Positions 1 through 64,000 of a stretch of 64,000 nucleotides of DNA are shown here, one piece after another; the stretch's first letter is position 1; the number at the start of each line of letters is the position of its first letter. The stretch comes from Candidatus Electrothrix communis (GTDB lineage Bacteria > Desulfobacterota > Desulfobulbia > Desulfobulbales > Desulfobulbaceae), in contig CP130629.1 of NCBI GenBank assembly GCA_030644725.1, positions 2,086,795 to 2,150,794 of the forward strand, in the 5' to 3' direction. Made by a program: the position numbers and the translations under genes. The notes below the pieces were generated by a model. It ran no database searches, was not told the DNA's origin, and saw only the letters and a list, made by a program, of their open reading frames with translations.

Positions 1-62
1 TTTTTCTTCTGATACTTACCACAACATTTTTTCTTCGGTTTGTCAACAGATTCCTTATTCAT
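1..62 (-). CDS. Lys/Cys-rich small protein, 3' end outside window
   Basis: A minus-strand reading frame opens with ATG at 62-60 and stays open to the window edge (20 codons visible). It begins MNKESVDKPKKKCCGKYQKK, so it is very rich in lysine with a CC pair. A purine-rich ribosome site (ggagag) lies a few bases upstream of the ATG. Small Lys/Cys proteins of this style occur in sulfate-reducing Desulfobacterota, but I know no function for them. It sits downstream of the FKBP gene on the same strand, after a hairpin, so it may be separately transcribed. Only the N-terminus can be judged. Confidence 0.45.
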   Translation of the reverse strand, partial: MNKESVDKPKKKCCGKYQKK

Positions 63-83
63 ACGTCTCTCTCCGTGCCAAAT

Positions 84-104
84 GGGCCTCCCGAAAGGAG
101 GCCC
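84..104 (-). terminator. Hairpin after the FKBP gene
   Basis: Perfect 8-bp inverted repeat (gggcctcc / ggaggccc) with a 5-base loop, just past the stop of the FKBP gene. The T-run that would follow on the minus strand is weak, so it may be an mRNA 3'-end hairpin rather than a strong intrinsic terminator. Confidence 0.5.
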
Positions 105-142
105 TTATCAGAATGGATGAAACAAAATACGCTCTGTTCTTC

Positions 143-859
143 TTACTTTTCTTGCTTGGCATCGCTCTTAACGATCTCAACCAGCTCCACCTCGAAAACA
201 AGGAGGGCACCCGGCTGAATGGCAGGGGGAGCTCCACGATCGCCATAGGCAAGCTCAGGAGGCAGGTATAAGGTATACTTACTTCCTGGGGTCATCAACT
301 GTAAAGCCTCTGTCCAGCCCGGAATAACCTTATTCGCCTTAAAGGTAACAGGCTCATTCCGCTTATACGAGCTGTCAAACTCGGTTCCGTCGATCAGAGT
401 TCCCTTATAATGAACCTTGACAGTGTCAGTGGCTGTCGGCTTCTCGCCCTTGCCTTCCTTAACTACCTTGTACTGCAAACCGGAATCAGTAACCTTGACC
501 CCTTTTTCTGTTTTATTTTTTTTCAAAAACTCAGCAGCAGCGTCCTTATTCGTCTCCAGGAGCGCTTGGGTCTTTTCCATCTTTTTCTTCTGCTGATCAA
601 TAGCAAATTGTTTTTGGATCTCTGCCGCCTCACCCGGGGTCAACAGTGCTTTTCCTCCTGTATAGGAGGCTGAAATACCCTGATAAATAGCATCAAGATC
701 AAAATCCGCTTCCAAACCTTTAAAATACGAACCAAGATCAAGCCCAAGAGCATAGCTAAGCTTCTGCTTGTCCGTTTTCAACTCGGTCACCGGATCTGAT
801 GCCACAGCTGGCCCGGCAATCAGCATGAGGCTGAATACTGCACATACAGCGATTTTCAT
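143..859 (-). CDS. FKBP-type peptidyl-prolyl cis-trans isomerase, exported (FkpA/Mip-like)
   Basis: 238 aa. This is a proline isomerase and folding helper expected in the periplasm or outer membrane. Residues 1-20 form a signal peptide (MKIAVCAVFSLMLIAGPAVA). About 25-115 is the helical FKBP_N dimerisation part with a Lys/Gln-rich segment. About 130-230 is the FKBP domain, with VKVHYKGTLIDGTEFDSS, the VIPGW active-site segment and a LAYGDRGAPPAIQPGALLVFEVEL end. The start was placed at 859 because aaaggagaaagg lies just upstream; an ATG 11 codons earlier lacks this. Gene order and length fit Mip/FkpA-like proteins. The family assignment is secure; the exact client proteins are not known. Confidence 0.93.
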   Translation of the reverse strand: MKIAVCAVFSLMLIAGPAVASDPVTELKTDKQKLSYALGLDLGSYFKGLEADFDLDAIYQGISASYTGGKALLTPGEAAEIQKQFAIDQQKKKMEKTQALLETNKDAAAEFLKKNKTEKGVKVTDSGLQYKVVKEGKGEKPTATDTVKVHYKGTLIDGTEFDSSYKRNEPVTFKANKVIPGWTEALQLMTPGSKYTLYLPPELAYGDRGAPPAIQPGALLVFEVELVEIVKSDAKQEK

Positions 860-1240
860 CCTTTCTCCTTTATTATTTTCTTTATAAAACATAATGATAT
901 GTTAATTACGGCAAAAGTCTCTGCCAACCAATGAAATTATAGTACCGTATTCTTCTCAAAAAAAACAGTACGTTTTCGCCCTGAGTCACTGAGTCTAAAA
1001 TTTCATCCAGGCCAGCTTTTTCCTTCCCCCTCCCCCCAGGATAACACTCTTTTTTTAAAACTTTCTCTTTAGTAGAAAAAACTATACTATAAACTTGACA
1101 GGTATAAAAAATTGAATTACCTTGCTCCGCATCCAATGATAGATATCAACCGATTAATAACACAGAAATAATCCCCTGCATATTCAAAAAAGGCTGCAGC
1201 CAGCTTATGCAGTATCCATACAACCCTGGAGAAACATCTC
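860..1240. other. Intergenic region between divergent genes
   Basis: 381 bases between the FKBP gene (minus) and a small lipoprotein gene (plus). It holds a polypyrimidine tract near 1018-1040 and AT-rich DNA. A TTGACA hexamer at 1095-1100 with a 17-base spacer and a poor -10 (tacctt) could be a plus-strand promoter for the lipoprotein gene, but the support is weak. I see no RNA gene or repeat. Confidence 0.3.
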
Positions 1241-1552
1241 ATGAAGACAACACACCGCCAAGCAGCTCACCGAGTTATTGTCGCCCTTGCCTTGCTCCTG
1301 ACCCTCGGTTGCACTCCAGCAAAAGCAATCTCTGATTGTGATCATCCGCAAAATGAAAACAGCGCAACTCTGCCGGACTTTGGATTTAGCCCCGGCGTAA
1401 CCTGCAATGAAGCTGCTTCCGAAACAGCTCCTTCAGATGATTCTGAACATGAGGATGCTCTTTTGAAAGATATTGAAGAGCCCTTGGACAGCCCGTCTTC
1501 GGATCTGGCGGCCACCCCTATCATGCTTGATAAAGACCAACCAACCAGCTGA
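1241..1552 (+). CDS. Small predicted lipoprotein, acidic, unknown
   Basis: 103 aa. The N-terminus has positive charges, a hydrophobic stretch (VIVALALLLTLGC) and a plausible lipobox ending at Cys24, so it is probably a lipid-anchored exported protein. The mature part is acidic and low in complexity, rich in Asp, Glu, Ser and Pro, with no domain I recognise. It is a single gene followed by a strong terminator shared with the convergent glnK. No clear Shine-Dalgarno sequence precedes the ATG (tggagaaacatctc is the best candidate). It could be a spurious frame, but the signal sequence and terminator favour a real gene. Confidence 0.5.
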   Translation: MKTTHRQAAHRVIVALALLLTLGCTPAKAISDCDHPQNENSATLPDFGFSPGVTCNEAASETAPSDDSEHEDALLKDIEEPLDSPSSDLAATPIMLDKDQPTS

Positions 1553-1581
1553 GTTGCAATCTTAGCCCAATAAAATCAAAG

Positions 1582-1622
1582 AAAAAAGGGGGAGACTGCA
1601 CAAGCAGTCTCCCCCTTTTTTT
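1582..1622. terminator. Bidirectional intrinsic terminator
   Basis: A 12-bp perfect stem (1588-1599 with 1604-1615) and ACAA loop, with a run of A on the left and a run of T on the right. It can stop transcription from the lipoprotein gene on the plus strand and from amtB-glnK on the minus strand. Confidence 0.9.
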
Positions 1623-1665
1623 GTGCTACCTGCTCTATCTACTGTACCTCTTGGTACAAACCCTG

Positions 1666-2043
<378 letters not shown>

Positions 2044-3402
2044 TTAATCCCTGGTAAATTCTGGATAGGCTTCCAAACCGCATTCGGATATATCCACACC
2101 TTCCATTTCATGCTCCTCGCTGACCCGAAGCCCCATAACCGCTTTAAGGATCTTCCAGGCAACATAAGAGGTACCAAAGGACCAGGCAAAAATAACCACG
2201 ATACCGATCAGCTGATTTACCAGAGAGGCATCAGGGTTAGTGAAGGCAACAGCCACCAGCCCGAAGGTACCCACAACACCATGCACCGAAATGGCACCCA
2301 CCGGATCGTCAATTTTCGCCTTATCGATAAAGATAATAGCGTACACCACCAGAAGACCAGCAAGGATACCGACGATTGTCGAGGCGAGAGGGGACGGAGC
2401 CAGCGGTTCAGCAGTGATAGCCACCAGCCCGGCAAGCGCACCGTTCAGGGCCATAGTCAGATCAGCCTTGCCAAACCAGAGCTGAGAGAGCAACAGGGCT
2501 GCCACCAGACCACCGGCAGCGGCAGTATTGGTGTTCACAAAGACCTTGGCCACTGCATTGGCTTCGCCCACATTGCTGATCATTAATTCAGAACCGCCGT
2601 TAAAACCGAACCAACCGAACCAGAGGATAAAGGTTCCCAGGGTTGCTAAGGGGAGGTTGCAACCGGGAATAGCCTTCACTCGACCGTCTTTGCCGTATTT
2701 CCCCTTACGCGCACCAAGGAGCAGTACAGCGGCTAGGGCTGCCGACGCCCCGCAGAGATGAACCAAGCCAGAACCGGCAAAATCAATAAAGCCGAGGCCG
2801 TCAAGAAAACCACCGCCCCATTTCCAGAAACCGCTCACTGGGTAGATAAAACCGGTCATGACCACGGAAAAGGCCAGGAAGGTCCAGAGCTTCATCCGCT
2901 CGGCCACGGCCCCGGAAACAATGGACATGGCCGTAGCGACAAAAACCACCTGAAAAAAGAAATCCGCCATTTTAGAATGACCGCCTCCGCTTTTCAAAAC
3001 CTCATCCACAGCATTTTCTCCGCCAAAGAAAAGCCCCAAGCTCGGCAGCCAGCTGTTTATGCTGCCTTCGTACATAATATTATAGCCGACCACCAAGTAC
3101 ATTAAGCAGGCTATGGCATAGAGAGCAATATTCTTGGTGAGAATTTCCACCGTATTCTTGCTGCGCACCAAGCCAGCCTCCAACATGGCAAACCCTGCCG
3201 CCATCCACATGACCAAGGCACCGGACATAAGGAAGTAAAAGGTGTCCACTGAATAGGAAAGCTGAATCAGATTATCACCGACAGATGCCTCTTCGGCAAA
3301 CGCCGGACCTGCTAGGACTAGCATGGCCAGGCCTGTCAGGCCGACCAGTGGAGCTGTTCCGCTATGGAATATTTTATTACGAACTCTTGTTATTTTTTTC
3401 AC
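2044..3402 (-). CDS. amtB: Ammonium transporter AmtB (copy 1)
   Basis: 452 aa from a GTG start. It is an inner-membrane ammonium channel, with a signal-like segment (LTGLAMLVLAGPAFA) followed by about 11 membrane helices. Family motifs include DTFYFLMSGALVMWMAAGFAMLEAG near the start, FIDFAGSGLVHLCGASAAL with the pore histidine, and DDPVGAISVHGVVG with the second pore histidine. The start was set at GTG 3402 with ribosome site agagg; an upstream in-frame ATG at 3483 lies inside the sigma-54 promoter and so cannot be the start from that promoter. It is cotranscribed with glnK. A second copy lies at 26929. Confidence 0.95.
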   Translation of the reverse strand: MKKITRVRNKIFHSGTAPLVGLTGLAMLVLAGPAFAEEASVGDNLIQLSYSVDTFYFLMSGALVMWMAAGFAMLEAGLVRSKNTVEILTKNIALYAIACLMYLVVGYNIMYEGSINSWLPSLGLFFGGENAVDEVLKSGGGHSKMADFFFQVVFVATAMSIVSGAVAERMKLWTFLAFSVVMTGFIYPVSGFWKWGGGFLDGLGFIDFAGSGLVHLCGASAALAAVLLLGARKGKYGKDGRVKAIPGCNLPLATLGTFILWFGWFGFNGGSELMISNVGEANAVAKVFVNTNTAAAGGLVAALLLSQLWFGKADLTMALNGALAGLVAITAEPLAPSPLASTIVGILAGLLVVYAIIFIDKAKIDDPVGAISVHGVVGTFGLVAVAFTNPDASLVNQLIGIVVIFAWSFGTSYVAWKILKAVMGLRVSEEHEMEGVDISECGLEAYPEFTRD

Positions 3403-3471
3403 GCTGCATACCTCTTTTGCTAAAATTGATGAAGGATGCTTTAAGCAAACCGTTCTCTTTCCAAATATGAA

Positions 3472-3487
3472 TGCACAGTGCATGCCA
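3472..3487 (-). promoter_or_regulatory. Sigma-54 promoter of amtB-glnK (copy 1)
   Basis: Read on the minus strand: TGGCAT-GCACT-GTGCA, which keeps GG-N10-GC. The expected start site is near 3460, giving a leader of about 60 bases before the GTG start. It fits nitrogen control (NtrC or NifA). I saw no clear enhancer site upstream. Confidence 0.65.
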
Positions 3488-3743
3488 TCAGCTCAAATTG
3501 TTTTTTAATTAATGGTAAAACAAAAACTTAACAAGAAAATAAACCTTTTTCTTTTTTGAAAGAAAAAGTACTTACTTACAATACTGTAATAAAATATTAA
3601 ATATTTAAACAGAAAAGTAATTAAAGACCGAAAAAAGAGTAGGCAAGCGGAGACTTGAAAATGGGCCTCTTGAGGATTAAACAAAATTTTCGCCCTGCCT
3701 ATCTCCTGGTCTCCTGTCAGGGTGATGAAGTAAACTGAAACAG

Positions 3744-3774
3744 AAAGCCCCTACCGAGCAATCGGGAGGGGCTT
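3744..3774 (-). terminator. Terminator of nifE-nifN-nifB
   Basis: Inverted repeat aaagcccct...aggggcttt with one mismatch in the stem, just after the nifB stop. A T-rich tail follows on the minus strand. The rest of 3488-3798 is AT-rich with no gene seen. Confidence 0.8.
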
Positions 3775-3798
3775 TTTACCTCAATGCATTTCAACGCA

Positions 3799-5073
3799 TT
3801 ACCCACACCCGGTCCCAGTACCCAAGCATTCACCCTTGGATGAACATTTATGCATCCGTCCTTGGAGCGCGGACAGGCCCTTACCCGTATAGACCGCATC
3901 AAGCCCTTTTTCAATAAATCCAGATACCAAAACCGGTTTCAAGCCCCGTTTACTCAACGCCTCTTTGGGACCGTCACCAATATCATTGACCAAGATGGCC
4001 TGACAATCGCTCAAAATCCGGCTGATGTTCAGCCAACGCTGGGTACCGCCGCCCGCCGGAGGAGCCTGCCGCTCTTCAATCAGGGCGTAGCCGCCCTGAG
4101 CATCCTTGCCCCATACCTGAAATTTGGCAGCCTCGCCGAGATGCTGGTTCACCAAAACCCCCTCCAAGGTGGCCACAGCCACGTAGGGCCGTTTGGCCTC
4201 GGCATGTTTGGGCAACTTGGAACAGGCGCTCAGGCAACCGCGCATTTCATCGGTTTTATCATCATCCAGCAGACCGACCGCATCGGCCCGGCAACGGGTG
4301 CAATGACGCATCTGCGGCAGGTGTTTTTCCGCCTCGTTGCGAGTTTTCATCATGGTCTTTTTTGATGGTTCCGGTACATTTTCAAACACCGTGTCCGCAT
4401 TGGGAAACATGGCCATGCAGTTGAACAGATCCGCACCAAGTCTTTTCATGGCCTTGGCAACGTCGATGATATGATGATTATTAATGCCTGGAATCAGAAT
4501 AGTGTTGATCTTGACCGTAATGCCATACTGCTTCAATTTTTCAATGGAGCTGAGCTGGCGAGCCAGCAATAATTCCGCTGCCTGAAGCCCTCGATAGATG
4601 ACCTTACCATCCCGAACCCAAGAATAAATATTTTTGGTAATTTCTGGATCTACCCCGTTGACGGTGACGGTCACATGGGAGACGCCAATTTCAGCCAGTT
4701 CCTCCACATGGGGAGCCATATTCATACCGTTGGATGCCAGACAGAGAATGGTGTCAGGATAGTTTTTTCGAATCAGACGCATGGTCTCCAGGGTTTCCTC
4801 GGCATTGGCAAAGGGATCGCCTGGCCCGGCGATTCCGGCCACGGAGATACGCGGCTCTTTTTCCAGCACCTTACTCATATAGTACAGGGCCTGATCCGGC
4901 CTAAGCAGGGTGCTGGTCACACCGGGGCGTGACTCATTGACGCAGTCGTACTTCCGGTTGCAGTAGTTGCACTGGATATTGCATTTCGGAGCCACCGGAA
5001 GGTGAACCCTGCCGTACTGTCCCTTGACCTTGGCGTTGAAACATGGATGACGGTTAAAATCTATATTGTTCAT
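3799..5073 (-). CDS. nifB: Nitrogenase cofactor biosynthesis radical-SAM protein NifB
   Basis: 424 aa. It makes NifB-co, the [8Fe-9S-C] precursor of FeMo-co. The N-terminal HPCF motif and the radical-SAM CX3CX2C (CNIQCNYC) are present, as are AGPGDPFAN, the IPGINNHHI segment and the C-rich HCTRCRADAVG motif. A C-terminal NifX/NafY-like cofactor-binding domain (about 300-400, with VNQHLGEAAKFQVWG) is fused, followed by a Cys-rich tail. The start MNNIDFN was chosen for the ggagc site just upstream. It is third gene of nifE-nifN-nifB, 69 bases after nifN. A paralogue lacking the cluster cysteines is at 19752. Confidence 0.98.
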   Translation of the reverse strand: MNNIDFNRHPCFNAKVKGQYGRVHLPVAPKCNIQCNYCNRKYDCVNESRPGVTSTLLRPDQALYYMSKVLEKEPRISVAGIAGPGDPFANAEETLETMRLIRKNYPDTILCLASNGMNMAPHVEELAEIGVSHVTVTVNGVDPEITKNIYSWVRDGKVIYRGLQAAELLLARQLSSIEKLKQYGITVKINTILIPGINNHHIIDVAKAMKRLGADLFNCMAMFPNADTVFENVPEPSKKTMMKTRNEAEKHLPQMRHCTRCRADAVGLLDDDKTDEMRGCLSACSKLPKHAEAKRPYVAVATLEGVLVNQHLGEAAKFQVWGKDAQGGYALIEERQAPPAGGGTQRWLNISRILSDCQAILVNDIGDGPKEALSKRGLKPVLVSGFIEKGLDAVYTGKGLSALQGRMHKCSSKGECLGTGTGCG

Positions 5074-5142
5074 ACTTTGCTCCTTCATTTTAAAAGATGA
5101 GTGATGAGAAGTGGTCAGGGAGCACCGCCCCCGCACTCGAAA

Positions 5143-6504
5143 TTACATGTAAGAATACCCCACATCGGAATCAGCCTGTTTCTTGGCAATGAACGCATTG
5201 GCCACTTGATCAAACAACTGCTGCGCCCCGCTGTAGCCAAGGTGGAGAATGCGCTGTCCGCCCACCCGGTCGTGAACCGGAAAGCCCACCCGGATCAAGG
5301 GGATGTTGAGTTTACGGGCCAGGGGATACCCCTTGGAATGCCCGATCAGCAGGTCCGGCCCCAAAGTCTCTGCAACTTCAGCGATATCAAAAAAATCCAC
5401 CCCTTCATAGATAGCAGGCTGTCCAGAAAGCATATCGCCGGTCACCTCGGCAATAGCCTCAGCCAGCCGTCCTGATGTACCGCCAGAAGCACAGATGATC
5501 GGAAAAACACCTATCTCCGCCAGGAAAGCGGTCATGCCGACCACTAAATCTTCTTCGCCGCAAATAATAGCCTTTTTACCGAACAGGTATTTATGACCGT
5601 CCACGTAGGCATCCACCAAACGGCCTCGTTCCTTGGCGTATTTTTCCGGCATCGGACGACCGCTCAAAGTGGAGAGCAGCTCAAAAAATCGGTCGGTTTC
5701 CTCAATGCCGATGGGTATACCGAGACGATGGTTGTTGATGCTGAATTTCTTCTGGAGACTCAATCCGCCGCTCTCTTCACCGCTCAGAGTGCGCCCGAAT
5801 TCAATGGTGGCCTTGCTTCGGCCCATAGCCCCGATTGCCGCCAACGGGGTGCCGCCTGACTGAATTTTTTCATATTCAAGTAAAGCCTGACCATCCATGG
5901 TCTCGGAGAGGTCAGGGAGCATGGTGCTGTTCAGGCCAAAAGCCGCCATGATCTCCTTGAGCAGGCGATAATCCGCAGACGAAACAAAACCGGGCAGGAG
6001 ATTCACCGTTTCCGCCTGTGGCCCGCCCTCCGCCTTTTGACGAATCACTTCATGAATCGCTCCGTGGAATCCCTCCATGTGGGTTCCGGAATAACTGGGG
6101 GTCGAGACATTGACAAATTCTGGTAGCCCTTCTGACCCTTCTGTATCTCTTGCATATTCCTTTAGATACATAGGCACATCATCACCTATGGTTTCGGTGA
6201 GACAGGTGGTGGCGATGCCAATCATGGCGGGCCGGTATTTTTCCGCCACATTGGTCAGGCCCATCTTGAGGTTGGGGCCGCCGCCGTAGATGGCATTTTT
6301 TTCCGACAATGAGGACGAGGCGATGTCTATAGGTTCGTTATAATGACTGATGATGTAACGGCGCATGTAGGTGGCGCAGCCTTGGGAACCGTGCAGGTAG
6401 GGCACTGTGCCCTCAATGCCCTTGAAGGCTAAGCAGGCACCCAGCGGTTTACACAGCTTACAGGCGTTGGTGGTGGATATATAGTCAGGGTGTTTTTTGC
6501 TCAT
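5143..6504 (-). CDS. nifN: Nitrogenase cofactor scaffold subunit NifN
   Basis: 453 aa. With NifE it forms the NifEN scaffold that matures NifB-co to FeMo-co. It is homologous to NifK: CKLCKPLGACLAFKGI near the N-terminus, YLHGSQGCATYMRRYI, and CLTETIGDDVPMYL carry the family cysteines. It starts at ATG 6504 with an aaggag site, 12 bases after nifE, so the two are translationally close. It is complete, with no oddities. Confidence 0.97.
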   Translation of the reverse strand: MSKKHPDYISTTNACKLCKPLGACLAFKGIEGTVPYLHGSQGCATYMRRYIISHYNEPIDIASSSLSEKNAIYGGGPNLKMGLTNVAEKYRPAMIGIATTCLTETIGDDVPMYLKEYARDTEGSEGLPEFVNVSTPSYSGTHMEGFHGAIHEVIRQKAEGGPQAETVNLLPGFVSSADYRLLKEIMAAFGLNSTMLPDLSETMDGQALLEYEKIQSGGTPLAAIGAMGRSKATIEFGRTLSGEESGGLSLQKKFSINNHRLGIPIGIEETDRFFELLSTLSGRPMPEKYAKERGRLVDAYVDGHKYLFGKKAIICGEEDLVVGMTAFLAEIGVFPIICASGGTSGRLAEAIAEVTGDMLSGQPAIYEGVDFFDIAEVAETLGPDLLIGHSKGYPLARKLNIPLIRVGFPVHDRVGGQRILHLGYSGAQQLFDQVANAFIAKKQADSDVGYSYM

Positions 6505-6516
6505 AATAGCTACTCC

Positions 6517-7887
6517 TTACTTTTCCTGATTCCTCGGTACAAAGCGCCAAACCGGACTCATCACCGAGGAATACACCTCCTGGGCAAAGTTGAGCATTCC
6601 TTCAAACCCGGCAAGAGCCTCTTTGCGCTCATGGTTGTGGTCACAAAAACCGATGCCTAATTTATAGGCAATAGGCCGTTCCTTAACCCCGCCGACAAAA
6701 ATATCCACACCCTTTTCCGTAAGAAAAGAATTCAGCTCCAGCGGGTTGGCATCATCAATAATAATCGTGCCCGGATCAGTGATCGCCTCCAGTTCCCGGT
6801 AATCCTCTTCCGTGCCAGTCTGGGAACCGACCATAACCACCTCCATATCCACAAGCCGGAAAGCCTTAACCAAAGAAAACGCCTTAAAAGACCCTCCCAC
6901 ATAGATGGCTGCCTTCTTTCCAGCCAAGGCCTTACGATATTTCTCCAATTTCGGCACCAGTTCCCGCACCTTCTCCTGCACCAGGGCCTTTGTCCGCTCC
7001 ATGATCCGATCCGCCTCAGGATCATCCGGGTATTTCTGCTGAAAAAAACGGGCGATATCGTAGAGGGCCTCGGACATATCTTCAATGCCGAAATAGGAAA
7101 CCCGTAGGGAAGGCACCCCGTATTCCTCTTCCATCATGTTGGCCAACTGCATGGTGGAACCGGAACACTGCACCACGTTCAGCCCGGCTCCGTGGGCTTT
7201 GCGGATGTCATCCACCCGACCGTCACCGGTGATATTGGCCACCACCTCGATACCCATCTTTTCATAATATTCACGAATCATCCAGATCTCGCCAGCCAGA
7301 TTAAAGTCACCAAGAATATTAAGAGAATATTTGGAAATACCGACGGTGTCGCCTGTGCCGATCAGGCGGAACATGGCATCACAGGCCGCTTGATATCCGG
7401 CTCGCTTATTCCCCTTAAACCCTTCCGACTGCACTGGAATCACAGAAATACCGGTTTCCTCTGTAACCTTGTTGCAAACCGCCTCTAGGTCATCACCGAT
7501 GATCCCGACAATGCAGGTCGAATAAACAAAGGCGGCCTTGGGGCTGTGGCGTTCAATAAGTTCTAGCAAGGCCCGGCGGAGCTTTTTTTCTCCACCAAAG
7601 ATGACATCCATTTCTTGGAGATCGGTGGAAAAGGAGAGGCGATGCAGTTCCGGGCCAGAGGACAGCGCACCTCGGATATCCCAGGTATAGACCGCACAAC
7701 CGATGGGGCCGTGGACGAGGTGGAGGGCATCGGCAATGGGATAGAGCACTACCCGTGAGCCACAAAATACACAGGCCCGTTGGCTGACCGCTCCGGCCAG
7801 GCTGTCTTTGTTGCAGACAATATTAAAAGGGGCCTCCCCCTTAACGTGGATCTGGTTCTCCCGATCTTTTAAGGCGACTGCTTCCAT
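6517..7887 (-). CDS. nifE: Nitrogenase cofactor scaffold subunit NifE
   Basis: 456 aa. It is the alpha-like subunit of the NifEN assembly scaffold. It shows CVFCGSRVVLYPIADALHLV and HGPIGCAVYTWD near the N-terminus, FSTDLQEMDVIFGGEKKL, STCIVGIIGDDLEAV and a NifD-like C-terminal half. It is first gene of nifE-nifN-nifB, with a gaggag ribosome site. The upstream 120 bases hold a strong sigma-54 promoter and a NifA-type site, so it should be expressed under nitrogen limitation. Confidence 0.97.
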   Translation of the reverse strand: MEAVALKDRENQIHVKGEAPFNIVCNKDSLAGAVSQRACVFCGSRVVLYPIADALHLVHGPIGCAVYTWDIRGALSSGPELHRLSFSTDLQEMDVIFGGEKKLRRALLELIERHSPKAAFVYSTCIVGIIGDDLEAVCNKVTEETGISVIPVQSEGFKGNKRAGYQAACDAMFRLIGTGDTVGISKYSLNILGDFNLAGEIWMIREYYEKMGIEVVANITGDGRVDDIRKAHGAGLNVVQCSGSTMQLANMMEEEYGVPSLRVSYFGIEDMSEALYDIARFFQQKYPDDPEADRIMERTKALVQEKVRELVPKLEKYRKALAGKKAAIYVGGSFKAFSLVKAFRLVDMEVVMVGSQTGTEEDYRELEAITDPGTIIIDDANPLELNSFLTEKGVDIFVGGVKERPIAYKLGIGFCDHNHERKEALAGFEGMLNFAQEVYSSVMSPVWRFVPRNQEK

Positions 7888-7938
7888 GATGCTCCTCGGT
7901 TTGAAGAATAGTTAATACAGAACAGATACAGAGCATAA

Positions 7939-7954
7939 TGCAACAGCTGTGCCA
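7939..7954 (-). promoter_or_regulatory. Sigma-54 promoter of nifENB
   Basis: On the minus strand: TGGCAC-AGCTG-TTGCA, a perfect -24/-12 match. The start site is expected near 7928, about 40 bases before the nifE ATG. Confidence 0.9.
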
Positions 7955-8041
7955 AATGAGATCAATGCTATCTTGTACTGTTGTTCCAGTTAATTAAGAG
8001 ATCAGCAAGTTAGGAGGAGGTAAAACGGGACAGAAGACACT

Positions 8042-8057
8042 TGTCGCACTTGCGACA
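8042..8057. promoter_or_regulatory. NifA-type upstream activator site
   Basis: TGT-N10-ACA, here inside a perfect 7-bp palindrome TTGTCGC-actt-GCGACAA (8041-8058). It lies about 95 bases upstream of the nifENB -24/-12 element, the usual distance for NifA enhancer binding. Confidence 0.75.
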
Positions 8058-8071
8058 AAAACGGAGATTAA

Positions 8072-8085
8072 CGACAAACTTGTCG
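8072..8085. promoter_or_regulatory. Second TTGTCG palindrome
   Basis: CGACAA-ac-TTGTCG, a near-continuous palindrome that reuses the half-site of the NifA-type element 15 bases away but in the opposite order. It may be a second operator. The remainder of 7888-8311 shows no gene. Confidence 0.4.
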
Positions 8086-8311
8086 CACCCTGCTCTACAA
8101 AAGGGAATAAACAGCGGGGCATCACGCGCCTGTTTGAACATCAGCCGTTTCGCAATGCACGATAGAGGTCTGCCTTACAGGCAATTTTTTTCATGGAAAG
8201 TTTTTCATGAAAAGTGAACTTTTCTCAGCGTGACGCCAGACAGATGAGGTAGCGTTCATATTCTGGGGAATTGATCCTTTTGTGGGAATTGTGCTTCCTC
8301 TTTCAGGAAAT

Positions 8312-9475
8312 TCAGCCGCACTCAGCGGCAAAGCGGAGAAGCTGCTCCTGGCTAAGCACCTGACCGCAGGAGCGTATCCGGCTGACCAGGTCTTTGAGCT
8401 GCATTTCATCAAGCCGGAGCCCTGCTTTGTGAAGTTGCATCTGGACAGCTCTGACCCCAGTTTTCTCACCAAAACGGAGTTGCCGGGTTCCGCCGACCCG
8501 TTCTGGGGCGTATGGTTCGTACATATCCGGATTAACAGTCAGTCCATGTTGGTGCAACCCGCTTTCACAGGTAAAAATGGCTGAACCGATCAAGGGATGG
8601 TTGTCTGCGATATCTCTGCCAGCAGTTTCGGCAACGAGTTGACAGAGTTCAGGCAATAATTCCGGGTGATATCTTTTCTCGCCAAGGACTAAGGCAAGAT
8701 AGCCGATCACCTCTTCGAGGCGACAGTTGCCCGCTCGTTCACCGAGCCCGAGCACTGTGGCGTCAAGACTGTCTACCCCGGCCTCCAGGGCAGCAATGGA
8801 GTTGGCTGTGGCCATGCCAAAGTCATTATGGCAGTGGACGGCAAGAGAGAGCGATGTTGCCTCCTTTACTGTCTGCACCAAAGTTGTCATGCGACCCGGA
8901 GAGCAAATACCCACAGTATCTGCCAGACGAATTCGGGTGGCCCCGTGCTGCTCGGCAATCTTTGCCGTTGCAAGAAGAAAGGCCGTATCTGCCCGGGAGG
9001 CATCTTCCATTCCCACTGAAACAGCTGGAATGCCAGCGGCCAAGGCCTGCTGAATCGAATCGGCAAGAGTCTTGCTTATCCACTCCCTATCTTTGCCCAA
9101 TCGCTCCCGAATATGTGAATCTGAAACCGGGATGGACAGGGCCAACAGATCAGGAGAACAGATGGCTGCAAAGGCGATGTCTTCCGTTTTGCAGCGGCAC
9201 CACAGGCTGAGCCGACAGGATCCGGCTGTTCTTTTTCTGGCCTCTTTGACAAGTCGGGGAAGAGAGGTGTTAACCGGGGCTGCTATCCCAAGCTCTATTT
9301 CGTCAACACCAACTCGATACAATCCCTCAATAATGCTGTGTTTATCCTTATCAGCAAAGACGACACTCGGTGTCTGCTCACCTTCCCGAAGGGTGGAATC
9401 AATAAGTTGAGGCTGGTTGATACGCATCTGTTCGTTATGACTTGCTCGCTCTGATTTGGTCGTCCTGCTGGGCAC
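8312..9475 (-). CDS. nifV: Homocitrate synthase NifV
   Basis: 387 aa from a GTG start at 9475. It condenses acetyl-CoA and 2-oxoglutarate to homocitrate, the organic ligand of FeMo-co. The DSTLREGEQTP catalytic motif lies near the N-terminus and the HCHNDFGMATAN metal-binding segment follows, with GLGERAGNCRLEEV and GSAIFTCESGLHQHG later. The start is uncertain: GTG 9475 has a weak aagg site, and ATG 9427 (MRINQPQLIDS) fits family length better but has no ribosome site. The gene stands alone on the minus strand. I found no sigma-54 promoter upstream, unlike nifE. Confidence 0.92.
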   Translation of the reverse strand: MPSRTTKSERASHNEQMRINQPQLIDSTLREGEQTPSVVFADKDKHSIIEGLYRVGVDEIELGIAAPVNTSLPRLVKEARKRTAGSCRLSLWCRCKTEDIAFAAICSPDLLALSIPVSDSHIRERLGKDREWISKTLADSIQQALAAGIPAVSVGMEDASRADTAFLLATAKIAEQHGATRIRLADTVGICSPGRMTTLVQTVKEATSLSLAVHCHNDFGMATANSIAALEAGVDSLDATVLGLGERAGNCRLEEVIGYLALVLGEKRYHPELLPELCQLVAETAGRDIADNHPLIGSAIFTCESGLHQHGLTVNPDMYEPYAPERVGGTRQLRFGEKTGVRAVQMQLHKAGLRLDEMQLKDLVSRIRSCGQVLSQEQLLRFAAECG

Positions 9476-10395
9476 GAATGAACCTTGGATACAGGTAAAA
9501 ATACTTATTCAAATATATGTAACCATATTATGTGCCAATTTTCTTTTTTTGGGAAAAATCATGATAACGGGTTAAAAACCGGGGTATTGCAGGGTGAACT
9601 AAGCGGTATTGAAGCGGACAATAAGGGCCGAAAAGTTTCCATTATCGAATCTTTTTTTCGATATTATATACATAATTGTAAAACGTGTATCTTTGTTTGC
9701 AAAAAATAAAAGGAGAGGATTGGGGAGATGTTGCATTCCTACGTTCGAGATATTTACGTAGCGAGAAAGGATTCGAGCCCGCGCCCCCGACCTGTAACCC
9801 GCATCACTGCGCGGTCTGATTTTGGACTGTGATACCGGCATGAATACACACCTTGTTTTTGAGGACACCGGCGTGAAAGGCCGGTACATGCGGCCTATCT
9901 AGCTGTTTATATTCGCATCGCACTATTCTAAATAGGCTCTATTTGCACCATTCGCAGAAAAAAAGCACACCAAGGAACTCACCAGCCCACCACAATATTT
10001 TATGAGGTTTACGGCCCTCCAAGCCCGGTTTTTGGGGATTTTGCCCATTTTGACCGCCCAAAGGGCCGTCATCCTCTACAGGGCAAAAAAAAGGTAATTA
10101 ACGAAGTTCGGCTTCTCTGTTGTGAAATCCAGGGCAGCTGTTTCTTAGGTGACCTTAGTTTTATTTCTTTAACATGGAAGGCTGTTTGTAAAAGTCATTG
10201 TATTGTTCGTCGGAAAATAACAACAATTATTATTAATAACAGCACACTGACTCTATACAATTACTTGAAATTTCGATTTATACTTATTCGGTATATTTTA
10301 TGCATGATTTTATTATGAATAGACAGACAGGTTGAATCGGCATGGTGCTGAATAAATCCTGATGAATTTTTTCGGGTGAGATATACAAATTGGTT
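9476..10395. other. Long intergenic region upstream of nifV
   Basis: 920 bases without a convincing gene. It contains a tRNA-like 3'-half segment on the minus strand (about 9760-9835, see rejected items), a short hairpin ACCGGC-gtgaaag-GCCGGT near 9867-9886, and AT-rich DNA from 10080 on. The short frames here look random. It is the left approach to the accessory island. Confidence 0.4.
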
Positions 10396-10635
10396 ATGAA
10401 AAAATTTGTTTTGTATTATAAAGAGGTTAGCCTCTCGCACACCAGACTTCACGGTGCAATAGAAGCCGAAAGCCCGACATATGCATTTGTGGAGGCGGTT
10501 GGTGTTATGCACGAAAAAGGACTTGATCCTGATGAATTCAAGGAGTTTTATATCGCCCCTGTCGAAATTGACCGCTCTATTGGATACAGAAAGCAATGTC
10601 ACGGCTGGGATGAATACGGAGAATATCCTAGATAA
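10396..10635 (+). CDS. Small hypothetical protein
   Basis: 79 aa starting MKKFVLYYKEVSLS. It has protein-like composition, with alternating beta-type residues followed by an acidic segment (HEKGLDPDEFKEFYIAPVE). I do not recognise the family. An in-frame TTG two codons earlier is possible. The ribosome site is weak (gggtgag, too far upstream). It is a lone plus-strand gene in a gene-poor AT-rich stretch next to the defence island, so it may be accessory. Confidence 0.45.
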   Translation: MKKFVLYYKEVSLSHTRLHGAIEAESPTYAFVEAVGVMHEKGLDPDEFKEFYIAPVEIDRSIGYRKQCHGWDEYGEYPR

Positions 10636-11017
10636 GTACCCAACCACAATTATTCTAACAAAAGTAGCATAAAGTTGATACTGTAACTCGATGAACCAGT
10701 TTTTAATTGTTGCTTTTTAACACTATGAATTTTCATATTATTTTCCAGAATCACCTTTGGCGTCCTTTTTGGCATCTGCATAGTCAGGAAAGGTTAACGT
10801 GTTTATTTTGTTAAATATTTAAAAATAACCTTTGCCGGGTAATTTCTTTTAAATTCAGTCAAGTATAAAAAACTTCCTCATCGAGTGTAACCTTGTTTAA
10901 GGTTTTCCATATATTTTAATTAATTAAAACAATATTCCTATGTTCAAAACCATCCCAAAGTAAAGCAGTTATCTTTTCCGTTTGCAACAAAACCGACATA
11001 TGCCTACCTATTTGTGT
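10636..11017. other. AT-rich intergenic region, left edge of island
   Basis: No gene seen. It contains the left copy of the 28-base repeat at 10980-11007. The DNA is clearly more AT-rich than the nif genes on either side. Confidence 0.4.
10980..11007 (+). repeat. Left copy of 28-base repeat flanking the island
   Basis: Begins gtttgcaacaaaaccgacat. It matches 14233-14260 at 23 of 28 positions in the same orientation. The core AACAAAACCGACAT also appears inverted at 14298-14313, and a looser copy is at 19527-19553. Confidence 0.6.
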
Positions 11018-11284
11018 TTAATCAGGGTCTGTCCCTGATTTACTCTGCGCAAACTTCGCCAGCGTGGACAGCTTCACATCCTGTGCATGGTTTTCAATTC
11101 GGGAGACAGCGGTTTTCTTGGTATGCAGCTTTTCCGCCACCTGCTCCTGAGTCATCCCGGCTTCTTTCCTTGCCGCCTTGAGCATGGCCCCTATTTTGAA
11201 ATCCTGATACCCGGCTTCATAGCCGTCCGCAAATTCAGGGTCACGAGCCTTGCGTTCTTTGATGTAGGTTTGGAGATTTTTCAT
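11018..11284 (-). CDS. HTH (XRE-type) antitoxin, C-terminus altered
   Basis: 88 aa. It is a HigA-type DNA-binding antitoxin: [19 protein letters not shown] and [11 protein letters not shown] form the helix-turn-helix at about 34-68. The N-terminal [18 protein letters not shown] is typical of HigA proteins paired with Gp49-like toxins. Its ATG overlaps the stop of the toxin remnant (ATGA). The last residues (about SGTDPD) are encoded by a 21-base palindrome, and the usual C-terminal beta strand is missing, so it looks clipped by insertion of that palindrome. It may still bind DNA. Confidence 0.75.
11020..11040. repeat. Palindrome AATCAGGG-TCTGT-CCCTGATT
   Basis: A perfect 8-bp inverted repeat with a 5-base loop. 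It supplies the last codons and part of the stop of the HTH gene, so it probably entered after the gene was in place. Confidence 0.6.
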
Positions 11285-11471
11285 TCTGTTTTCCTCCTGA
11301 AATAATCCTTCTTTCTTGCTTCGGCTGTTTGTATATCCCGTTTCGGTATCTTCTGCGTCTTTTTCTGAAAAGCATGATCCAGAACAATGAGCTTCCGACC
11401 GTCAAAGAAACCGAGCAGGCGGAAATATTATTCCCCGCTACTGTTTTGTAAAATATGATTTCTCGGTTCAT
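11281..11471 (-). pseudogene. HigB/Gp49-like toxin, internally deleted
   Basis: The start MNREIIFYKTVAGN (from ATG 11471) matches the N-terminus of phage-derived Gp49-like/HigB toxins. After a jump in frame, 11281-11420 encodes a good C-terminal part ([18 protein letters not shown], then [12 protein letters not shown] and a Lys/Arg-rich end), stopping in TGA that overlaps the antitoxin ATG. The middle of the toxin (roughly 45-55 codons by family length) is gone and the two ends are out of frame. This is therefore a dead mRNA-interferase toxin upstream of its antitoxin. Confidence 0.8.
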
Positions 11472-11563
11472 GATTACAATGTTAACTTGCAGGGTAACAT
11501 GACGCAAGGAATAATCAGAGCAGGCAGGCCTGCCTTCTTGTATATTTCTTCGGGATGAGAACA

Positions 11564-11608
11564 GCGTTTTAACGGAGCATCCGAGCGCCGGGCCGCTGGA
11601 AATTGAGG
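11564..11608 (+). repeat. Direct repeat, left of HEPN-like gene
   Basis: Shares the core ccgggccgctg-aaattgagg, and a looser match before it, with 12450-12497. The two copies bracket the 11699-12403 gene. Confidence 0.55.
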
Positions 11609-11698
11609 CCGTGGAGAAAAGAAAGAAAAGGGTACGTCCACTATTTTCGGTTATCCTCCAACAGAAAGGCTGGTTGTTATGCGTGGTTCTGTGAAGTT

Positions 11699-12403
11699 TT
11701 AAAGAACCTCAATTACGCTAATTTGACATTCTTCTGACATTCTTCTGATATATTCATCAAGATCGTTAAGAAAATATTTGATCGTCTCAAGGCACCATTC
11801 AGCAAGTTTTGCATTTATTATTCGATGCGGAATATCAAATTTTCCTTTTCCATCTCCATAAAATGGACTTGGTGTTATTTTTAAATTTTTATCGAAAAAA
11901 TTTAGCAATTTTCTCATTTTCTCTATAGGTTCAACGGGTAAATAATCGGTATCAGCGTAATTGTTTTTATAAAAACGTGCATTGTAATGAACCAGTTGAT
12001 TTCGTAATTCTATTATTTTCCCTATGTTATCTAACTGCGTTTTCTTTTGATCATTGTTATTGTCTTTTTTTAGCAATTCTATCAGTAAGATATATTTACC
12101 TACAACGCCTTTATACTTGTCTTCTTTGTCAAGGTTGTTATCTTTTAAGTATTTATAGATATTAGCACAAGTCGGGACATGAGAATAAAGATGTGATACC
12201 CATTCAAATTGTTCATTTATGTTAGCCTCAAGTGCTGCAACTGATGAGATTATTGCGCTGGTTGAATACGCAATATAATTTTCTTCTTTATTATAATTAT
12301 CTGAATCAACTTCTATTGCTAAAGCATTTGTTATAGCAAGTTCAGATGCTTTGATGTGAATCCTGCTTAACGGGTACAGTTCAAGCGCATAAAATTTCAT
12401 CAT
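11699..12403 (-). CDS. Hypothetical protein with HEPN-like R-x4-H motif
   Basis: 234 aa, mostly helical. I do not recognise a named family, but IIELRNQLVHYNARF carries the RN-x3-H pattern used as the catalytic site in HEPN ribonucleases. An N-terminal segment (AYSTSAIISSVAALEANINEQFEW) resembles the helix often seen before it in such proteins. It is AT-rich compared with nif genes and lies between two copies of a repeat, directly downstream of the Shedu gene on the same strand. It may be a defence or toxin partner or a passenger gene; that role is inference from context. Confidence 0.6.
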   Translation of the reverse strand: MMKFYALELYPLSRIHIKASELAITNALAIEVDSDNYNKEENYIAYSTSAIISSVAALEANINEQFEWVSHLYSHVPTCANIYKYLKDNNLDKEDKYKGVVGKYILLIELLKKDNNNDQKKTQLDNIGKIIELRNQLVHYNARFYKNNYADTDYLPVEPIEKMRKLLNFFDKNLKITPSPFYGDGKGKFDIPHRIINAKLAEWCLETIKYFLNDLDEYIRRMSEECQISVIEVL

Positions 12404-12449
12404 CAGTGAATTACCCCATTACATTGACTGTTCCCTCAAAATGTGTAGA

Positions 12450-12497
12450 GCGGTTTTTTCTGCGGATCATCAGAGCACCGGGCCGCTGAAATTGAGG
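12450..12497 (+). repeat. Direct repeat, right of HEPN-like gene
   Basis: Second copy of the 11564-11608 repeat (core ccgggccgctgaaattgagg). It lies between the HEPN-like gene and the Shedu gene. Confidence 0.55.
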
Positions 12498-12541
12498 GTG
12501 TTGAATTAGCTGGTATTTAATCAGTTAAGGCCGTTTCCTTC

Positions 12542-13951
12542 TTATTCAACTTCGTTCGTGGAAAGGAGGACGTGTAATAACTTTAACTTTTCTAACAATT
12601 CATCAAATGTAATTATTTCAACATTTCTCGAATTTTTCCGGAAAATCTCAAATGATTTTTGTTTTTCCCAATCATCCGGCATTTTCCCAATGACAAGGGC
12701 GCAATGAACAGCATATGTCTCGATATCAGATATGCGAGATTCTTCTTTGAGCGAAGCTATACTTTTTTGCAGTTTGTATTTTTGATCTAATACTTGGTTA
12801 AGTGACCCGGACAATGCTACAGATGGTGAATAAACATTCTCTCGATATTTTTTTCCAATAAGTGCTTCCTGTGGCGTTTTAATTTCAATAATAGCTGTAT
12901 TGTTGGTCAGTAAGTTTTTGGACAGAAAATCAGCTATTTTGTCGCCAGACCCTGAAAACTTCAAGCCTCCTACAGATGCTTGGTCTTGCACCTTGATAAC
13001 TGGGCAACCGAAAATCATGCTAAGTATGAATGGATTCTCATTAAAAAGATCTTGCCAATGTTTCTCACCGAGTTGTTTTTTTAACTTTTCCTGGTACTTT
13101 TCGATTAAAATTTCAAGACTGCACAGTTCAACATCTTTTTTTATCTTAAAGATTTCATTTTTATACTTACTGTATATTTCATGTTTTTTTGATGTCTCTA
13201 TATCTGAAATAGAATTAAAGGCAATATCGTATCTATATTTATATATTTTCTTCCTGTACATAGATGGATTAAATTTATGTAGAAGATTGTTGAATGTGAA
13301 AATATCTTTTTGTTTCGATCCTTCTTTTTTCTGCAAGTCTTCAATTCGATTAAGACCTCTTCTTAGCTGTTCAAAATCTTCAAAATTAATACAATAAGCT
13401 CTATCTTCTTCTCTAAATCCTGTTTTGCAGACTTTACTAATTGAAAGTATTCTGATGTGTTGTGTTTCCTCTACTGTCTTTATGATAAACCTATATCTCT
13501 GCAAAAGGCCAATACCAAATAAAAGATTTCTGCTGAATCCTTCTGGAAGGATATTGAAAATATTTAATAAATCATCTGGCGTATTTGGATATGTAAAACC
13601 AAATCCTTCCAAATGTATCTCTTCTATCTTGTTGTATTTATTTTTTAAATAATTTCTTCCTGATGTAATAATCAAAGGATATATACAAACTACATCACAT
13701 CCTCCGATATGTTCATTGCAACCAATAACATCATCATAAAAATGTAGCAATTTATAGCTATGCGACAAGGCATACTTTTGTTCTTCATTTGAAAGAGCAG
13801 AGGTGTCGATCTCTTCCTGAAAAGGTCTATATTCAATAACCACTTCCTCTCCTTCATCTCGAAAGGTAGTATCTTTATTGCGAGTAATAGAGACAGAACC
13901 GTTAGTAAGAGTTTTATACAGATCGTCATTTTCTGAGCCTATATTCCTCAT
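12542..13951 (-). CDS. sduA: Shedu anti-phage nuclease (SduA, DUF4263)
   Basis: 469 aa. The C-terminal half (about 280-440) has the Shedu/DUF4263 pattern: HWQDLFNENPFILSMIFG, then GDKIADFL, AIIEIKTPQEALIG (the PD-(D/E)XK-like D...E-x-K core), and YSPSVALSGSLNQVLDQ. Shedu is a known single-gene phage defence system whose protein is a nuclease. The N-terminal part is variable in the family and may sense the trigger; here it has no recognised domain. The start ATG 13951 has only a weak upstream purine stretch (tgaggaattat). The gene is AT-rich and sits in a small island between nifV and nifH. Confidence 0.85.
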   Translation of the reverse strand: MRNIGSENDDLYKTLTNGSVSITRNKDTTFRDEGEEVVIEYRPFQEEIDTSALSNEEQKYALSHSYKLLHFYDDVIGCNEHIGGCDVVCIYPLIITSGRNYLKNKYNKIEEIHLEGFGFTYPNTPDDLLNIFNILPEGFSRNLLFGIGLLQRYRFIIKTVEETQHIRILSISKVCKTGFREEDRAYCINFEDFEQLRRGLNRIEDLQKKEGSKQKDIFTFNNLLHKFNPSMYRKKIYKYRYDIAFNSISDIETSKKHEIYSKYKNEIFKIKKDVELCSLEILIEKYQEKLKKQLGEKHWQDLFNENPFILSMIFGCPVIKVQDQASVGGLKFSGSGDKIADFLSKNLLTNNTAIIEIKTPQEALIGKKYRENVYSPSVALSGSLNQVLDQKYKLQKSIASLKEESRISDIETYAVHCALVIGKMPDDWEKQKSFEIFRKNSRNVEIITFDELLEKLKLLHVLLSTNEVE

Positions 13952-14232
13952 TATAATTCCTCAAATTCAATATGTTGACAAGGTTGGTATGGTTCAATTA
14001 TTTACTTTACTTCAACATTTACCACCATACTATGTCCGCTTCAACCTATTTCCCGTCCTCCTGAACCAGCCGGGAGTCTCCCTTCGTTGACAATGCCCCG
14101 CCTCACTCGCTCTTTCCTTTCCGCTCCTGCCCCGCATCAGCAATCAGGTATCCTTCCGCCATCCTCTCACATTGTCAGCTCTTCAAGGATATAACAGCCC
14201 GCCGCCGTGGATTTCAAGCTATCTTCAATTCT

Positions 14233-14260
14233 GTTTACAACAAAAGCGACATGTATCTAC
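14233..14260 (+). repeat. Right copy of 28-base repeat flanking the island
   Basis: Begins gtttacaacaaaagcgacat, the same orientation as 10980-11007 with 23 of 28 positions identical. An inverted partial copy follows at 14298-14313 (rc AACAAAACCGACATGT). Confidence 0.6.
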
Positions 14261-14265
14261 TAAAA

Positions 14266-14281
14266 TGTAGATATACAAACA
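14266..14281. promoter_or_regulatory. NifA-type upstream activator site for nifH
   Basis: TGT-AGATATACAA-ACA fits TGT-N10-ACA. It is about 97 bases upstream of the nifH sigma-54 element, the same spacing as at nifE. It also overlaps a TATCTAC / GTAGATA inverted repeat. Confidence 0.6.
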
Positions 14282-14352
14282 AAAGGGTTTCAGGGAAACA
14301 TGTCGGTTTTGTTCGCTCTTTAATGAAAGAGTGCTTAATGAACCGATATTAA

Positions 14353-15312
<960 letters not shown>

Positions 15313-15321
15313 ACATGGGAC

Positions 15322-15460
15322 GGTAGGGACAGACCTATGTGTCTGCCCGGTATGAAAGGGCGAACACAGGGATTCGCCCCTACGAGTAAAAAACGGTAGG
15401 GGCAGGTCCCCGTGCCTGCCCTTAAACACAATGTAGGGGCACGGCGCGCCGTGCCCCTAC
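15322..15460. repeat. Cluster of GTAG-type REP palindromes in nifH-nifI1 gap
   Basis: Three units: 15322-15383 (gtaggga ... cccctac), 15396-15421 (gtaggggcaggtccccgtgc ...) and 15433-15460 (gtaggggcacgg ... ccgtgcccctac, near-perfect palindrome). Each has the GTAG(G) head and hairpin that mark REP elements mobilised by REP-associated tyrosine transposases. The same units recur at 17885, 29288 and 50825. Confidence 0.8.
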
Positions 15461-15486
15461 GGGTAAATATATAAGGAGAACAACTC

Positions 15487-15831
15487 ATGTTAATGATCAG
15501 AGCTATAGTAAGGCCGGAGAAATCCGATGAAATTCTTGCTGCCCTCATGGATGCAGGCTTTCCAGCGGTCACCAAATATTCCGTTGCCGGGCGTGGTAAA
15601 CAACGCGGTATCAAAATTGGTGATGTTACCTATGATGAGATTCCGAAAACGATGCTTATGTCCGTGGTTCGGGATGAAGATAAAGATTTTGTTATCCAGA
15701 CCATCATGGATACCGCAAGGACTTCCGAGAAAGGCGCTTTTGGTGACGGTAAGATTTTTGTCAGCGAGGTTGAAGAGCTCTATACCATCAGCTCCGGCCT
15801 GAAGGAAGGCGTTGCCGAGGAGGCTGCATAA
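15487..15831 (+). CDS. nifI1: P-II-like nitrogenase regulator NifI1
   Basis: 114 aa. With NifI2 it forms the complex that blocks NifDK when 2-oxoglutarate is low (known from methanogens). It starts MLMIRAIVRPEKSDEILAAL after aaggag. The T-loop region differs from GlnK (RGIKIGDVTYDEIPKTMLMS) and has no tyrosine at the GlnK uridylylation position, a hallmark of NifI1. The end is KGAFGDGKIFVSEVEELYTI. Its stop overlaps the nifI2 start by one base (TAATG), so the two are translationally coupled. Confidence 0.96.
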   Translation: MLMIRAIVRPEKSDEILAALMDAGFPAVTKYSVAGRGKQRGIKIGDVTYDEIPKTMLMSVVRDEDKDFVIQTIMDTARTSEKGAFGDGKIFVSEVEELYTISSGLKEGVAEEAA

Positions 15832-16205
15832 TGAAGGAAGTCATCGCTGTGGTACGCATCAACATGATGAACCAGACCAAGCAGGCCTTAAGCGATGCCG
15901 GGGTTGACGCCTATTTCGCCCGAGAGGCTCAGGGGCGGGGCAAAGGTTTCGCCAATCCCAAGGTGCTTGAAGGGGTTGATGAGGGATACGAGGAAGCGGC
16001 TGCCGTGTTGGGAGAGAAGGGAAAACTCTATCCCAAGCGAGTGCTAACCGTGGTGGTTGAGGACGATAAGGTCGACGATGTTGTGCAGGCCATTATCGCG
16101 CCCAACAAGACCGGCAAGCCGGGCGACGGAAAGATATTTATCCTGCCTGTGGCTGATTCGGTTCGGGTTCGGACCGGGGAATCGGGCGAAGAAGCTATCG
16201 TCTGA
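15831..16205 (+). CDS. nifI2: P-II-like nitrogenase regulator NifI2
   Basis: 124 aa. It is the partner of NifI1 in post-translational nitrogenase switch-off. MKEVIAVVRINMMNQTKQAL opens the domain, a longer T-loop-like insert (REAQGRGKGFANPKVLEGVD) follows, and GKPGDGKIFILPVADSVRVR closes the P-II signature. The start overlaps the nifI1 stop. Presence of nifI1-nifI2 between nifH and nifD is typical of nif operons of anaerobes (methanogens, sulfate reducers, clostridia). Confidence 0.96.
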   Translation: MKEVIAVVRINMMNQTKQALSDAGVDAYFAREAQGRGKGFANPKVLEGVDEGYEEAAAVLGEKGKLYPKRVLTVVVEDDKVDDVVQAIIAPNKTGKPGDGKIFILPVADSVRVRTGESGEEAIV

Positions 16206-16234
16206 ACCTGAAGAGAAAATTTGAGGAGAACAAT

Positions 16235-17878
16235 ATGGGAGCGGCAGAAAAACTGGTGCAGTGGAATCCCACCGATATTAAGGCGGAATTGATTAAAAAG
16301 TATCCGCCCAAGGTGGCCCGTAAACGCGCCAAACAGATAATGATTAACGAGGCCTTGGAGAACGGCACGCCGGAAATTACGGCCAATGTTCGTACCATCC
16401 CAGGCATCATCACCATGCGCGGTTGTACCTACGCCGGTTGTAAGGGCGTTATCATGGGACCGACCCGCGATATCGTCAACCTGGTCCACGGACCCATCGG
16501 ATGTAGCTTTTACGCCTGGTTGACCCGACGTAATCAGACCGATGCTGGCCCGGAAGGACCGGCCGGTGAAAATTTCATGAACTACTGTTTTTCCACCGAT
16601 ATGCAGGATCAGGATATCATCTTCGGCGGAGAGAAAAAACTGGAGCAGGCCATTCAGGAAGCCTATGACCTGTTTCATCCCAAGTCCATTGCAGTGTTTG
16701 CCACCTGTCCGGTGGGTCTGATCGGAGATGATATTCACACCATTTCCCGGCAGATGAAAGAAAAGCTGGGCGACTGTAATGTGTACGCTTTTAGCTGTGA
16801 GGGCTATAAGGGTGTTTCCCAGTCCGCTGGTCATCATATTGCCAATAATCAGGTGTTCCGTCATATCGTGGGCGAGAACGACGAGCCGGTTGAGGGCAAA
16901 TACAAGATCAACCTGCTAGGCGAGTACAACATCGGCGGCGACGGGTTCGAGATAGATCGGATTTTTAAGAAATGCGGGATCACTAATGTCTCCACCTTTT
17001 CCGGCAACTCCACCTATGAGCAGTTTGCCACAGCCCATCAGGCCGATCTGAATGCGGTTATGTGTCACCGGTCCATTAACTATGTGGCTGATATGCTGGA
17101 GACCAAGTTCGGTATCCCCTGGATCAAGGTGAACTTTATCGGTGCCGAGGCAACCGCTAAATCTCTGCGCAAGATAGCTGCCTATTTTGAGGATCAGGAG
17201 CTGATCGACACAGTAGAAGCGGTGATTGCCGAGGAAATGCCGGATGTTGATGCAGCTGCAACCGAAATTCTGCCCCGTACCGGCGGCAAAACAGCCATGA
17301 TGTTTGTGGGTGGCTCCAGAGCCCATCATTATAAGGAGTTGTTTGACGAGTTGGGGATGAAGACCATCTCTGCTGGTTACGAGTTTGGTCATCGTGATGA
17401 TTACGAGGGCCGTCGGGTTCTGCCGCACATTAAGGTGGATGCGGACAGTCGGAATATCGAGGAAATCGTGGTCGAAGCCGACGAAACCCGCTTTAGCCCT
17501 CGCAAGAGTGAAGAAGAGCTGAAGGCGTTGGAAGAAGGCGGTCTTAAATTCAAGGATTACGAAGGATTGGCCCCAGACTTAGAAGAGGGTACCTTGATCA
17601 TCGACGACCTGAACCAGTACGAGGCTGAGAAGCTGGTCGAGCTGATGAAGCCGGACATTTTCTGTGCAGGTATCAAAGAGAAGTTCTCCATCCAGAAACT
17701 GGGCGTGCCCATGAAGCAGCTGCACAGCTATGACTCCGGCGGCCCCTATGCCGGATTCAAAGGCGCGATTAACTTCTACAAAGAGATTGATCGTCTGGTG
17801 AACAGCAGGGTCTGGAGTTATATGAAGGCCCCCTGGCAGGAAAACCCGCAGCTTTCCGGCACATACGTCTGGGAATAA
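16235..17878 (+). CDS. nifD: Nitrogenase MoFe protein alpha chain NifD
   Basis: 547 aa, longer than the roughly 480-500 aa proteobacterial type. P-cluster cysteines fit C64, C90 and C118 (HGPIGCSFYAW and YCFSTDMQDQDIIFGG). The FeMo-co ligands are C277 (VMCHRSINYV) and H497 (QLHSYDSGGPYAGF). The VSQSAGHHIAN segment near the cofactor and the IKEKF lysine for homocitrate are kept. An extra segment of about 55 residues (about 394-450, with many Glu and Lys) sits between the YEFGHRDDYEG and TLIIDDLNQYE motifs, as in clostridial-type NifD. No delta-subunit gene is nearby, so this is Mo rather than V or Fe-only. Confidence 0.98.
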   Translation: MGAAEKLVQWNPTDIKAELIKKYPPKVARKRAKQIMINEALENGTPEITANVRTIPGIITMRGCTYAGCKGVIMGPTRDIVNLVHGPIGCSFYAWLTRRNQTDAGPEGPAGENFMNYCFSTDMQDQDIIFGGEKKLEQAIQEAYDLFHPKSIAVFATCPVGLIGDDIHTISRQMKEKLGDCNVYAFSCEGYKGVSQSAGHHIANNQVFRHIVGENDEPVEGKYKINLLGEYNIGGDGFEIDRIFKKCGITNVSTFSGNSTYEQFATAHQADLNAVMCHRSINYVADMLETKFGIPWIKVNFIGAEATAKSLRKIAAYFEDQELIDTVEAVIAEEMPDVDAAATEILPRTGGKTAMMFVGGSRAHHYKELFDELGMKTISAGYEFGHRDDYEGRRVLPHIKVDADSRNIEEIVVEADETRFSPRKSEEELKALEEGGLKFKDYEGLAPDLEEGTLIIDDLNQYEAEKLVELMKPDIFCAGIKEKFSIQKLGVPMKQLHSYDSGGPYAGFKGAINFYKEIDRLVNSRVWSYMKAPWQENPQLSGTYVWE

Positions 17879-17884
17879 ACGGTC

Positions 17885-17962
17885 GTAGGGGCACGGCACG
17901 CCGTGCCCCTACACACCCATGTGCAGAAAAAACCGTAAGGGCACGGCATGCCGTGTCCCTAC
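17885..17962. repeat. Two REP palindromes in the nifD-nifK gap
   Basis: 17885-17912 (gtaggggcacggcacg ... cccctac) and 17935-17962 (gtaagggcacggcatg ... tccctac), both 28-base near-perfect palindromes with a GTAG or GTAA head. They lie between two genes whose products are needed in equal amounts. Confidence 0.8.
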
Positions 17963-17983
17963 ATCAGAATACGAGGTAAGAGG

Positions 17984-19357
17984 ATGTTATTACGACATAC
18001 CCCCAAAGAAATCAGCGAGCGCAAGGCCCTGACCATTAATCCGGCCAAGACCTGCCAGCCCATTGGTGCTATGTACGCGGCTCTGGGCATCCACGGATGC
18101 CTGCCGCACAGTCACGGCTCCCAGGGCTGCTGCGCCTATCACCGTTCAACCCTGACCCGGCATTATAAAGAGCCAATCTCGGCGGCGACCAGCTCCTTTA
18201 CTGAAGGCGCGTCCGTGTTCGGCGGTCAGGCTAACCTGACCCAGGCCTTTAACAATATCTTCACGGTCTACAACCCGGAAATCGTGGCAGTGCATACCAC
18301 CTGCCTGTCCGAGACCATTGGCGATGATTTGCCCCAGATTCGCAAAAAAGCGATTACGGAAGGCAAGATCCCGGAAGGAAAATACGTTATCGGCGCGTCC
18401 ACGCCCAGCTATGTTGGTTCCCATGTGACCGGGTTCTCCAATATGGTTAAGGCCATGACCGAGCTGGCCGAGCCCACAGGTAAGAAGAACGGCAAGGTCA
18501 ATATCATCCCTGGCTGGGTGGAACCCTGCGACATGGAGGAGCTGAAGCGGCTCACCAAGTTAATGGGTGTGGGCACGATCCTTTTTCCAGACACCTCTGG
18601 TGTGCTCAACAGCCCGCTGACCGGCGAATACAAGATGTTTCCCGCAGGCGGCACTACCATTGCCGAGCTGAAGTCCACCGCCGATTCAATGGGTACGCTG
18701 GCTTTGGGCGAGTGGTGTTCTGCTGATGCGGCCCGCCAGCTGGATAAACAGCACAAGGTTCCCTGCAAGGTTCTGGATATGCCTTTCGGTTTGAAGGCCA
18801 CGGATCGTTTCATTGAAGCCCTGCGCACCATTGCCGGGGTCAACGTGCCCGAGGAAATTATGACCGAGCGCGGTCAGCTGGTGGATTTGATCTCGGACAT
18901 GCACCAGTATTTCTATCATAAGAAAGTGGCCCTGGCAGGCGACCCGGATCAGCTCATCGCCATGACCGAGTTCCTGATTTCCATCGACATGTGTCCGGTC
19001 CACATTGTTACCGGTACTCCGGGTAAGAAGTTCGAGAAGCGGATCAGGGAGATCACAGCGGACATGCCTTTCGAGGTCAACGTCAAGGCCAAGGGCGATT
19101 TCTTTCTCCTCCATCAGTGGATGAAGAACGAGCCGGTGGACCTGCTGATCAGCAACACTTACGGCAAGTATATCGCCCGTGATGAGGATGTGCCGCTGAT
19201 CCGCTGGGGCTTCCCTATCCTGGATCGTCAGGGGCATCAGTATTTTCCCACAGTTGGGTATAAGGGTGGGTTGCGGCTGCTGGAGAAGATCCTCTCCGCT
19301 ATCATGGATCGCAAGGATCGGGATGATCCTGAGACCAAGTTTGAGTTGGTGCTGTAA
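17984..19357 (+). CDS. nifK: Nitrogenase MoFe protein beta chain NifK
   Basis: 457 aa, the short form that lacks the long N-terminal extension of proteobacterial NifK and goes with the long NifD. P-cluster cysteines lie in TCQPIGAMYAALGIHGCLP, HGSQGCCAYHRSTL and CLSETIGDDLPQI. STPSYVGSHVTGFSNM and WGFPILDRQGHQYFPTVGYKG are conserved. The start was set at ATG 17984 after gaggtaagagg; the longer upstream frame runs through a REP element. It is last gene of the nifH operon, followed by a terminator. Confidence 0.98.
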   Translation: MLLRHTPKEISERKALTINPAKTCQPIGAMYAALGIHGCLPHSHGSQGCCAYHRSTLTRHYKEPISAATSSFTEGASVFGGQANLTQAFNNIFTVYNPEIVAVHTTCLSETIGDDLPQIRKKAITEGKIPEGKYVIGASTPSYVGSHVTGFSNMVKAMTELAEPTGKKNGKVNIIPGWVEPCDMEELKRLTKLMGVGTILFPDTSGVLNSPLTGEYKMFPAGGTTIAELKSTADSMGTLALGEWCSADAARQLDKQHKVPCKVLDMPFGLKATDRFIEALRTIAGVNVPEEIMTERGQLVDLISDMHQYFYHKKVALAGDPDQLIAMTEFLISIDMCPVHIVTGTPGKKFEKRIREITADMPFEVNVKAKGDFFLLHQWMKNEPVDLLISNTYGKYIARDEDVPLIRWGFPILDRQGHQYFPTVGYKGGLRLLEKILSAIMDRKDRDDPETKFELVL

Positions 19358-19408
19358 GAGAAGTTACTGTACAGGAAGTAAAGAGAGGAAGAACAAAGAA
19401 GGATTCAT

Positions 19409-19436
19409 GGCGGGGCCGGAAGGCTCCGCCTTTTTT
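19409..19436 (+). terminator. Terminator of nifHI1I2DK
   Basis: Stem ggcggggcc / ggctccgcc with GGAA loop (one G-U pair) and six T. It ends the operon about 50 bases after nifK. Confidence 0.9.
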
Positions 19437-19526
19437 GTTGCGTTTACTGGACCGGGCGGCTGGCTTGCCGTGGTTTCTACAGCTGAACTTGCAGTGTTCC
19501 CTCCGCGTTATATCTACGCGTCGCTC

Positions 19527-19553
19527 ATCGACAAAAACGACATCTCCTTCTAC
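19527..19553 (+). repeat. Looser copy of the ACAAAA-CGACAT repeat
   Basis: Shares ACAAAA-n-CGACAT-n-T and a trailing CTAC with the 28-base repeats at 10980 and 14233. It lies in the 19437-19751 gap upstream of the nifB-like operon; nothing else apart from the sigma-54 promoter was seen there. Confidence 0.35.
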
Positions 19554-19673
19554 CTCAATGTCATATTTTCTTCAAAAGCGTCTTGCCTGTAACGAAATGC
19601 TTCTTTAAAGCCCTCCTTGTAAACCACCATTAATATCTTGTTTTTGAAGTACATTTACCTTTACTCCGCCCCT

Positions 19674-19689
19674 GGTACGCTCTTTGCTT
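19674..19689 (+). promoter_or_regulatory. Sigma-54 promoter of the nifB-like operon
   Basis: TGGTAC-GCTCT-TTGCT keeps GG-N10-GC. The start site is expected near 19700, about 50 bases before the ATG at 19752. A TGT-N9-ACA at 19640-19654 is one base short of the NifA consensus and too close to count. Confidence 0.8.
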
Positions 19690-19751
19690 CTAAAGGATAA
19701 GAAGCAACGGCCTGAGGGCTGATCAATGCATCCGAACCTTACGAGAAAATA

Positions 19752-20897
19752 ATGACTATCCAGCCTGTTACCCCCAAGAACCCCTGCGAACAATCCATGC
19801 GGATCAAATCCCTGATTCTGCCAGCTGCCCCGCAGGCCAATAACAAAAAACGTTTTGGCGAGATCGACAAACCCGATCCAGCTCTTTTGCCGGATGAAGC
19901 TATCGCCTGGATAGGTGACCTTGTAAAAGGCGGTAAGAAAATTCACGGAGTGAATATCTCCGGCCCTGGTGATGCCCTAGCAGACCAGAATACGCTTTTT
20001 TTCCTTCTCGATTTGCTCAAGGAAAAATATCCCGACTGCCCGGTCAAACTGACCACCATAGGTCTCAACGCAGCATCACTTGCTGCTGATCTGGCCAGCA
20101 AGGGGATTACCCAGGTTAACCTCCAAGTCGAAGCAGCGTCCACAGACATTGTAAAAAAAATATACGCCTGGATTCGCCCCGACAAAAGAACGGTACCGCT
20201 TCCTGAAGCGATAGAATTCCTGTTCCAAGAGCAAGGAAAGGCAATCGTCGCACTCAAAGACTCCGGAATTTCAGTTAATATACAGACCACAATCTATCCC
20301 GGTATAAACGACGAGCATATAGCTCCTCTTGCTGAAAAAGCTGTCTCCTGGGGCGCATCATCCATAGCCCTGCTTCCTTTTCAGCCGGTTTCTGAGGAAG
20401 AAACATTAGAAGCCTGTGACGCTGATCTGCTTGAGAACGCAAAAAAAGCCGCTGCGGCCCATCTTGAAGTTATTGATGATAAGGACGTATATCTGCCGCC
20501 CCCGTCAGGCGGAGATTTTCAGAATGCAACGACCCTCCTGCCCAAACCGAGCAAGGAGCGCCCGAACGTGGGCGTGGTCAGCGCAAGCGGCATGGATGTG
20601 GATCTCCATCTCGGCCAAGCCGACAGGGTGTTGATCTACGGCCCTCGTGAGGACGGGCTGGCCTGTCTTCTGGAATCACGAACCGCACCTGAGGCAGGAA
20701 GCGGCGATTCCCGCTGGCAAGCACTTGCCGACAAATGCCTGTTTGACTGCTTTGCCCTGCTGGCAACCAATGCCGGGCAAAATCCGCAAAAGGTTCTGGG
20801 CGATATGGGTATCAAGGTATTGCTGACCGAAGAGAATATCGAAGGCACCGTTGATGTGCTCTACGGTGGCGGCAAAAAAAAGAAATGTAAAAAATAA
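19752..20897 (+). CDS. NifB-like protein lacking radical-SAM cysteines, with NifX-like domain
   Basis: 381 aa. It aligns along its length with the NifB at 3799: LPAAP (LPVAP in NifB), SGPGDALAD (AGPGDPFAN), DIVKKIYAWIR (EITKNIYSWVR), and GISVNIQTTIYPGIND (GITVKINTILIPGINN). The CX3CX2C motif is replaced by QANNKKRF and the HCTRCRADA motif is gone; only a Cys in NPC near the N-terminus remains where NifB has HPCF. It cannot bind the SAM cluster in the known way. The C-terminal domain (about 270-370, DVDLHLGQADRVLIYG) is like NifX/NafY cofactor carriers. It is first gene of a sigma-54 operon with nif-linked small genes. A carrier or scaffold role for NifB-co is my inference. The Lys-rich tail (KKKKCKK) is odd. 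Confidence 0.85.
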   Translation: MTIQPVTPKNPCEQSMRIKSLILPAAPQANNKKRFGEIDKPDPALLPDEAIAWIGDLVKGGKKIHGVNISGPGDALADQNTLFFLLDLLKEKYPDCPVKLTTIGLNAASLAADLASKGITQVNLQVEAASTDIVKKIYAWIRPDKRTVPLPEAIEFLFQEQGKAIVALKDSGISVNIQTTIYPGINDEHIAPLAEKAVSWGASSIALLPFQPVSEEETLEACDADLLENAKKAAAAHLEVIDDKDVYLPPPSGGDFQNATTLLPKPSKERPNVGVVSASGMDVDLHLGQADRVLIYGPREDGLACLLESRTAPEAGSGDSRWQALADKCLFDCFALLATNAGQNPQKVLGDMGIKVLLTEENIEGTVDVLYGGGKKKKCKK

Positions 20898-20955
20898 TCC
20901 GTTAATATTCCATCCCGGCTCGGAAGGCCGAGATAAGAGAAAAAAGGAGCAAAAA

Positions 20956-21261
20956 ATGGCAATTTCAGAACGGCAGATCCTGCTCTGTCAGAGCTTTCGC
21001 GCGGCAGGAGATAAAAAAGGTATCTGTCATAAGCAGAGCGAAGGATTACTGCAATATATTGAGGAAGAAGTACTGGATCGCGGCCTGGACTGTCTGATAA
21101 GCGGCACCACCTGCCTGAAACAATGCGAAAAGGGACCGGTTATGGTCATTCAACCGGAAAATTGGTGGTTCGGCAGCGTGGACAGCGAAGAGGCGGTTGA
21201 TGCTATCCTGGACGGGCTGGAAGACGGCGAACCGGCAGAAGATTATCTGCTGGAAAGCTGA
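20956..21261 (+). CDS. Thioredoxin-like [2Fe-2S] ferredoxin (nif-linked)
   Basis: 101 aa. Cysteines are spaced C-x12-C (LLCQSFRAAGDKKGICHK) and C-x3-C (TTCLKQCEKG), the pattern of thioredoxin-like [2Fe-2S] ferredoxins, the fold that includes the Azotobacter Shethna-type proteins. It probably delivers electrons to, or protects, nitrogenase assembly; the precise partner is unknown. The start is MAISERQILL after aaaggagc. It lies 58 bases after the NifB-like gene, with a small hairpin (CTCGG-aagg-CCGAG, 20925-20938) in the gap. Confidence 0.88.
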   Translation: MAISERQILLCQSFRAAGDKKGICHKQSEGLLQYIEEEVLDRGLDCLISGTTCLKQCEKGPVMVIQPENWWFGSVDSEEAVDAILDGLEDGEPAEDYLLES

Positions 21262-21273
21262 GAGAACAGACCC

Positions 21274-21750
21274 ATGAGCGGGATAATGCCGAACATTGCC
21301 GGAAAAATACTGATCCGAGGGGCACGGGAAGAGGATCTCACGGGCCTGGTCTTTCTGCTGGAAGTTTTGTTCAGCATTGAAAAGGATTTTACTTTCAATG
21401 CGGACAAGCAGCAGCGAGGGTTACGACTGCTTGTACAGAGGCCTGACGCTGCGGTTCTGGTGGCGGAACGACAGGGTCGGATCATAGGCATGTGTACAGC
21501 GCAACTGCTCATTTCCACCGCTGAAGGCGGATTATCGACCCTGGTGGAAGATGTCGTGATCCTGCCCGCCTGGCAGGCACATGGCACCGGCAAAAGACTC
21601 ATGGAGGCTGTCGCGGAATGGTCTGCGTTTCAGGGCGCAACCAGGATCCAATTACTGGCTGATCGCAATAATACAAGGGCACTGGGCTTTTATAATCGGA
21701 TAGGCTACCGACCCACTGAACTGATCTGTCTACGCAAGGGAGCTGGGTAA
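21274..21750 (+). CDS. GNAT-family N-acetyltransferase (nif-linked)
   Basis: 158 aa. The GNAT fold is shown by VEDVVILPAWQAHGTGKRLM (acetyl-CoA-binding V-x-x-x-x-R/Q-x-x-G-x-G/A type, here QAHGTG), with IQLLADRNNTRALGFYNRIGYR at the end. The substrate is unknown. It sits 12 bases after the ferredoxin gene and overlaps the next gene by one base (TAATG), so it is part of the nif operon. I recall similar GNAT genes in other deltaproteobacterial nif clusters but cannot name a demonstrated role. Confidence 0.85.
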   Translation: MSGIMPNIAGKILIRGAREEDLTGLVFLLEVLFSIEKDFTFNADKQQRGLRLLVQRPDAAVLVAERQGRIIGMCTAQLLISTAEGGLSTLVEDVVILPAWQAHGTGKRLMEAVAEWSAFQGATRIQLLADRNNTRALGFYNRIGYRPTELICLRKGAG

Positions 21751-22184
21751 TGACAAAAAAAGCGGAGTTAATCCCCTTAGCGGGAATTGAACCCATCAGG
21801 GGCTGGGAAGAATTTCTTCAGGATGGAAAAGGATTTCTGAGCACGGCTTTAGCAGGGTATCAGAAGCGGCAGCAGGTCTTCACTGCTGAGATCCTTTATA
21901 ATATTATAGCTATGGCCGTAGAGAAATTCATCATGGCAGCGCTGATGCGACATGGAGCCTTGCCCTATAACCATACTATGGCGGATCTGGTCGAGGCGAT
22001 GGAAACCACCTTTCCGGGCAAAATGACAGCGATCGGTGCAGGATTACTGGAGATGGATAAGTATCAGGAGATATGCGATCTTGACGGGTTTAAAATCAGC
22101 CCGCCGGGCATGGAGAAAATTTCAGGGATGCTTGGACTGGCTGACAAGATACAGACCTTGGTAATTGAAGAACTTACGTGCTGA
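21750..22184 (+). CDS. HEPN-like helical protein (nif-linked), unknown
   Basis: 144 aa. The segment AEILYNIIAMAVEKFIMAAL followed by MRHGALPYNHTMADLV has the shape of a HEPN domain (paired helices with His near the end), though the R-x4-6-H ribonuclease motif is not clean. The start ATG overlaps the stop of the GNAT gene, which implies coupled translation. Its place in an operon of nif assembly genes suggests a helper or binding role rather than toxicity; this is inference. Confidence 0.6.
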   Translation: MTKKAELIPLAGIEPIRGWEEFLQDGKGFLSTALAGYQKRQQVFTAEILYNIIAMAVEKFIMAALMRHGALPYNHTMADLVEAMETTFPGKMTAIGAGLLEMDKYQEICDLDGFKISPPGMEKISGMLGLADKIQTLVIEELTC

Positions 22185-22206
22185 ATATATGAAGGAGCAC
22201 TGTGGA

Positions 22207-22518
22207 ATGAGTGAAAAAATACCAATAATGAAGCTTGGCGTTGTCAAGGAAATCGTAGAAGCAACCGGCATGGGGATTTCCTATGCCTATGAAGACCTTG
22301 TTTTTCTCGATCATAACGCCCTGCTCCTCCAATTCACCCAAGACAGTGACACGGTTCTGGTGCATACCAACCGCGAGGCGGACACGGAACCGGCTCAGGC
22401 AACTCTTGCAGCCTTGAAACAGGCTGCCCGGGAAAGAGAAATGATCTTCCTTGACGGTCAGGTATACGCCTTGACGCAAGGAGAGGACGAACAGATCAAT
22501 ATTGAATTTATCCCGTAG
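22207..22518 (+). CDS. Conserved nif-linked protein of unknown function
   Basis: 103 aa starting MSEKIPIMKLGVVKEIVEAT, with ISYAYEDLVFLDHNALLLQF and a mixed alpha-beta pattern. No cofactor motif is seen (no conserved Cys or His cluster). I have an impression that similar small proteins sit beside the thioredoxin-like ferredoxin in other Desulfobacterota nif clusters but cannot give a name. The start was placed at ATG 22207 with aaggag 11 bases upstream; an earlier in-frame start overlaps the preceding gene. Confidence 0.65.
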   Translation: MSEKIPIMKLGVVKEIVEATGMGISYAYEDLVFLDHNALLLQFTQDSDTVLVHTNREADTEPAQATLAALKQAAREREMIFLDGQVYALTQGEDEQINIEFIP

Positions 22519-22570
22519 CACAATAATATACGGATAGGTATTAACCAAATAAGTAAGGAAGGAGGCTCCG

Positions 22571-22792
22571 ATGGCTAAAAAAGACGTTGAAGCATTGTTG
22601 ATTGCAGGTGGCGAAGACAAACATGTTCGGGCAAAATATGATGTTCCGGGCAATAAAGAAGAATTTATCGCCTTAGCAGCGGAAGATGGTTATACATTTA
22701 CGCTGGAAGAGCTTGACGAGGTGCTCAAGGAGGCCGGGGACGTGTTTGACAAATACGGCAACCCACCCAAGCGCTCTATCTGGTGGACCTGA
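22571..22792 (+). CDS. Nif11-family small protein
   Basis: 73 aa. It has the Nif11 domain pattern: KEEFIALAAEDGYTFTLEEL then EVLKEAGDVFDKYG. The family is named for nif clusters and is also used as leader peptides in other systems, but here it is likely the nif-associated form, as no peptide-modifying enzyme is near. A very good ribosome site (aaggaaggagg) precedes it. It is the last gene of the operon started at 19674, followed by the first of three similar terminators. Confidence 0.85.
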   Translation: MAKKDVEALLIAGGEDKHVRAKYDVPGNKEEFIALAAEDGYTFTLEELDEVLKEAGDVFDKYGNPPKRSIWWT

Positions 22793-22821
22793 TGTAGGTT
22801 CATTGAGAGGAGGCTCATGTA

Positions 22822-22857
22822 CCCCTGTCGCGGCTTGCGGTGGGGGTATTTTTTTTG
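22822..22857 (+). terminator. Terminator, copy 1 of 3
   Basis: CCCCTGTCGC-ggct-(t)GCGGTGGGGG with G-U pairs, then T-rich tail. Two near-identical copies are at 24301 and 25152. Confidence 0.85.
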
Positions 22858-22910
22858 CTCATTTATCCTGTTCTGCCCCTCATATCCCCTTTCCCTCATG
22901 CAACCCTTTG

Positions 22911-22939
22911 TTGACAAACAAGTTTTATTACGGTTACTG
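22911..22939 (+). promoter_or_regulatory. Promoter-like segment, copy 1 of 3
   Basis: TTGACA at 22911-22916, spacer 17, then ttactg. The context catgcaa...tGTTGACAA is shared with 24390 and 25242, each about 55-60 bases after a copy of the same terminator. It would drive the 23045 gene. Confidence 0.45.
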
Positions 22940-23044
22940 TGTATATGAATATACAATAGGGATTGCTCCTGACAACTCAACATCACCTGTTATCAGGAAA
23001 GAACGCTTGATAATCAATAGTTAGCACAAGAGAGCAAGAAAAAA

Positions 23045-23632
23045 ATGTCAACAGCAACAGAGAATCAACAGGTAACACCTATCAACAGTATGGAATTGGC
23101 ATACGAGACATTTCTGCACTGTCGTTTCCCCGGATCAGCTACGGAGTTATACCTTGATCTGCTCATTCGGACATTCGATCAGTTACGGCTTAATGACAGT
23201 CTGATAATAGAACTCCCTGATTCCTGGCTGCAATCCATTGGCTCGTATACCAAAAAAGAAATCAAAATCGATCCAACGGATGATGGCGTTCGGGTAAGCA
23301 GTTTACCTCCAAAGGGCCAACAATTACTGTCCCTCATCGAACTTGGAGCAAAGGAGCTACAAAGACTGTGGTCATTGGATGCAATAATAGCGGTCCGATC
23401 ACTTGGATATACACTGCATCCCATTCCCAATTTTGTTCGTTCAAGCGAAATGTTCAATGCCAAGCTCTTCCTGTTCAGTTTCCGAGTTGCAGCATTTTGC
23501 TGGACTGAACTCTCTCAGGAGGCACAACAAGCACTTTGTGATATAGTAGGTGCTCACCGAGACAAAGTTGAGAAAATGCATAACAAAGAAGGATTTTCCA
23601 TTGATATCTTTGGCTATTCCCGTAAACATTGA
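23045..23632 (+). CDS. Hypothetical protein
   Basis: 195 aa. No recognised domain. It is largely alpha-beta with hydrophobic segments but no clear membrane helix or signal peptide, so probably cytoplasmic. It is a single gene between terminator copies 1 and 2 (with the pilP-like gene). The start is ATG 23045 after aagagagcaag. It does not resemble nif genes. Confidence 0.6.
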   Translation: MSTATENQQVTPINSMELAYETFLHCRFPGSATELYLDLLIRTFDQLRLNDSLIIELPDSWLQSIGSYTKKEIKIDPTDDGVRVSSLPPKGQQLLSLIELGAKELQRLWSLDAIIAVRSLGYTLHPIPNFVRSSEMFNAKLFLFSFRVAAFCWTELSQEAQQALCDIVGAHRDKVEKMHNKEGFSIDIFGYSRKH

Positions 23633-23755
23633 CGACATGCCTTCCTCTCCGTTATCAAGGGGGGTGAACGAAAGATAACAACTCATACCATCACAACTAC
23701 TCCTGTGCTAACAACCTTGCAGGTAAAATTATCCATACCAAAAGGAGGTCGTACC

Positions 23756-24250
23756 ATGAGGGCTATTTCACAACACAGATACTTATTCGCTGCCATTCTT
23801 ACTTTGGCGGGATTCCTCTGCGTTCAGGTACAAGCGAACGAACATTCAGAAAACGAAAAACAAGAGGTTCTTCCTGTAACCGACCTCCGAGGTTATCATC
23901 AATTCGATTATAAATTTGAAGATCGACCAGATCCCTTTCTCCCCTTTTTTGACAGCAAGGAACCTAAAGAAAAAAAGAAAATTATTCCGGGTCAAATCTT
24001 GACCGAATTACAGAAGTTTGAACCGGGACAGTTAAGGCTTGTTGCGGTGATGGCTTTTAAGGACAAAAATATAGCCATGCTGGAAGACGTCACAGGAGAG
24101 GGTCATCTGGCAGAGCAAGGTACGCCCATTGGCCGAAATGGGATCGTCTCCAGCATTAAGGCTGACTTGCTCTTAGTTACAGAAAGCTATGAAACCACAA
24201 CGGGAAGGAAGATCGTAAATGAGATCCCCCTGCACATGCAAAAACAATAG
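23756..24250 (+). CDS. pilP: PilP-like pilus assembly protein
   Basis: 164 aa. It has the PilP signature: RPDPFLPFF, PGQLRLVAVMAFKDKNIAML and TPIGRNGIVSSIKADLLL. PilP is the inner-membrane lipoprotein linking the type IV pilus PilMNO complex to the PilQ secretin. A signal-like segment (LFAAILTLAGFLCVQVQA) is present; the Cys there is not a perfect lipobox. The start was set at ATG 23756 after aaaaggagg. It is an orphan: no pilM, pilN, pilO or pilQ nearby. It is close to terminator copy 2. Confidence 0.75.
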   Translation: MRAISQHRYLFAAILTLAGFLCVQVQANEHSENEKQEVLPVTDLRGYHQFDYKFEDRPDPFLPFFDSKEPKEKKKIIPGQILTELQKFEPGQLRLVAVMAFKDKNIAMLEDVTGEGHLAEQGTPIGRNGIVSSIKADLLLVTESYETTTGRKIVNEIPLHMQKQ

Positions 24251-24300
24251 TGGACCGGCCTATACAATAACGAATGAGGTGAGATTGAGATGCACCGCCC

Positions 24301-24335
24301 CCCCCTGTCGCAGTATTGCGGCGGGGGTATTTTTT
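24301..24335 (+). terminator. Terminator, copy 2 of 3
   Basis: ccccctgtcgcagtattgcg then gcgggggtattttt: an 11-bp stem including G-U pairs, loop GTAT. Confidence 0.85.
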
Positions 24336-24389
24336 GTAGTTGAGCAGGGACTCAACACCGCATCCCTTACGTTTTCATGCAAATACCTG

Positions 24390-24418
24390 TTGACAATCGG
24401 GTTTCGCTGCTGTTATTT
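24390..24418 (+). promoter_or_regulatory. Promoter-like segment, copy 2 of 3
   Basis: TTGACA-N17-TTATTT, the best of the three copies. It would transcribe the MITE-like element and the Ig-like gene at 24680. Confidence 0.5.
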
Positions 24419-24503
24419 TGCAACAAATGGATAGCGCTTGGATTATCCCTAATAATAATCACTTATACTCGCTGCAATAAAAAGGTACAGGTATTCAAAA
24501 TGC

Positions 24504-24639
24504 GGCTACCAACTTAAGGCGGGACAGCCTGCAAAATAAGGAAATTGCGCAGACCGTCGCAAGCTGTTCATAGCGGAATTTTTTGCCGAATTCGGAGGCC
24601 TCAAAACCCGAACTTTTGTCCCGTCTTAAGTGGGTACCC
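24504..24639. mobile_element. MITE-like element with 23-base terminal inverted repeats
   Basis: The ends ggctaccaacttaaggcggg... and ...cccgtcttaagtgggtaccc are inverted repeats of 23 bases with about 19 matches. The element is 136 bases and has no coding capacity that I can support. No target duplication is obvious. It lies between promoter copy 2 and the 24680 gene. Confidence 0.6.
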
Positions 24640-24679
24640 AAATGACGCAAGACAAAGATACAAACATGAGGTAAAGGAA

Positions 24680-25120
24680 GTGGCAAAAAAAAGAACGGCT
24701 GTACTCTTTACTCTGATCGGCATATTGTCTTTTATATCAGTTGTACTTTCTGAGACCGACGGGCAATCTCTGAGTAAAGACATAACAAGGCCCACCGTTA
24801 CAAGCCAAGGCTCATTATTATCATATGCTGATTCTTGGCAGGTTAAATTCAGTGAACCTATGGCCGCAGATACTATTACAATCGGGAACGTTAACCTTTA
24901 TACCGTAGGTGCTTCGAGCGGAACCCTTGGCCATAAAATCCTGGTAAATGATGTATTAAAAGAATGCGAATGGAGTTACGAAACAAAAACAAGTGTGTTA
25001 ACGATCCAGACCGCAGGACATATTTCTGAATGCGCAGCTTGTGTCCGGGAGTTAGAATTTACTGATAAAATAAAAGACGTTGCTGGTAATAAATTGATTT
25101 CCAAGACGTTTGAATTATAG
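24680..25120 (+). CDS. Secreted protein with bacterial Ig-like domain
   Basis: 146 aa from a GTG start (gagg 8 bases upstream). A signal peptide (TAVLFTLIGILSFISVVLS) is followed by one Big_5/SbsA-type Ig-like domain, shown by SWQVKFSEPMAADTITIGNV and ending FTDKIKDVAGNKLISKTFEL (conserved 'V-x-D-x-A-G-N' turn). Function is unknown; such domains are adhesive or structural in exported proteins. Two Cys in ECAAC may form a disulfide. The gene is followed by terminator copy 3. Confidence 0.7.
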   Translation: MAKKRTAVLFTLIGILSFISVVLSETDGQSLSKDITRPTVTSQGSLLSYADSWQVKFSEPMAADTITIGNVNLYTVGASSGTLGHKILVNDVLKECEWSYETKTSVLTIQTAGHISECAACVRELEFTDKIKDVAGNKLISKTFEL

Positions 25121-25151
25121 TGCCTGGATTCATTGAGTATCGAATTATCTT

Positions 25152-25187
25152 ACCCCTGTCGCAGTATTGCGGCGGGGGTGTTTTTTT
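25152..25187 (+). terminator. Terminator, copy 3 of 3
   Basis: acccctgtcgcagtattgcg then gcgggggtgttttttt. The stem is identical to copy 2. Downstream, TTAACA at 25242-25247 in the shared context shows a degraded third promoter segment. The remaining bases to 25491 hold no gene that I support. Confidence 0.85.
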
Positions 25188-25491
25188 GTGGTTGAGTCGA
25201 CGCTCGGAATCTCGCCTCCCCCTCCCCCGCTCAACCACTTGTTAACAATCTGGTTTCCCCATCACCACTGTACAAGAAAATAGAATCTTTACGAGGCATT
25301 TTCCCGTCGTCCGTTCGTGCAGAGCGTTCTCAGCGAGTACGCCGCATGACCTTGCCTGCCTTCGACCCGCAATACTATCTTGGCCCGGAGGCGGAAAAGA
25401 ATATCGGCGGGGCACCGGGGTGGCGAAGAGGGGACAATTTGCGTTGAAAAAGTTGGAAGAACCTTCGTTATAAACACCATTTCATTATTCC

Positions 25492-25866
25492 TCAAGCCAC
25501 CCGAGGGAACCCCTCCAGCCCCCAATCACCGGGCGTCACCGGGCCCAACCCGTGAGCCTTTCTGGCCCGGTCGCAACGCTCATTAACCACCCCGTCCAGC
25601 AGCGAAGGCTGAAAATCCCGACAGACCGAGGACCGCTCTTCGTAAATCAAGCAGCTCACGCCCTGTCCGATATCTCCTGTCAAGGCAATACACCAGGGCT
25701 TCAGCCCTCTAGTGCCCTTCATCTGTAGCCTAAAGTCGTTTAATTTTTCCGTCAAATGATCCGGGACGCCACCCGGTGTGCCAGACGCTGCTTCCGCCCA
25801 GTAAAAAGATGCCCGATAAAAGGCACAGCAGGCCCCGCAGGTTAAGCAGGGGTTCATTGTTTCCAT
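25492..25866 (-). CDS. YkgJ-family cysteine-cluster protein
   Basis: 124 aa. It carries the YkgJ/zinc- or iron-chelating pattern: CLTCGACCAFYRASF at the N-terminus, then CIAL, CLIYEERSSVCRDF and a final NERCDRAR. Eight conserved Cys would bind metal. The start (METMNPCLTCG) is uncertain: no good ribosome site is visible and an in-frame codon further upstream would add about 28 residues. It faces the plus-strand genes and is the only minus-strand gene here. Confidence 0.8.
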   Translation of the reverse strand: METMNPCLTCGACCAFYRASFYWAEAASGTPGGVPDHLTEKLNDFRLQMKGTRGLKPWCIALTGDIGQGVSCLIYEERSSVCRDFQPSLLDGVVNERCDRARKAHGLGPVTPGDWGLEGFPRVA

Positions 25867-26664
<798 letters not shown>

Positions 26665-26720
26665 GTATCGCCGGAAACAAAAGAACACATGCACTGCTTG
26701 ATCGGTGAAGGAGAAAGAAC

Positions 26721-26891
26721 ATGAACAAAAGAACTCTGACAACAGGAATTCTGATCACCTTGGCGCTGGTACCGACCCTTGTCGTTGCCGATCAAGCCGG
26801 AGTGAAGACTGTGCAGACGAATCTTGATTATATCTGGAATCTGGTCGTCGGTGCGTTGATCTTTTTTATGAAAAGTCGAAAAACCATATAA
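26721..26891 (+). pseudogene. Truncated amtB copy (56 codons)
   Basis: A good ribosome site (gaaggagaaag) precedes ATG 26721. The 56-residue product matches the N-terminus of the next gene: a signal-like segment, then VQTNLDYIWNLVVGALIFFM against VQTNLDYIWTLIAAALVFFM. Where amtB continues QAGFAMVEAG, this copy reads KSRKTI and stops. It is therefore the signal sequence and first helix of an ammonium transporter, probably from a duplication that later lost its 3' part. It could still be translated as a small membrane peptide. Confidence 0.85.
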
Positions 26892-26928
26892 TTTTTTACT
26901 TAAGACATAGAGACACAAGGTGAGAATA

Positions 26929-28230
26929 ATGAAGAAAAAAACGCTGCTGACCGGAGCCCTGCTTGCTCTCTCTCTGTTGCCGACTCTGGCCGGTGCAGGT
27001 GACGATCCCACAGCTCAGGGCGTACAGACCAATCTTGACTACATATGGACTTTGATAGCTGCTGCTCTGGTTTTCTTTATGCAGGCTGGTTTTGCTATGG
27101 TGGAGGCTGGCTTTACCCGAGCCAAAAACGCCATCAATATTATGATGAAGAATCTGATGGACTTCAGCATGGGTTCTCTGTTCTTTTGGGCCATAGGTTT
27201 CGGCCTGATGTTCGGCACCAACGGTACAGGTTGGTTCGGCACGGACGGATTCTTCCTCAGCGATTTCAAGGTCGGCGGTGATCCTTGGGTCCTTGCTTTC
27301 TGGATGTTCCAGTGTGTTTTTGCCGCTACGGCCGCAACCATTGTTTCCGGTGCAATGGCGGAACGCACCAAATTCACCAGCTACCTGCTCTACAGTGCCG
27401 CGCTTTGCGCCTTTATCTACCCGGTCTTTGGGAGCTGGGCCTGGGGTAGCCTGTTCCACGGCGGCGGCTGGCTTGAGGGTATGGGATTCATCGACTTTGC
27501 AGGCTCCACAGTGGTCCATTCCATCGGCGGCTGGGCAGCCTTGGCAGGAGCAATCGTTATCGGTCCCCGTGTAGGGAAATATGGAAAAAATGGCGAGATA
27601 AAGGCTATCCCCGGCCATAACATCCCTATGGCAGCTGTGGGTGTATTCATCCTCTGGCTCGGTTGGTTCGGCTTCAACCCCGGTTCCACCACTGCCGGTA
27701 TCACCGACACTGCAATGATCTTTGTCAACACCAACTTGGCTGCCTGTGCCGGAGCAGTTGCAGGCATGATCACCTCTTGGGTTATGTTTAAAAAACCGGA
27801 TATCAGTATGAGCCTGAACGGCGCTCTGGCCGGTCTGGTAGGTATTACTGCCGGTTGCGCCAATGTCAGCCCAACCAGTGCCATAATTATCGGCGCAATT
27901 GCCGGTGTATTGGTGGTCTTCTCGGTTGTCACCATTGATCGGATGCACATTGATGATCCGGTGGGCGCGATTTCTGTCCACGGTGTCTGCGGTGCCTGGG
28001 GAACCTTAGCTGCTGGCCTGTTCAACATGGACGGCATGACCGCCAAGATCATCATCACCCAGCTGATCGGCATCGGTGCCGCCTTTGCCTGGAGCTTTGG
28101 TTGCGCTTTTATCCTCTTCACGGTCATCAAACGTACTGTCGGTCTGCGAGTTACCGAAGAAGAAGAGATCGAAGGGCTGGATTACGGCGAGCACGGTTCC
28201 CATGCCTATGCCGACTTCATGACCAAATAA
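26929..28230 (+). CDS. amtB: Ammonium transporter AmtB (copy 2)
   Basis: 433 aa. It has a signal-like segment (LLALSLLPTLAGAG) and about 11 membrane helices. It carries FFMQAGFAMVEAGFTRAKNA, FIDFAGSTVVHSIGGWAALA (pore His), the IDDPVGAISVHGVCGAWGTL pore motif, and a charged C-terminal tail for GlnK docking (GLRVTEEEEIEGLDYGEHG). The start was set at ATG 26929 after aaggtgag. It differs from copy 1 in the first third, so these are old paralogues rather than a recent copy. Confidence 0.96.
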   Translation: MKKKTLLTGALLALSLLPTLAGAGDDPTAQGVQTNLDYIWTLIAAALVFFMQAGFAMVEAGFTRAKNAINIMMKNLMDFSMGSLFFWAIGFGLMFGTNGTGWFGTDGFFLSDFKVGGDPWVLAFWMFQCVFAATAATIVSGAMAERTKFTSYLLYSAALCAFIYPVFGSWAWGSLFHGGGWLEGMGFIDFAGSTVVHSIGGWAALAGAIVIGPRVGKYGKNGEIKAIPGHNIPMAAVGVFILWLGWFGFNPGSTTAGITDTAMIFVNTNLAACAGAVAGMITSWVMFKKPDISMSLNGALAGLVGITAGCANVSPTSAIIIGAIAGVLVVFSVVTIDRMHIDDPVGAISVHGVCGAWGTLAAGLFNMDGMTAKIIITQLIGIGAAFAWSFGCAFILFTVIKRTVGLRVTEEEEIEGLDYGEHGSHAYADFMTK

Positions 28231-28330
28231 ACAAAAAACATCTGATCGAACAGAAACGGTACGCAAAGCTTTCCCCGGTTCTTGCTTGGACCGGAGGGAA
28301 GTCCTCCCGGTGCGAGTCTGACTGTTCACT

Positions 28331-28371
28331 GAGCACGCCCCCGGTTTTGCCGAGGGCGTGCTCTTTTTTTC
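28331..28371 (+). terminator. Terminator of glnK2-amtB2
   Basis: Stem gagcacgcccccgg / ccgagggcgtgctc with loop tttttg-type and seven T. The remaining gap to adk (28372-28598) holds no gene. Confidence 0.9.
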
Positions 28372-28598
28372 TTGTTTCCGGTCCCGACCTTGCTGCTTCA
28401 GGATCCGAAACCCCATTCTCAAATTTCATATCCCCAGTCATATTTTCCCTACCATCAAAGGCAAAGATGGTGTAAGGTGTTCAGTTTTTCCCTTTAGGAG
28501 AGTTTATCCCTAATCTTAAACAGAAAAGCAGCGCGATCTCATACAGAACGGCATCTGCTTTATCAGCAAATTATAAAGAATTTTCTAAGGAGAACACC

Positions 28599-29246
28599 AT
28601 GAAACTTATCCTTCTCGGCGCACCCGGTGCAGGTAAAGGAACTGTTGCAAAACTTCTGACCGCTATTGACGGTTCTGTCCAAATTTCCACCGGCGACATC
28701 CTGCGCGGTGCTGTTCAGGCCGGAAGCGACCTGGGAAAAGAGGCGGAAGGCTACATGAAACGCGGCGATCTGGTTCCTGATTCTCTGATCATGGGCATTA
28801 TGGGAAAACGCCTCCAGGAAGACGATTGCGCCAAAGGTTTTCTGTTGGACGGTTTTCCCCGTACCATTCCTCAGGCCGAGGCCCTGAAAGAACTGCTCAC
28901 CGAATTGGACATCACCCTGGACAAGGCAGTGAACATTGATGTACCCAAGGATATCATCCTGGACCGTCTCTGTACCCGACGCACCTGCGAAAACAGCGAC
29001 TGTCAGGCTATCTATAATGTAAAATCCAATCCGCCCAAGCAGGAAGGAATCTGCGACAAATGCGGTTCCAAGGCTATTCAGCGTGAGGACGAGACCGAAG
29101 AGGCAATCAGTCATCGTTTGGCCACCTACAACGAGAAGACTGCCCCGCTGATCGGCTTTTACGAAAAAGAGGGTCTGGTACTTTCTGTTGAGGCCACCTC
29201 CAGCGACGCTGTTATCGACGCAGTGAAAAAAGAGCTGAGCCTGTAA
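28599..29246 (+). CDS. adk: Adenylate kinase
   Basis: 215 aa. It interconverts ATP + AMP and 2 ADP in the cytoplasm. GAPGAGKGT is the P-loop (8-16), STGDILRGAV and GFLLDGFPRT bind AMP, and the LID domain has four Cys (CTRRTCENSDC ... CDKC) for zinc, the long-LID form. aaggag lies just before the ATG. It is followed by a REP element and purC. Confidence 0.98.
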   Translation: MKLILLGAPGAGKGTVAKLLTAIDGSVQISTGDILRGAVQAGSDLGKEAEGYMKRGDLVPDSLIMGIMGKRLQEDDCAKGFLLDGFPRTIPQAEALKELLTELDITLDKAVNIDVPKDIILDRLCTRRTCENSDCQAIYNVKSNPPKQEGICDKCGSKAIQREDETEEAISHRLATYNEKTAPLIGFYEKEGLVLSVEATSSDAVIDAVKKELSL

Positions 29247-29287
29247 GAAATTCGCCCGGAAATGACGACCCGTTCTGGTGCGAAACT

Positions 29288-29348
29288 GTAGGGGCGAACC
29301 CCTGTGTTCGCCCTTTCATATCGGGCAGGCACGGGGACCTGCCCCTAC
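29288..29348. repeat. REP pair in adk-purC gap
   Basis: gtaggggcgaacccctgtgt ... followed by an inverted unit ending gcccctac. The two units match those at 15358-15421 almost exactly in inverse order, so this is a mobile composite (BIME-like). Confidence 0.8.
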
Positions 29349-29384
29349 AGCCCGGCACCGAAATCCATCTGATTGATAAATACC

Positions 29385-30275
29385 ATGAGTAACGCTGCTA
29401 TTCGGACTGATCTGCCGGAACTGAACCTGCTGCATCGCGGCAAAGTTCGCGATATGTACGAAATCCCCGGTCATGAGGACAAACTGCTCATGATCGCCAC
29501 CGACAGAATCTCTGCCTATGACGTGGTGATGGATGATCCCATTGCCGACAAGGGCAAGGTACTGACCCAGATCTCTCTTTTCTGGTTTGATCTGCTGGCC
29601 GACATTGTACCCAACCACCTGATCTCAGCTGATGTTGATCAGTACCCGGAAGTCTGTCATCAATATCAAGACCAGTTGGAAGGCCGTTCCATGCTGGTGC
29701 GCCGCACTCAAGTGGTACCCATTGAATGCATTGTTCGGGGCTATATTTCCGGTTCCTTTTGGTCAGCCTATAAGAAAGATACAACAGTCTGCGGTTTTGC
29801 CCTGCCTGAAGGCATGCAGGAGTCTGATAAATTTCCCCAGCCGCTCTTTACCCCGTCCACCAAGGCGGAACAGGGCCTGCACGACGAGAACATCTCAGTG
29901 GCCCAGATGGAAGAGATTATCGGCAAGGACGTTGCGGACAAGATGGCGGACATCAGCATCCGTTTGTACGAGAAGGCTTCGGAGTATGCTCGCAGCAAGG
30001 GGATCATCATTGCAGACACCAAGTTCGAACTGGGCATGGTCGATGGCGAGCTGATCCTGATTGATGAGGTACTGACCCCGGATTCTTCCCGCTTCTGGCC
30101 TATGGATGAATATACACCGGGCCAGGGACAGCCCAGCTTTGACAAGCAGTTCCTGCGGGATTATCTCTCCTCACTGGACTGGGGCAAGCAACCGCCGCCC
30201 CCTCCCCTGCCAACGGAAATAACGGAGAAAACCGCTGCCCGTTATAAAGAGGCGCAGGAGCGTCTGACGGTCTAA
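29385..30275 (+). CDS. purC: SAICAR synthase PurC
   Basis: 296 aa. It joins aspartate to CAIR in purine synthesis. LLHRGKVRDMYEIPG is the nucleotide-binding start, TDRISAYDVVMDDPI and IVRGYISGSFW are family motifs, and DTKFELGMVDGELILIDEVL followed by PDSSRFWP closes the active site. The start ATG 29385 has no clear ribosome site; a TTG four codons earlier is in frame. It is about 140 bases after adk, separated by REPs, so the two may be transcribed apart. Confidence 0.96.
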   Translation: MSNAAIRTDLPELNLLHRGKVRDMYEIPGHEDKLLMIATDRISAYDVVMDDPIADKGKVLTQISLFWFDLLADIVPNHLISADVDQYPEVCHQYQDQLEGRSMLVRRTQVVPIECIVRGYISGSFWSAYKKDTTVCGFALPEGMQESDKFPQPLFTPSTKAEQGLHDENISVAQMEEIIGKDVADKMADISIRLYEKASEYARSKGIIIADTKFELGMVDGELILIDEVLTPDSSRFWPMDEYTPGQGQPSFDKQFLRDYLSSLDWGKQPPPPPLPTEITEKTAARYKEAQERLTV

Positions 30276-30495
30276 AATCCCTCTTTTTTTTCATCCACCG
30301 GCTTCTGGAAACAGGGGGCGGTGGTTGACCTCTAGCCGGAATTAAAGGAAAGCTATCCTGAAATCCCTTGCCAGATCATTTTATCTCCCCCCCTGCCCCC
30401 GCTTTTATAGACAATCCTTTACTCGCGTGCATCCTCATCCCGCGCCTTCACGTCATCTTGTCGTGTTAAACGGATAGAAAAGGCACGGCCTCTCA

Positions 30496-32361
30496 CTAAA
30501 AAAATCGATTATGCCAGATGGCAATATTAATCAAGGCCCAGAGCACATGGTTATGGTTCTGCTGCATGCTGCAATGCTCCTCAATCAACCGATTGACATA
30601 GCACGGATCCATATTTTCCCGAATCACAGTTGAATCGTTGAGCAGCTCTATCATGTACTTTTTCAGGTCTCCACGCAGGAGGTGCTTGACCGGCAAGCTG
30701 TAGCCCTGCTTACCCCGGTTGACAATTTTATCCGGCAGCAGGCCTTCCAGGGCAGCCCGAAAGATATACTTGGTTGTCATCCCTTTGAGCTTCCAGTCAC
30801 CGGGCAAGGAGGCCATGAACTCCACCAGCACATGGTCGAGCAGGGGCACTCGGATCTCCAGGGAGCTGGCCATAGACATCCGGTCCACCTTCATCAGCAC
30901 CGAATCGGTCATCATGAAGCGCATATCCAGGTAGATTTCCCGATTCACTCGGTCATTGCCAGCATCGCAACGGGCATTATATTCCCGCAGCTGGCGGAAC
31001 GGATCCAGCTCAACCTTGTTGCGGAAGCCATTTTGGAGGAGATTATTTTCCAGCACGCTATTAAAGAAATACTGCCAGCGCAGATGTTGACCTGCCGGAT
31101 CCAGATTAGCTCCCTCAACAAAGCGTTTGAGCATATTGATCGCCCCTTTTTTCTGGGGCTGATCCGGCAGCATGGAGGCAAGGCGACCGATAACCTGCTT
31201 GCGCAGCGGCCCAGGCATCAAATTAAACCAAGTACTCATACGACTGGCCTTGAAGCGGTCATAACCCGCAAAGCTCTCGTCCGCGCCTTCCCCGGAAAGA
31301 CAAACCGTAACATGCTCCCGCGCCTGCTTACAGAGCAAATACAGCGGCACGGTGGAGAGGTCGGTCATGGGCTCGTCCAGATGCCAAAGGGTCTTTTCTA
31401 CATAATCCGGCTTTAACGTATCCAGGACGAGAACCTGATGATCCGTCTGGCAATAATCAGCCACTATCTGGGCGTATTCCAGCTCACTAAAGGACTTGTC
31501 CTCATAGCCAATAGTAAAGGTTTTGAACGAACTGTTCAGGTGCTTGCGCATCAAAGCCACCAAACAGCTGGAATCCAACCCTCCAGAAAGAAAGACCCCC
31601 AGCGGCACATCGCTGACCAGATGACTCTGCACGGCCTGATCTAACAGTTCACGCATCTTTTCGACCGCTTCGTCAAAAGAGAGCTTATTTTCACCCGGAT
31701 GAAATTTAAGATCCCAATACTGTTCCTGGTGGATATTGCCGTTTTCAAAGACCAGCATATGCCCAGCAGGCAGCTTGTGGATATCGGCAAACATGGTCTG
31801 GGGCGCTGGTACGAACTCAAAGCCGAGATAATCATACATGGCCTGATAATTGATCCGCCGCTCTACCTGCTTATCTTCCAGGATAGCCTTAATTTCCGAC
31901 GCAAAAAGGAGGCGTCCTTCCTTATAGGTATAATACAGCGGCTTGATACCGATACGGTCACGGACAAGGAGCAGACGCTTGCGAGGTATATCATACAACC
32001 CAAAGGCGAACATGCCGCGCAGACGCTGCATGACCTCCGTCCCCCATTCCTCATAGCCATGGATGATTACCTCTGAGTCGGCCTTGCTGCCAAAGACATG
32101 GCCCTTGGCCTTCAGCTCTTTGCGCAGCTCCTGAAAATTATAGATCTCGCCGTTAAAGACCAAGGCAATGGTCTTGTCCTCATTGAACATGGGCTGGCGC
32201 CCGTTATCGCTGAGATCAATAATCGAAAGCCGCCGGAAGCCCAGGGACATTTCATCAGAGCAGAAATGGCCTTGCTGATCTGGCCCCCGATGTTCAATGC
32301 TATCGGTCATGGCCCGAATCAGGCCCTCGTCATTCCAGTTAAAACCGCTTATACCGCACAT
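30496..32361 (-). CDS. asnB: Asparagine synthase (glutamine-hydrolysing)
   Basis: 621 aa. The N-terminal glutaminase domain starts MCGISGF with catalytic Cys2, EHRGPD and FNGEIYNF. The synthetase domain shows the PP-motif SGGLDSS and GEGADESFAGY. It makes asparagine from aspartate with glutamine as amide donor, or serves a related amidotransfer in cell-surface synthesis, as AsnB-like copies sometimes do. It is a single gene, convergent with purC. The start is certain because Cys2 must follow Met1. Confidence 0.93.
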   Translation of the reverse strand: MCGISGFNWNDEGLIRAMTDSIEHRGPDQQGHFCSDEMSLGFRRLSIIDLSDNGRQPMFNEDKTIALVFNGEIYNFQELRKELKAKGHVFGSKADSEVIIHGYEEWGTEVMQRLRGMFAFGLYDIPRKRLLLVRDRIGIKPLYYTYKEGRLLFASEIKAILEDKQVERRINYQAMYDYLGFEFVPAPQTMFADIHKLPAGHMLVFENGNIHQEQYWDLKFHPGENKLSFDEAVEKMRELLDQAVQSHLVSDVPLGVFLSGGLDSSCLVALMRKHLNSSFKTFTIGYEDKSFSELEYAQIVADYCQTDHQVLVLDTLKPDYVEKTLWHLDEPMTDLSTVPLYLLCKQAREHVTVCLSGEGADESFAGYDRFKASRMSTWFNLMPGPLRKQVIGRLASMLPDQPQKKGAINMLKRFVEGANLDPAGQHLRWQYFFNSVLENNLLQNGFRNKVELDPFRQLREYNARCDAGNDRVNREIYLDMRFMMTDSVLMKVDRMSMASSLEIRVPLLDHVLVEFMASLPGDWKLKGMTTKYIFRAALEGLLPDKIVNRGKQGYSLPVKHLLRGDLKKYMIELLNDSTVIRENMDPCYVNRLIEEHCSMQQNHNHVLWALINIAIWHNRFF

Positions 32362-32618
32362 AATTATCTAAATTAAAAAAATTATTAAATTCACGAGTAC
32401 CTCTTGCATAAAATTCTGCGCAAGAGAGGTACTTCGACCGGTTATCTTTCTTCAGTTGCAGAACGAAACTTTCTCACGGTACGGCATTTTTCATTATTAT
32501 GCAATAATAGGCAACCAACCCCTTTTTATCCGCACGATTTCCAATGTACCGGCCTCCCTTAAGGAAGGCAATACTTGCAAAAAAAATCGAAAATTCTATT
32601 GACGAGAAAGACTAAAGC

Positions 32619-35600
32619 ATGACATACTCTTGTTTCTTATTTTGTCAATTATTTGAAAAATCGGAAAGAATACCATTCACAGGGCACATCTTCCGCACAA
32701 GCGCTTCTCAAAAAATCGTAATGCAGAAAAGACATCAAAAAACAGAAAAAAAGCGAACCGCCCTCCTTCTGAAACGTATACTCCCACTCGCCATCCTCTT
32801 GCTTACAGGGGCATTTTTTTACGGCGACCTTGCAAAAACAAATAAGATAAACCAGCTTGTTAGCCAGGACACCTTGTATATGGGACAAGGGGCGGGCACA
32901 CTCTCCTATAACCTGAAAAAAATCACCAGGGATCTTCTTTATCTTGCTGGCCAAAACAGCCTGATTGACCAGATAACCCATCCTGATCAGGAAAATCTGG
33001 AACAGCTCGCTCAAAACTTTATCAATTTTTCTAGAATAAAGGGGTATTACGACCAGATTCGCTGGATCGACGAAACCGGAATGGAGCGCATACGCGTCGA
33101 TTACGCGTCTAACGGACCGAAAGCGACGCCACCGGATCGTTTACAGAATAAAAGCGGACGTTATTATGTCAAAGAAACCTTGAAACTGTCTCCAGGGGGA
33201 ATTTTCATTTCACCTCTTGATCTCAATATTGAACGCGGACAAGTTGAATATCCTTTTAAACCGACAATTCGTATAGCCACCCCGCTTACAGATCGCTCAG
33301 GTAAACAACGCGGTATCTTGATCATTAACTATGCTGCGAGAAATATGCTGGACAATTTTCTCGCCGCCACCTTTAAGATAAGAGACCATGTGTCTATTCT
33401 GAATCAGGAGGGGTATTGGCTGGTCAGCCCGAACGCTGCCGATGAATGGTGTTTCATGTTCAATCTGAAAAATACAACATTAGAAAGTCGTTTTCCGAAA
33501 ATTTGGAAGAAGATCAAGGGGGCAGAGAAAGGCATCTTGCTCAATAATGACGACGGGTTATGGATCTGGAGCACAGTACATCCCTTGGACGGTATCCAGA
33601 CAGGGGGGGCCAGTAGGCTGCACCACACACCGGATAACTATCTCTGGAAGGTGACCTCCCATATCAGCAAGCAGGAGCTTTCTGATATCATATTTACTAT
33701 CCGCCTCAAAGTTATCTCCGTTACCTTTCTCCTGTTTCTGCTAACCGGCTCTATCTCCTGTAAACAGGCCCGCATTGAACAAAGATTGCGAGAGGACAAC
33801 TCGGCTCTTGAACGGGAGGCCCTTGAACGCACCGCTCTACTCAATGATAAATTCATTGATCTACAAAAGGTCAACAGCGATCTTGAAATTACTCAGTCCC
33901 GGTCAGCAGCCATTATCAGCTCTCTTTCCCGGGTAGGCGAAGGCCTGATCATCATTGATTCGACCCAGAAAGTTCACTACATGAACCAGGTAATGATTGA
34001 TTGGTTCGGCGATATGACGGGCAAGAATTGTAGTTTCCTGACAGATGACCAACAAAGCCCCTGGGACTGCGTATATGTTAAAGACGCTATCGAACAAGAG
34101 AAATCAGTCTGCTTTCTCCCTTCCTCCGGTACTGAACGAATCTTTGAAATCACCTCGACAAAATTCACAGAAAGTGACACCGGCCCTGCGATCCTCCAAG
34201 TAGTACATGATATTACCGATCAGAAGAAAAAAGAAATGCTTTTGCAAGAAAACCAGGAGAAATATCGTCGGCTCGTCGAAAATATCGGCGACAAATTCGT
34301 TGTTTTCAGCCAGAATCCTGACACGGAGCTATGGACCTATGCCAGCGATAGCGTCTGTTCGATTTTTGGTTACAGAGAGGAAGAACGTAATAAGGGTGAT
34401 ATTGCCTGGAGCAAAGTGATCGACTGGCTCCCCGACTCCCTGGAACAACGTCGTTTCCATCTTTCAAGGATCAAAGAGGGCAAGTCTCATTTTATCCAGC
34501 ACGATATGCAGTTCCGACACCCAGACGGGGAATTACGCACAATCCGGGTCTCGTCCCATCCGGTTCATAACGAAGATGGCAAGCTTTTGGCCATCAACGG
34601 TATTCTGGAAGATATTACCGAATACGAGTATATTACAGAAAAATTGGCCGAAGCTCAGCAACGAGCCGAAGCCGCCAACGAAGCAAAGTCGGAGTTTCTT
34701 GCCAATATGAGCCATGAAATTCGTACTCCGATGAACGCCATTCTCGGTATGTCCAGTCTAGCTTTGGAGACAGACCTTAATGCAGAGCAGAAGAACTATA
34801 TAGAAAAGGTCTATACCTCAGCAGAGTCTCTCCTTGGTATCATCAATGACATCCTTGACTTCTCTAAAATAGAAGCTGGAAAACTCGAAATCGAGACCGT
34901 ATCCTTCCGCCTGGAAAAGGTCTTTGAAAATTTTATCAATACCATAGAATTAAAGGCATCTGTCAAAGGGCTCGACTTAGGTATTGATATCTCACCCGAA
35001 GTACCTGAACGACTGAAAGGCGATCCTCTACGACTGGGACAGATACTGATCAACCTTGGTAATAATGCAGTAAAATTTACCAGTAGAGGCGGTGTCAAAA
35101 TAAGCGTTGAACCGCTGCGCGAGCAAGACGAAATCGTCCTGCTTGAGTTCTGCGTCGCAGATACCGGCATCGGCATGAACCCCCAACAACAAAGCAAGCT
35201 GTTTAAATCATTCAGTCAGGCAGATTCATCCACCACCCGAAAATTCGGGGGAACCGGTCTTGGTCTTTCAATCAGTAAAAAACTGGTGGAAATGATGGGT
35301 GGCACAATCTGGTTTGAAAGTGCTATAGATCGAGGCTCCCGTTTTTATTTCACTCTCCCCTTTGTCGCCTGTCGCGCTGAGCGGGAGGAAAAAGATACGC
35401 AGAAAAAAAACAATGCAAAGGGTTCCCAGGAGGACTTTCTCCATCTCAAAGGAACCAAGGTCCTCCTTGTAGAAGATAATGAACTGAATCAGGAACTCGC
35501 TAAACTCCTTCTGGCTCGCAAAGGCATTCTGGTCACTGTAGCGAACAACGGAGCTGAGGCCCTGGAAACATTACAGACCTCCATCTTTGACTGCGTGCTC

Positions 35601-35831
35601 ATGGATATCCAGATGCCGGTTATGGATGGTTACACAGCCTGTCGAGCAATTCGCAAGCTCCCGCAGTATAAAGACCTGCCTGTTATCGCCCTGACCGCTA
35701 ATGTCCTGTCCACGGATCAGGAAAAAAGCAAAGAGGCAGGCATGAATGCGCATATCGGCAAACCATTTAACGAAAAAGAGATGTTTACGGTCATATCCCG
35801 GCATATCAACAAACAAGAAAATGAAGGCTGA
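32619..35831 (+). CDS. Hybrid histidine kinase: dCache-like sensor, two PAS, HK, REC
   Basis: 1070 aa. A membrane helix at about 51-69 is followed by a periplasmic sensor (about 80-350) of Cache type and a second helix near 370-390. A coiled linker and two PAS domains (about 435-540 and 545-670) come next. The HisKA box SHEIRTPMNAI has the phospho-acceptor His699. HATPase shows DTGIGMNPQQQSKLF and GGTGLGLSISKKLV. The receiver has DCVLMDIQMPVMDGY with Asp996. The start is uncertain: ATG 32619 or the second Met at 32721, and neither has a good ribosome site. It is first gene of the signalling block. Confidence 0.9.
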   Translation: MTYSCFLFCQLFEKSERIPFTGHIFRTSASQKIVMQKRHQKTEKKRTALLLKRILPLAILLLTGAFFYGDLAKTNKINQLVSQDTLYMGQGAGTLSYNLKKITRDLLYLAGQNSLIDQITHPDQENLEQLAQNFINFSRIKGYYDQIRWIDETGMERIRVDYASNGPKATPPDRLQNKSGRYYVKETLKLSPGGIFISPLDLNIERGQVEYPFKPTIRIATPLTDRSGKQRGILIINYAARNMLDNFLAATFKIRDHVSILNQEGYWLVSPNAADEWCFMFNLKNTTLESRFPKIWKKIKGAEKGILLNNDDGLWIWSTVHPLDGIQTGGASRLHHTPDNYLWKVTSHISKQELSDIIFTIRLKVISVTFLLFLLTGSISCKQARIEQRLREDNSALEREALERTALLNDKFIDLQKVNSDLEITQSRSAAIISSLSRVGEGLIIIDSTQKVHYMNQVMIDWFGDMTGKNCSFLTDDQQSPWDCVYVKDAIEQEKSVCFLPSSGTERIFEITSTKFTESDTGPAILQVVHDITDQKKKEMLLQENQEKYRRLVENIGDKFVVFSQNPDTELWTYASDSVCSIFGYREEERNKGDIAWSKVIDWLPDSLEQRRFHLSRIKEGKSHFIQHDMQFRHPDGELRTIRVSSHPVHNEDGKLLAINGILEDITEYEYITEKLAEAQQRAEAANEAKSEFLANMSHEIRTPMNAILGMSSLALETDLNAEQKNYIEKVYTSAESLLGIINDILDFSKIEAGKLEIETVSFRLEKVFENFINTIELKASVKGLDLGIDISPEVPERLKGDPLRLGQILINLGNNAVKFTSRGGVKISVEPLREQDEIVLLEFCVADTGIGMNPQQQSKLFKSFSQADSSTTRKFGGTGLGLSISKKLVEMMGGTIWFESAIDRGSRFYFTLPFVACRAEREEKDTQKKNNAKGSQEDFLHLKGTKVLLVEDNELNQELAKLLLARKGILVTVANNGAEALETLQTSIFDCVLMDIQMPVMDGYTACRAIRKLPQYKDLPVIALTANVLSTDQEKSKEAGMNAHIGKPFNEKEMFTVISRHINKQENEG

Positions 35832-35884
35832 ACGATTCTCGCCCCGACATGAACAAGAGGGATAAATAATCGGAGAAGAACAAT

Positions 35885-37006
35885 ATGATATCAGATAAGG
35901 AAAATATACGGGCGAAGGTATCGATACCCGGAGAGGTGGCACAACGCTGGCAGAATCTCATGAACGTGCTTGCCCGGGAACTGGAAGTTCCCTGTGCCTG
36001 TATTATGAAGCGGAGCGGGGAGGAACTGGAAGTTTTTTCTGTCAGCTCTACAGAGCAGACTCTCTGTCGGTATGGACAAAAAATCCCCGGTACCAACTCG
36101 TTGGACGGGCGTACTGCTGATACGGCCCTGCTGCATCCCAGTCTGCGCTATTATCTCGGTTACCCGCTGTTATGGCCGGACGGCGACGTGTTCGGGACCA
36201 TTTCCGTGCAGGACGTTCAGGAAAATACCGTGGCGGACAGCAAAAACTGGTTATTGGAGGAATTCCGTCATCAGGCGGAGCAGGACCTGCTGATTCTGCA
36301 GCAACAGCATGCATTACGTCTGGAAACCGAACAACGTAAACTGGCGGAGTCGGAACTGACCAACTTTACACCCAAAGAGTTTCACTCCCTGATGAATGCC
36401 GCCCATGCCGTCTTAATGCATCGCAAATTCAAGGTTTCCGCCCGTATCATTTTTGACGAGGCCTGTAAGATGACCGGAGCCACTGCCGGTTATGTTGCTC
36501 TGTTGAATGATACCGGCGAAGAGAACGAGGTGCTCTTTCTGGAGGCTGGCGGGTTGCCCTGCACGGTGGATCCCGACCTGCCCATGCCCATCCGCGGTCT
36601 GCGTGCCGAATCCTATCACAGCGGCAAGGCGGTGTACGACAATGATTTTATGCATTCTCAATGGACAGCCTATCTTCCTGCCGGACATGTGGACATGAAA
36701 AACGTGATGTTTGCGCCGCTCAATATCAGCGGCAGGACAGTGGGCATTATCGGACTGGCCAACAAGGACGGCGATTTTACCGAATTCGATGCTACCATGG
36801 CCGAGGCCTTCGGCGAGGTCGCCGCTATCGCTTTACGCAATTCCCGAACTCTGGATGAGCTGGATGAGACCAACCGGAAACTTGAACATTTTAATGAAGC
36901 TCTGGTCAACCGTGAGATGCGCATTGTCGAGGTGAAGCAGGAGGTGAATTCCCTGTGTCGGGAGTTGGGCCGGGATCCTGTTTACAGGGTCGGAACCGGC
37001 GACTGA
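35885..37006 (+). CDS. Double-GAF sensor protein without kinase
   Basis: 373 aa. Two GAF domains: about 20-135 (VPCACIMKRSG, LRYYLGYPLLWPDGDVFG) and about 170-325 (YVALLNDTGEENEVLFLEAG, NVMFAPLNISGRTVGIIGLA). A coiled-coil tail follows (LDELDETNRKLEHFNEALV). No kinase, cyclase or receiver domain is present. It starts at ATG 35885 with ggag upstream. The reading frame continues open past its TGA straight into the next kinase gene, so the two may once have been one protein or act as a pair. Confidence 0.85.
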   Translation: MISDKENIRAKVSIPGEVAQRWQNLMNVLARELEVPCACIMKRSGEELEVFSVSSTEQTLCRYGQKIPGTNSLDGRTADTALLHPSLRYYLGYPLLWPDGDVFGTISVQDVQENTVADSKNWLLEEFRHQAEQDLLILQQQHALRLETEQRKLAESELTNFTPKEFHSLMNAAHAVLMHRKFKVSARIIFDEACKMTGATAGYVALLNDTGEENEVLFLEAGGLPCTVDPDLPMPIRGLRAESYHSGKAVYDNDFMHSQWTAYLPAGHVDMKNVMFAPLNISGRTVGIIGLANKDGDFTEFDATMAEAFGEVAAIALRNSRTLDELDETNRKLEHFNEALVNREMRIVEVKQEVNSLCRELGRDPVYRVGTGD

Positions 37007-37156
37007 TCCGTCTCTCTGTATCATGTCAACCGAATCATTACCCGCCGTACCCCCGGAGTCAGTCGACCGGAGGATCTGATCAATAAACGGGCAGCCGCTC
37101 ACACGCAAGATGTATCAGGATGCCCTTGCCGGACCGGAAGAGTTCGGCTGTGGATA

Positions 37157-39625
37157 TTGCCCGTTAAACGGTATTTCAGTGCTGATTTGAAGATAAAGAG
37201 AAAATTACAGCTGCATACTGCTGTTGCGGTGCTGTTTGGACTGCTCTTCTTCCTGGTGTTGTATCATTCCCAGAAGATTCTCCGCACAGCACTTGTTGTG
37301 GAAAGGCAATTATACCGTATTGAGCACGATGCTCAGAAGCTGGCCCTGCTGTCCTATGAAATGCCGGGCAATCCAAAGAAAAAAAAGGTCGGAGAACAGT
37401 GGCGGATAATATATTCCCGCCTTGATCAATGCATAAGGGATATACCTCGAATATATGAGGTGCCGGATATCCGGCTGAAAAGTTTGCAATACGAACATGT
37501 CCGGCTGGGGAAATTGTATGATCAGCTGTCGGCCCTGCCGGAATACAATCCGTCGGCAGGGTATTCCGAAGACTTCTCCCTAAAAAAACGGAATCAGCTT
37601 GTAGCGGCTATCACCGTTAACGTGCAGAATATTGTTTCCGTTTCCGCACGGATCAGGGAGGATTGCAGGACGGAGCAGGAACGGAGGTTACAGCGGGCGC
37701 AGCATCTCTCTCTGACTGCGGCGGCACTGATTATTTTTTTCTTTATGTTATCGGCTTTTCTGTCCGGCCGCAGTATTTTCCTTTCTATTGCCGCTCTGCA
37801 TGACGGCATCAGGCGTGTCGGCAGAGGTGACCTGGACCACCCGGTGTGTTTGGAAACCGGGGATGAACTGGGAGAATTTGCCGGAGCTTTTAATCAGATG
37901 CTGCTGGTACTTCGTGAAACAACGGCCGGTCGCGATCTGCTTGACCGGGAGGTCAGAGAACGGCAGCGGACAGAAAAAAAACTGCATGAGTATCAGGACG
38001 GACTGGAGCAGAAGGTCAAAGAGCGCACGGAAGACCTGACCAGATCACGGCTGGCGGCGATCAGTATTATGGAAGACACGGAGCTGCAGCGCCATAAAGC
38101 GGAACAGCTCAGTCAGCGGCTGCAGCAGGAGATACTCGTCAAAAAAGAACAGGAGAAACTGTTACGCGAGCAGAAGACAGTGCTGCGGGAAACCGCCCGG
38201 AAGGCCGAGGCCGCCAATCGGGCGAAGAGTATCTTTCTGGCCAATATGAGCCATGAGTTACGTACTCCGCTGAATGCGGTGCTGGGATTTTCCCAACTTA
38301 TGCAGACCAATCCTGATATTCCGGAGACAGAGCAGGAGCACCTGCAAATTATCAACCGCAGCGGTCATCATCTGTTGTCCTTGATCAATGCTGTACTGGA
38401 TATGTCCAAAATCGAGTCGGGGCAGGTGGAGTTGGAACCGGTCTCTTTCGACCTGCATGAACTGGTGGACGACCTGATAAATATGATGCGGCGACGGGCC
38501 GAAAAAAAAGGATTATACCTGCTTACGGAATATTGCTCCGACCTTCCCCGTTATATCCATGCCGATGCCGGCAAGCTGCGCCAGATCCTGCTGAATCTGT
38601 TGGGCAATGCGGTCAACTACACTGCGGAGGGCGGTGTAATCCTGCGGGTGAACGGAAAATCCGACGGTAAGGGGACTGCATTGAAGTTATTCTTTGAGGT
38701 GGAGGACAGCGGTACAGGAATTGCACAGGATGAGCAGCTGCGCATTTTTCACCCGTTTGTCCAGGGAGGGGCTCCCGGTGAGCAGGCCGGAACCGGACTA
38801 GGACTCACCATTACCAGACAGTATGCAGAACTGATGGGAGGCGAAATCTGTCTGGAGAGTAAAGCGGGCAGAGGATCGCTTTTCCGTGTGTCCCTGCCGA
38901 TGCAGAGGGGGGACGAAGAGAATGCGGTCAAGGACAACGAGGCCAGCGGGAAGAAAACTGTGCGACTGGCACCTGGGCAGGGAGAGCAACGGGTACTGAT
39001 TGTTGAAGATAATAGAGATAATCGGCTTCTTCTTCAAAACCTGTTAAAGCCGGTTGGTTTTTCAGTGCATGAAGCAACCAATGGTGCCGAGGCACTCGCT
39101 GTGTTTCAGGAATGGCGACCTCACTTCATCTGGATGGATATACGGATGCCGATAATGGACGGGTGTGAGGCGACCAGACGCATCCGTGCTCTGCCCGGCG
39201 GCGAAGCGGTAAAAATCGTCGCTCTGACTGCCAGTGCCTTCAGAGAGCAACGCCGGAGAATACAGGAAGCAGGCTGTGACGAAGTACTCTGCAAGCCGTT
39301 TCGGCCCCCGGAGATATTCAAATCGATGAAAAACCACCTTAAACTTCGCTATATCTATGATCAAGAGGCGCAGGAAGATGAACAGGCCGCACCTTCCGCC
39401 CCGCTTACTGCAGCAATGACAACGGAACTGCCTGATGAACAAAAAAAGGCATTGAGGGCGGCTGCTCAGAAACTGGATATTTCAGCGTCCGAAAAGGTGA
39501 TCAAAGAGGTTCGCAATGAACACCCGGAGATTGCCGACAGGTTGCAGATGCTGGCCCGGGAATTTCGCTTCGGTCAAATTTTGGAGCTGCTCGACGATAA
39601 AAAAAAACTTTCTGAAAAAAAATGA
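37157..39625 (+). CDS. Hybrid histidine kinase: membrane sensor, HAMP, HK, REC, C-terminal helical domain
   Basis: 822 aa from a TTG start. Two membrane helices (about 20-38 and 190-210) bracket a periplasmic helical sensor, then HAMP (about 210-265) and a coiled coil. His[17 protein letters not shown] has His366. HATPase has DSGTGIAQDEQLRIF and GTGLGLTITRQYA. The receiver shows [14 protein letters not shown] with Asp661. The last 65 residues form the helical domain shared with the next two kinases ([18 protein letters not shown] ... FGQILELL). No ATG is available before residue about 69, so the start is TTG; the frame is open back to the GAF gene's stop. Confidence 0.85.
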   Translation: MPVKRYFSADLKIKRKLQLHTAVAVLFGLLFFLVLYHSQKILRTALVVERQLYRIEHDAQKLALLSYEMPGNPKKKKVGEQWRIIYSRLDQCIRDIPRIYEVPDIRLKSLQYEHVRLGKLYDQLSALPEYNPSAGYSEDFSLKKRNQLVAAITVNVQNIVSVSARIREDCRTEQERRLQRAQHLSLTAAALIIFFFMLSAFLSGRSIFLSIAALHDGIRRVGRGDLDHPVCLETGDELGEFAGAFNQMLLVLRETTAGRDLLDREVRERQRTEKKLHEYQDGLEQKVKERTEDLTRSRLAAISIMEDTELQRHKAEQLSQRLQQEILVKKEQEKLLREQKTVLRETARKAEAANRAKSIFLANMSHELRTPLNAVLGFSQLMQTNPDIPETEQEHLQIINRSGHHLLSLINAVLDMSKIESGQVELEPVSFDLHELVDDLINMMRRRAEKKGLYLLTEYCSDLPRYIHADAGKLRQILLNLLGNAVNYTAEGGVILRVNGKSDGKGTALKLFFEVEDSGTGIAQDEQLRIFHPFVQGGAPGEQAGTGLGLTITRQYAELMGGEICLESKAGRGSLFRVSLPMQRGDEENAVKDNEASGKKTVRLAPGQGEQRVLIVEDNRDNRLLLQNLLKPVGFSVHEATNGAEALAVFQEWRPHFIWMDIRMPIMDGCEATRRIRALPGGEAVKIVALTASAFREQRRRIQEAGCDEVLCKPFRPPEIFKSMKNHLKLRYIYDQEAQEDEQAAPSAPLTAAMTTELPDEQKKALRAAAQKLDISASEKVIKEVRNEHPEIADRLQMLAREFRFGQILELLDDKKKLSEKK

Positions 39626-39677
39626 ACACGTTCCGACATTCCCTCACAAATCCTCCGCTGCAATCCCCTCCCCTTTC

Positions 39678-42600
39678 ATGTTAAAGGATTTTCCCGGACA
39701 TTCATTGTCCCGCGTTTTCTGCCGGATAACCGCCCTTATCCTGTGCATCTGCATCTCCCCTTCCTGTTTTGCTGAAAACCGGAATACTCAAGGTGCTCCC
39801 GACCTCGGAGTTGCCGAGCAGGTATCCGAGTTGATCGGCCTGACAGAAGATGAACAGGCCTGGTTGGCTGATCATCCGGTAATTCGGGTCGGCGAGTCCA
39901 GTGAATTCGAGCCGCAGCTTATCAAACGGGCGGACGGTTCGTTTACCGGCATTGTCCCGGAATTTTACCGCTTACTGGAAAAACGGCTGGGTATCCGTTT
40001 CAAAATCATTGATGATGCATGGTCGGGAATCATCAGGCGTGCATCCGAAGGGAAGATTGATGTTGTCTCCCTGATGAACAGACAGCTTGCTCAAGAGATG
40101 GGCCTGTTGACGGTTAAGCCGTGCTACAATATGTTGCCGACCGTGTTTGCAAAAAAAAACAGCCGACTAAAGTTCACAAAGGATGAAGACCTGGAGGGGC
40201 TGCGGGTCGCCTATTTCAAGGATATCGTCTTTCTGCAACGATACTTTGATGAACGGAAAGAGCGGATAGAGGCGATCAGCGCGGATACGCCGCTCGACGC
40301 TTTTACCTTGCTTCTTAGGAATAAGGCTGATGTAGCTGTGGGATTCAATCTGGATGCCTATCTCCTGATCAAAAATTCCATTCTTGAGATCGAGCCTGTC
40401 TATGCCTTTCAGGAGCTTTCCGATGACTCCGCTGTAGCCGTTCAGCCGAACATGCCTCTGCTGGCCGATATACTGCAAAAAGCCATGAATTCTATTTCAT
40501 ATGAAGAGCAGGCGAAAATTCTTTCCAAGTGGAGCTGGATACCTGAACAGAGAGCTGACTCTGTGGAGTTAAACCCGGAAGAACGTGCATGGCTGGTCGA
40601 ACATCCTGTTGTTCGGGTTTACCTTGATGCTCATCGGGCACCTGTGGAATTCCGCGATAACGAGGGACGTTATCAGGGGATCGCTGTAGAGTACCTGAAA
40701 CATTTTGAGAAAGTGCTTGGTATTCGCCTGGAGGCGGCGAAAAGAACTTCCTGGGCCGAGGGAATAGAAAAGATGCGTCATAAAAAGCTGGATATGATCG
40801 CAACCATATCAGAAACCGGGGAAAGGCGGGCGTTCGCCGTGTTCACCGAGCCGTATCTTTCTATGCCTGTCAATATTTTCGCCCGCAATGATATCTCCTA
40901 TATCGGCAACCTCTCCAACCTGACAAACAGACGAGCCGCTGTTTTAGAAAGCACCGCTGTTGCCGAATGGCTCACGAGGGATTATCCTGATATCACTCAA
41001 GTGGCTGTTCAGGCAACCGATGACGGTTTGAAAATGGTCGCCGCCGGTAAGGTGGACGCCTTTATCGGCAATGTGGTTACCGGCAGTTACTACCTTGGTA
41101 AGTTACGTCTGAACAACGTGCGCATCGCCGGCGAGACCTCTTACACTTATGATCTGTCCGTAGCGGTACGTGATGACTGGCCGATCTTTGTCGGTATCCT
41201 GCAAAAGGCTCTGGACAGCATTGAGCAGCCGGAAAGAGAGGCTTTCTTTAACCGCTGGATGTCCATCCGCTATGAGCACGGCACCGACTACACCCTGCTC
41301 TGGAAGATTCTGGCCGCAGTGATCGCTCTCCTGATACTCTTCTCCTTTTGGAACAGACAGCTTTCAAAGGAGGTGAGACAGCGAAAACAGGCGGAAGATG
41401 CCGCAAGGGCGGCCAACCGGGCCAAATCAATCTTTCTTGCCAATATGTCCCATGATCTGCATACGCCGCTCAATGCCATTCTCGGTTTCTCGGAAATGAT
41501 GCGGCGGGATCATGCCATTGATTCCGCGCAGCAGGAAAAGCTGGACATTATCAATCGCAGTGCCGTAAATCTGTTAAACATAATTGATGATATCCTAGAA
41601 CTTGCCAGGATTGATGCGGGTCGGGTGGAACTGAAGCCGGAGATCTTTGACTTGCCGGAGTTGCTGCGGGAAACAGAAGAACGGTTGAAAACGCATGCCG
41701 GAACTGCCGGACAACGCTTTATAATGGAACTTGATCCGGACTTGCCCTGCTGCATCAGGATGGATCGAGACAAGTTGCGTCACATTCTCATCAACCTGCT
41801 CAGCAATGCTTTGAACATCACAGGCAAAGACTGTTTTTTACGCGTCCGCTGCCTGCCAGCACCCGATGATTCCGCTGCGGTTACAGTACAAATAGAGGCA
41901 AAAAACAACGACACAGGCATATCAGCGGACCGGGCGGGACACCTCTTTGAAGCACTTTCTCCGGATCAGTCGGAAGAGATCAGCTATAAAAATTCCGGGC
42001 CGGGACTGATAGTCAGCAGATCCTTTATTGAACTTATGGGGGGAGAACTCAGCCTGAACCGCACTCCGGAAGAGGATACTCTGTTTCGCATTGATTTCCC
42101 GGCATTCCTTACTGACGAACCTGTAAAAACAAAACGTTTCAAGGAGACCCAAGGAGAGCTGCCGGTACTGGAGTCCTGTCAGGACATATGGCGAATTCTG
42201 GTCGTGGATGATATTCCCGAGAACCGGTTGTTGCTGAACAATCTTCTTTTACAGGCGGGCTTTCAGACCCGTGAGGCTGCAAACGGCGAGCAGGCCGTTG
42301 CCCTGTTTGAAGAGTGGCACCCCCACCTCATCTGGATGGATCTGCATATGCCGGTGATGAACGGTTATAAAGCAACCCGTCACATCCGTGCTCTGCCCGG
42401 CGGGGACAGGGTGAAGATTGCGGCCCTTACTGCCGGCGCCTTCAAAGAGCAGCACCGAGAGATCTTGGCGGCAGGCTGCGATGAGGTGCTGCATAAACCG
42501 TTCAGAGTTCAGAACATCTTTGATTCGATGAAAAAGCATCTGGAGGTGCGCTATATCTATGAAGGCGCGGAGGATGCGGAACACGTACCGTTGCCCGTCA

Positions 42601-42827
42601 TTCTCACGGCGGAGATGCTGGCGAAACTGCCTGATGAACAGAAAAAGGCATTGAGGATGGCTGCTCAGAAACTGGATATTGCAGCGACCGAAGAGGTGCT
42701 CAGAAAAATCCGCTCTGATCATCCCGAAACCGGAGAAGGACTGCTGATGCTGACCCGTGAGTTTCGTTTCAGCCGGATTCTGGAACTGCTTGAGGGCGAA
42801 GAGAAGAGTGATAAAAAAAACGAATAA
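39678..42827 (+). CDS. Hybrid histidine kinase: two periplasmic binding domains, HK (degenerate ATP site), REC, C-terminal helical domain
   Basis: 1049 aa. A signal segment ([14 protein letters not shown]) is followed by two SBP_bac_3-type ligand-binding domains, each opened by a similar phrase ([12 protein letters not shown] and [12 protein letters not shown]), then a membrane helix. The HisKA box reads [15 protein letters not shown] with His592, less canonical than its neighbours. In the ATPase domain the N box is kept but the GTGLGL lid motif is replaced by NSGPGLIVS. The receiver has Asp888 ([13 protein letters not shown]), and the C-terminal helical domain is present. The start was placed at ATG 39678 by signal sequence; no ribosome site is visible. 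It may be weak or regulatory as a kinase. Confidence 0.85.
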
Positions 42828-45207
42828 CCACAACAGATTCCAACAAAACGGTTCGGGTCGATTTCTGCTTTCCGCCCTGTTCCGTGTTGTTTTGTCGTGT
42901 GTTGTTTTTTCGATTGCTCTCGGTTCCGGCATCAGCGCGGCCGCAGATAATCCGGTCAGGTCTGCATCTGAACTTGATTATCCGCCTTTTGCCATTGTAC
43001 TGGATGACGGTTCCGCAGGCGGGTTTTCCGTTGAATTGATGCGGGCGGCATTGGCGGCGATGGGGCGGAAGGTCGTTTTTACTGTCGGACCCTGGGGGGA
43101 AATCAAACAGAAGCTTGAAAACGGACATCTGGATGCACTGCCTTTAGTCGGTCGTTCACCGGAACGGGAGGCTGTTTTTGACTTTACTGCTCCTTATATC
43201 AGGCTTTACGGGGCTGTTTTTGTGCGTAATGATGAAGACGCGATCAAAACGCCTGAAGACCTCAGAGGTCACCGGGTCGGGGTGATGCAGGGTGACAATG
43301 CTGAAGAGTTTATGCGTCGAAAGAAATTCACGGATAAGCTGGTGACAACCCCGACCTTTGAGGAAGCTATGCGAAAGCTGGCCGCAGGAGAATTGGACGC
43401 TGTGGTTGTGCAACGACTGGTCGGGCTCAATCTGATTGAAAGATTAAAACTGAATAATCTGAAGACAGCTGTTGCGCCGCTGCGGGAGCTCCGGCAGGAT
43501 TTTTGTTTTGCTGTCACCGAAGGCGACAAAGAGCTGCTGGCTCTGCTTAACGAAGGATTGATGGTGATCATTGCGGACGGAACATATGATCATCTGCGTG
43601 CAAAATGGATGGGAATTCTGAACAAGGAGGAACGACGCCGGACTCAACTGCTGAAGGGGGTAGCCGGAGCTATGTCATTCCTGGCTCTTTTTCTGCTGGT
43701 GTTGTATATTTATCAGCACCGGAAAAACCATCATTCGCTGAAGCAACGCGTCAAGGAACGTACCGCTGAATTAGAAACCGTGAATTCCGCCTTGCAGACA
43801 GCCAAAGAAAAAGCCGAATCAGCCAACAAAGCCAAGAGTATTTTTCTTGCCAACATGTCTCACGAGCTGCGAACGCCCCTGAACGCCATTCTCGGCTTCT
43901 CCGAAATGCTGGCAAAGGATCCGCAGACGACAGGAGATCAACAGAAGAAACTCGCCATCATCAACCGCAGCGGCGAACATTTGCTGGCGATGATCAACGA
44001 CATCCTTGATCTTTCCAAGATCGAGGCGGGGAAGACAGAGCTGGACCCAGAACCCTTTGAGCTACCTAGTCTACTGGAAGAAGTCGGAGAAATGATGAGC
44101 TCCCGGGCCGGGGCCAAGAACCTCCTGTTCAGCTTGGAGGTCGCGCCGAAAATCGAACGGTTTGTCAGGGGAGATGCGGACAAACTGCGCCAAATTCTTA
44201 TCAACCTGCTGGGCAACGCGGTGAAGTTCACCCGCAGGGGCAGTGTGGCCCTGCGGGCACGTACCGTGATTCAGGGCGAGGGCCTGCGGCTTGAACTGGA
44301 GGTGGAAGATACCGGCCCCGGCATCCCTCCCGATGACCTGCAATCTGTCTTCAGGCCGTTTTTCCAGTCCGGCAGCGGCCGCGCCGGCAAGGGCACCGGG
44401 CTGGGGTTGGCGATCTCCCGTTCATTTGCGGAGCTGATGAGCGGCACTCTGGAGGTGCAAAGCACGGTAGGAAAAGGCAGTATTTTTCGGGTACGAGTGT
44501 TCCTTTCTCCTGATCGGGCCGAAACACCGGCTGTACTGCGGAAGTCCGGTCCGGAGGTGATCGGTCTGGCTGAAGGGCAACCGGAGCTGCGCATTCTGGT
44601 GGTGGAAGATAATCCCGATAACCGGCTGCTGCTTACCGCCCTCCTGACGCGAACAGGCTTTTCGGTGCGGGAGGCGGTGAACGGGAAAGAGGGGGTGGCG
44701 ATGTTTGAAACATGGCGGCCTCATTTCATCTGGATGGACATACGGATGCCGGTGATGGACGGGTATGAGGCGACCCGGCGTATCCGTGTTCTGCCCGGCG
44801 GGAACAGCGTTCCTGTCGCGGCTCTCACCGCCAGCGTCTTCAGGCACCAGCACGACAGAATCCTGGCGGCCGGCTGTGACGAGGTGGTGCATAAGCCCTT
44901 TCGCTCCGGGGAGCTTTTCTCTGTCATGGAAAAACATCTGGACCTGCGGTATAATTACAAAGAAGGACAAGTAAAAAACACTGCAGAACAGAAGAGTATC
45001 GTTACAGCGGCAATGCTGAAAGACCTTCCTGCCGAACAACGTGAGAGACTGAAAAAGGCGGCGCATAAGCTGGATGTTGCAGCAGCTGAAGAGGTGATCG
45101 GAGAGATCCTCAATACGCACTCCGAGACCGCCGACGGATTACAGGTGCTGATACGGGAGTTCCGATTCAGCCGGATTCTGGAACTGCTGAACAGCGCAAC
45201 AGATTAA
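42808..45207 (+). CDS. Hybrid histidine kinase: periplasmic binding domain, HK, REC, C-terminal helical domain
   Basis: 799 aa from GTG 42808, overlapping the previous gene by 20 bases. A signal segment is followed by one SBP_bac_3 domain (about 50-275: [38 protein letters not shown]), a membrane helix (about 285-305) and a coiled linker. His[17 protein letters not shown] has His352, the HATPase has [15 protein letters not shown] and [13 protein letters not shown], and the receiver has Asp644 ([14 protein letters not shown]). The C-terminal helical domain ends RFSRILELL. It is the best-conserved kinase of the three paralogues. Confidence 0.88.
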
Positions 45208-45218
45208 GCAGGCTTCCG

Positions 45219-47237
45219 ATGTCTGCAAAGGATAGGATAATGGTTGATAACAGCGGGGAAATTATGGTCGTTGATGATACCCTGGAAAATCTGCGTCTGC
45301 TGACGGATATGCTTTCCTCGGAAGGGTACAAGGTCCGCCCGACACAGGAACCGGGTCTGGCACTTGATTCAGCGCTTGCCGCGCCCCCTGATTTGTTCCT
45401 GCTTGATGTCAAGATGCCGGGCATTGACGGATATGAACTCTGCCGAAGGCTGAAGCAGGATAAGCGTACCGCCGAGGTTCCTGTTATCTTTGTCAGTGCA
45501 TTACAGGAGCTGCATGACAGAGTCAGGGGATTCGAAGTCGGCGGTGTGGATTTCATCTCCAAGCCGATCCAGCGCGAAGAAGTATTGGCGCGGGTAAAAA
45601 ATCATTTGCAGTTGCGGCGGATGCAGAAAAATTTGGAGGAAATAGTTGCCGAGCGTACAGTTGAATTGCAGAATGCCTATGAAACCGTACGAAAAAATGA
45701 AGTCAGATACAGAAGTCTGTTTAATGATGCCCTGGATATGGTACATATCGTGGGGCTGGACGGAAAAATCATTGATGCCAATCTTGCCGAGCTGCAGACT
45801 TTGGGGTACTCCGAAGAAGAGTATATCGGTATGCCTCTGCTTGATATCGTGCATCCGGATGAACGTGAAAAGACAGCCGCTGTCCTCCGACGGGTATTTT
45901 CCGGAGAAACGGTCAGAAACTATGAAACAGTTTTTGTTGCGCAGGCCGGTGAACTGATCAACGTGGAACTCAATGCTTTTCCCCAAATCGAGGGAGGCAG
46001 AGTGATCTTTGAACGGGCAATTATCAGAAATATTACCGAACGGAAAAAAGAGGAAAAGGAAAAAAAGAAACTTGAGCACCAGCTTTTTCAGACCCAGCGT
46101 CTGGAAGCCATCGGAACACTGGCAGGCGGCATAGCGCATGATTTCAACAACATTCTTTCTCCTATTCTCGGTTATGCGGAACTGGTTCAGCAGAAATTAT
46201 CCATCGGGAGTGAACTCTGGGGGGAACAGCAGGCTATCATTGATGCCGGAAATCGGGCCAAAGAACTGGTGCAGCAGATTCTCTCCATCAGTCGACAGGG
46301 TGAACATAAACGCCAACCGCTGAAAATTCATCTAATTATCAAAGAGGCATTGAAGCTGCTCCGGGCATCCATTCCCACGACCATTGAAATCCGACAGGAT
46401 ATTCAAGCGACATCCGGTGTAGTGCATGCTGACCCGACAAAGATCCATCAGATCATAATGAATCTTTGCACCAATGCCTATCATTCCATGCAGGAGACAG
46501 GCGGTACCTTGGGGGTTTCTTTACGTGTGATTGACGTTGAAGAGAACGGTGAAGTTTTTTTAGCGATGATCCTGCCTCCCGGCCGATATTTGAGGCTTGA
46601 GGTGAGCGATACCGGCTATGGTATGGAGAAGGAGATATTGGATCGGATCTTTGATCCGTACTTCACGACAAAAGGAAAAGGACAGGGTACGGGCTTAGGT
46701 CTGGCAATAGCTCAAGGTATCGTGCATGGCTACGGCGGTCATATTTCCGTGTACAGCAGCCCCGGTGCAGGAAGTGTTTTTCGTGTTTATCTGCCTTACG
46801 TTGAGTCATCCTCCGCAGAATCCTGCTCAACGGAACAGAAACCTTTACCTGTCGGAAATGAAAAAATTTTATTATTGGATGATGAAGAGGTGATTGTGGA
46901 GATGGGGCAAAAAATTCTGGAGGATTTAGGTTACCGGGTTACTGCGCTGACAAGCAGCAAGGATGCCTGGCAACTGCTCAGTGATCAACCTGATTTTTTT
47001 GACCTCATTATTACTGACATGACCATGCCCGACATGACTGGGCTTGACCTAGCAGACAAATATCTTGCCCTGAGGCCGGATGCCTCCATTATTCTCTGCA
47101 CAGGTTTCAGCAAGCTGGTCAATGGAGATCAAGCAAAGACATCAGGAATACGCGGTTTTCTTATGAAACCGATCAGCCGGAAAGAACTGGCTAAGACCGT
47201 CCGGAAGGTGCTGGATGACAATCCACAACGCAGGTAA
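45219..47237 (+). CDS. Soluble hybrid histidine kinase: REC-PAS-HK-REC
   Basis: 672 aa. The N-terminal receiver has Asp63 (FLLDVKMPGIDGYE), followed by a coiled linker and PAS (about 160-275). The HisKA is of the GGIAHDFNNIL type (His307), the HATPase has DTGYGMEKEILDRIFDPYF and [13 protein letters not shown], and the C-terminal receiver has Asp600 (DLIITDMTMPDMTG). No membrane segment is present, so it is cytosolic. It sits 11 bases after the preceding kinase and could take phosphate from it through its first receiver; this relay is inference. Its stop overlaps the next gene's start (TAATG). Confidence 0.9.
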   Translation: MSAKDRIMVDNSGEIMVVDDTLENLRLLTDMLSSEGYKVRPTQEPGLALDSALAAPPDLFLLDVKMPGIDGYELCRRLKQDKRTAEVPVIFVSALQELHDRVRGFEVGGVDFISKPIQREEVLARVKNHLQLRRMQKNLEEIVAERTVELQNAYETVRKNEVRYRSLFNDALDMVHIVGLDGKIIDANLAELQTLGYSEEEYIGMPLLDIVHPDEREKTAAVLRRVFSGETVRNYETVFVAQAGELINVELNAFPQIEGGRVIFERAIIRNITERKKEEKEKKKLEHQLFQTQRLEAIGTLAGGIAHDFNNILSPILGYAELVQQKLSIGSELWGEQQAIIDAGNRAKELVQQILSISRQGEHKRQPLKIHLIIKEALKLLRASIPTTIEIRQDIQATSGVVHADPTKIHQIIMNLCTNAYHSMQETGGTLGVSLRVIDVEENGEVFLAMILPPGRYLRLEVSDTGYGMEKEILDRIFDPYFTTKGKGQGTGLGLAIAQGIVHGYGGHISVYSSPGAGSVFRVYLPYVESSSAESCSTEQKPLPVGNEKILLLDDEEVIVEMGQKILEDLGYRVTALTSSKDAWQLLSDQPDFFDLIITDMTMPDMTGLDLADKYLALRPDASIILCTGFSKLVNGDQAKTSGIRGFLMKPISRKELAKTVRKVLDDNPQRR

Positions 47238-48490
47238 TGAATATTCAAGTTGAACAGCCCTGTCCCCAATGCGGCGGATCTGTCACCTTGTCGGTTGAGG
47301 ATCGTCTGCTGATCTGCCCCTATTGCGGAGTAAAGAATTTCCTCCGGAGTTCCGGGGCCTTCCGACATGCCTTACCCAACAGGGTCACACCGGAAAAACA
47401 GGACCGGATTCTGTACGCCCCCTATCTCCGTTTTAAGGGAAATATCTTTACAGTGAGCGAGTCCGGCATTTCCTATAAGGTGCTGGATACCACGCAAGAT
47501 GCTTGTCCTCAGCACGGCTTTCCGCCCTCCCTCGGGCTTCGCCCCCAGGCTATGAAGCTGGCTCGCATCCATAACGAGACAAAAGGCCGTTTTATCCCCC
47601 TGGCAGTGAATATTCAAAAGGTCTTAGAAAAAGCAGCCCGGATTCAGTCCTTATCCCGAAAGGAAGATGAAGCTATGTATCACCGGGCCTATATCGGTGA
47701 AACCCTCAGTTATATTTACCTCCCCCTCTTGCCCCGTGAGGACGGACTCTTTGATGCAGTCCTGGGTGAAGCACTGCCCCACGCCAATACATCAGCTGTT
47801 CAGGCCTTAAAAAGCACTCCGTTCCAACCGAACTGGCAGATGAAATTTCTCGCCACCCTCTGCCCTCGTTGCGGCTGGAATTTGGACGGAGAAGGCGATT
47901 GTCTGGTACTGACCTGTTCAAACTGCAACACTGCCTGGCAAATAGAAAAAAAAGGGCTTGCCCACATCGCCTGCACCATGTTTCCCGGCCCGGCTGACAC
48001 AGCCCTTTATCTCCCTTTCTGGAGAATAAGCGTCAACCTTCCTACTGTAGAAATTCAAAGTTTTGCTGATTTCATCCGCCGAACCAATCAACCCCTGGTA
48101 CCGCGCAAGGAATGGGAAAAGCAGGTCATGCAGTTCTGGATACCGGCCTTTAAGCTGCGCCCGAAAATCTTCCTCCGCACGGCGAAACAGGCGACCGTCA
48201 GTCAATGGCGATTGGCTCGGGAACAGCAGGAAAGGACCATGCGAATTGTGCCCAATATGTATCCGGTCACCCTGCCCTTAAGCGAGGCAAAGCAATCCCT
48301 GAAACTGGTTCTGGCTGATTCGGCGACAAACAAACGAAAAATTTATCCCTACCTTCCCGCTGTCCAACCGGAGGTCACATCGTCCTCCTTGGTTTTTCTC
48401 CCTTTTAAGGACCGCCATCATGACTGGGTACAGACACCAGGAGGAACAGTGATTGCCAAGTCTGTGCTCCATTTTGGCAGAGCCCTCTGA
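47237..48490 (+). CDS. Zinc-ribbon protein of unknown function
   Basis: 417 aa. Two zinc-ribbon-like pairs are present: CPQCGG ... CPYCG (about 9-30) and CPRCGWN ... CSNC (about 210-232). The rest has no domain I recognise and no signal or clear membrane helix. The start overlaps the stop of the kinase upstream by one base, so it is probably translated from the same mRNA and may be part of that pathway's output. Confidence 0.7.
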   Translation: MNIQVEQPCPQCGGSVTLSVEDRLLICPYCGVKNFLRSSGAFRHALPNRVTPEKQDRILYAPYLRFKGNIFTVSESGISYKVLDTTQDACPQHGFPPSLGLRPQAMKLARIHNETKGRFIPLAVNIQKVLEKAARIQSLSRKEDEAMYHRAYIGETLSYIYLPLLPREDGLFDAVLGEALPHANTSAVQALKSTPFQPNWQMKFLATLCPRCGWNLDGEGDCLVLTCSNCNTAWQIEKKGLAHIACTMFPGPADTALYLPFWRISVNLPTVEIQSFADFIRRTNQPLVPRKEWEKQVMQFWIPAFKLRPKIFLRTAKQATVSQWRLAREQQERTMRIVPNMYPVTLPLSEAKQSLKLVLADSATNKRKIYPYLPAVQPEVTSSSLVFLPFKDRHHDWVQTPGGTVIAKSVLHFGRAL

Positions 48491-48544
48491 CACAGAGGGC
48501 ATACAGAAATATACAGGAATATATCCATAATATACCCATAAAGA

Positions 48545-48567
48545 GGCCCCCCTCTAAAGAGGGGGCC
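48545..48567. terminator. GC-rich hairpin between zinc-ribbon and deaminase genes
   Basis: ggcccccctc-taaa-gagggggcc, a 9-bp stem with one extra C. No T-run follows, so it may pause or process the message rather than terminate it. Confidence 0.4.
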
Positions 48568-48588
48568 GTAGCATTAACATAATCGACT

Positions 48589-49152
48589 ATGCAAAAAACA
48601 TTATTATTACAGGATGAAAAATTTATGCGGCAGGCCCTGATCGAAGCCCGTCAGGCCCTAGATGCTGGAGAATTTCCGGTGGGTTGCATATTAGTACAGG
48701 ATAATAAAATCATAGGCAGAGGCCGTCGCCGGAACAGCGAAGGAGCCTGTACCAATGAAATCGACCATGCCGAGATGGTGACCCTGCGCACCCTGCTCGC
48801 TGAGCAGCCTGCCATTGACTGCCAGGAGATTACCGTCTATTCCACATTGGAGCCCTGCCTGATGTGTTACAGCACCCTACTCCTTTCTGGGATTCGCCGC
48901 TTTGTCTGGGCCTATGAGGATGTAATGGGCGGCGGAACCAACCTGCCACTGCAACAGCTTGCGCCCCTGTACCGAGACATGCGGGTGGAGTTGGTCCCAG
49001 ATGTGCTCCGTAAGGAGAGTCTCAGCCTGTTCGCCCGTTTTTTTGAACGATACTCCTATCACCAGGACAGCCTGCTTGCAGAGTATACCCTCGTCCAAAT
49101 TCAACAGTACAGATCCCGCCTAAAGGACAGTACTGTGTATAACATCATATAA
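48589..49152 (+). CDS. Nucleoside/nucleobase deaminase (zinc, TadA-like)
   Basis: 187 aa. It has the cytidine-deaminase-fold zinc motifs: HAEM (the His and catalytic Glu) and STLEPCLMCYSTLL (PCxxC). EFPVGCILVQDNKIIGRG is the typical early strand. It is longer at the C-terminus than TadA tRNA deaminases (about 150-165 aa), so it may be a free-base or nucleoside deaminase instead. No strong ribosome site is visible before ATG 48589. Confidence 0.85.
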   Translation: MQKTLLLQDEKFMRQALIEARQALDAGEFPVGCILVQDNKIIGRGRRRNSEGACTNEIDHAEMVTLRTLLAEQPAIDCQEITVYSTLEPCLMCYSTLLLSGIRRFVWAYEDVMGGGTNLPLQQLAPLYRDMRVELVPDVLRKESLSLFARFFERYSYHQDSLLAEYTLVQIQQYRSRLKDSTVYNII

Positions 49153-49159
49153 TGTTATA

Positions 49160-50824
49160 ATGTACCGACCCTCTTCAACACGAACAACGGACAAGCTGAT
49201 GGATAAGCTGACAAACCAACTGACGGATCAACAAGAAAGCGCCCCCGTCCCTTTAGAAGAAGACGCATCCAAAGGCTGGAGAAAGGCCATGCGGGCGTGG
49301 ACCCACCCCAGGGTGGTGACCATGCTTTTTTTCGGGTTTTCTGCGGGGATCCCCATCCTACTGATCTTTTCCAGCCTCTCGCTCTGGTTACGAGAGGCAG
49401 GAGTGAGCCGTTCTGCGGTTACCTTTTTCAGTTGGGCTGCCTTGGGCTATTCCTTTAAATTTGTCTGGGCACCACTGGTTGACACTCTGCCCTTGCCCTT
49501 TCTCACCAGAAAGCTGGGAAGAAGAAGGGGCTGGCTGCTGCTGGCCCAGGGGGCGATTATTGCTGCCATCTGCTTTATGGCCTTTACTGACCCTGCCAGT
49601 GGACAACAAAATCTAGGCTATATGGCTTTAGCTGCGGTTATGCTCGGTTTTTCCTCAGCCACCCAGGACATCGTCATTGACGCCTACCGCATTGAGTGCG
49701 CAGAAGAAAATATGCAGGCGCTCTTATCTTCGACCTATATTGCCGGATATCGGGTAGGAATGCTGGTCGCCGGAGCCGGAGCCTTGTATCTGGCATCCTG
49801 GTTCGGTACCAGTAAAGATGTTTATAGCTACGCAGCCTGGCAGTACAGTTACCTTTGTATGGCCGCAGTCATGCTGGTCGGGGTAGCGACAACCCTGCTG
49901 ATCCCGGAACCGGCAGCCAATTCCAAGAATTTCGATTACCCGGCCAGCTATTATCTCCGCTTTCTCTTCCTCTTTGTCTGCACCGTGGGCGTCTTTATCG
50001 CAGTCTTTTTTCTCAGCAGCGGCCTCGGTGATTTGTTCCACGGCTTATTCCGTGGGGTAACCGACACTGTCCCAGACACCCCGACCATCAGCCCATTGGT
50101 CTCTTTTCTGGCAGAGGCAGCCCGCTTGGTGGTGGCCCTGCTCTGCGCCCTGATCAGCGCCTTCATGCTCATGCGCTGGAATCTGGTGGACGGCAGTATG
50201 GTCAGCCAGACCTATATCAATCCGGTGCTTGATTTCTTCAACCGCTACGGCCTGCATACGGCCCTGCTGCTGCTCGCCCTGGTGGGATTCTATCGGATCT
50301 CGGACATTATTCTGGGAGTGGTTGCTAATGTCTTTTATCAGGATATGGGTTTTTCCAAGCAGACCATTGCCAGCGTGATCAAGACCTTTGGCCTCTTTAT
50401 GACCCTGCTGGGTGGCTTTCTTGGTGGCACTTTAACTGTTCGCTACGGAGTGATGAAAATCCTCTTCCTTGGAGCCCTGCTCTCCAGCGCTACCAACCTG
50501 TTGTTTATGCTCCTGGCGGATGCGGGCAATAATGTCTCTCTGCTCTATCTGGTTATCTCCGCCGATAACCTCAGCGGCGGCATCGCCACCACCGCCTTTG
50601 TCGCCTTTCTGGCCAGCCTGACCAATGTCTCCTTCACTGCTGTGCAATATGCCATCTTCAGTTCCCTGATGACCCTACTGCCCAAGCTAATCGGTGGTTA
50701 TTCAGGTAGTATGGTCACAAACTGGGGGTATCATCAATTTTTTCTCGTCACCGCTCTGATAGGCCTGCCCGTACTGGTGCTGATCTGGCTGGCTGGGAGA
50801 CGGTTACAGCGAAGGATTTTGTAA
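49160..50824 (+). CDS. ampG: AmpG-type MFS permease
   Basis: 554 aa with about 12-14 membrane helices. FFGFSAGIPILLIFSSLSLW and GVSRSAVTFFSWAALGYSFKFVWAPLVD are AmpG signatures (import of muropeptides for cell-wall recycling). SSATQDIVIDAYRIE is also conserved. A long loop insertion in the middle (about 265-310) is common in the family. The start is ATG 49160 or ATG 49199; neither has a clear ribosome site and the N-terminal 40 residues look unstructured. Confidence 0.88.
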   Translation: MYRPSSTRTTDKLMDKLTNQLTDQQESAPVPLEEDASKGWRKAMRAWTHPRVVTMLFFGFSAGIPILLIFSSLSLWLREAGVSRSAVTFFSWAALGYSFKFVWAPLVDTLPLPFLTRKLGRRRGWLLLAQGAIIAAICFMAFTDPASGQQNLGYMALAAVMLGFSSATQDIVIDAYRIECAEENMQALLSSTYIAGYRVGMLVAGAGALYLASWFGTSKDVYSYAAWQYSYLCMAAVMLVGVATTLLIPEPAANSKNFDYPASYYLRFLFLFVCTVGVFIAVFFLSSGLGDLFHGLFRGVTDTVPDTPTISPLVSFLAEAARLVVALLCALISAFMLMRWNLVDGSMVSQTYINPVLDFFNRYGLHTALLLLALVGFYRISDIILGVVANVFYQDMGFSKQTIASVIKTFGLFMTLLGGFLGGTLTVRYGVMKILFLGALLSSATNLLFMLLADAGNNVSLLYLVISADNLSGGIATTAFVAFLASLTNVSFTAVQYAIFSSLMTLLPKLIGGYSGSMVTNWGYHQFFLVTALIGLPVLVLIWLAGRRLQRRIL

Positions 50825-50899
50825 AGCAGGCCCCCGTGCCTGCCCGCTCAAGGGGAACCTGGAGCGACTACGGAAAGGGCGACCGGCAGTCGCCCCTAC
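50825..50899. repeat. REP-like units after ampG
   Basis: 50825-50845 (agcaggcccccgtgcctgccc) and 50877-50899 (gggcgaccggcagtcgcccctac) are the same family as the nif-operon REPs, the second being inverted and ending in CTAC. Confidence 0.65.
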
Positions 50900-50949
50900 A
50901 AAGTCATTCTATTCCGGACAGATGACGTAGGAACACGGCGTGGCTGCCT

Positions 50950-52122
50950 CTATTTCGTCCGGGTTCCTGTTCCCTTCACACTCCCGGCCATACCACCGAT
51001 ACCGCTCAGAGCCAGTTGCTGATACACCGATTGGGTAGGGGCGAGCCAAACCTCTCCAGTGCCGTGAAAGGTCTGCAAGAGCCCCTCACCGCTGGTCATG
51101 GACCCGATCAACGACTGAGTTGCGCCCTTGACCGTGAACTCCACATTGCCTTTACGAAGAAGGGCAAAGTTGCCATCAACCTGAAGAGTCTCGTCGTTAA
51201 GTGAGACCTTGATGATCTCCTTGACAGGAACCGGCGATTGCAGCACACAGATACCTTTTCCAGACAGCTTGGTCTGGAAGAACCCTTCTCCGCCGAGTAA
51301 ACCGGTCGCAAGCCCTTTCTGGGTGGCAACGCCCACCTCCACCGAGCTCTGACAGGCGAGGAACATACCCTTATCCGCAACGATCTCTTCATCTTCAAGA
51401 GCAAGCAGAATGAAGTGTCCAAATCCCGGCTCAAGGTAGATCTCGCCGCTCCCCCTGTAGGTGGGTTTAAAGGCGGACTCATCTGTCAACTTCTTGGAGA
51501 CGGCCTTCTTAAAGAGTCCCCCTACTCCACCGACCTTGCTCTCAATAGTGATATCACCCTTCTGAAAATGGAGTGCCCCGGCTTCCAGTATCACCTCGCT
51601 GTCCGCCAAGGTGATCCTGACCTGTTTTAAGCGGACACCACTATGTTGCGCCTTATGAATCATATTCGCGACAGCCATATTATCGCTGCCAGCAAGGGAA
51701 CGGTAGGTCAACACCTCAAACTTGGCAGCTGGCGTCTCAAAGGTATCCGAAACAAAGAGGTTGGGCGAAAGAGAATCTGCATCGGCCTGTTCCTGCTCAC
51801 TGCCTTTCTGCTCCGGTTCGATTTTCTGGGATTCCACTGCAACAGGCTCTACTGCCGCAGCAGGGATGGGTGCGGGTTCATCTTCCCTGGGCGGCGGTGG
51901 CTCAATAATGCAGACCGCCCCGGCATTACTGTAGACCTGTTGAATCTTTCGGGCTGCCTCGTAATCATCAACGATCTTTACGACCTTGCGTTTGCCGGTA
52001 AAAAGAGCCTCTATTTTTTCAAGAGACACCTGATGAAGTTTTGCCAAGTTTTGCCGTACCTGCTGCGGGTCGCACCCTTCCTGAATCTGTCCAGCAAAAA
52101 ACACTTTAATTTGAGAGTCCAT
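50950..52122 (-). CDS. AIM24-family protein with N-terminal extra domain
   Basis: 390 aa. About residues 135-375 are the AIM24/TIM24-like beta-rich domain (FEVLTYRSLAGSDNMAV, GEIYLEPGFGHFILL, GEGFFQTKLSGKGICVLQS, GTGEVWLAPT). A separate N-terminal domain (about 1-75: VFFAGQIQEGCDPQQVRQNL) and a Pro/Glu-rich linker (about 76-125) precede it. The role of bacterial AIM24 proteins is not settled. It is a single minus-strand gene with aagagg-type ribosome site. Confidence 0.85.
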   Translation of the reverse strand: MDSQIKVFFAGQIQEGCDPQQVRQNLAKLHQVSLEKIEALFTGKRKVVKIVDDYEAARKIQQVYSNAGAVCIIEPPPPREDEPAPIPAAAVEPVAVESQKIEPEQKGSEQEQADADSLSPNLFVSDTFETPAAKFEVLTYRSLAGSDNMAVANMIHKAQHSGVRLKQVRITLADSEVILEAGALHFQKGDITIESKVGGVGGLFKKAVSKKLTDESAFKPTYRGSGEIYLEPGFGHFILLALEDEEIVADKGMFLACQSSVEVGVATQKGLATGLLGGEGFFQTKLSGKGICVLQSPVPVKEIIKVSLNDETLQVDGNFALLRKGNVEFTVKGATQSLIGSMTSGEGLLQTFHGTGEVWLAPTQSVYQQLALSGIGGMAGSVKGTGTRTK

Positions 52123-52181
52123 ATCCTTATCCCTCTTTTATATATATGTTCAACATTCCAAACTCCACCGGGTTGAGCAAC

Positions 52182-52216
52182 AAAAAAGCCGCTCCTACTA
52201 AGGAGCGGCTTTTTTC
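52182..52216. terminator. Bidirectional terminator
   Basis: AGCCGCTCCT-acta-AGGAGCGGCT with A-run left and T-run right. It ends the CydA-like gene on the minus strand. Confidence 0.92.
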
Positions 52217-52235
52217 TCAGGAGATAAGAGAACGA

Positions 52236-53516
52236 TCAGTTCTGCAACAAATAATCCGCAAGGGCTTCAAGTTCGGCTTCCGACCCGCTGAAAGGAGTCA
52301 TAACCATATTTGCCGGACTTGGGGGCTGACGCATAAAATCCATAAGCTCATCCTTCTTATTCTTATACTTTTGCGGTACATTTGTCAGATCAGGTCCCAC
52401 TGACCCTCCCTGCCCTTTATAGGAATGACAGCCCTTGCATCCCTGGAAAACCTGTTCGCCGTTCACAACAGCTCCAGCAGTTTGCTTTGTTCCACCAATC
52501 CCCTTGTCCTTCATTGTTTTAGTGAACTGCTGATCCATACTCATAACATTCCAGACCAGATACGGTTTCCTTGCTCTTTCACGGGTGAAACCACCGATAA
52601 AGAAGGCGATAAACATGGCAATCGAGGCGGCCAGCAAAGCCTTGCGGCCTTTTTCATGCCCCATGACCCAATAAACAATCGTGCAGATTACCGCAACACT
52701 TCCCAGTCCGATCATGGTGTACAGAAAAGGCGTGGCAGTGCCGCCAGATAACTGTGCCCAGGGATTAGGTGTCGGGAGCGCCTCTGTAGCTGATTTCACT
52801 TTAAGCAGAAAGAGAATGCCGGAGATAGGCTGCAGAAAAAGCAGGGTGCCCCCGATGGACGCCGTAAACTTGTTGACCTTTTGATAATACTGCTGGTCCT
52901 CACTGGGTTTCCTGGATTTCCAATAGGTCCAGACAAAAACGAGCAGAGCACCGTTGATCAGACAGGGCAAAATCAGATGGGTGGTGGACTCGGAGAGAAT
53001 GGGGGTATTAAATGCATCCCAACGACTCTGGGTTTCCATCCACTTGCCCGGAACCATCATGAAAGCCCAGATGGCATTAATCAGGACTCCGGCCATTATG
53101 GCGAAGAAGGCTGTCAACAACCCGTAAAAAATATGCATTCCTCGAGAAACAGAATCCCAAGTGTTATGATAGATGACGGCAAAAATCATCAGAAGCAGAA
53201 AAACGCCGCCTTCAGCCAGAAAAGGCCAAAACTGGGTTGAGTAGAGAAAAGCGCCGAACGGAGTCCACAGACCGATGGTCAGCACCACTATAGCGACACC
53301 GAGCACACCGTTGATCTTCATCATATCGGAAAGAAAACCTGACACACTCCTTGCCAATCTTATGTAGTCGTTGTCCTTTTTTTTAGTTCCCCACCATTCA
53401 GCAACAACAGCCAGCACAGAACCGCCGACTGCAAAAAAAGCAAAAAAAACGTGTACCAGTATAACTACCGCCATAATAATACTGTTTCCCAACAAGGGAA
53501 AATCTATTCTGTCCAC
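52236..53516 (-). CDS. CydA-like quinol oxidase subunit fused to cytochrome c
   Basis: 426 aa. About 8 membrane helices (residues 1-325) resemble cytochrome bd subunit I: an early His in VHVFFAFFAVGG, FLAEGGVFLL (a Glu like the conserved CydA E), and a His in STTHLILPCLING. The C-terminal 80 residues are a c-type cytochrome with heme motif CKGCH, GPDLTNVP and the ligand Met in VMTPFSG. No cydB gene is adjacent. It probably oxidises quinol, or moves electrons between quinol and periplasmic cytochromes; whether it reduces oxygen is open. A cctcc/ggagg ribosome site precedes ATG 53516, and a terminator follows. Confidence 0.85.
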   Translation of the reverse strand: MDRIDFPLLGNSIIMAVVILVHVFFAFFAVGGSVLAVVAEWWGTKKKDNDYIRLARSVSGFLSDMMKINGVLGVAIVVLTIGLWTPFGAFLYSTQFWPFLAEGGVFLLLMIFAVIYHNTWDSVSRGMHIFYGLLTAFFAIMAGVLINAIWAFMMVPGKWMETQSRWDAFNTPILSESTTHLILPCLINGALLVFVWTYWKSRKPSEDQQYYQKVNKFTASIGGTLLFLQPISGILFLLKVKSATEALPTPNPWAQLSGGTATPFLYTMIGLGSVAVICTIVYWVMGHEKGRKALLAASIAMFIAFFIGGFTRERARKPYLVWNVMSMDQQFTKTMKDKGIGGTKQTAGAVVNGEQVFQGCKGCHSYKGQGGSVGPDLTNVPQKYKNKKDELMDFMRQPPSPANMVMTPFSGSEAELEALADYLLQN

Positions 53517-53748
53517 TTGTACCCTCCTTTAAAAAAGCCTTGAAGCCTCTCATTTCCCTGCCCTTTAACGACAGCGGCTCTCCCGATGACGACAGCGGCC
53601 CGGCATCCCCATGGATGCTGATCTGCGAACCCCCGCAGAACGGCTTCATTTATTATTCAGCTTACACCCTCAAAAAAAAATACACAAGGCAGTGAAAAAA
53701 TATCTCCACAAAATATTTTCCCTTTATTGACAGACAGCCTCCCATTTT

Positions 53749-55650
53749 TCACGACTGTTCCACAGGATACCCTATGATTTTTAATGCCATAGCAATCTCT
53801 TCCAGACAGGAAGGATCATCAATGGTGGACGGCATTCGGTATTCCTTACCCGCAGCGATTGCACGCATGGTGCCACGCAGGATCTTGCCGGATCTCGTCT
53901 TGGGCAGGCGGGCAACAATCACCGTCTCACGATAACAGGCAATGGGGCCGATACTGTTGCGAACCATCAGAGAGAGCTCTTTGTTCAGCTTATCTACTTC
54001 ACAATCCGCACCAGCTTTGAGCACCACAAGCCCCAGTGGTTTCTGCCCCTTCAGAGAGTCCTCAATACCAATAACAGAGCATTCCGCCACCTGAGAATGG
54101 CTCGCGACGATTTCCTCCATAGCCCCGGTGGAAAGGCGATGCCCGGCAATATTAATCACATCATCAATCCGCCCCATGACAAAGACATATCCGTCCTTAT
54201 CAATATAGCCTCCGTCACCAGTTTCGTAATACCCCGGATATCTGGACATATACGAGGAGATAAAACGCTCTTTGTTCCGCCACAGGGTCGCTAGGGTACC
54301 GGGAGGCAAGGGGAGTTTGATCACTATATTCCCCTCCTCACCCGGCTCAAGCTCATTGCCCTCACTGTCGAGAATCTTCACGTCATAGCCAACAACCGAT
54401 TTGGTAGCGGAACCTGGCTTGACCGGGAACTGTTCGATACCCATAGGGTTGGCCACAATGGCCCAAGCTGTTTCGGTCTGCCACCAATGGTCGATCACAG
54501 GCACGCCTAACAACTCCTTCGCCCAGTGATAGGTATCCGGGTCCAGACGTTCACCGGCAAGAAACAGGGTTTTGTACTCCGACAGATCGTATTTCTTAAG
54601 ATGCAGCCCTTCTGGATCTTCCTTTTTAATCGCCCGGAAAGCTGTGGGCGCGGTGAACAACGCCTTTACCTTATGCTCTGCAATTACCCGCCAGAATGCT
54701 CCTGCATCCGGGGTGCCGACAGGCTTTCCTTCATAAACCACAGTGGTGCAGCCATACAGAAGCGGACCATAGACAATATAAGAATGGCCGACCACCCAGC
54801 CCACGTCCGAGGCTGCCCAATAAACATCGCCAGGCTCCATGTTATAGATATTTTTCATGCTCCAGTGCAGGGCCACAGCATGCCCGCCGTTATCCCGCAG
54901 CACCCCTTTGGGCATACCCGTGGTCCCGGAGGTATAGAGGATATAAAGCGGATCGGTGGCGGACACCGGAACACAATCAGCAGGCTCAGCATCTTTGACG
55001 AGCTCCTGCCAGTTTAAATCACCGGGCTGCCCTAGATCAGCCTGAAGAAAATCCCTTTGAAAGACAATGGTCTTTTCCGGCTTATGCTCGGACTGCTCAA
55101 TGGCCGCCTCAACAAGCGGTTTATAGGCCAGTTTTTTTTTGCCTTCAATGGCCCCTGATGCGCAAAGAATCATCTTGGGTTGAGCATGATCAATGCGGAT
55201 CGCTAACTCATCAGCTGCAAAGCCTCCGAACACGACAGAATGAATAACACCGAGTCGGGCGCAGGCCAGCATAGCGACCAAGGCCTCGGGAATCATAGGC
55301 ATATAAACAATGATGGTGTCGCCTTTTTCCGCCCCCTGCTGCTTAAGTGCCCCGGCAAGCTGGGCCACCTGATCACGCAGTTCTGCCCAGGACATCTTCC
55401 GCACCGTGTCAGTCACCGGAGAATCATAAATAATAGCCGTTCGATCGCCATGCCCGTTCTCCACATGCCGATCCACAGCATTATAACAGGTATTCAGCTC
55501 GCCGCCTCGAAACCACCTATAAAAAGGAGGATCAGAGCTATCCAGTACGACATCCCATTTTTTGTACCAGCTGATGGACTCGGCAGCCTCTGCCCAAAAA
55601 TCTTCGGGATTGTTTAGGCTTTTGTCAAAGACTTCCTGATATTTCTCCAT
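53749..55650 (-). CDS. prpE: Propionyl-CoA/acetyl-CoA synthetase (AMP-forming)
   Basis: 633 aa. YILYTSGTTGMPKGVLRDNGG is the ATP-binding signature, YWAASDVGWVVGHSYIVYGPLL and HWWQTETAWAIVANP are typical of PrpE-type short-chain acyl-CoA synthetases, and SGKILRGTMRAIA holds the acetylatable Lys. It activates propionate or acetate to the CoA ester. The start was set at ATG 55650 with ttgggagag. It follows prmA by about 57 bases on the same strand. Confidence 0.94.
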   Translation of the reverse strand: MEKYQEVFDKSLNNPEDFWAEAAESISWYKKWDVVLDSSDPPFYRWFRGGELNTCYNAVDRHVENGHGDRTAIIYDSPVTDTVRKMSWAELRDQVAQLAGALKQQGAEKGDTIIVYMPMIPEALVAMLACARLGVIHSVVFGGFAADELAIRIDHAQPKMILCASGAIEGKKKLAYKPLVEAAIEQSEHKPEKTIVFQRDFLQADLGQPGDLNWQELVKDAEPADCVPVSATDPLYILYTSGTTGMPKGVLRDNGGHAVALHWSMKNIYNMEPGDVYWAASDVGWVVGHSYIVYGPLLYGCTTVVYEGKPVGTPDAGAFWRVIAEHKVKALFTAPTAFRAIKKEDPEGLHLKKYDLSEYKTLFLAGERLDPDTYHWAKELLGVPVIDHWWQTETAWAIVANPMGIEQFPVKPGSATKSVVGYDVKILDSEGNELEPGEEGNIVIKLPLPPGTLATLWRNKERFISSYMSRYPGYYETGDGGYIDKDGYVFVMGRIDDVINIAGHRLSTGAMEEIVASHSQVAECSVIGIEDSLKGQKPLGLVVLKAGADCEVDKLNKELSLMVRNSIGPIACYRETVIVARLPKTRSGKILRGTMRAIAAGKEYRMPSTIDDPSCLEEIAMALKIIGYPVEQS

Positions 55651-55706
55651 GCGCTCTCCCAAGGATAGACATTAAATGAAAAATGCTTCTCAACTCCGGC
55701 TCTCTC

Positions 55707-56609
55707 TTATCGAGCCAAAAACAAGGACACCCATTCTTCCTCGTAGCGAGCTTCCTGCAAGGTGAGGCCGAGCTTTTCATACAGTTTAATGATATTCTTT
55801 TCCTGTTCGCCTGCGAGGATACCGGCTAGGACAACCGCTCCCTTGTCGGCAAGCAGCCGGACAATATCAGGAGCCATCTCCACCAGGACATCATGGATAA
55901 TATTGGCGCAGATAAGATCAAAGCCGCCTGTCAGCTCATCAAGATCGTCACCGGAGACGGTAATCCGCCCTTCAAGCTTGTTATGGGCAATATTTTCGCC
56001 AGCCACCCGCACCGCCTCTGGATCGTTATCCGTCGCTCTGATCTGCTTCGCACCGAACAGAGCTGCCCCCATAGCCAGGACACCTGTCCCTGTCCCGACA
56101 TCCAGTACTTTCTCTCCCCCCCTGCTGTCAAAACAGGAACTAATCAGGCCGAGAGCTAGCTTGGTGGAGGCATGCTGACCAGTGCCAAAGGCCATGCCCG
56201 GATCCATCTCAATCACCTGCTCGCCTGCTGCGGGGACATATTCCTCCCAGGAAGGCTTGATTACTAGGCCGGGGATAATAGCAAAGGGCGTAAAAAACTG
56301 CTGCCACGAGGTTGCCCAGTCCTCATCCGCCAGCAAAGAACATGTCGGTTTTGGCGGCTCCAGCTCATAGAGCGCAAAAAGCTCCATCAACTCCTGCTCC
56401 AGTCGTTCCAGGACATCGTCCTGTTCCGCCTCTCTGCCTTCACCGTCAAGGCAAAAAAATCCGTTCACCACGCTTCGACCATTCTTCACCGGTGCCTGTT
56501 CCACTGCTGAGCCACTCAGCACGCCAAGCAGATCCACAACGGCCTCCAGAATTATTTCAGGACAGTCCAAACTGGTCTTCAACCACATCGGGGCAAGAGA
56601 TTCATCCAT
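55707..56609 (-). CDS. prmA: Ribosomal protein L11 methyltransferase PrmA
   Basis: 300 aa. SAM-binding motif VLDVGTGTGVLAMGAALFGA, the MDPGMAFGTGQHASTKLAL segment that PrmA uses to hold L11, and the FDLICANIIHDVLVEM active-site motif (N-I in place of NPP-type). It methylates ribosomal protein L11 at Lys and N-terminus. It starts at ATG 56609; no strong ribosome site is visible. It lies between the reductase gene and prpE on the same strand. Confidence 0.95.
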   Translation of the reverse strand: MDESLAPMWLKTSLDCPEIILEAVVDLLGVLSGSAVEQAPVKNGRSVVNGFFCLDGEGREAEQDDVLERLEQELMELFALYELEPPKPTCSLLADEDWATSWQQFFTPFAIIPGLVIKPSWEEYVPAAGEQVIEMDPGMAFGTGQHASTKLALGLISSCFDSRGGEKVLDVGTGTGVLAMGAALFGAKQIRATDNDPEAVRVAGENIAHNKLEGRITVSGDDLDELTGGFDLICANIIHDVLVEMAPDIVRLLADKGAVVLAGILAGEQEKNIIKLYEKLGLTLQEARYEEEWVSLFLAR

Positions 56610-56680
56610 ACATCAACCTATTATATAGATATTATAATATTTTTCCCAAACCCACAGCAGCAGGAGAGAATCTTCTTCTT

Positions 56681-57382
56681 TCAAGTATATCCTAAAAAAC
56701 GTTCAACACGAATTCGCGAGGAACTGACCCCAAGGAGGGCCAATTGTTCTTCCATTTCTCTAACCATCACTGGCGGACCGGATATAAGAAAGGTCGCTTC
56801 CTGGAGATCCGCTGTTACTTCGGAACGTATAACCTTCGAGTCAATTCGCCCCTGACAGGCCTGCATCTTTCCCAAAGAACGACCCAGTACATGGGTAACC
56901 CGAAAACCAGGCAAATGCATTTTTTGCAGCTCTTCCAGCTCCTCTGCAAAAGGGACATCATCGTCATCCGAGTTCCCGTAAATCAAAGTAATTCTCCGGC
57001 GATCATGCCGAGAGGCCGAATCAACGAGCATGCTTCGAATAGGGGCAATACCGATCCCCCCGGCAAGACAGACAATATCATTCGAAATGTCCGCCATAGA
57101 AAAATCGCCATTTGGCCCCTTCATTATCACCTCATCACCCGGATACAACCCTTCGATATATTGACTATAGGCCGATCCAGTCATCCGTTTGGTGACCTCT
57201 AAAAAATCCTGCTGAGGTCCATTACTGAAGGATAAGGGATGAACAAGCATACCTTCATGGCCGAGACCGACAATCACGTATTGCCCTGCCTGAAAGGAGA
57301 AACCCGGCGGACGGGTAAAACGATAACTATTGACCTGCGAGGTACGGGGCATGCGTTCAATAAAACGTACTGTTGTTTCCAT
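56681..57382 (-). CDS. FAD/NAD(P)-binding reductase (ferredoxin-NADP reductase-like)
   Basis: 233 aa. FAD domain (about 8-95: FQAGQYVIVGLGHEG, HPLSFSNGP) and NAD(P) domain (about 100-230: IVCLAGGIGIAPIRSML, LIYGNSDDDDVPF, FLISGPPVMV). It has no ferredoxin domain and no Cys-rich tail, so it is not PyrK. It would pass electrons between NAD(P)H and an unknown partner. Its start is one base after the stop of the MCE gene, so the two are coupled. Confidence 0.88.
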   Translation of the reverse strand: METTVRFIERMPRTSQVNSYRFTRPPGFSFQAGQYVIVGLGHEGMLVHPLSFSNGPQQDFLEVTKRMTGSAYSQYIEGLYPGDEVIMKGPNGDFSMADISNDIVCLAGGIGIAPIRSMLVDSASRHDRRRITLIYGNSDDDDVPFAEELEELQKMHLPGFRVTHVLGRSLGKMQACQGRIDSKVIRSEVTADLQEATFLISGPPVMVREMEEQLALLGVSSSRIRVERFLGYT

Positions 57383-57383
57383 A

Positions 57384-59732
57384 TTACCTTTTCTCCTTTC
57401 CGCTCACTCTCTTCTTCTTTTTTCCCGCCCGGACCCGATGTTGTTCTGTCAGCCTTTCTTTTTGCGACAGAGTAATCTTGGGCGACCAGGCCAACCAATC
57501 TTCATCAGCCTCTTTTGCCAGCAAAAAATGATCTCCCTCCTCGGCAGATGTACCTGGTTCTTCTGGCGTCGCCATAGCAATCCCGCCCGCGATAATGGAT
57601 TCCAACGATTCTGTTTCCACAGAGACCCCGGAAAAAAGGCCAGCGATCACCTTGACTCCGCCAGCATTCCAGAATCTGGAGCTCCGATGAACAAGAGGAA
57701 TATAGTTTTGCTCAATAGCCACATGGATCCAGACCATTTGCGCTGTCGGCCCGAGCTCAATACCGGTTACCCTCCCTATTTCCACCTGCCTGTAATAGAG
57801 CGGACTGCCCTTTTTTAAAGAACCTATCCGTTCAGCCTCCAAGACCAAATGCAGGCCAGGCACCGGTGCGGACAGCCTGGGTTCGGAATCCCGGACCGCA
57901 AAACGAGTTCTCGGACCACCGCTTCCGGGTAGGAGATCAAGATACGGGCCAGAAATCAGGGTCCCCAGATGCCGGGCACCGGAAAGATTCACTCGTGGTT
58001 TAACAAGCCAGATATCTGTTGTCTGCCGAAAAAGCCTGCTGAACCTTTGCTGAACAGCAGCCTTGGCAAATACCCGGTCCTTGTCCGGATCATACCAGGT
58101 ACGGACCAGGGTGCCCATAATGATTCCCTTATATTTAATTTTTGTCCTGGCCGTGATATCCCCGCCGTGGAGAAACTCCAAGGTCAGCAAAAGAGAGCCT
58201 GCTTGACGTGCTTCTTCTCGGCCAGGATAGAGCGGAAAAACTTGTCCCTCTGCAACCTGCTCTCCGTCACCGGGCGTAAAAAAGGAAATGCCGCCCGCGA
58301 TTATGGAATTCAGAGAACCAGTCTGTAAAGAAATCCCCTGCAAAGAAGCATCAAGCTGGAAACCGGAGATATTATAAAAACGGGTATTCTTTTTAATCAA
58401 ATCCGCATACTGTTCATAAACCAAGAGCTCCACAGCAAGACGCTCCCCGGCTGCACTCAGCTGCAAATCCGTCACCTCCCCGATCGCCTGCTTCTTATAC
58501 AAAACTGGCGAGCCAAGCCCCAAAGAACCAGCGTCTTCTGCTTCCAGCTGAAAACGTTTTCCTGGCCGCAAAAAAAGCTTGGGCATAGGTGAGGACTCAA
58601 CAACGAAATGATCCTGCCGCTCACCATCACCGATCTGAAAGGTAATATAGGCTCCGGAAATCAGTGCCTCCAAATTTTTGATTCCGCTGAGGGAGACCTG
58701 AGGGCGCACAACCCAGAATCTACTCTTCTCACGAAGTATTTTCTCTGCTCTCGGGTCCAGGAGAATACTTGCCGTTACCGTATGAAAATCATCATTATTG
58801 ATATCAATCGAACGAACAATGCCCGCCTTCAGCCCCCGAAACATCACTTTGGTTCTCCCCGGCACAATACCATCACCACTGGCAAGTTGTAACGTCATAG
58901 GGATACCGTACTCGGCATCTGCAAAATCTTTATACAGGGTAAACACCTGGCCGGAGCGGGCAGGCAGTGTTTCTTTGAGCGAATCTGCTGTTCCGCAAGT
59001 AAGCCCACCATAGACAAGCGAAGCCATGGATTCGACATTAATGCTCAATCCTCGCTGCAAATCGCCAGTAACAGAAAGACCGCTGGCATTCCAACATCTG
59101 GTTTCTTCACGAATCAAATGGCTGAACTCCGGCTGAATAAGCACGTCCAGCATAATACTGCCGTCCTGTTCAAGGCGGTAGTCGTCCACTTTACCGATAC
59201 GGAGATTCCGACTGTACACATATGACCCCCTTTGCAGCGAATACAGGGTATCGGTTTTCAACCTGATATGAAGACCAGGGGTATCTGCCCCCATGGGAGG
59301 CGGCTCAGACATCCCAGCAAAATGACGCTCAGACTTTGCTGAAGCTCCCATGCGCAGGGTGATATAGGCTCCGCTGACTAAGGTATCCAGACCCGTAATA
59401 CGACCTGCGGAGACCTCCGGCCTGACAATCCAGAACATGGTGTCCGCAACCAAACTTTTTCTAGTCACCCTGTCCATTTCCACAGTAACATCAACGCCAT
59501 CAAGCTCGCTATCTATAACAACGCTTCTAACGCTTCCCACCTGGATACCTTTATAAATCACCTTGGTTTTGCCGGCGGTCACTCCTTCGGCACCGGAAAA
59601 ATGAATGGTGATATCAATACCGGAATCACGATAACTGCTGATCAGCAGCCAAAAACCGATGCAGAGAGCCAGCAGAGGGAGAAACCAAATTGGAGAAACT
59701 ATCAGACGTTTGCGAAGCACAGCTTTTTGCAT
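57384..59732 (-). CDS. MCE-family lipid transport protein with six MCE domains (PqiB/LetB type)
   Basis: 782 aa. One N-terminal membrane helix (WFLPLLALCIGFWLLISS) is followed by six MCE repeats. Odd repeats read G-x-T-K-V-I/M-Y/F-x-G (e.g. TAGKTKVIYKGIQVGSV, VPGRTKVMFRGLKAGIV, TARTKIKYKGIIMGTL) and even repeats read GS-x-V/L-Y (e.g. LQRGSYVYSRNLRIGKV, LGLGSPVLYKKQAIGEV, LKKGSPLYYRQVEIGRV). Such proteins form a periplasmic tube between the membranes. The C-terminus is Lys/Arg-rich. Six repeats is between PqiB (three) and LetB (seven). No pqiA gene is visible upstream. Confidence 0.92.
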   Translation of the reverse strand: MQKAVLRKRLIVSPIWFLPLLALCIGFWLLISSYRDSGIDITIHFSGAEGVTAGKTKVIYKGIQVGSVRSVVIDSELDGVDVTVEMDRVTRKSLVADTMFWIVRPEVSAGRITGLDTLVSGAYITLRMGASAKSERHFAGMSEPPPMGADTPGLHIRLKTDTLYSLQRGSYVYSRNLRIGKVDDYRLEQDGSIMLDVLIQPEFSHLIREETRCWNASGLSVTGDLQRGLSINVESMASLVYGGLTCGTADSLKETLPARSGQVFTLYKDFADAEYGIPMTLQLASGDGIVPGRTKVMFRGLKAGIVRSIDINNDDFHTVTASILLDPRAEKILREKSRFWVVRPQVSLSGIKNLEALISGAYITFQIGDGERQDHFVVESSPMPKLFLRPGKRFQLEAEDAGSLGLGSPVLYKKQAIGEVTDLQLSAAGERLAVELLVYEQYADLIKKNTRFYNISGFQLDASLQGISLQTGSLNSIIAGGISFFTPGDGEQVAEGQVFPLYPGREEARQAGSLLLTLEFLHGGDITARTKIKYKGIIMGTLVRTWYDPDKDRVFAKAAVQQRFSRLFRQTTDIWLVKPRVNLSGARHLGTLISGPYLDLLPGSGGPRTRFAVRDSEPRLSAPVPGLHLVLEAERIGSLKKGSPLYYRQVEIGRVTGIELGPTAQMVWIHVAIEQNYIPLVHRSSRFWNAGGVKVIAGLFSGVSVETESLESIIAGGIAMATPEEPGTSAEEGDHFLLAKEADEDWLAWSPKITLSQKERLTEQHRVRAGKKKKRVSGKEKR

Positions 59733-60160
59733 AAAGTCCTCTTCTTCGACGGGCTGTCATTGATACCGATTTTATCGGTCAAAGCCCTTCATTTTACCAA
59801 AAAAATCAGATGGAAATAATATCAATATTTTTCTCTTCTGTCAAATTTCACTGTTTTACAAAGAGGTCATGAAAAAGATTGCGTAATAACGAAGAATGCC
59901 CTACCATAACTTATATTAGGAGAATTCCTGTCGTTAATAAAAAAACGAGGTGAAGTGTCCGTTTTCATGAGTACTACGAATCCATCACCTTAGCATGAAC
60001 AATGCATTCAATAAGAGTATTAGAGTATTTCCTGTCCGATATATTTTACCTTTTTTGTCTGCTTTTGTCGGTAGAACAAAGCAGGTCACTGAAAGGAACA
60101 ACGGTGTGAAGAGCAGTTATCCTCCGCAGAACCTGCCCACCGACACATAATATTTCTACA
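59733..60160. other. Divergent intergenic region
   Basis: 428 bases between the MCE gene (minus) and the PEP synthase-like gene (plus). AT-rich; a small inverted pair gcat...atgc near 59993-60009 is present. No repeat, RNA or clear promoter recognised, though both genes need promoters here. Confidence 0.35.
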
Positions 60161-62821
60161 ATGACCAACAGATACATCAGCACACTTTCCGCTGTCCGCA
60201 AGAATGATATAAATAGGGTCGGCGGAAAAGGAGCAAATCTGGGCGAACTTGCAGGGAAAGGATTTCCGGTTCCTTCGGGGTTTGTGGTCTCGGCAGAGGC
60301 CTACAGTATTTTTTTTACCTCTCTCCGTCTGCAAAAGATTCTGCACTCTCTTAACAAAGCAGGTAAAAACGAGCTTTCACGTGCCTGCGGCGTTATTCGC
60401 AACACCATCACCAATGCAAGTTTTCCCGGAGAACTGGCTGAGAGTATTCTTGCGGCACATCAGCGACTGATAGGAAACAGGATTGACGAAACAGTCTGCG
60501 CCGTGCGGAGCTCTGCAACAACAGAGGATATTTCAGAAGCCAGCTTTGCCGGTCAGCACGCAACCTATTATTATGTTGAACGTGCCAACCTGTTGCGCAT
60601 GATTCAATATTGCTGGGCTTCCCTTTGGAGCAAAGAGGCGGTCAGTTATCGAAACGCCTGCGGCATTGAACATTCAGCCGCCATGGCAGTAGTGATTCAA
60701 GAAATGGTTCGCTCAGAGATCTCCGGCATTACCTTCACCGCAAACCCGGTCACCTGTGCAGATGAAATCGTGATCGAAGCATCTTGGGGCATGGGAGCAG
60801 CCATTGTCGACGGACGAGTAACCCCGGACCGCTACACCCTAGACCACGACACTTTGCAATTGCTTGACCAGCGAATTGCAGAAAAAAGCGTCATGGTCCC
60901 CAACAAGCTCCAGACAGAAACATCCTCTCGTCTGACAGAAGTTCCGCTTGGGCTCCAGCAGCAGCAAACCCTCAACCTAGAACTTCTCGAAACCGTTGCC
61001 ACCTGGGCTCTCAAAGCCGAAAAATACTTTGAATCTCCCCAAAATATGGAATGGGCGGTTTCCGACGGACATTTCTATATCCTTCAATCTCGCCCGATAT
61101 CTCCTGTGGACCGCAGAAACAAGCAGCTGGAACCCAAAGGGAAATATATCCTGTTCAAACCAGCAATCAACAGCCCAGCAGAGCCCTTCACACCGCTGAC
61201 CGCTGACCTATTTTCCCTGGCGACCTCACCGCTGTTACGCTCCATCCACGGCCATTGTTATTTTGATCTCAAATATATCCGTCCTCTTTTTCCCTTCCAA
61301 TTCTCGGATCTCGAACTGGTGAATCTTTTCTCTGGCCTGAACCCGAAAAACTCCCTGCCACGCCCAAAGCTCTCTTGGCGCAAGCTTACATTTTCTCTTC
61401 TTTTCTGGCTCTGTGGCTATTTCCTGTTCGGTGTTCTTTTTGCCCGATCCCGCAACATACCGAAAAACCTCCCAAAAAAATACAGAGAAACCTATCGAAA
61501 TATCAAAAAAAGGCCGAACAACGATCATCTTAAGAGTCTGCTCCGACTCAGCCTGCTCCCGAAAATCTTTGATCCCATCGGCAGTATTCCTCTGTGGATC
61601 AATATTTCCTCAGTACGACATCTGTTCCCTTTTGTCCCCCTGAGAATGCTGCTCAATCATTGGCTACCTGAACTGCAACCTGAGACGTGCTCCCTGCTCT
61701 GCGCTGGCCCCCCTAGCCCCTACCCGAAAACAATAGATTCTGCAATCGAACAACTTGCCTTCAAAGCCGGACAATTCCCCTCAATTCGGGATAAATTCTT
61801 GAATCGTCGACCTGATCAGGTACTAAAGGCCCTGGAAAAAGACCCAAACGCCCGCCCCTTTCTTCAACTCTTTGCAAGCTTCATTGAAAAATACAGCTAC
61901 AGAGCAGCAAAAGAGCTGGAACTACAATCTGTCAGATGGGAAGAAAATCCAAATCATGTTATAAAGTTGATTCGTGATCACCTGCTTACCCCTCCTGATA
62001 ACAAGCAAACCGAGAGACTCTCTGCTGAAGAACACGATCATTTGACCAGCAAAATAAAGCACCAACTGGAAAGACATCCCTTTGAACGTCCTTTTCGACT
62101 GCGCTGGCATCTTATCCTGTTTCTTTATAAAGCAACCAAGCGATTTCTCAAGCTCGGAGAGCGTTCCCGTTCGTACCATCTGATGGCAATGTCAGTTGTG
62201 CGAAAAGAACTTCTTCTCCTTGAAAAAGATTTTCTGGTTCAAGGCGTTCTCAAATGCACAGGGGATATTTTTTTTCTGCGACTCCAAGAGATCACGCACA
62301 TTCAACAAGGCCTTCTGGGCTGGTCGGATATTGAGGACCTCATCCATCAGCGACGTCATGATCTCATCAGAGCGACAAGAAAAACGCCTGCCAAGACCGT
62401 CGGTATAGACCTGCCGAACAGCACCCAAAACACGTCCGGGTCTTCAGGAGCACCTCGGGTGATTCTTCCTGGCCAGACCGCTTCACCAGGCAGTTATACC
62501 GGACGAGCCCGGGTCATCATAAACCCGAAACAGAGTCCAGAACTGCTTCCCGGAGAAATATTAGTGGCACCCTATACCGATCCAAGCTGGACCCCGCTTT
62601 TCCTCACAGCTGGAGGTGCTGTTGTAGAGATCGGCAGCTATCTCTCCCACGCCGGAACAGCTGCCCGGGAATATACCCTGCCCTGTGTAGTTGATGTTAC
62701 CGAATGTACCAAATGTATACGAACCGGCGATTTCCTCTGGATAGACGGGGAAAGAGGAGAGGTACAAATTCTTGAGACCAGGCAACCGTCTGCGGGCAAA
62801 ACAGGTGAAAATTCTGCGTAA
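60161..62821 (+). CDS. PEP synthase / rifampin phosphotransferase-like protein
   Basis: 886 aa. The N-terminal ATP-grasp domain (about 15-330) has GGKGANLGELAGKGFPVPSGFV, CAVRSSATTEDISEASFAGQ and FYILQSRPISP. A long variable middle follows (about 340-770). A C-terminal phosphohistidine domain (about 790-870) has GGAVVEIGSYLSHAGTAARE with the swivel His. The PEP/pyruvate TIM-barrel of true PpsA is absent, as in rifampin phosphotransferase. The middle does not look like a known drug-binding domain that I can confirm, so substrate is open. It is monocistronic with ATG 60161; the ribosome site is poor. Confidence 0.8.
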   Translation: MTNRYISTLSAVRKNDINRVGGKGANLGELAGKGFPVPSGFVVSAEAYSIFFTSLRLQKILHSLNKAGKNELSRACGVIRNTITNASFPGELAESILAAHQRLIGNRIDETVCAVRSSATTEDISEASFAGQHATYYYVERANLLRMIQYCWASLWSKEAVSYRNACGIEHSAAMAVVIQEMVRSEISGITFTANPVTCADEIVIEASWGMGAAIVDGRVTPDRYTLDHDTLQLLDQRIAEKSVMVPNKLQTETSSRLTEVPLGLQQQQTLNLELLETVATWALKAEKYFESPQNMEWAVSDGHFYILQSRPISPVDRRNKQLEPKGKYILFKPAINSPAEPFTPLTADLFSLATSPLLRSIHGHCYFDLKYIRPLFPFQFSDLELVNLFSGLNPKNSLPRPKLSWRKLTFSLLFWLCGYFLFGVLFARSRNIPKNLPKKYRETYRNIKKRPNNDHLKSLLRLSLLPKIFDPIGSIPLWINISSVRHLFPFVPLRMLLNHWLPELQPETCSLLCAGPPSPYPKTIDSAIEQLAFKAGQFPSIRDKFLNRRPDQVLKALEKDPNARPFLQLFASFIEKYSYRAAKELELQSVRWEENPNHVIKLIRDHLLTPPDNKQTERLSAEEHDHLTSKIKHQLERHPFERPFRLRWHLILFLYKATKRFLKLGERSRSYHLMAMSVVRKELLLLEKDFLVQGVLKCTGDIFFLRLQEITHIQQGLLGWSDIEDLIHQRRHDLIRATRKTPAKTVGIDLPNSTQNTSGSSGAPRVILPGQTASPGSYTGRARVIINPKQSPELLPGEILVAPYTDPSWTPLFLTAGGAVVEIGSYLSHAGTAAREYTLPCVVDVTECTKCIRTGDFLWIDGERGEVQILETRQPSAGKTGENSA

Positions 62822-62867
62822 ACGCGCAGGCCTCTCGACAAAGAAAGAGGCAGAAAAAAAAGCCCTG

Positions 62868-64000
62868 TCAGGAACTGATAATTTCTCCGAAAACCGTCTC
62901 ACCCCGTACTTCTTTAAGCTGAACCGATACCACGGTTCCTGCCGAACTTCCCACTAAGCGTGCATCCCCTTTGCAACGAACAGGAATATAGTTCCCTGAA
63001 AAGCCTTTGAACAGCCCTGCCTGTTCATCACCCCCCTCAAGCAACACCCTCTGTTCTGTCCCGCAATGCTGCTGATAAAAAGTCACTTTCTTTTGCACAT
63101 CAAGCTCTCGTAAACGAGCAACCCGTGCATCCTTAACCGGACCGGGTACCTGATCGGCAAATTTCGCCGCAGCAGTGCCGGGACGAAGGGAATAAGGAAA
63201 AATGTGGAGATAGGTAATTGGCAATTGCGCAAGAAAAGAAAAACTGTTTTCTGCAGCCTGCTCATCCTCACCGGGAAAACCGGCCAAAATATCACAACCG
63301 ATTGCTGCATGGGGCAAGACCGTGCGCACTCGCTCAACCACCTCGGCAAAGGTCTCGGTTGTGTACTTACGCTGCATTCGCGTCAACACCCCGTCATCCC
63401 CGCTCTGAAGAGGAATATGGAGATGCGGCATGAAATTGGCAAACCCTGTCATGAGTTCCAACAAACGTTCATTGACCTCGGCAGGCTCCACCGAACTGAG
63501 GCGAATCCGTATTGCCGGAAAACGACGGCACAGGGTTTCCAGCAAAGAATAGATATCCTCACCCTCGGTCAGATCCAGGCCATACTTTCCCACATTGATA
63601 CCGGTGACCACCAGTTCCCGATATCCTTCCTCAATAAAAACATCAACCTGCGCCAGGACATCTGCCAGCGGGAGACTTCGGCATCGCCCTCTGGTGTAGG
63701 GGACAATGCAGTATGAACAAAAATTATTACAACCGTCCTGGATACGAAGATAGGCCCTGGTTCTACCGCTGAATCGCCGCACCGGCAGGGGACAGATCTC
63801 CTTGACCAATCCGACATCCGTGACCGACGACGAGACGGCTTGCCCCTCTGCCAGGGCTGTACTGACCACCAGATGTTTATCTCCGTTGCCGAGTACAATG
63901 AGTGAGCTATCCGGAATGAGTTCCGGCAACTCGTCTCCCGTAAGTTGAGCATAGCAACCGGTGACCAACAATCGGGCTTCCGGATTGATCCGGCTGAGCT
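62868..64000 (-). CDS. mtaB: tRNA t6A37 methylthiotransferase MtaB, 5' end outside window
   Basis: Partial, with 377 codons visible. It adds methylthio to t6A37 in tRNA using two [4Fe-4S] clusters. The frame is open to the window edge and reads LSRINPEARLLVTGCYAQ there, so the true start is outside. The radical-SAM motif is CNNFCSYC with YLRIQDGCNNFCSYC and RGRCRS; HLHIPLQSGDDGVLTRM is typical, and the C-terminal TRAM-like part ends GETVFGEII. MtaB was preferred over MiaB from the VRRFSGRTRAYLRIQ segment. Confidence 0.92.
   Translation of the reverse strand, partial: LSRINPEARLLVTGCYAQLTGDELPELIPDSSLIVLGNGDKHLVVSTALAEGQAVSSSVTDVGLVKEICPLPVRRFSGRTRAYLRIQDGCNNFCSYCIVPYTRGRCRSLPLADVLAQVDVFIEEGYRELVVTGINVGKYGLDLTEGEDIYSLLETLCRRFPAIRIRLSSVEPAEVNERLLELMTGFANFMPHLHIPLQSGDDGVLTRMQRKYTTETFAEVVERVRTVLPHAAIGCDILAGFPGEDEQAAENSFSFLAQLPITYLHIFPYSLRPGTAAAKFADQVPGPVKDARVARLRELDVQKKVTFYQQHCGTEQRVLLEGGDEQAGLFKGFSGNYIPVRCKGDARLVGSSAGTVVSVQLKEVRGETVFGEIISS

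Follow-up and report, generated by a model that had tools for sequence, protein, structure and literature searches.

Cable bacteria and related sulfate reducers carry, beside their nitrogenase genes, a NifB-derived pseudoenzyme that we did not find described before and that is probably a chaperone for nitrogenase cofactor. We have named it psB. The window analyzed, a stretch of 64,000 nucleotides from Candidatus Electrothrix communis, belongs to a genome of one contig (4.85 Mb) whose nearest named relatives are the cable bacteria Candidatus Electrothrix and Electronema. Its psB gene is an intact ORF of 381 codons, encoding a dead radical-SAM barrel followed by a NifX-like C-terminal domain. 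The evidence supports a pseudoenzyme under selection, placed in the nif regulon and having a NifX-like domain that retains the cofactor-ligand histidine. Judged by sequence, the status of psB as a pseudoenzyme is secure.

Table 1. Features of psB and of the surrounding nif region (window positions)
Feature	Position	Strand	Basis or remark
psB	19752..20897	+	381 aa; ORF, homology, family alignments, structure model
Lost CX3CX2C site, residues 23-34, LPAAPQANNKKR	19818..19853	+	family consensus LPVAPRANxRxRF
GPGD, residues 71-74, NifB remnant	19962..19973	+	G71 in 100, P72 in 102, G73 in 102, D74 in 96 of 103
YAWIRP, residues 138-143, constrained barrel motif	20163..20180	+	family alignment
NifX-like domain, residues 270-373	20559..20870	+	Pfam, profile search, domain model
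His286 codon, invariant	20607..20609	+	102/102 reaching the position; aligns with NifX His35
Cys333 codon, invariant	20748..20750	+	102/102; DC motif common with the NifX-like domain of NifB
Basic C-terminal tail, GKKKKCKK in the window	20871..20894	+	at least 4 K/R in the last ten residues in 90/103
Sigma-54-type promoter site TGGTACGCTCTTTGCT	19673..19688	+	no mismatch
nifH	14356..15312	+	ORF as listed, internal Met present; synteny
nifI1, PII-like	15487..15831	+	position, synteny
nifI2, PII-like	15831..16205	+	position, synteny
nifD	16235..17878	+	TIGR01282 663.8 bits at the matching place in G000
nifK, gene before psB	17948..19357	+	synteny
[2Fe-2S] ferredoxin, gene after psB	20956..21261	+	NF041612 55.5 bits, below cut-off; synteny
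GNAT acetyltransferase, conserved neighbour	21274..21750	+	Pfam, synteny
orf144, conserved neighbour	21750..22184	+	no Pfam match; synteny
orf117, neighbour	22165..22518	+	Pfam search, synteny
Nif11-domain protein	22571..22792	+	Pfam
Canonical NifB	3799..5136	-	all ten ligand positions examined present
nifN-like	5143..6504	-	Pfam, NCBIfam
nifE	6517..7887	-	621.6 bits, above cut-off

Comparison of psB with the NifB encoded in the same window revealed 29% identity over 391 columns (BLASTP, 156 bits, E 7e-48). With the NCBIfam nifB model (TIGR01290), psB scored 100.3 bits against a cut-off of 343.65, whereas the true NifB of the window scored 394 bits. Pfam matches were obtained to Radical_SAM (29.6 bits, cut-off 29.5) and to Nitro_FeMo-Co (PF02579; 26.1 bits, cut-off 26.3), the latter being 0.2 bits below the gathering score in the protein search and above the cut-off in the genome search. 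The NifB segment LPVAPKCNIQCNYC is replaced in psB by LPAAPQANNKKRFG, and the CVNESRP stretch of NifB is missing, as is HCTRCRADA, whose absence had been predicted and was confirmed by this comparison.

The original prediction, made from the letters of the window alone, was of a NifB paralogue that had lost its radical-SAM ligands, and it proposed a search for homologues missing the same motif. That search yielded 103 distinct psB proteins, the window's included (L105 lacks the N-terminus and L009 the C-terminus), which were aligned with 40 distinct NifB from the fetched loci; proteins of these loci were assigned to psB or NifB by the higher BLAST score. The loss proved to be family-wide: CX3CX2C occurs in 0 of 103 psB (the region is present in 102) and in 40 of 40 NifB. 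At the three successive radical-SAM cysteine positions, psB has mostly Ala at the first (86 of 103) and Ile or Leu at the second (71 of 103), the third being Ala in 43, Gly in 16, and Cys in 15 of 103; 87 of 102 retain none of these cysteines, 15 retain one, and 0 retain two. A motif masked by misalignment was ruled out, because no C...C..C is found anywhere in the 103 proteins and the replacing segment is itself conserved.

Ten positions were scored in all, comprising one further conserved cysteine and nine NifB ligands, which were placed by motif and spacing according to assignments reported for M. acetivorans NifB (PMC6053413, PMC7145814). Among 102 psB, 52 retain none of the ten, 36 one, eight two, one three, and five four. 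The cysteine of CVNESRP falls in a gap in 103 of 103. From the NifB motifs listed as HPC, ExRP, and CX2CRxDAxG (PMC5715403), the last is gone from psB, and the position of the HPC cysteine is still occupied by Cys in 28 of 103. The five proteins keeping four positions (L084, L091, L096, L103, and L127) are from Desulfovibrionaceae, Desulfovibrio or Pseudodesulfovibrio by title. They retain the HPC cysteine, the VHLP histidine, and the LCL cysteine, which are three of the four K1-type ligands, and one K2-type position besides, with all radical-SAM cysteines lost. Their sequences resemble a NifB from which the SAM site has been removed, and they may represent an intermediate stage or harbor a residual cluster site.

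These five members, together with the retained GPGD, would agree with a barrel that still holds a metal cluster or ligand (for example a K1-like cluster in the Desulfovibrionaceae, or SAM bound with no cluster present) and carries out other chemistry. We consider this very unlikely, given the 52 members devoid of every Fe-S-type position scored, a maximum of four such positions and one radical-SAM cysteine in any member, and a barrel whose conservation falls below that of the NifX-like domain. Even so, the barrel is itself constrained: W140, R142, Q161, and N186 are found in 103 of 103 psB, the Trp and Arg of YAWIRP being present in 37 and 31 of 40 NifB.

The gene had further been predicted to be full length and not decaying, which held true. 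Whole-gene dN/dS was 0.10-0.16 in five of six same-genus pairs and 0.20 in the sixth. The individual values were 0.111 (window-G003), 0.156 (window-G004), 0.134 (G003-G004), 0.098 and 0.110 (window-G007 and window-G001, dS near saturation), and 0.201 (G005-G007, few changes). Purifying selection is strongest on the NifX-like domain, for which dN/dS compared to that of the barrel was 0.060 versus 0.119 (window-G003), 0.069 versus 0.159 (window-G004), 0.021 versus 0.178 (G003-G004), 0.062 versus 0.366 (G005-G007), 0.102 versus 0.119 (window-G001), and 0.112 versus 0.071 (window-G007, dS saturated). Values for such short segments are noisy, as illustrated by 2.2 for the N-terminus in G003-G004, 0.37 for the barrel in G005-G007, and the reversal in window-G007. 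Confinement to one genome with high dN/dS, named beforehand as grounds for refutation, was tested and is not the case. Family-wide conservation, synteny, and purifying selection place psB beyond chance, and the invariant residues in 103 members and low dN/dS rule out a decaying copy. A vestigial duplicate heading for loss would explain why psB is absent from some nifD genomes, yet it is already contradicted by the dN/dS of five of the six pairs, by 103 distinct members having invariant residues, and by the way psB and its neighboring ferredoxin gene have stayed together, under a sigma-54 site of their own, where they are separated from nifDK; we give it almost no credence.

The strongest evidence as to the working part of psB came from 34 genomes that supplied nearly complete sequences of both psB and NifB; some of these genomes are closely related, and the 34 pairs are therefore not independent. 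Mean pairwise identity of psB was 0.407 in the barrel and 0.618 in the NifX-like domain, compared to 0.665 and 0.592 for NifB. By per-genome means, the NifX-like domain was the better conserved part of psB in 34 of 34 genomes and of NifB in 0 of 34. This inversion of conservation indicates that the NifX-like domain is the working part of psB.

A PF02579 match was obtained with 60 of the 60 family members searched (E up to 0.01); TIGR02663, the NifX equivalog, was not among the matches of the window's psB up to E 0.1. A profile of the C-terminal part of psB matched the NafY core (1p90, E 4.7e-5) and A. vinelandii NifX (9ian, E 0.0015), and by residue count in the profile alignment, His286 falls on NifX residue 35. 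In the cryo-EM structure of NifENX, NifX His35 is described as the apical ligand of NifB-co (PMC13128457). The histidine is kept in 39 of 40 NifB as well. The invariant His and Cys, one of each, are more in keeping with a carrier that offers a single apical ligand than with a new Fe-S site.

An AlphaFold2 model of psB, made with 60 family members in the alignment, had a mean pLDDT of 90.9. Its best structural match was apo-NifB (7jma, Foldseek E 8.3e-19, TM 0.92 by target), which VIA superposed with Z 27.8 and rmsd 1.9 over 213 residues, the first non-NifB entry having Z 19.5. Neither NifX nor NafY was found among the best 50 whole-model VIA matches listed, because barrels fill the list, and the NifX-like domain was therefore modelled alone (pLDDT 84.0). 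The top two Foldseek matches of the lone domain were NifX (9ian_F, E 3.2e-5) and NafY (1p90, E 6.2e-5), and, along with the profile matches, these bear out the predicted NifX/NafY-like C-terminal domain.

Descent from NifB was examined in a tree of 55 of the 103 psB and 36 of the 40 NifB, thinned by hand and built by a quick method with SH-aLRT as its only support; among its rows, two were flagged as long and two as odd in composition. A single branch (SH-aLRT 100, length 1.14) sets off all psB, and one origin therefore suffices. The Desulfovibrionaceae-type psB branch closest to NifB. Two peptide patterns, run against 84,980 species genomes, gave 125 stretches encoding a relative. The titles of the best 80 of 125, which were kept, were Desulfobulbales-type, Desulfovibrionales-type, or generic delta-/proteobacterial, with one 'Desulfobacteraceae' and one 'Bacterium'; judged from these best 80 of 125 stretches, psB is likely, though not certainly, confined to Desulfobacterota. 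In one Desulfocapsa MAG (NORP205), 361-aa psB copies that differ at 6 positions are found on two contigs (L081 and L087).

Occurrence was then counted in 159 genomes of the order, each at least 90% complete, with nifD called at E below 1e-180 and psB by a gap in E-values (psB 3.6e-92 or better, NifB 2.4e-81 or weaker); the psB counts rest on score, the motif having been read in part of the counted genomes. By this measure psB is present in 105 genomes and nifD in 111. psB was called in 102 of the 111 nifD genomes as opposed to 3 of the 48 without nifD, these being G362, G401, and G430, all drafts; 9 of the 111 nifD genomes lack psB by score. In a phylum sample of 297 genomes, psB was called by score in 10, all having nifD over cut-off, as 60 genomes do. 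TIGR02663 was over cut-off in 0 of these 10 versus 14 of the 297, a weak contrast. No psB is found on the nif plasmid of N. vulgaris DP4 (plasmid only), where the sole psB-like place is a NifB with CX3CX2C, and D. vulgaris Hildenborough is reported to fix N2 (PMC10102598). Because psB-less nifD genomes and such a plasmid exist and Hildenborough fixes N2, psB is not universally needed. RB-TnSeq of D. vulgaris, which concerns strain Hildenborough, accordingly gives no information on psB.

The gene order around psB links it to nifK and to a [2Fe-2S] ferredoxin gene (fdx). Outside the cable bacteria, nifK lies directly upstream in 89 of 89 scorable members (match wholly within 2.2 kb, same strand, in members with at least 900 nt upstream), and fdx lies directly downstream in 100 of 100, cable bacteria included (within 0.9 kb, in members with at least 700 nt downstream). 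Of the 72 loci that extend 4 kb or more downstream, 65 have a GNAT gene after psB and 61 have orf144. orf144 is a conserved nif-linked family; it has no Pfam or NCBIfam match, and some of the genomes called psB-less carry it after nifK.

The psB-fdx-GNAT-orf144-orf117-Nif11 unit of cable bacteria mostly lies apart from nifHDK; in the window, psB starts 394 nt after nifK and has its own sigma-54-type site. This promoter, too, had been predicted. Such a site is located 73-95 nt upstream of psB in 11 of 11 cable-bacterial copies examined (10 assigned by genus, L060 by sequence likeness), and none of 15 non-cable copies examined has one within 100 nt, two having a weaker match farther upstream. 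A scan of the window gave 8 matches with at most one mismatch versus 3.95 expected, and 4 of 100 shuffles reached 8. Sites of this type also stand ahead of nifH (14378-14393, + strand, one mismatch) and nifE (7939-7954, - strand, none). Between nifV and nifH are a Shedu-type gene (SduA_C, 86.9 bits) and a gene for a weakly DUF3644/HEPN-like protein (12542-13951 and 11699-12403, both - strand).

We also inspected 20 empty slots, loci from nifD genomes called without psB, of which 18 were informative; L169 reaches a contig end, and L166 has no recognizable nif gene. The next gene after nifK was fdx in 10, a small ORF followed by nif11 and fdx in 1, orf144 in 2, and nifE in 5. No NifX-like gene was seen in these slots when ORF lists were read by eye, and the 11 loci taken from the phylum sample gave no TIGR02663 match at E 1e-12. 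On the DP4 plasmid, the order is nifH-I1-I2-D-K-fdx-E-N-B. From these orders we conclude that the operon is otherwise constant and that psB is accommodated at one place in it. The DP4 plasmid additionally bears a gene annotated as antiviral reverse transcriptase Drt2 after the NifB-type gene (L132 13886-15169).

The place of psB after nifK suggests action at the maturing NifDK, and gene order makes NifDK the likelier partner. Location directly after nifK would also suit an assembly chaperone or placeholder that binds no cofactor and holds apo-NifDK open, as suggested for NifY, with the conserved residues serving protein contacts. NifX-family proteins lacking the histidine do exist and are suggested to be placeholders or antagonists (PMC13128457), and some psB genomes hold other carriers. 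However, NifY and NafX are said to be without the cofactor-binding histidine (PMC13128457), whereas psB keeps it in 102 of 102, and we regard a placeholder as unlikely.

The original prediction had also raised regulation of NifB by heterodimerization. A psB that regulates or stabilizes NifB through such a heterodimer, or competes with NifB, would be in keeping with paralogy over almost the full length, and pseudoenzymes are known generally as partners of active enzymes. Nothing specific to NifB emerged, however, and the gene directly adjoins nifK and fdx. In a rate covariation across 18 genomes, which is a weak test, the largest partial correlations of the psB NifX-like domain were with NifN (0.42) and NifB (-0.47), and that of the barrel with NifB was 0.02, which does not favor NifB. 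Since M. acetivorans NifB is moreover described as a monomer (PMC7145814), we hold a role on NifB to be distinctly improbable.

The lack of a separate nifX or nafY noted for the window extends to the whole genome (G000), in which PF02579 is over cut-off at four places (NifB, psB, and two stand-alone proteins outside the nif region) and TIGR02663 has no match at E 1e-6. Replacement of a missing NifX by psB accordingly fits the window genome but is not general. In the 159 genomes of the order, TIGR02663 is over cut-off in 0 and matches at E up to 1e-6 in 33, 26 of these in a frame of less than 300 aa. By coordinates, 20 of the 26 small frames lie within 450 nt after nifB. psB accompanies the small frame in 20 of the 26 genomes; the other 6 lack psB, and 4 of them are among the 9 psB-less nifD genomes. 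At least 20 of 105 psB genomes thus hold, in addition, a small NifX-like ORF that scores under the TIGR02663 cut-off, and for this reason psB is not simply a NifX substitute.

Small NifX-like ORFs were read beside nifB in L049, L044, L149, L150, L151, and L142; the six translated have an EHFG/DHFG histidine in 6 of 6 and are about 110-125 aa in five of six. That these genes mostly adjoin nifB and psB adjoins nifK fits a division of labor. The small ORFs in psB genomes, and the NifX-like domain of NifB itself, mean that other carrier domains exist. The N-terminus of the window's NifE has one Cys (residue 25) before ACVFCGSR; A. vinelandii NifE is reported to bind NifB-co through C15 and C25 (PMC13128457).

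On balance, we favor psB as a nif-dedicated cofactor chaperone in which the dead barrel is a docking module. The gene arose by duplication of a two-domain NifB, occupies the slot between nifK and fdx in an operon that elsewhere reads nifHI1I2DK-fdx, and has shed its radical-SAM site along with most K1/K2 cluster sites. The NifX-like domain would probably bind NifB-co or FeMo-co via His286, as NifX does via His35, with the inert barrel and basic tail probably used for docking. In the manner of NafY or NifY, psB might then keep cofactor, or pass it on, at a NifDK that is still maturing. A carrier role was among the functions first proposed, and it is the best reading of a NifX-like domain whose invariant His286 aligns with NifX His35, but a retained histidine is no proof of binding, as this genome also encodes two stand-alone PF02579 proteins that have no nif linkage.

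A fuller scenario is offered tentatively, as we think it rather unlikely to hold in full: a radical-SAM enzyme turned into a metallocofactor shuttle, whose NifX-like domain takes NifB-co or FeMo-co and whose dead barrel docks on NifDK (or NifEN). It would constitute NafY-like delivery made out of NifB, with a NifX-like protein alongside in some genomes and none in others, this one included. The early-branching Desulfovibrionaceae forms, in which most K1-type ligands persist, would preserve the sequence in which sites were lost, with the SAM cluster and K2 going first and K1 last. A conserved NifB pseudoenzyme fixed beside nifK is a concrete candidate for the step that brings cofactor to NifDK in anaerobes with nifHI1I2DK operons, and whether psB is required would matter to anyone moving nif clusters out of sulfate reducers.

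Our search of the literature, seen partly in excerpts, found no prior description of a psB-type protein, in line with the prediction that the type is undescribed. Nor did we find a known family of assigned role to which psB would belong, the other ground for refutation named beforehand. The paper PMC5715403 we take to be that of Arragain et al. 2017. In the excerpts consulted, it contains the nearest printed statement, in which NifB-like sequences without CX3CX2C are taken as misannotated NifX; 28% of putative NifB sequences were set aside, most without CX3CX2C but with a NifX domain (PMC5715403). Similarity-based annotation can hide proteins such as psB.

Among known systems, two-domain bacterial NifB (TIGR01290) shares with psB the domain order, the barrel fold, and a NifX-like domain with HLG, RW, and DC motifs; psB differs in lacking CX3CX2C, the CVNESRP segment, and CX2CRxDAxG and in scoring far below the TIGR01290 cut-off. 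Paenibacillus NifB1-4 are likewise extra NifB-type genes in diazotrophs, with nifB3 and nifB4 reported to be dispensable and perhaps non-functional (PMC8287671). These copies are more than 57% similar to each other, and the two-domain copies, unlike psB, keep Cx3Cx2C and other motifs; the single-domain NifB3 of two strains is without Cx2CRxDAxG (PMC8287671).

NifX and NafY, PF02579 chaperones that work in FeMo-co assembly (PMC13128457), resemble psB in the predicted fold and ligand histidine of its C-terminal domain. NifX is described as a single globular domain with C-terminal helices (PMC13128457), to which psB adds a NifB-type barrel. NafY has a sterile-alpha-motif domain, according to a reference title in PMC13128457, whereas psB has the degenerate NifB barrel in front, its N-terminal part being modelled as a NifB-type barrel. 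NifY is reported to be without the histidine (PMC13128457) and in this is unlike psB. The small NifX-like ORFs of Desulfobulbales have, like psB, a NifX-type domain with an EHFG/DHFG histidine, and they share some genomes with it; unlike psB, they have no barrel and adjoin nifB instead of nifK.
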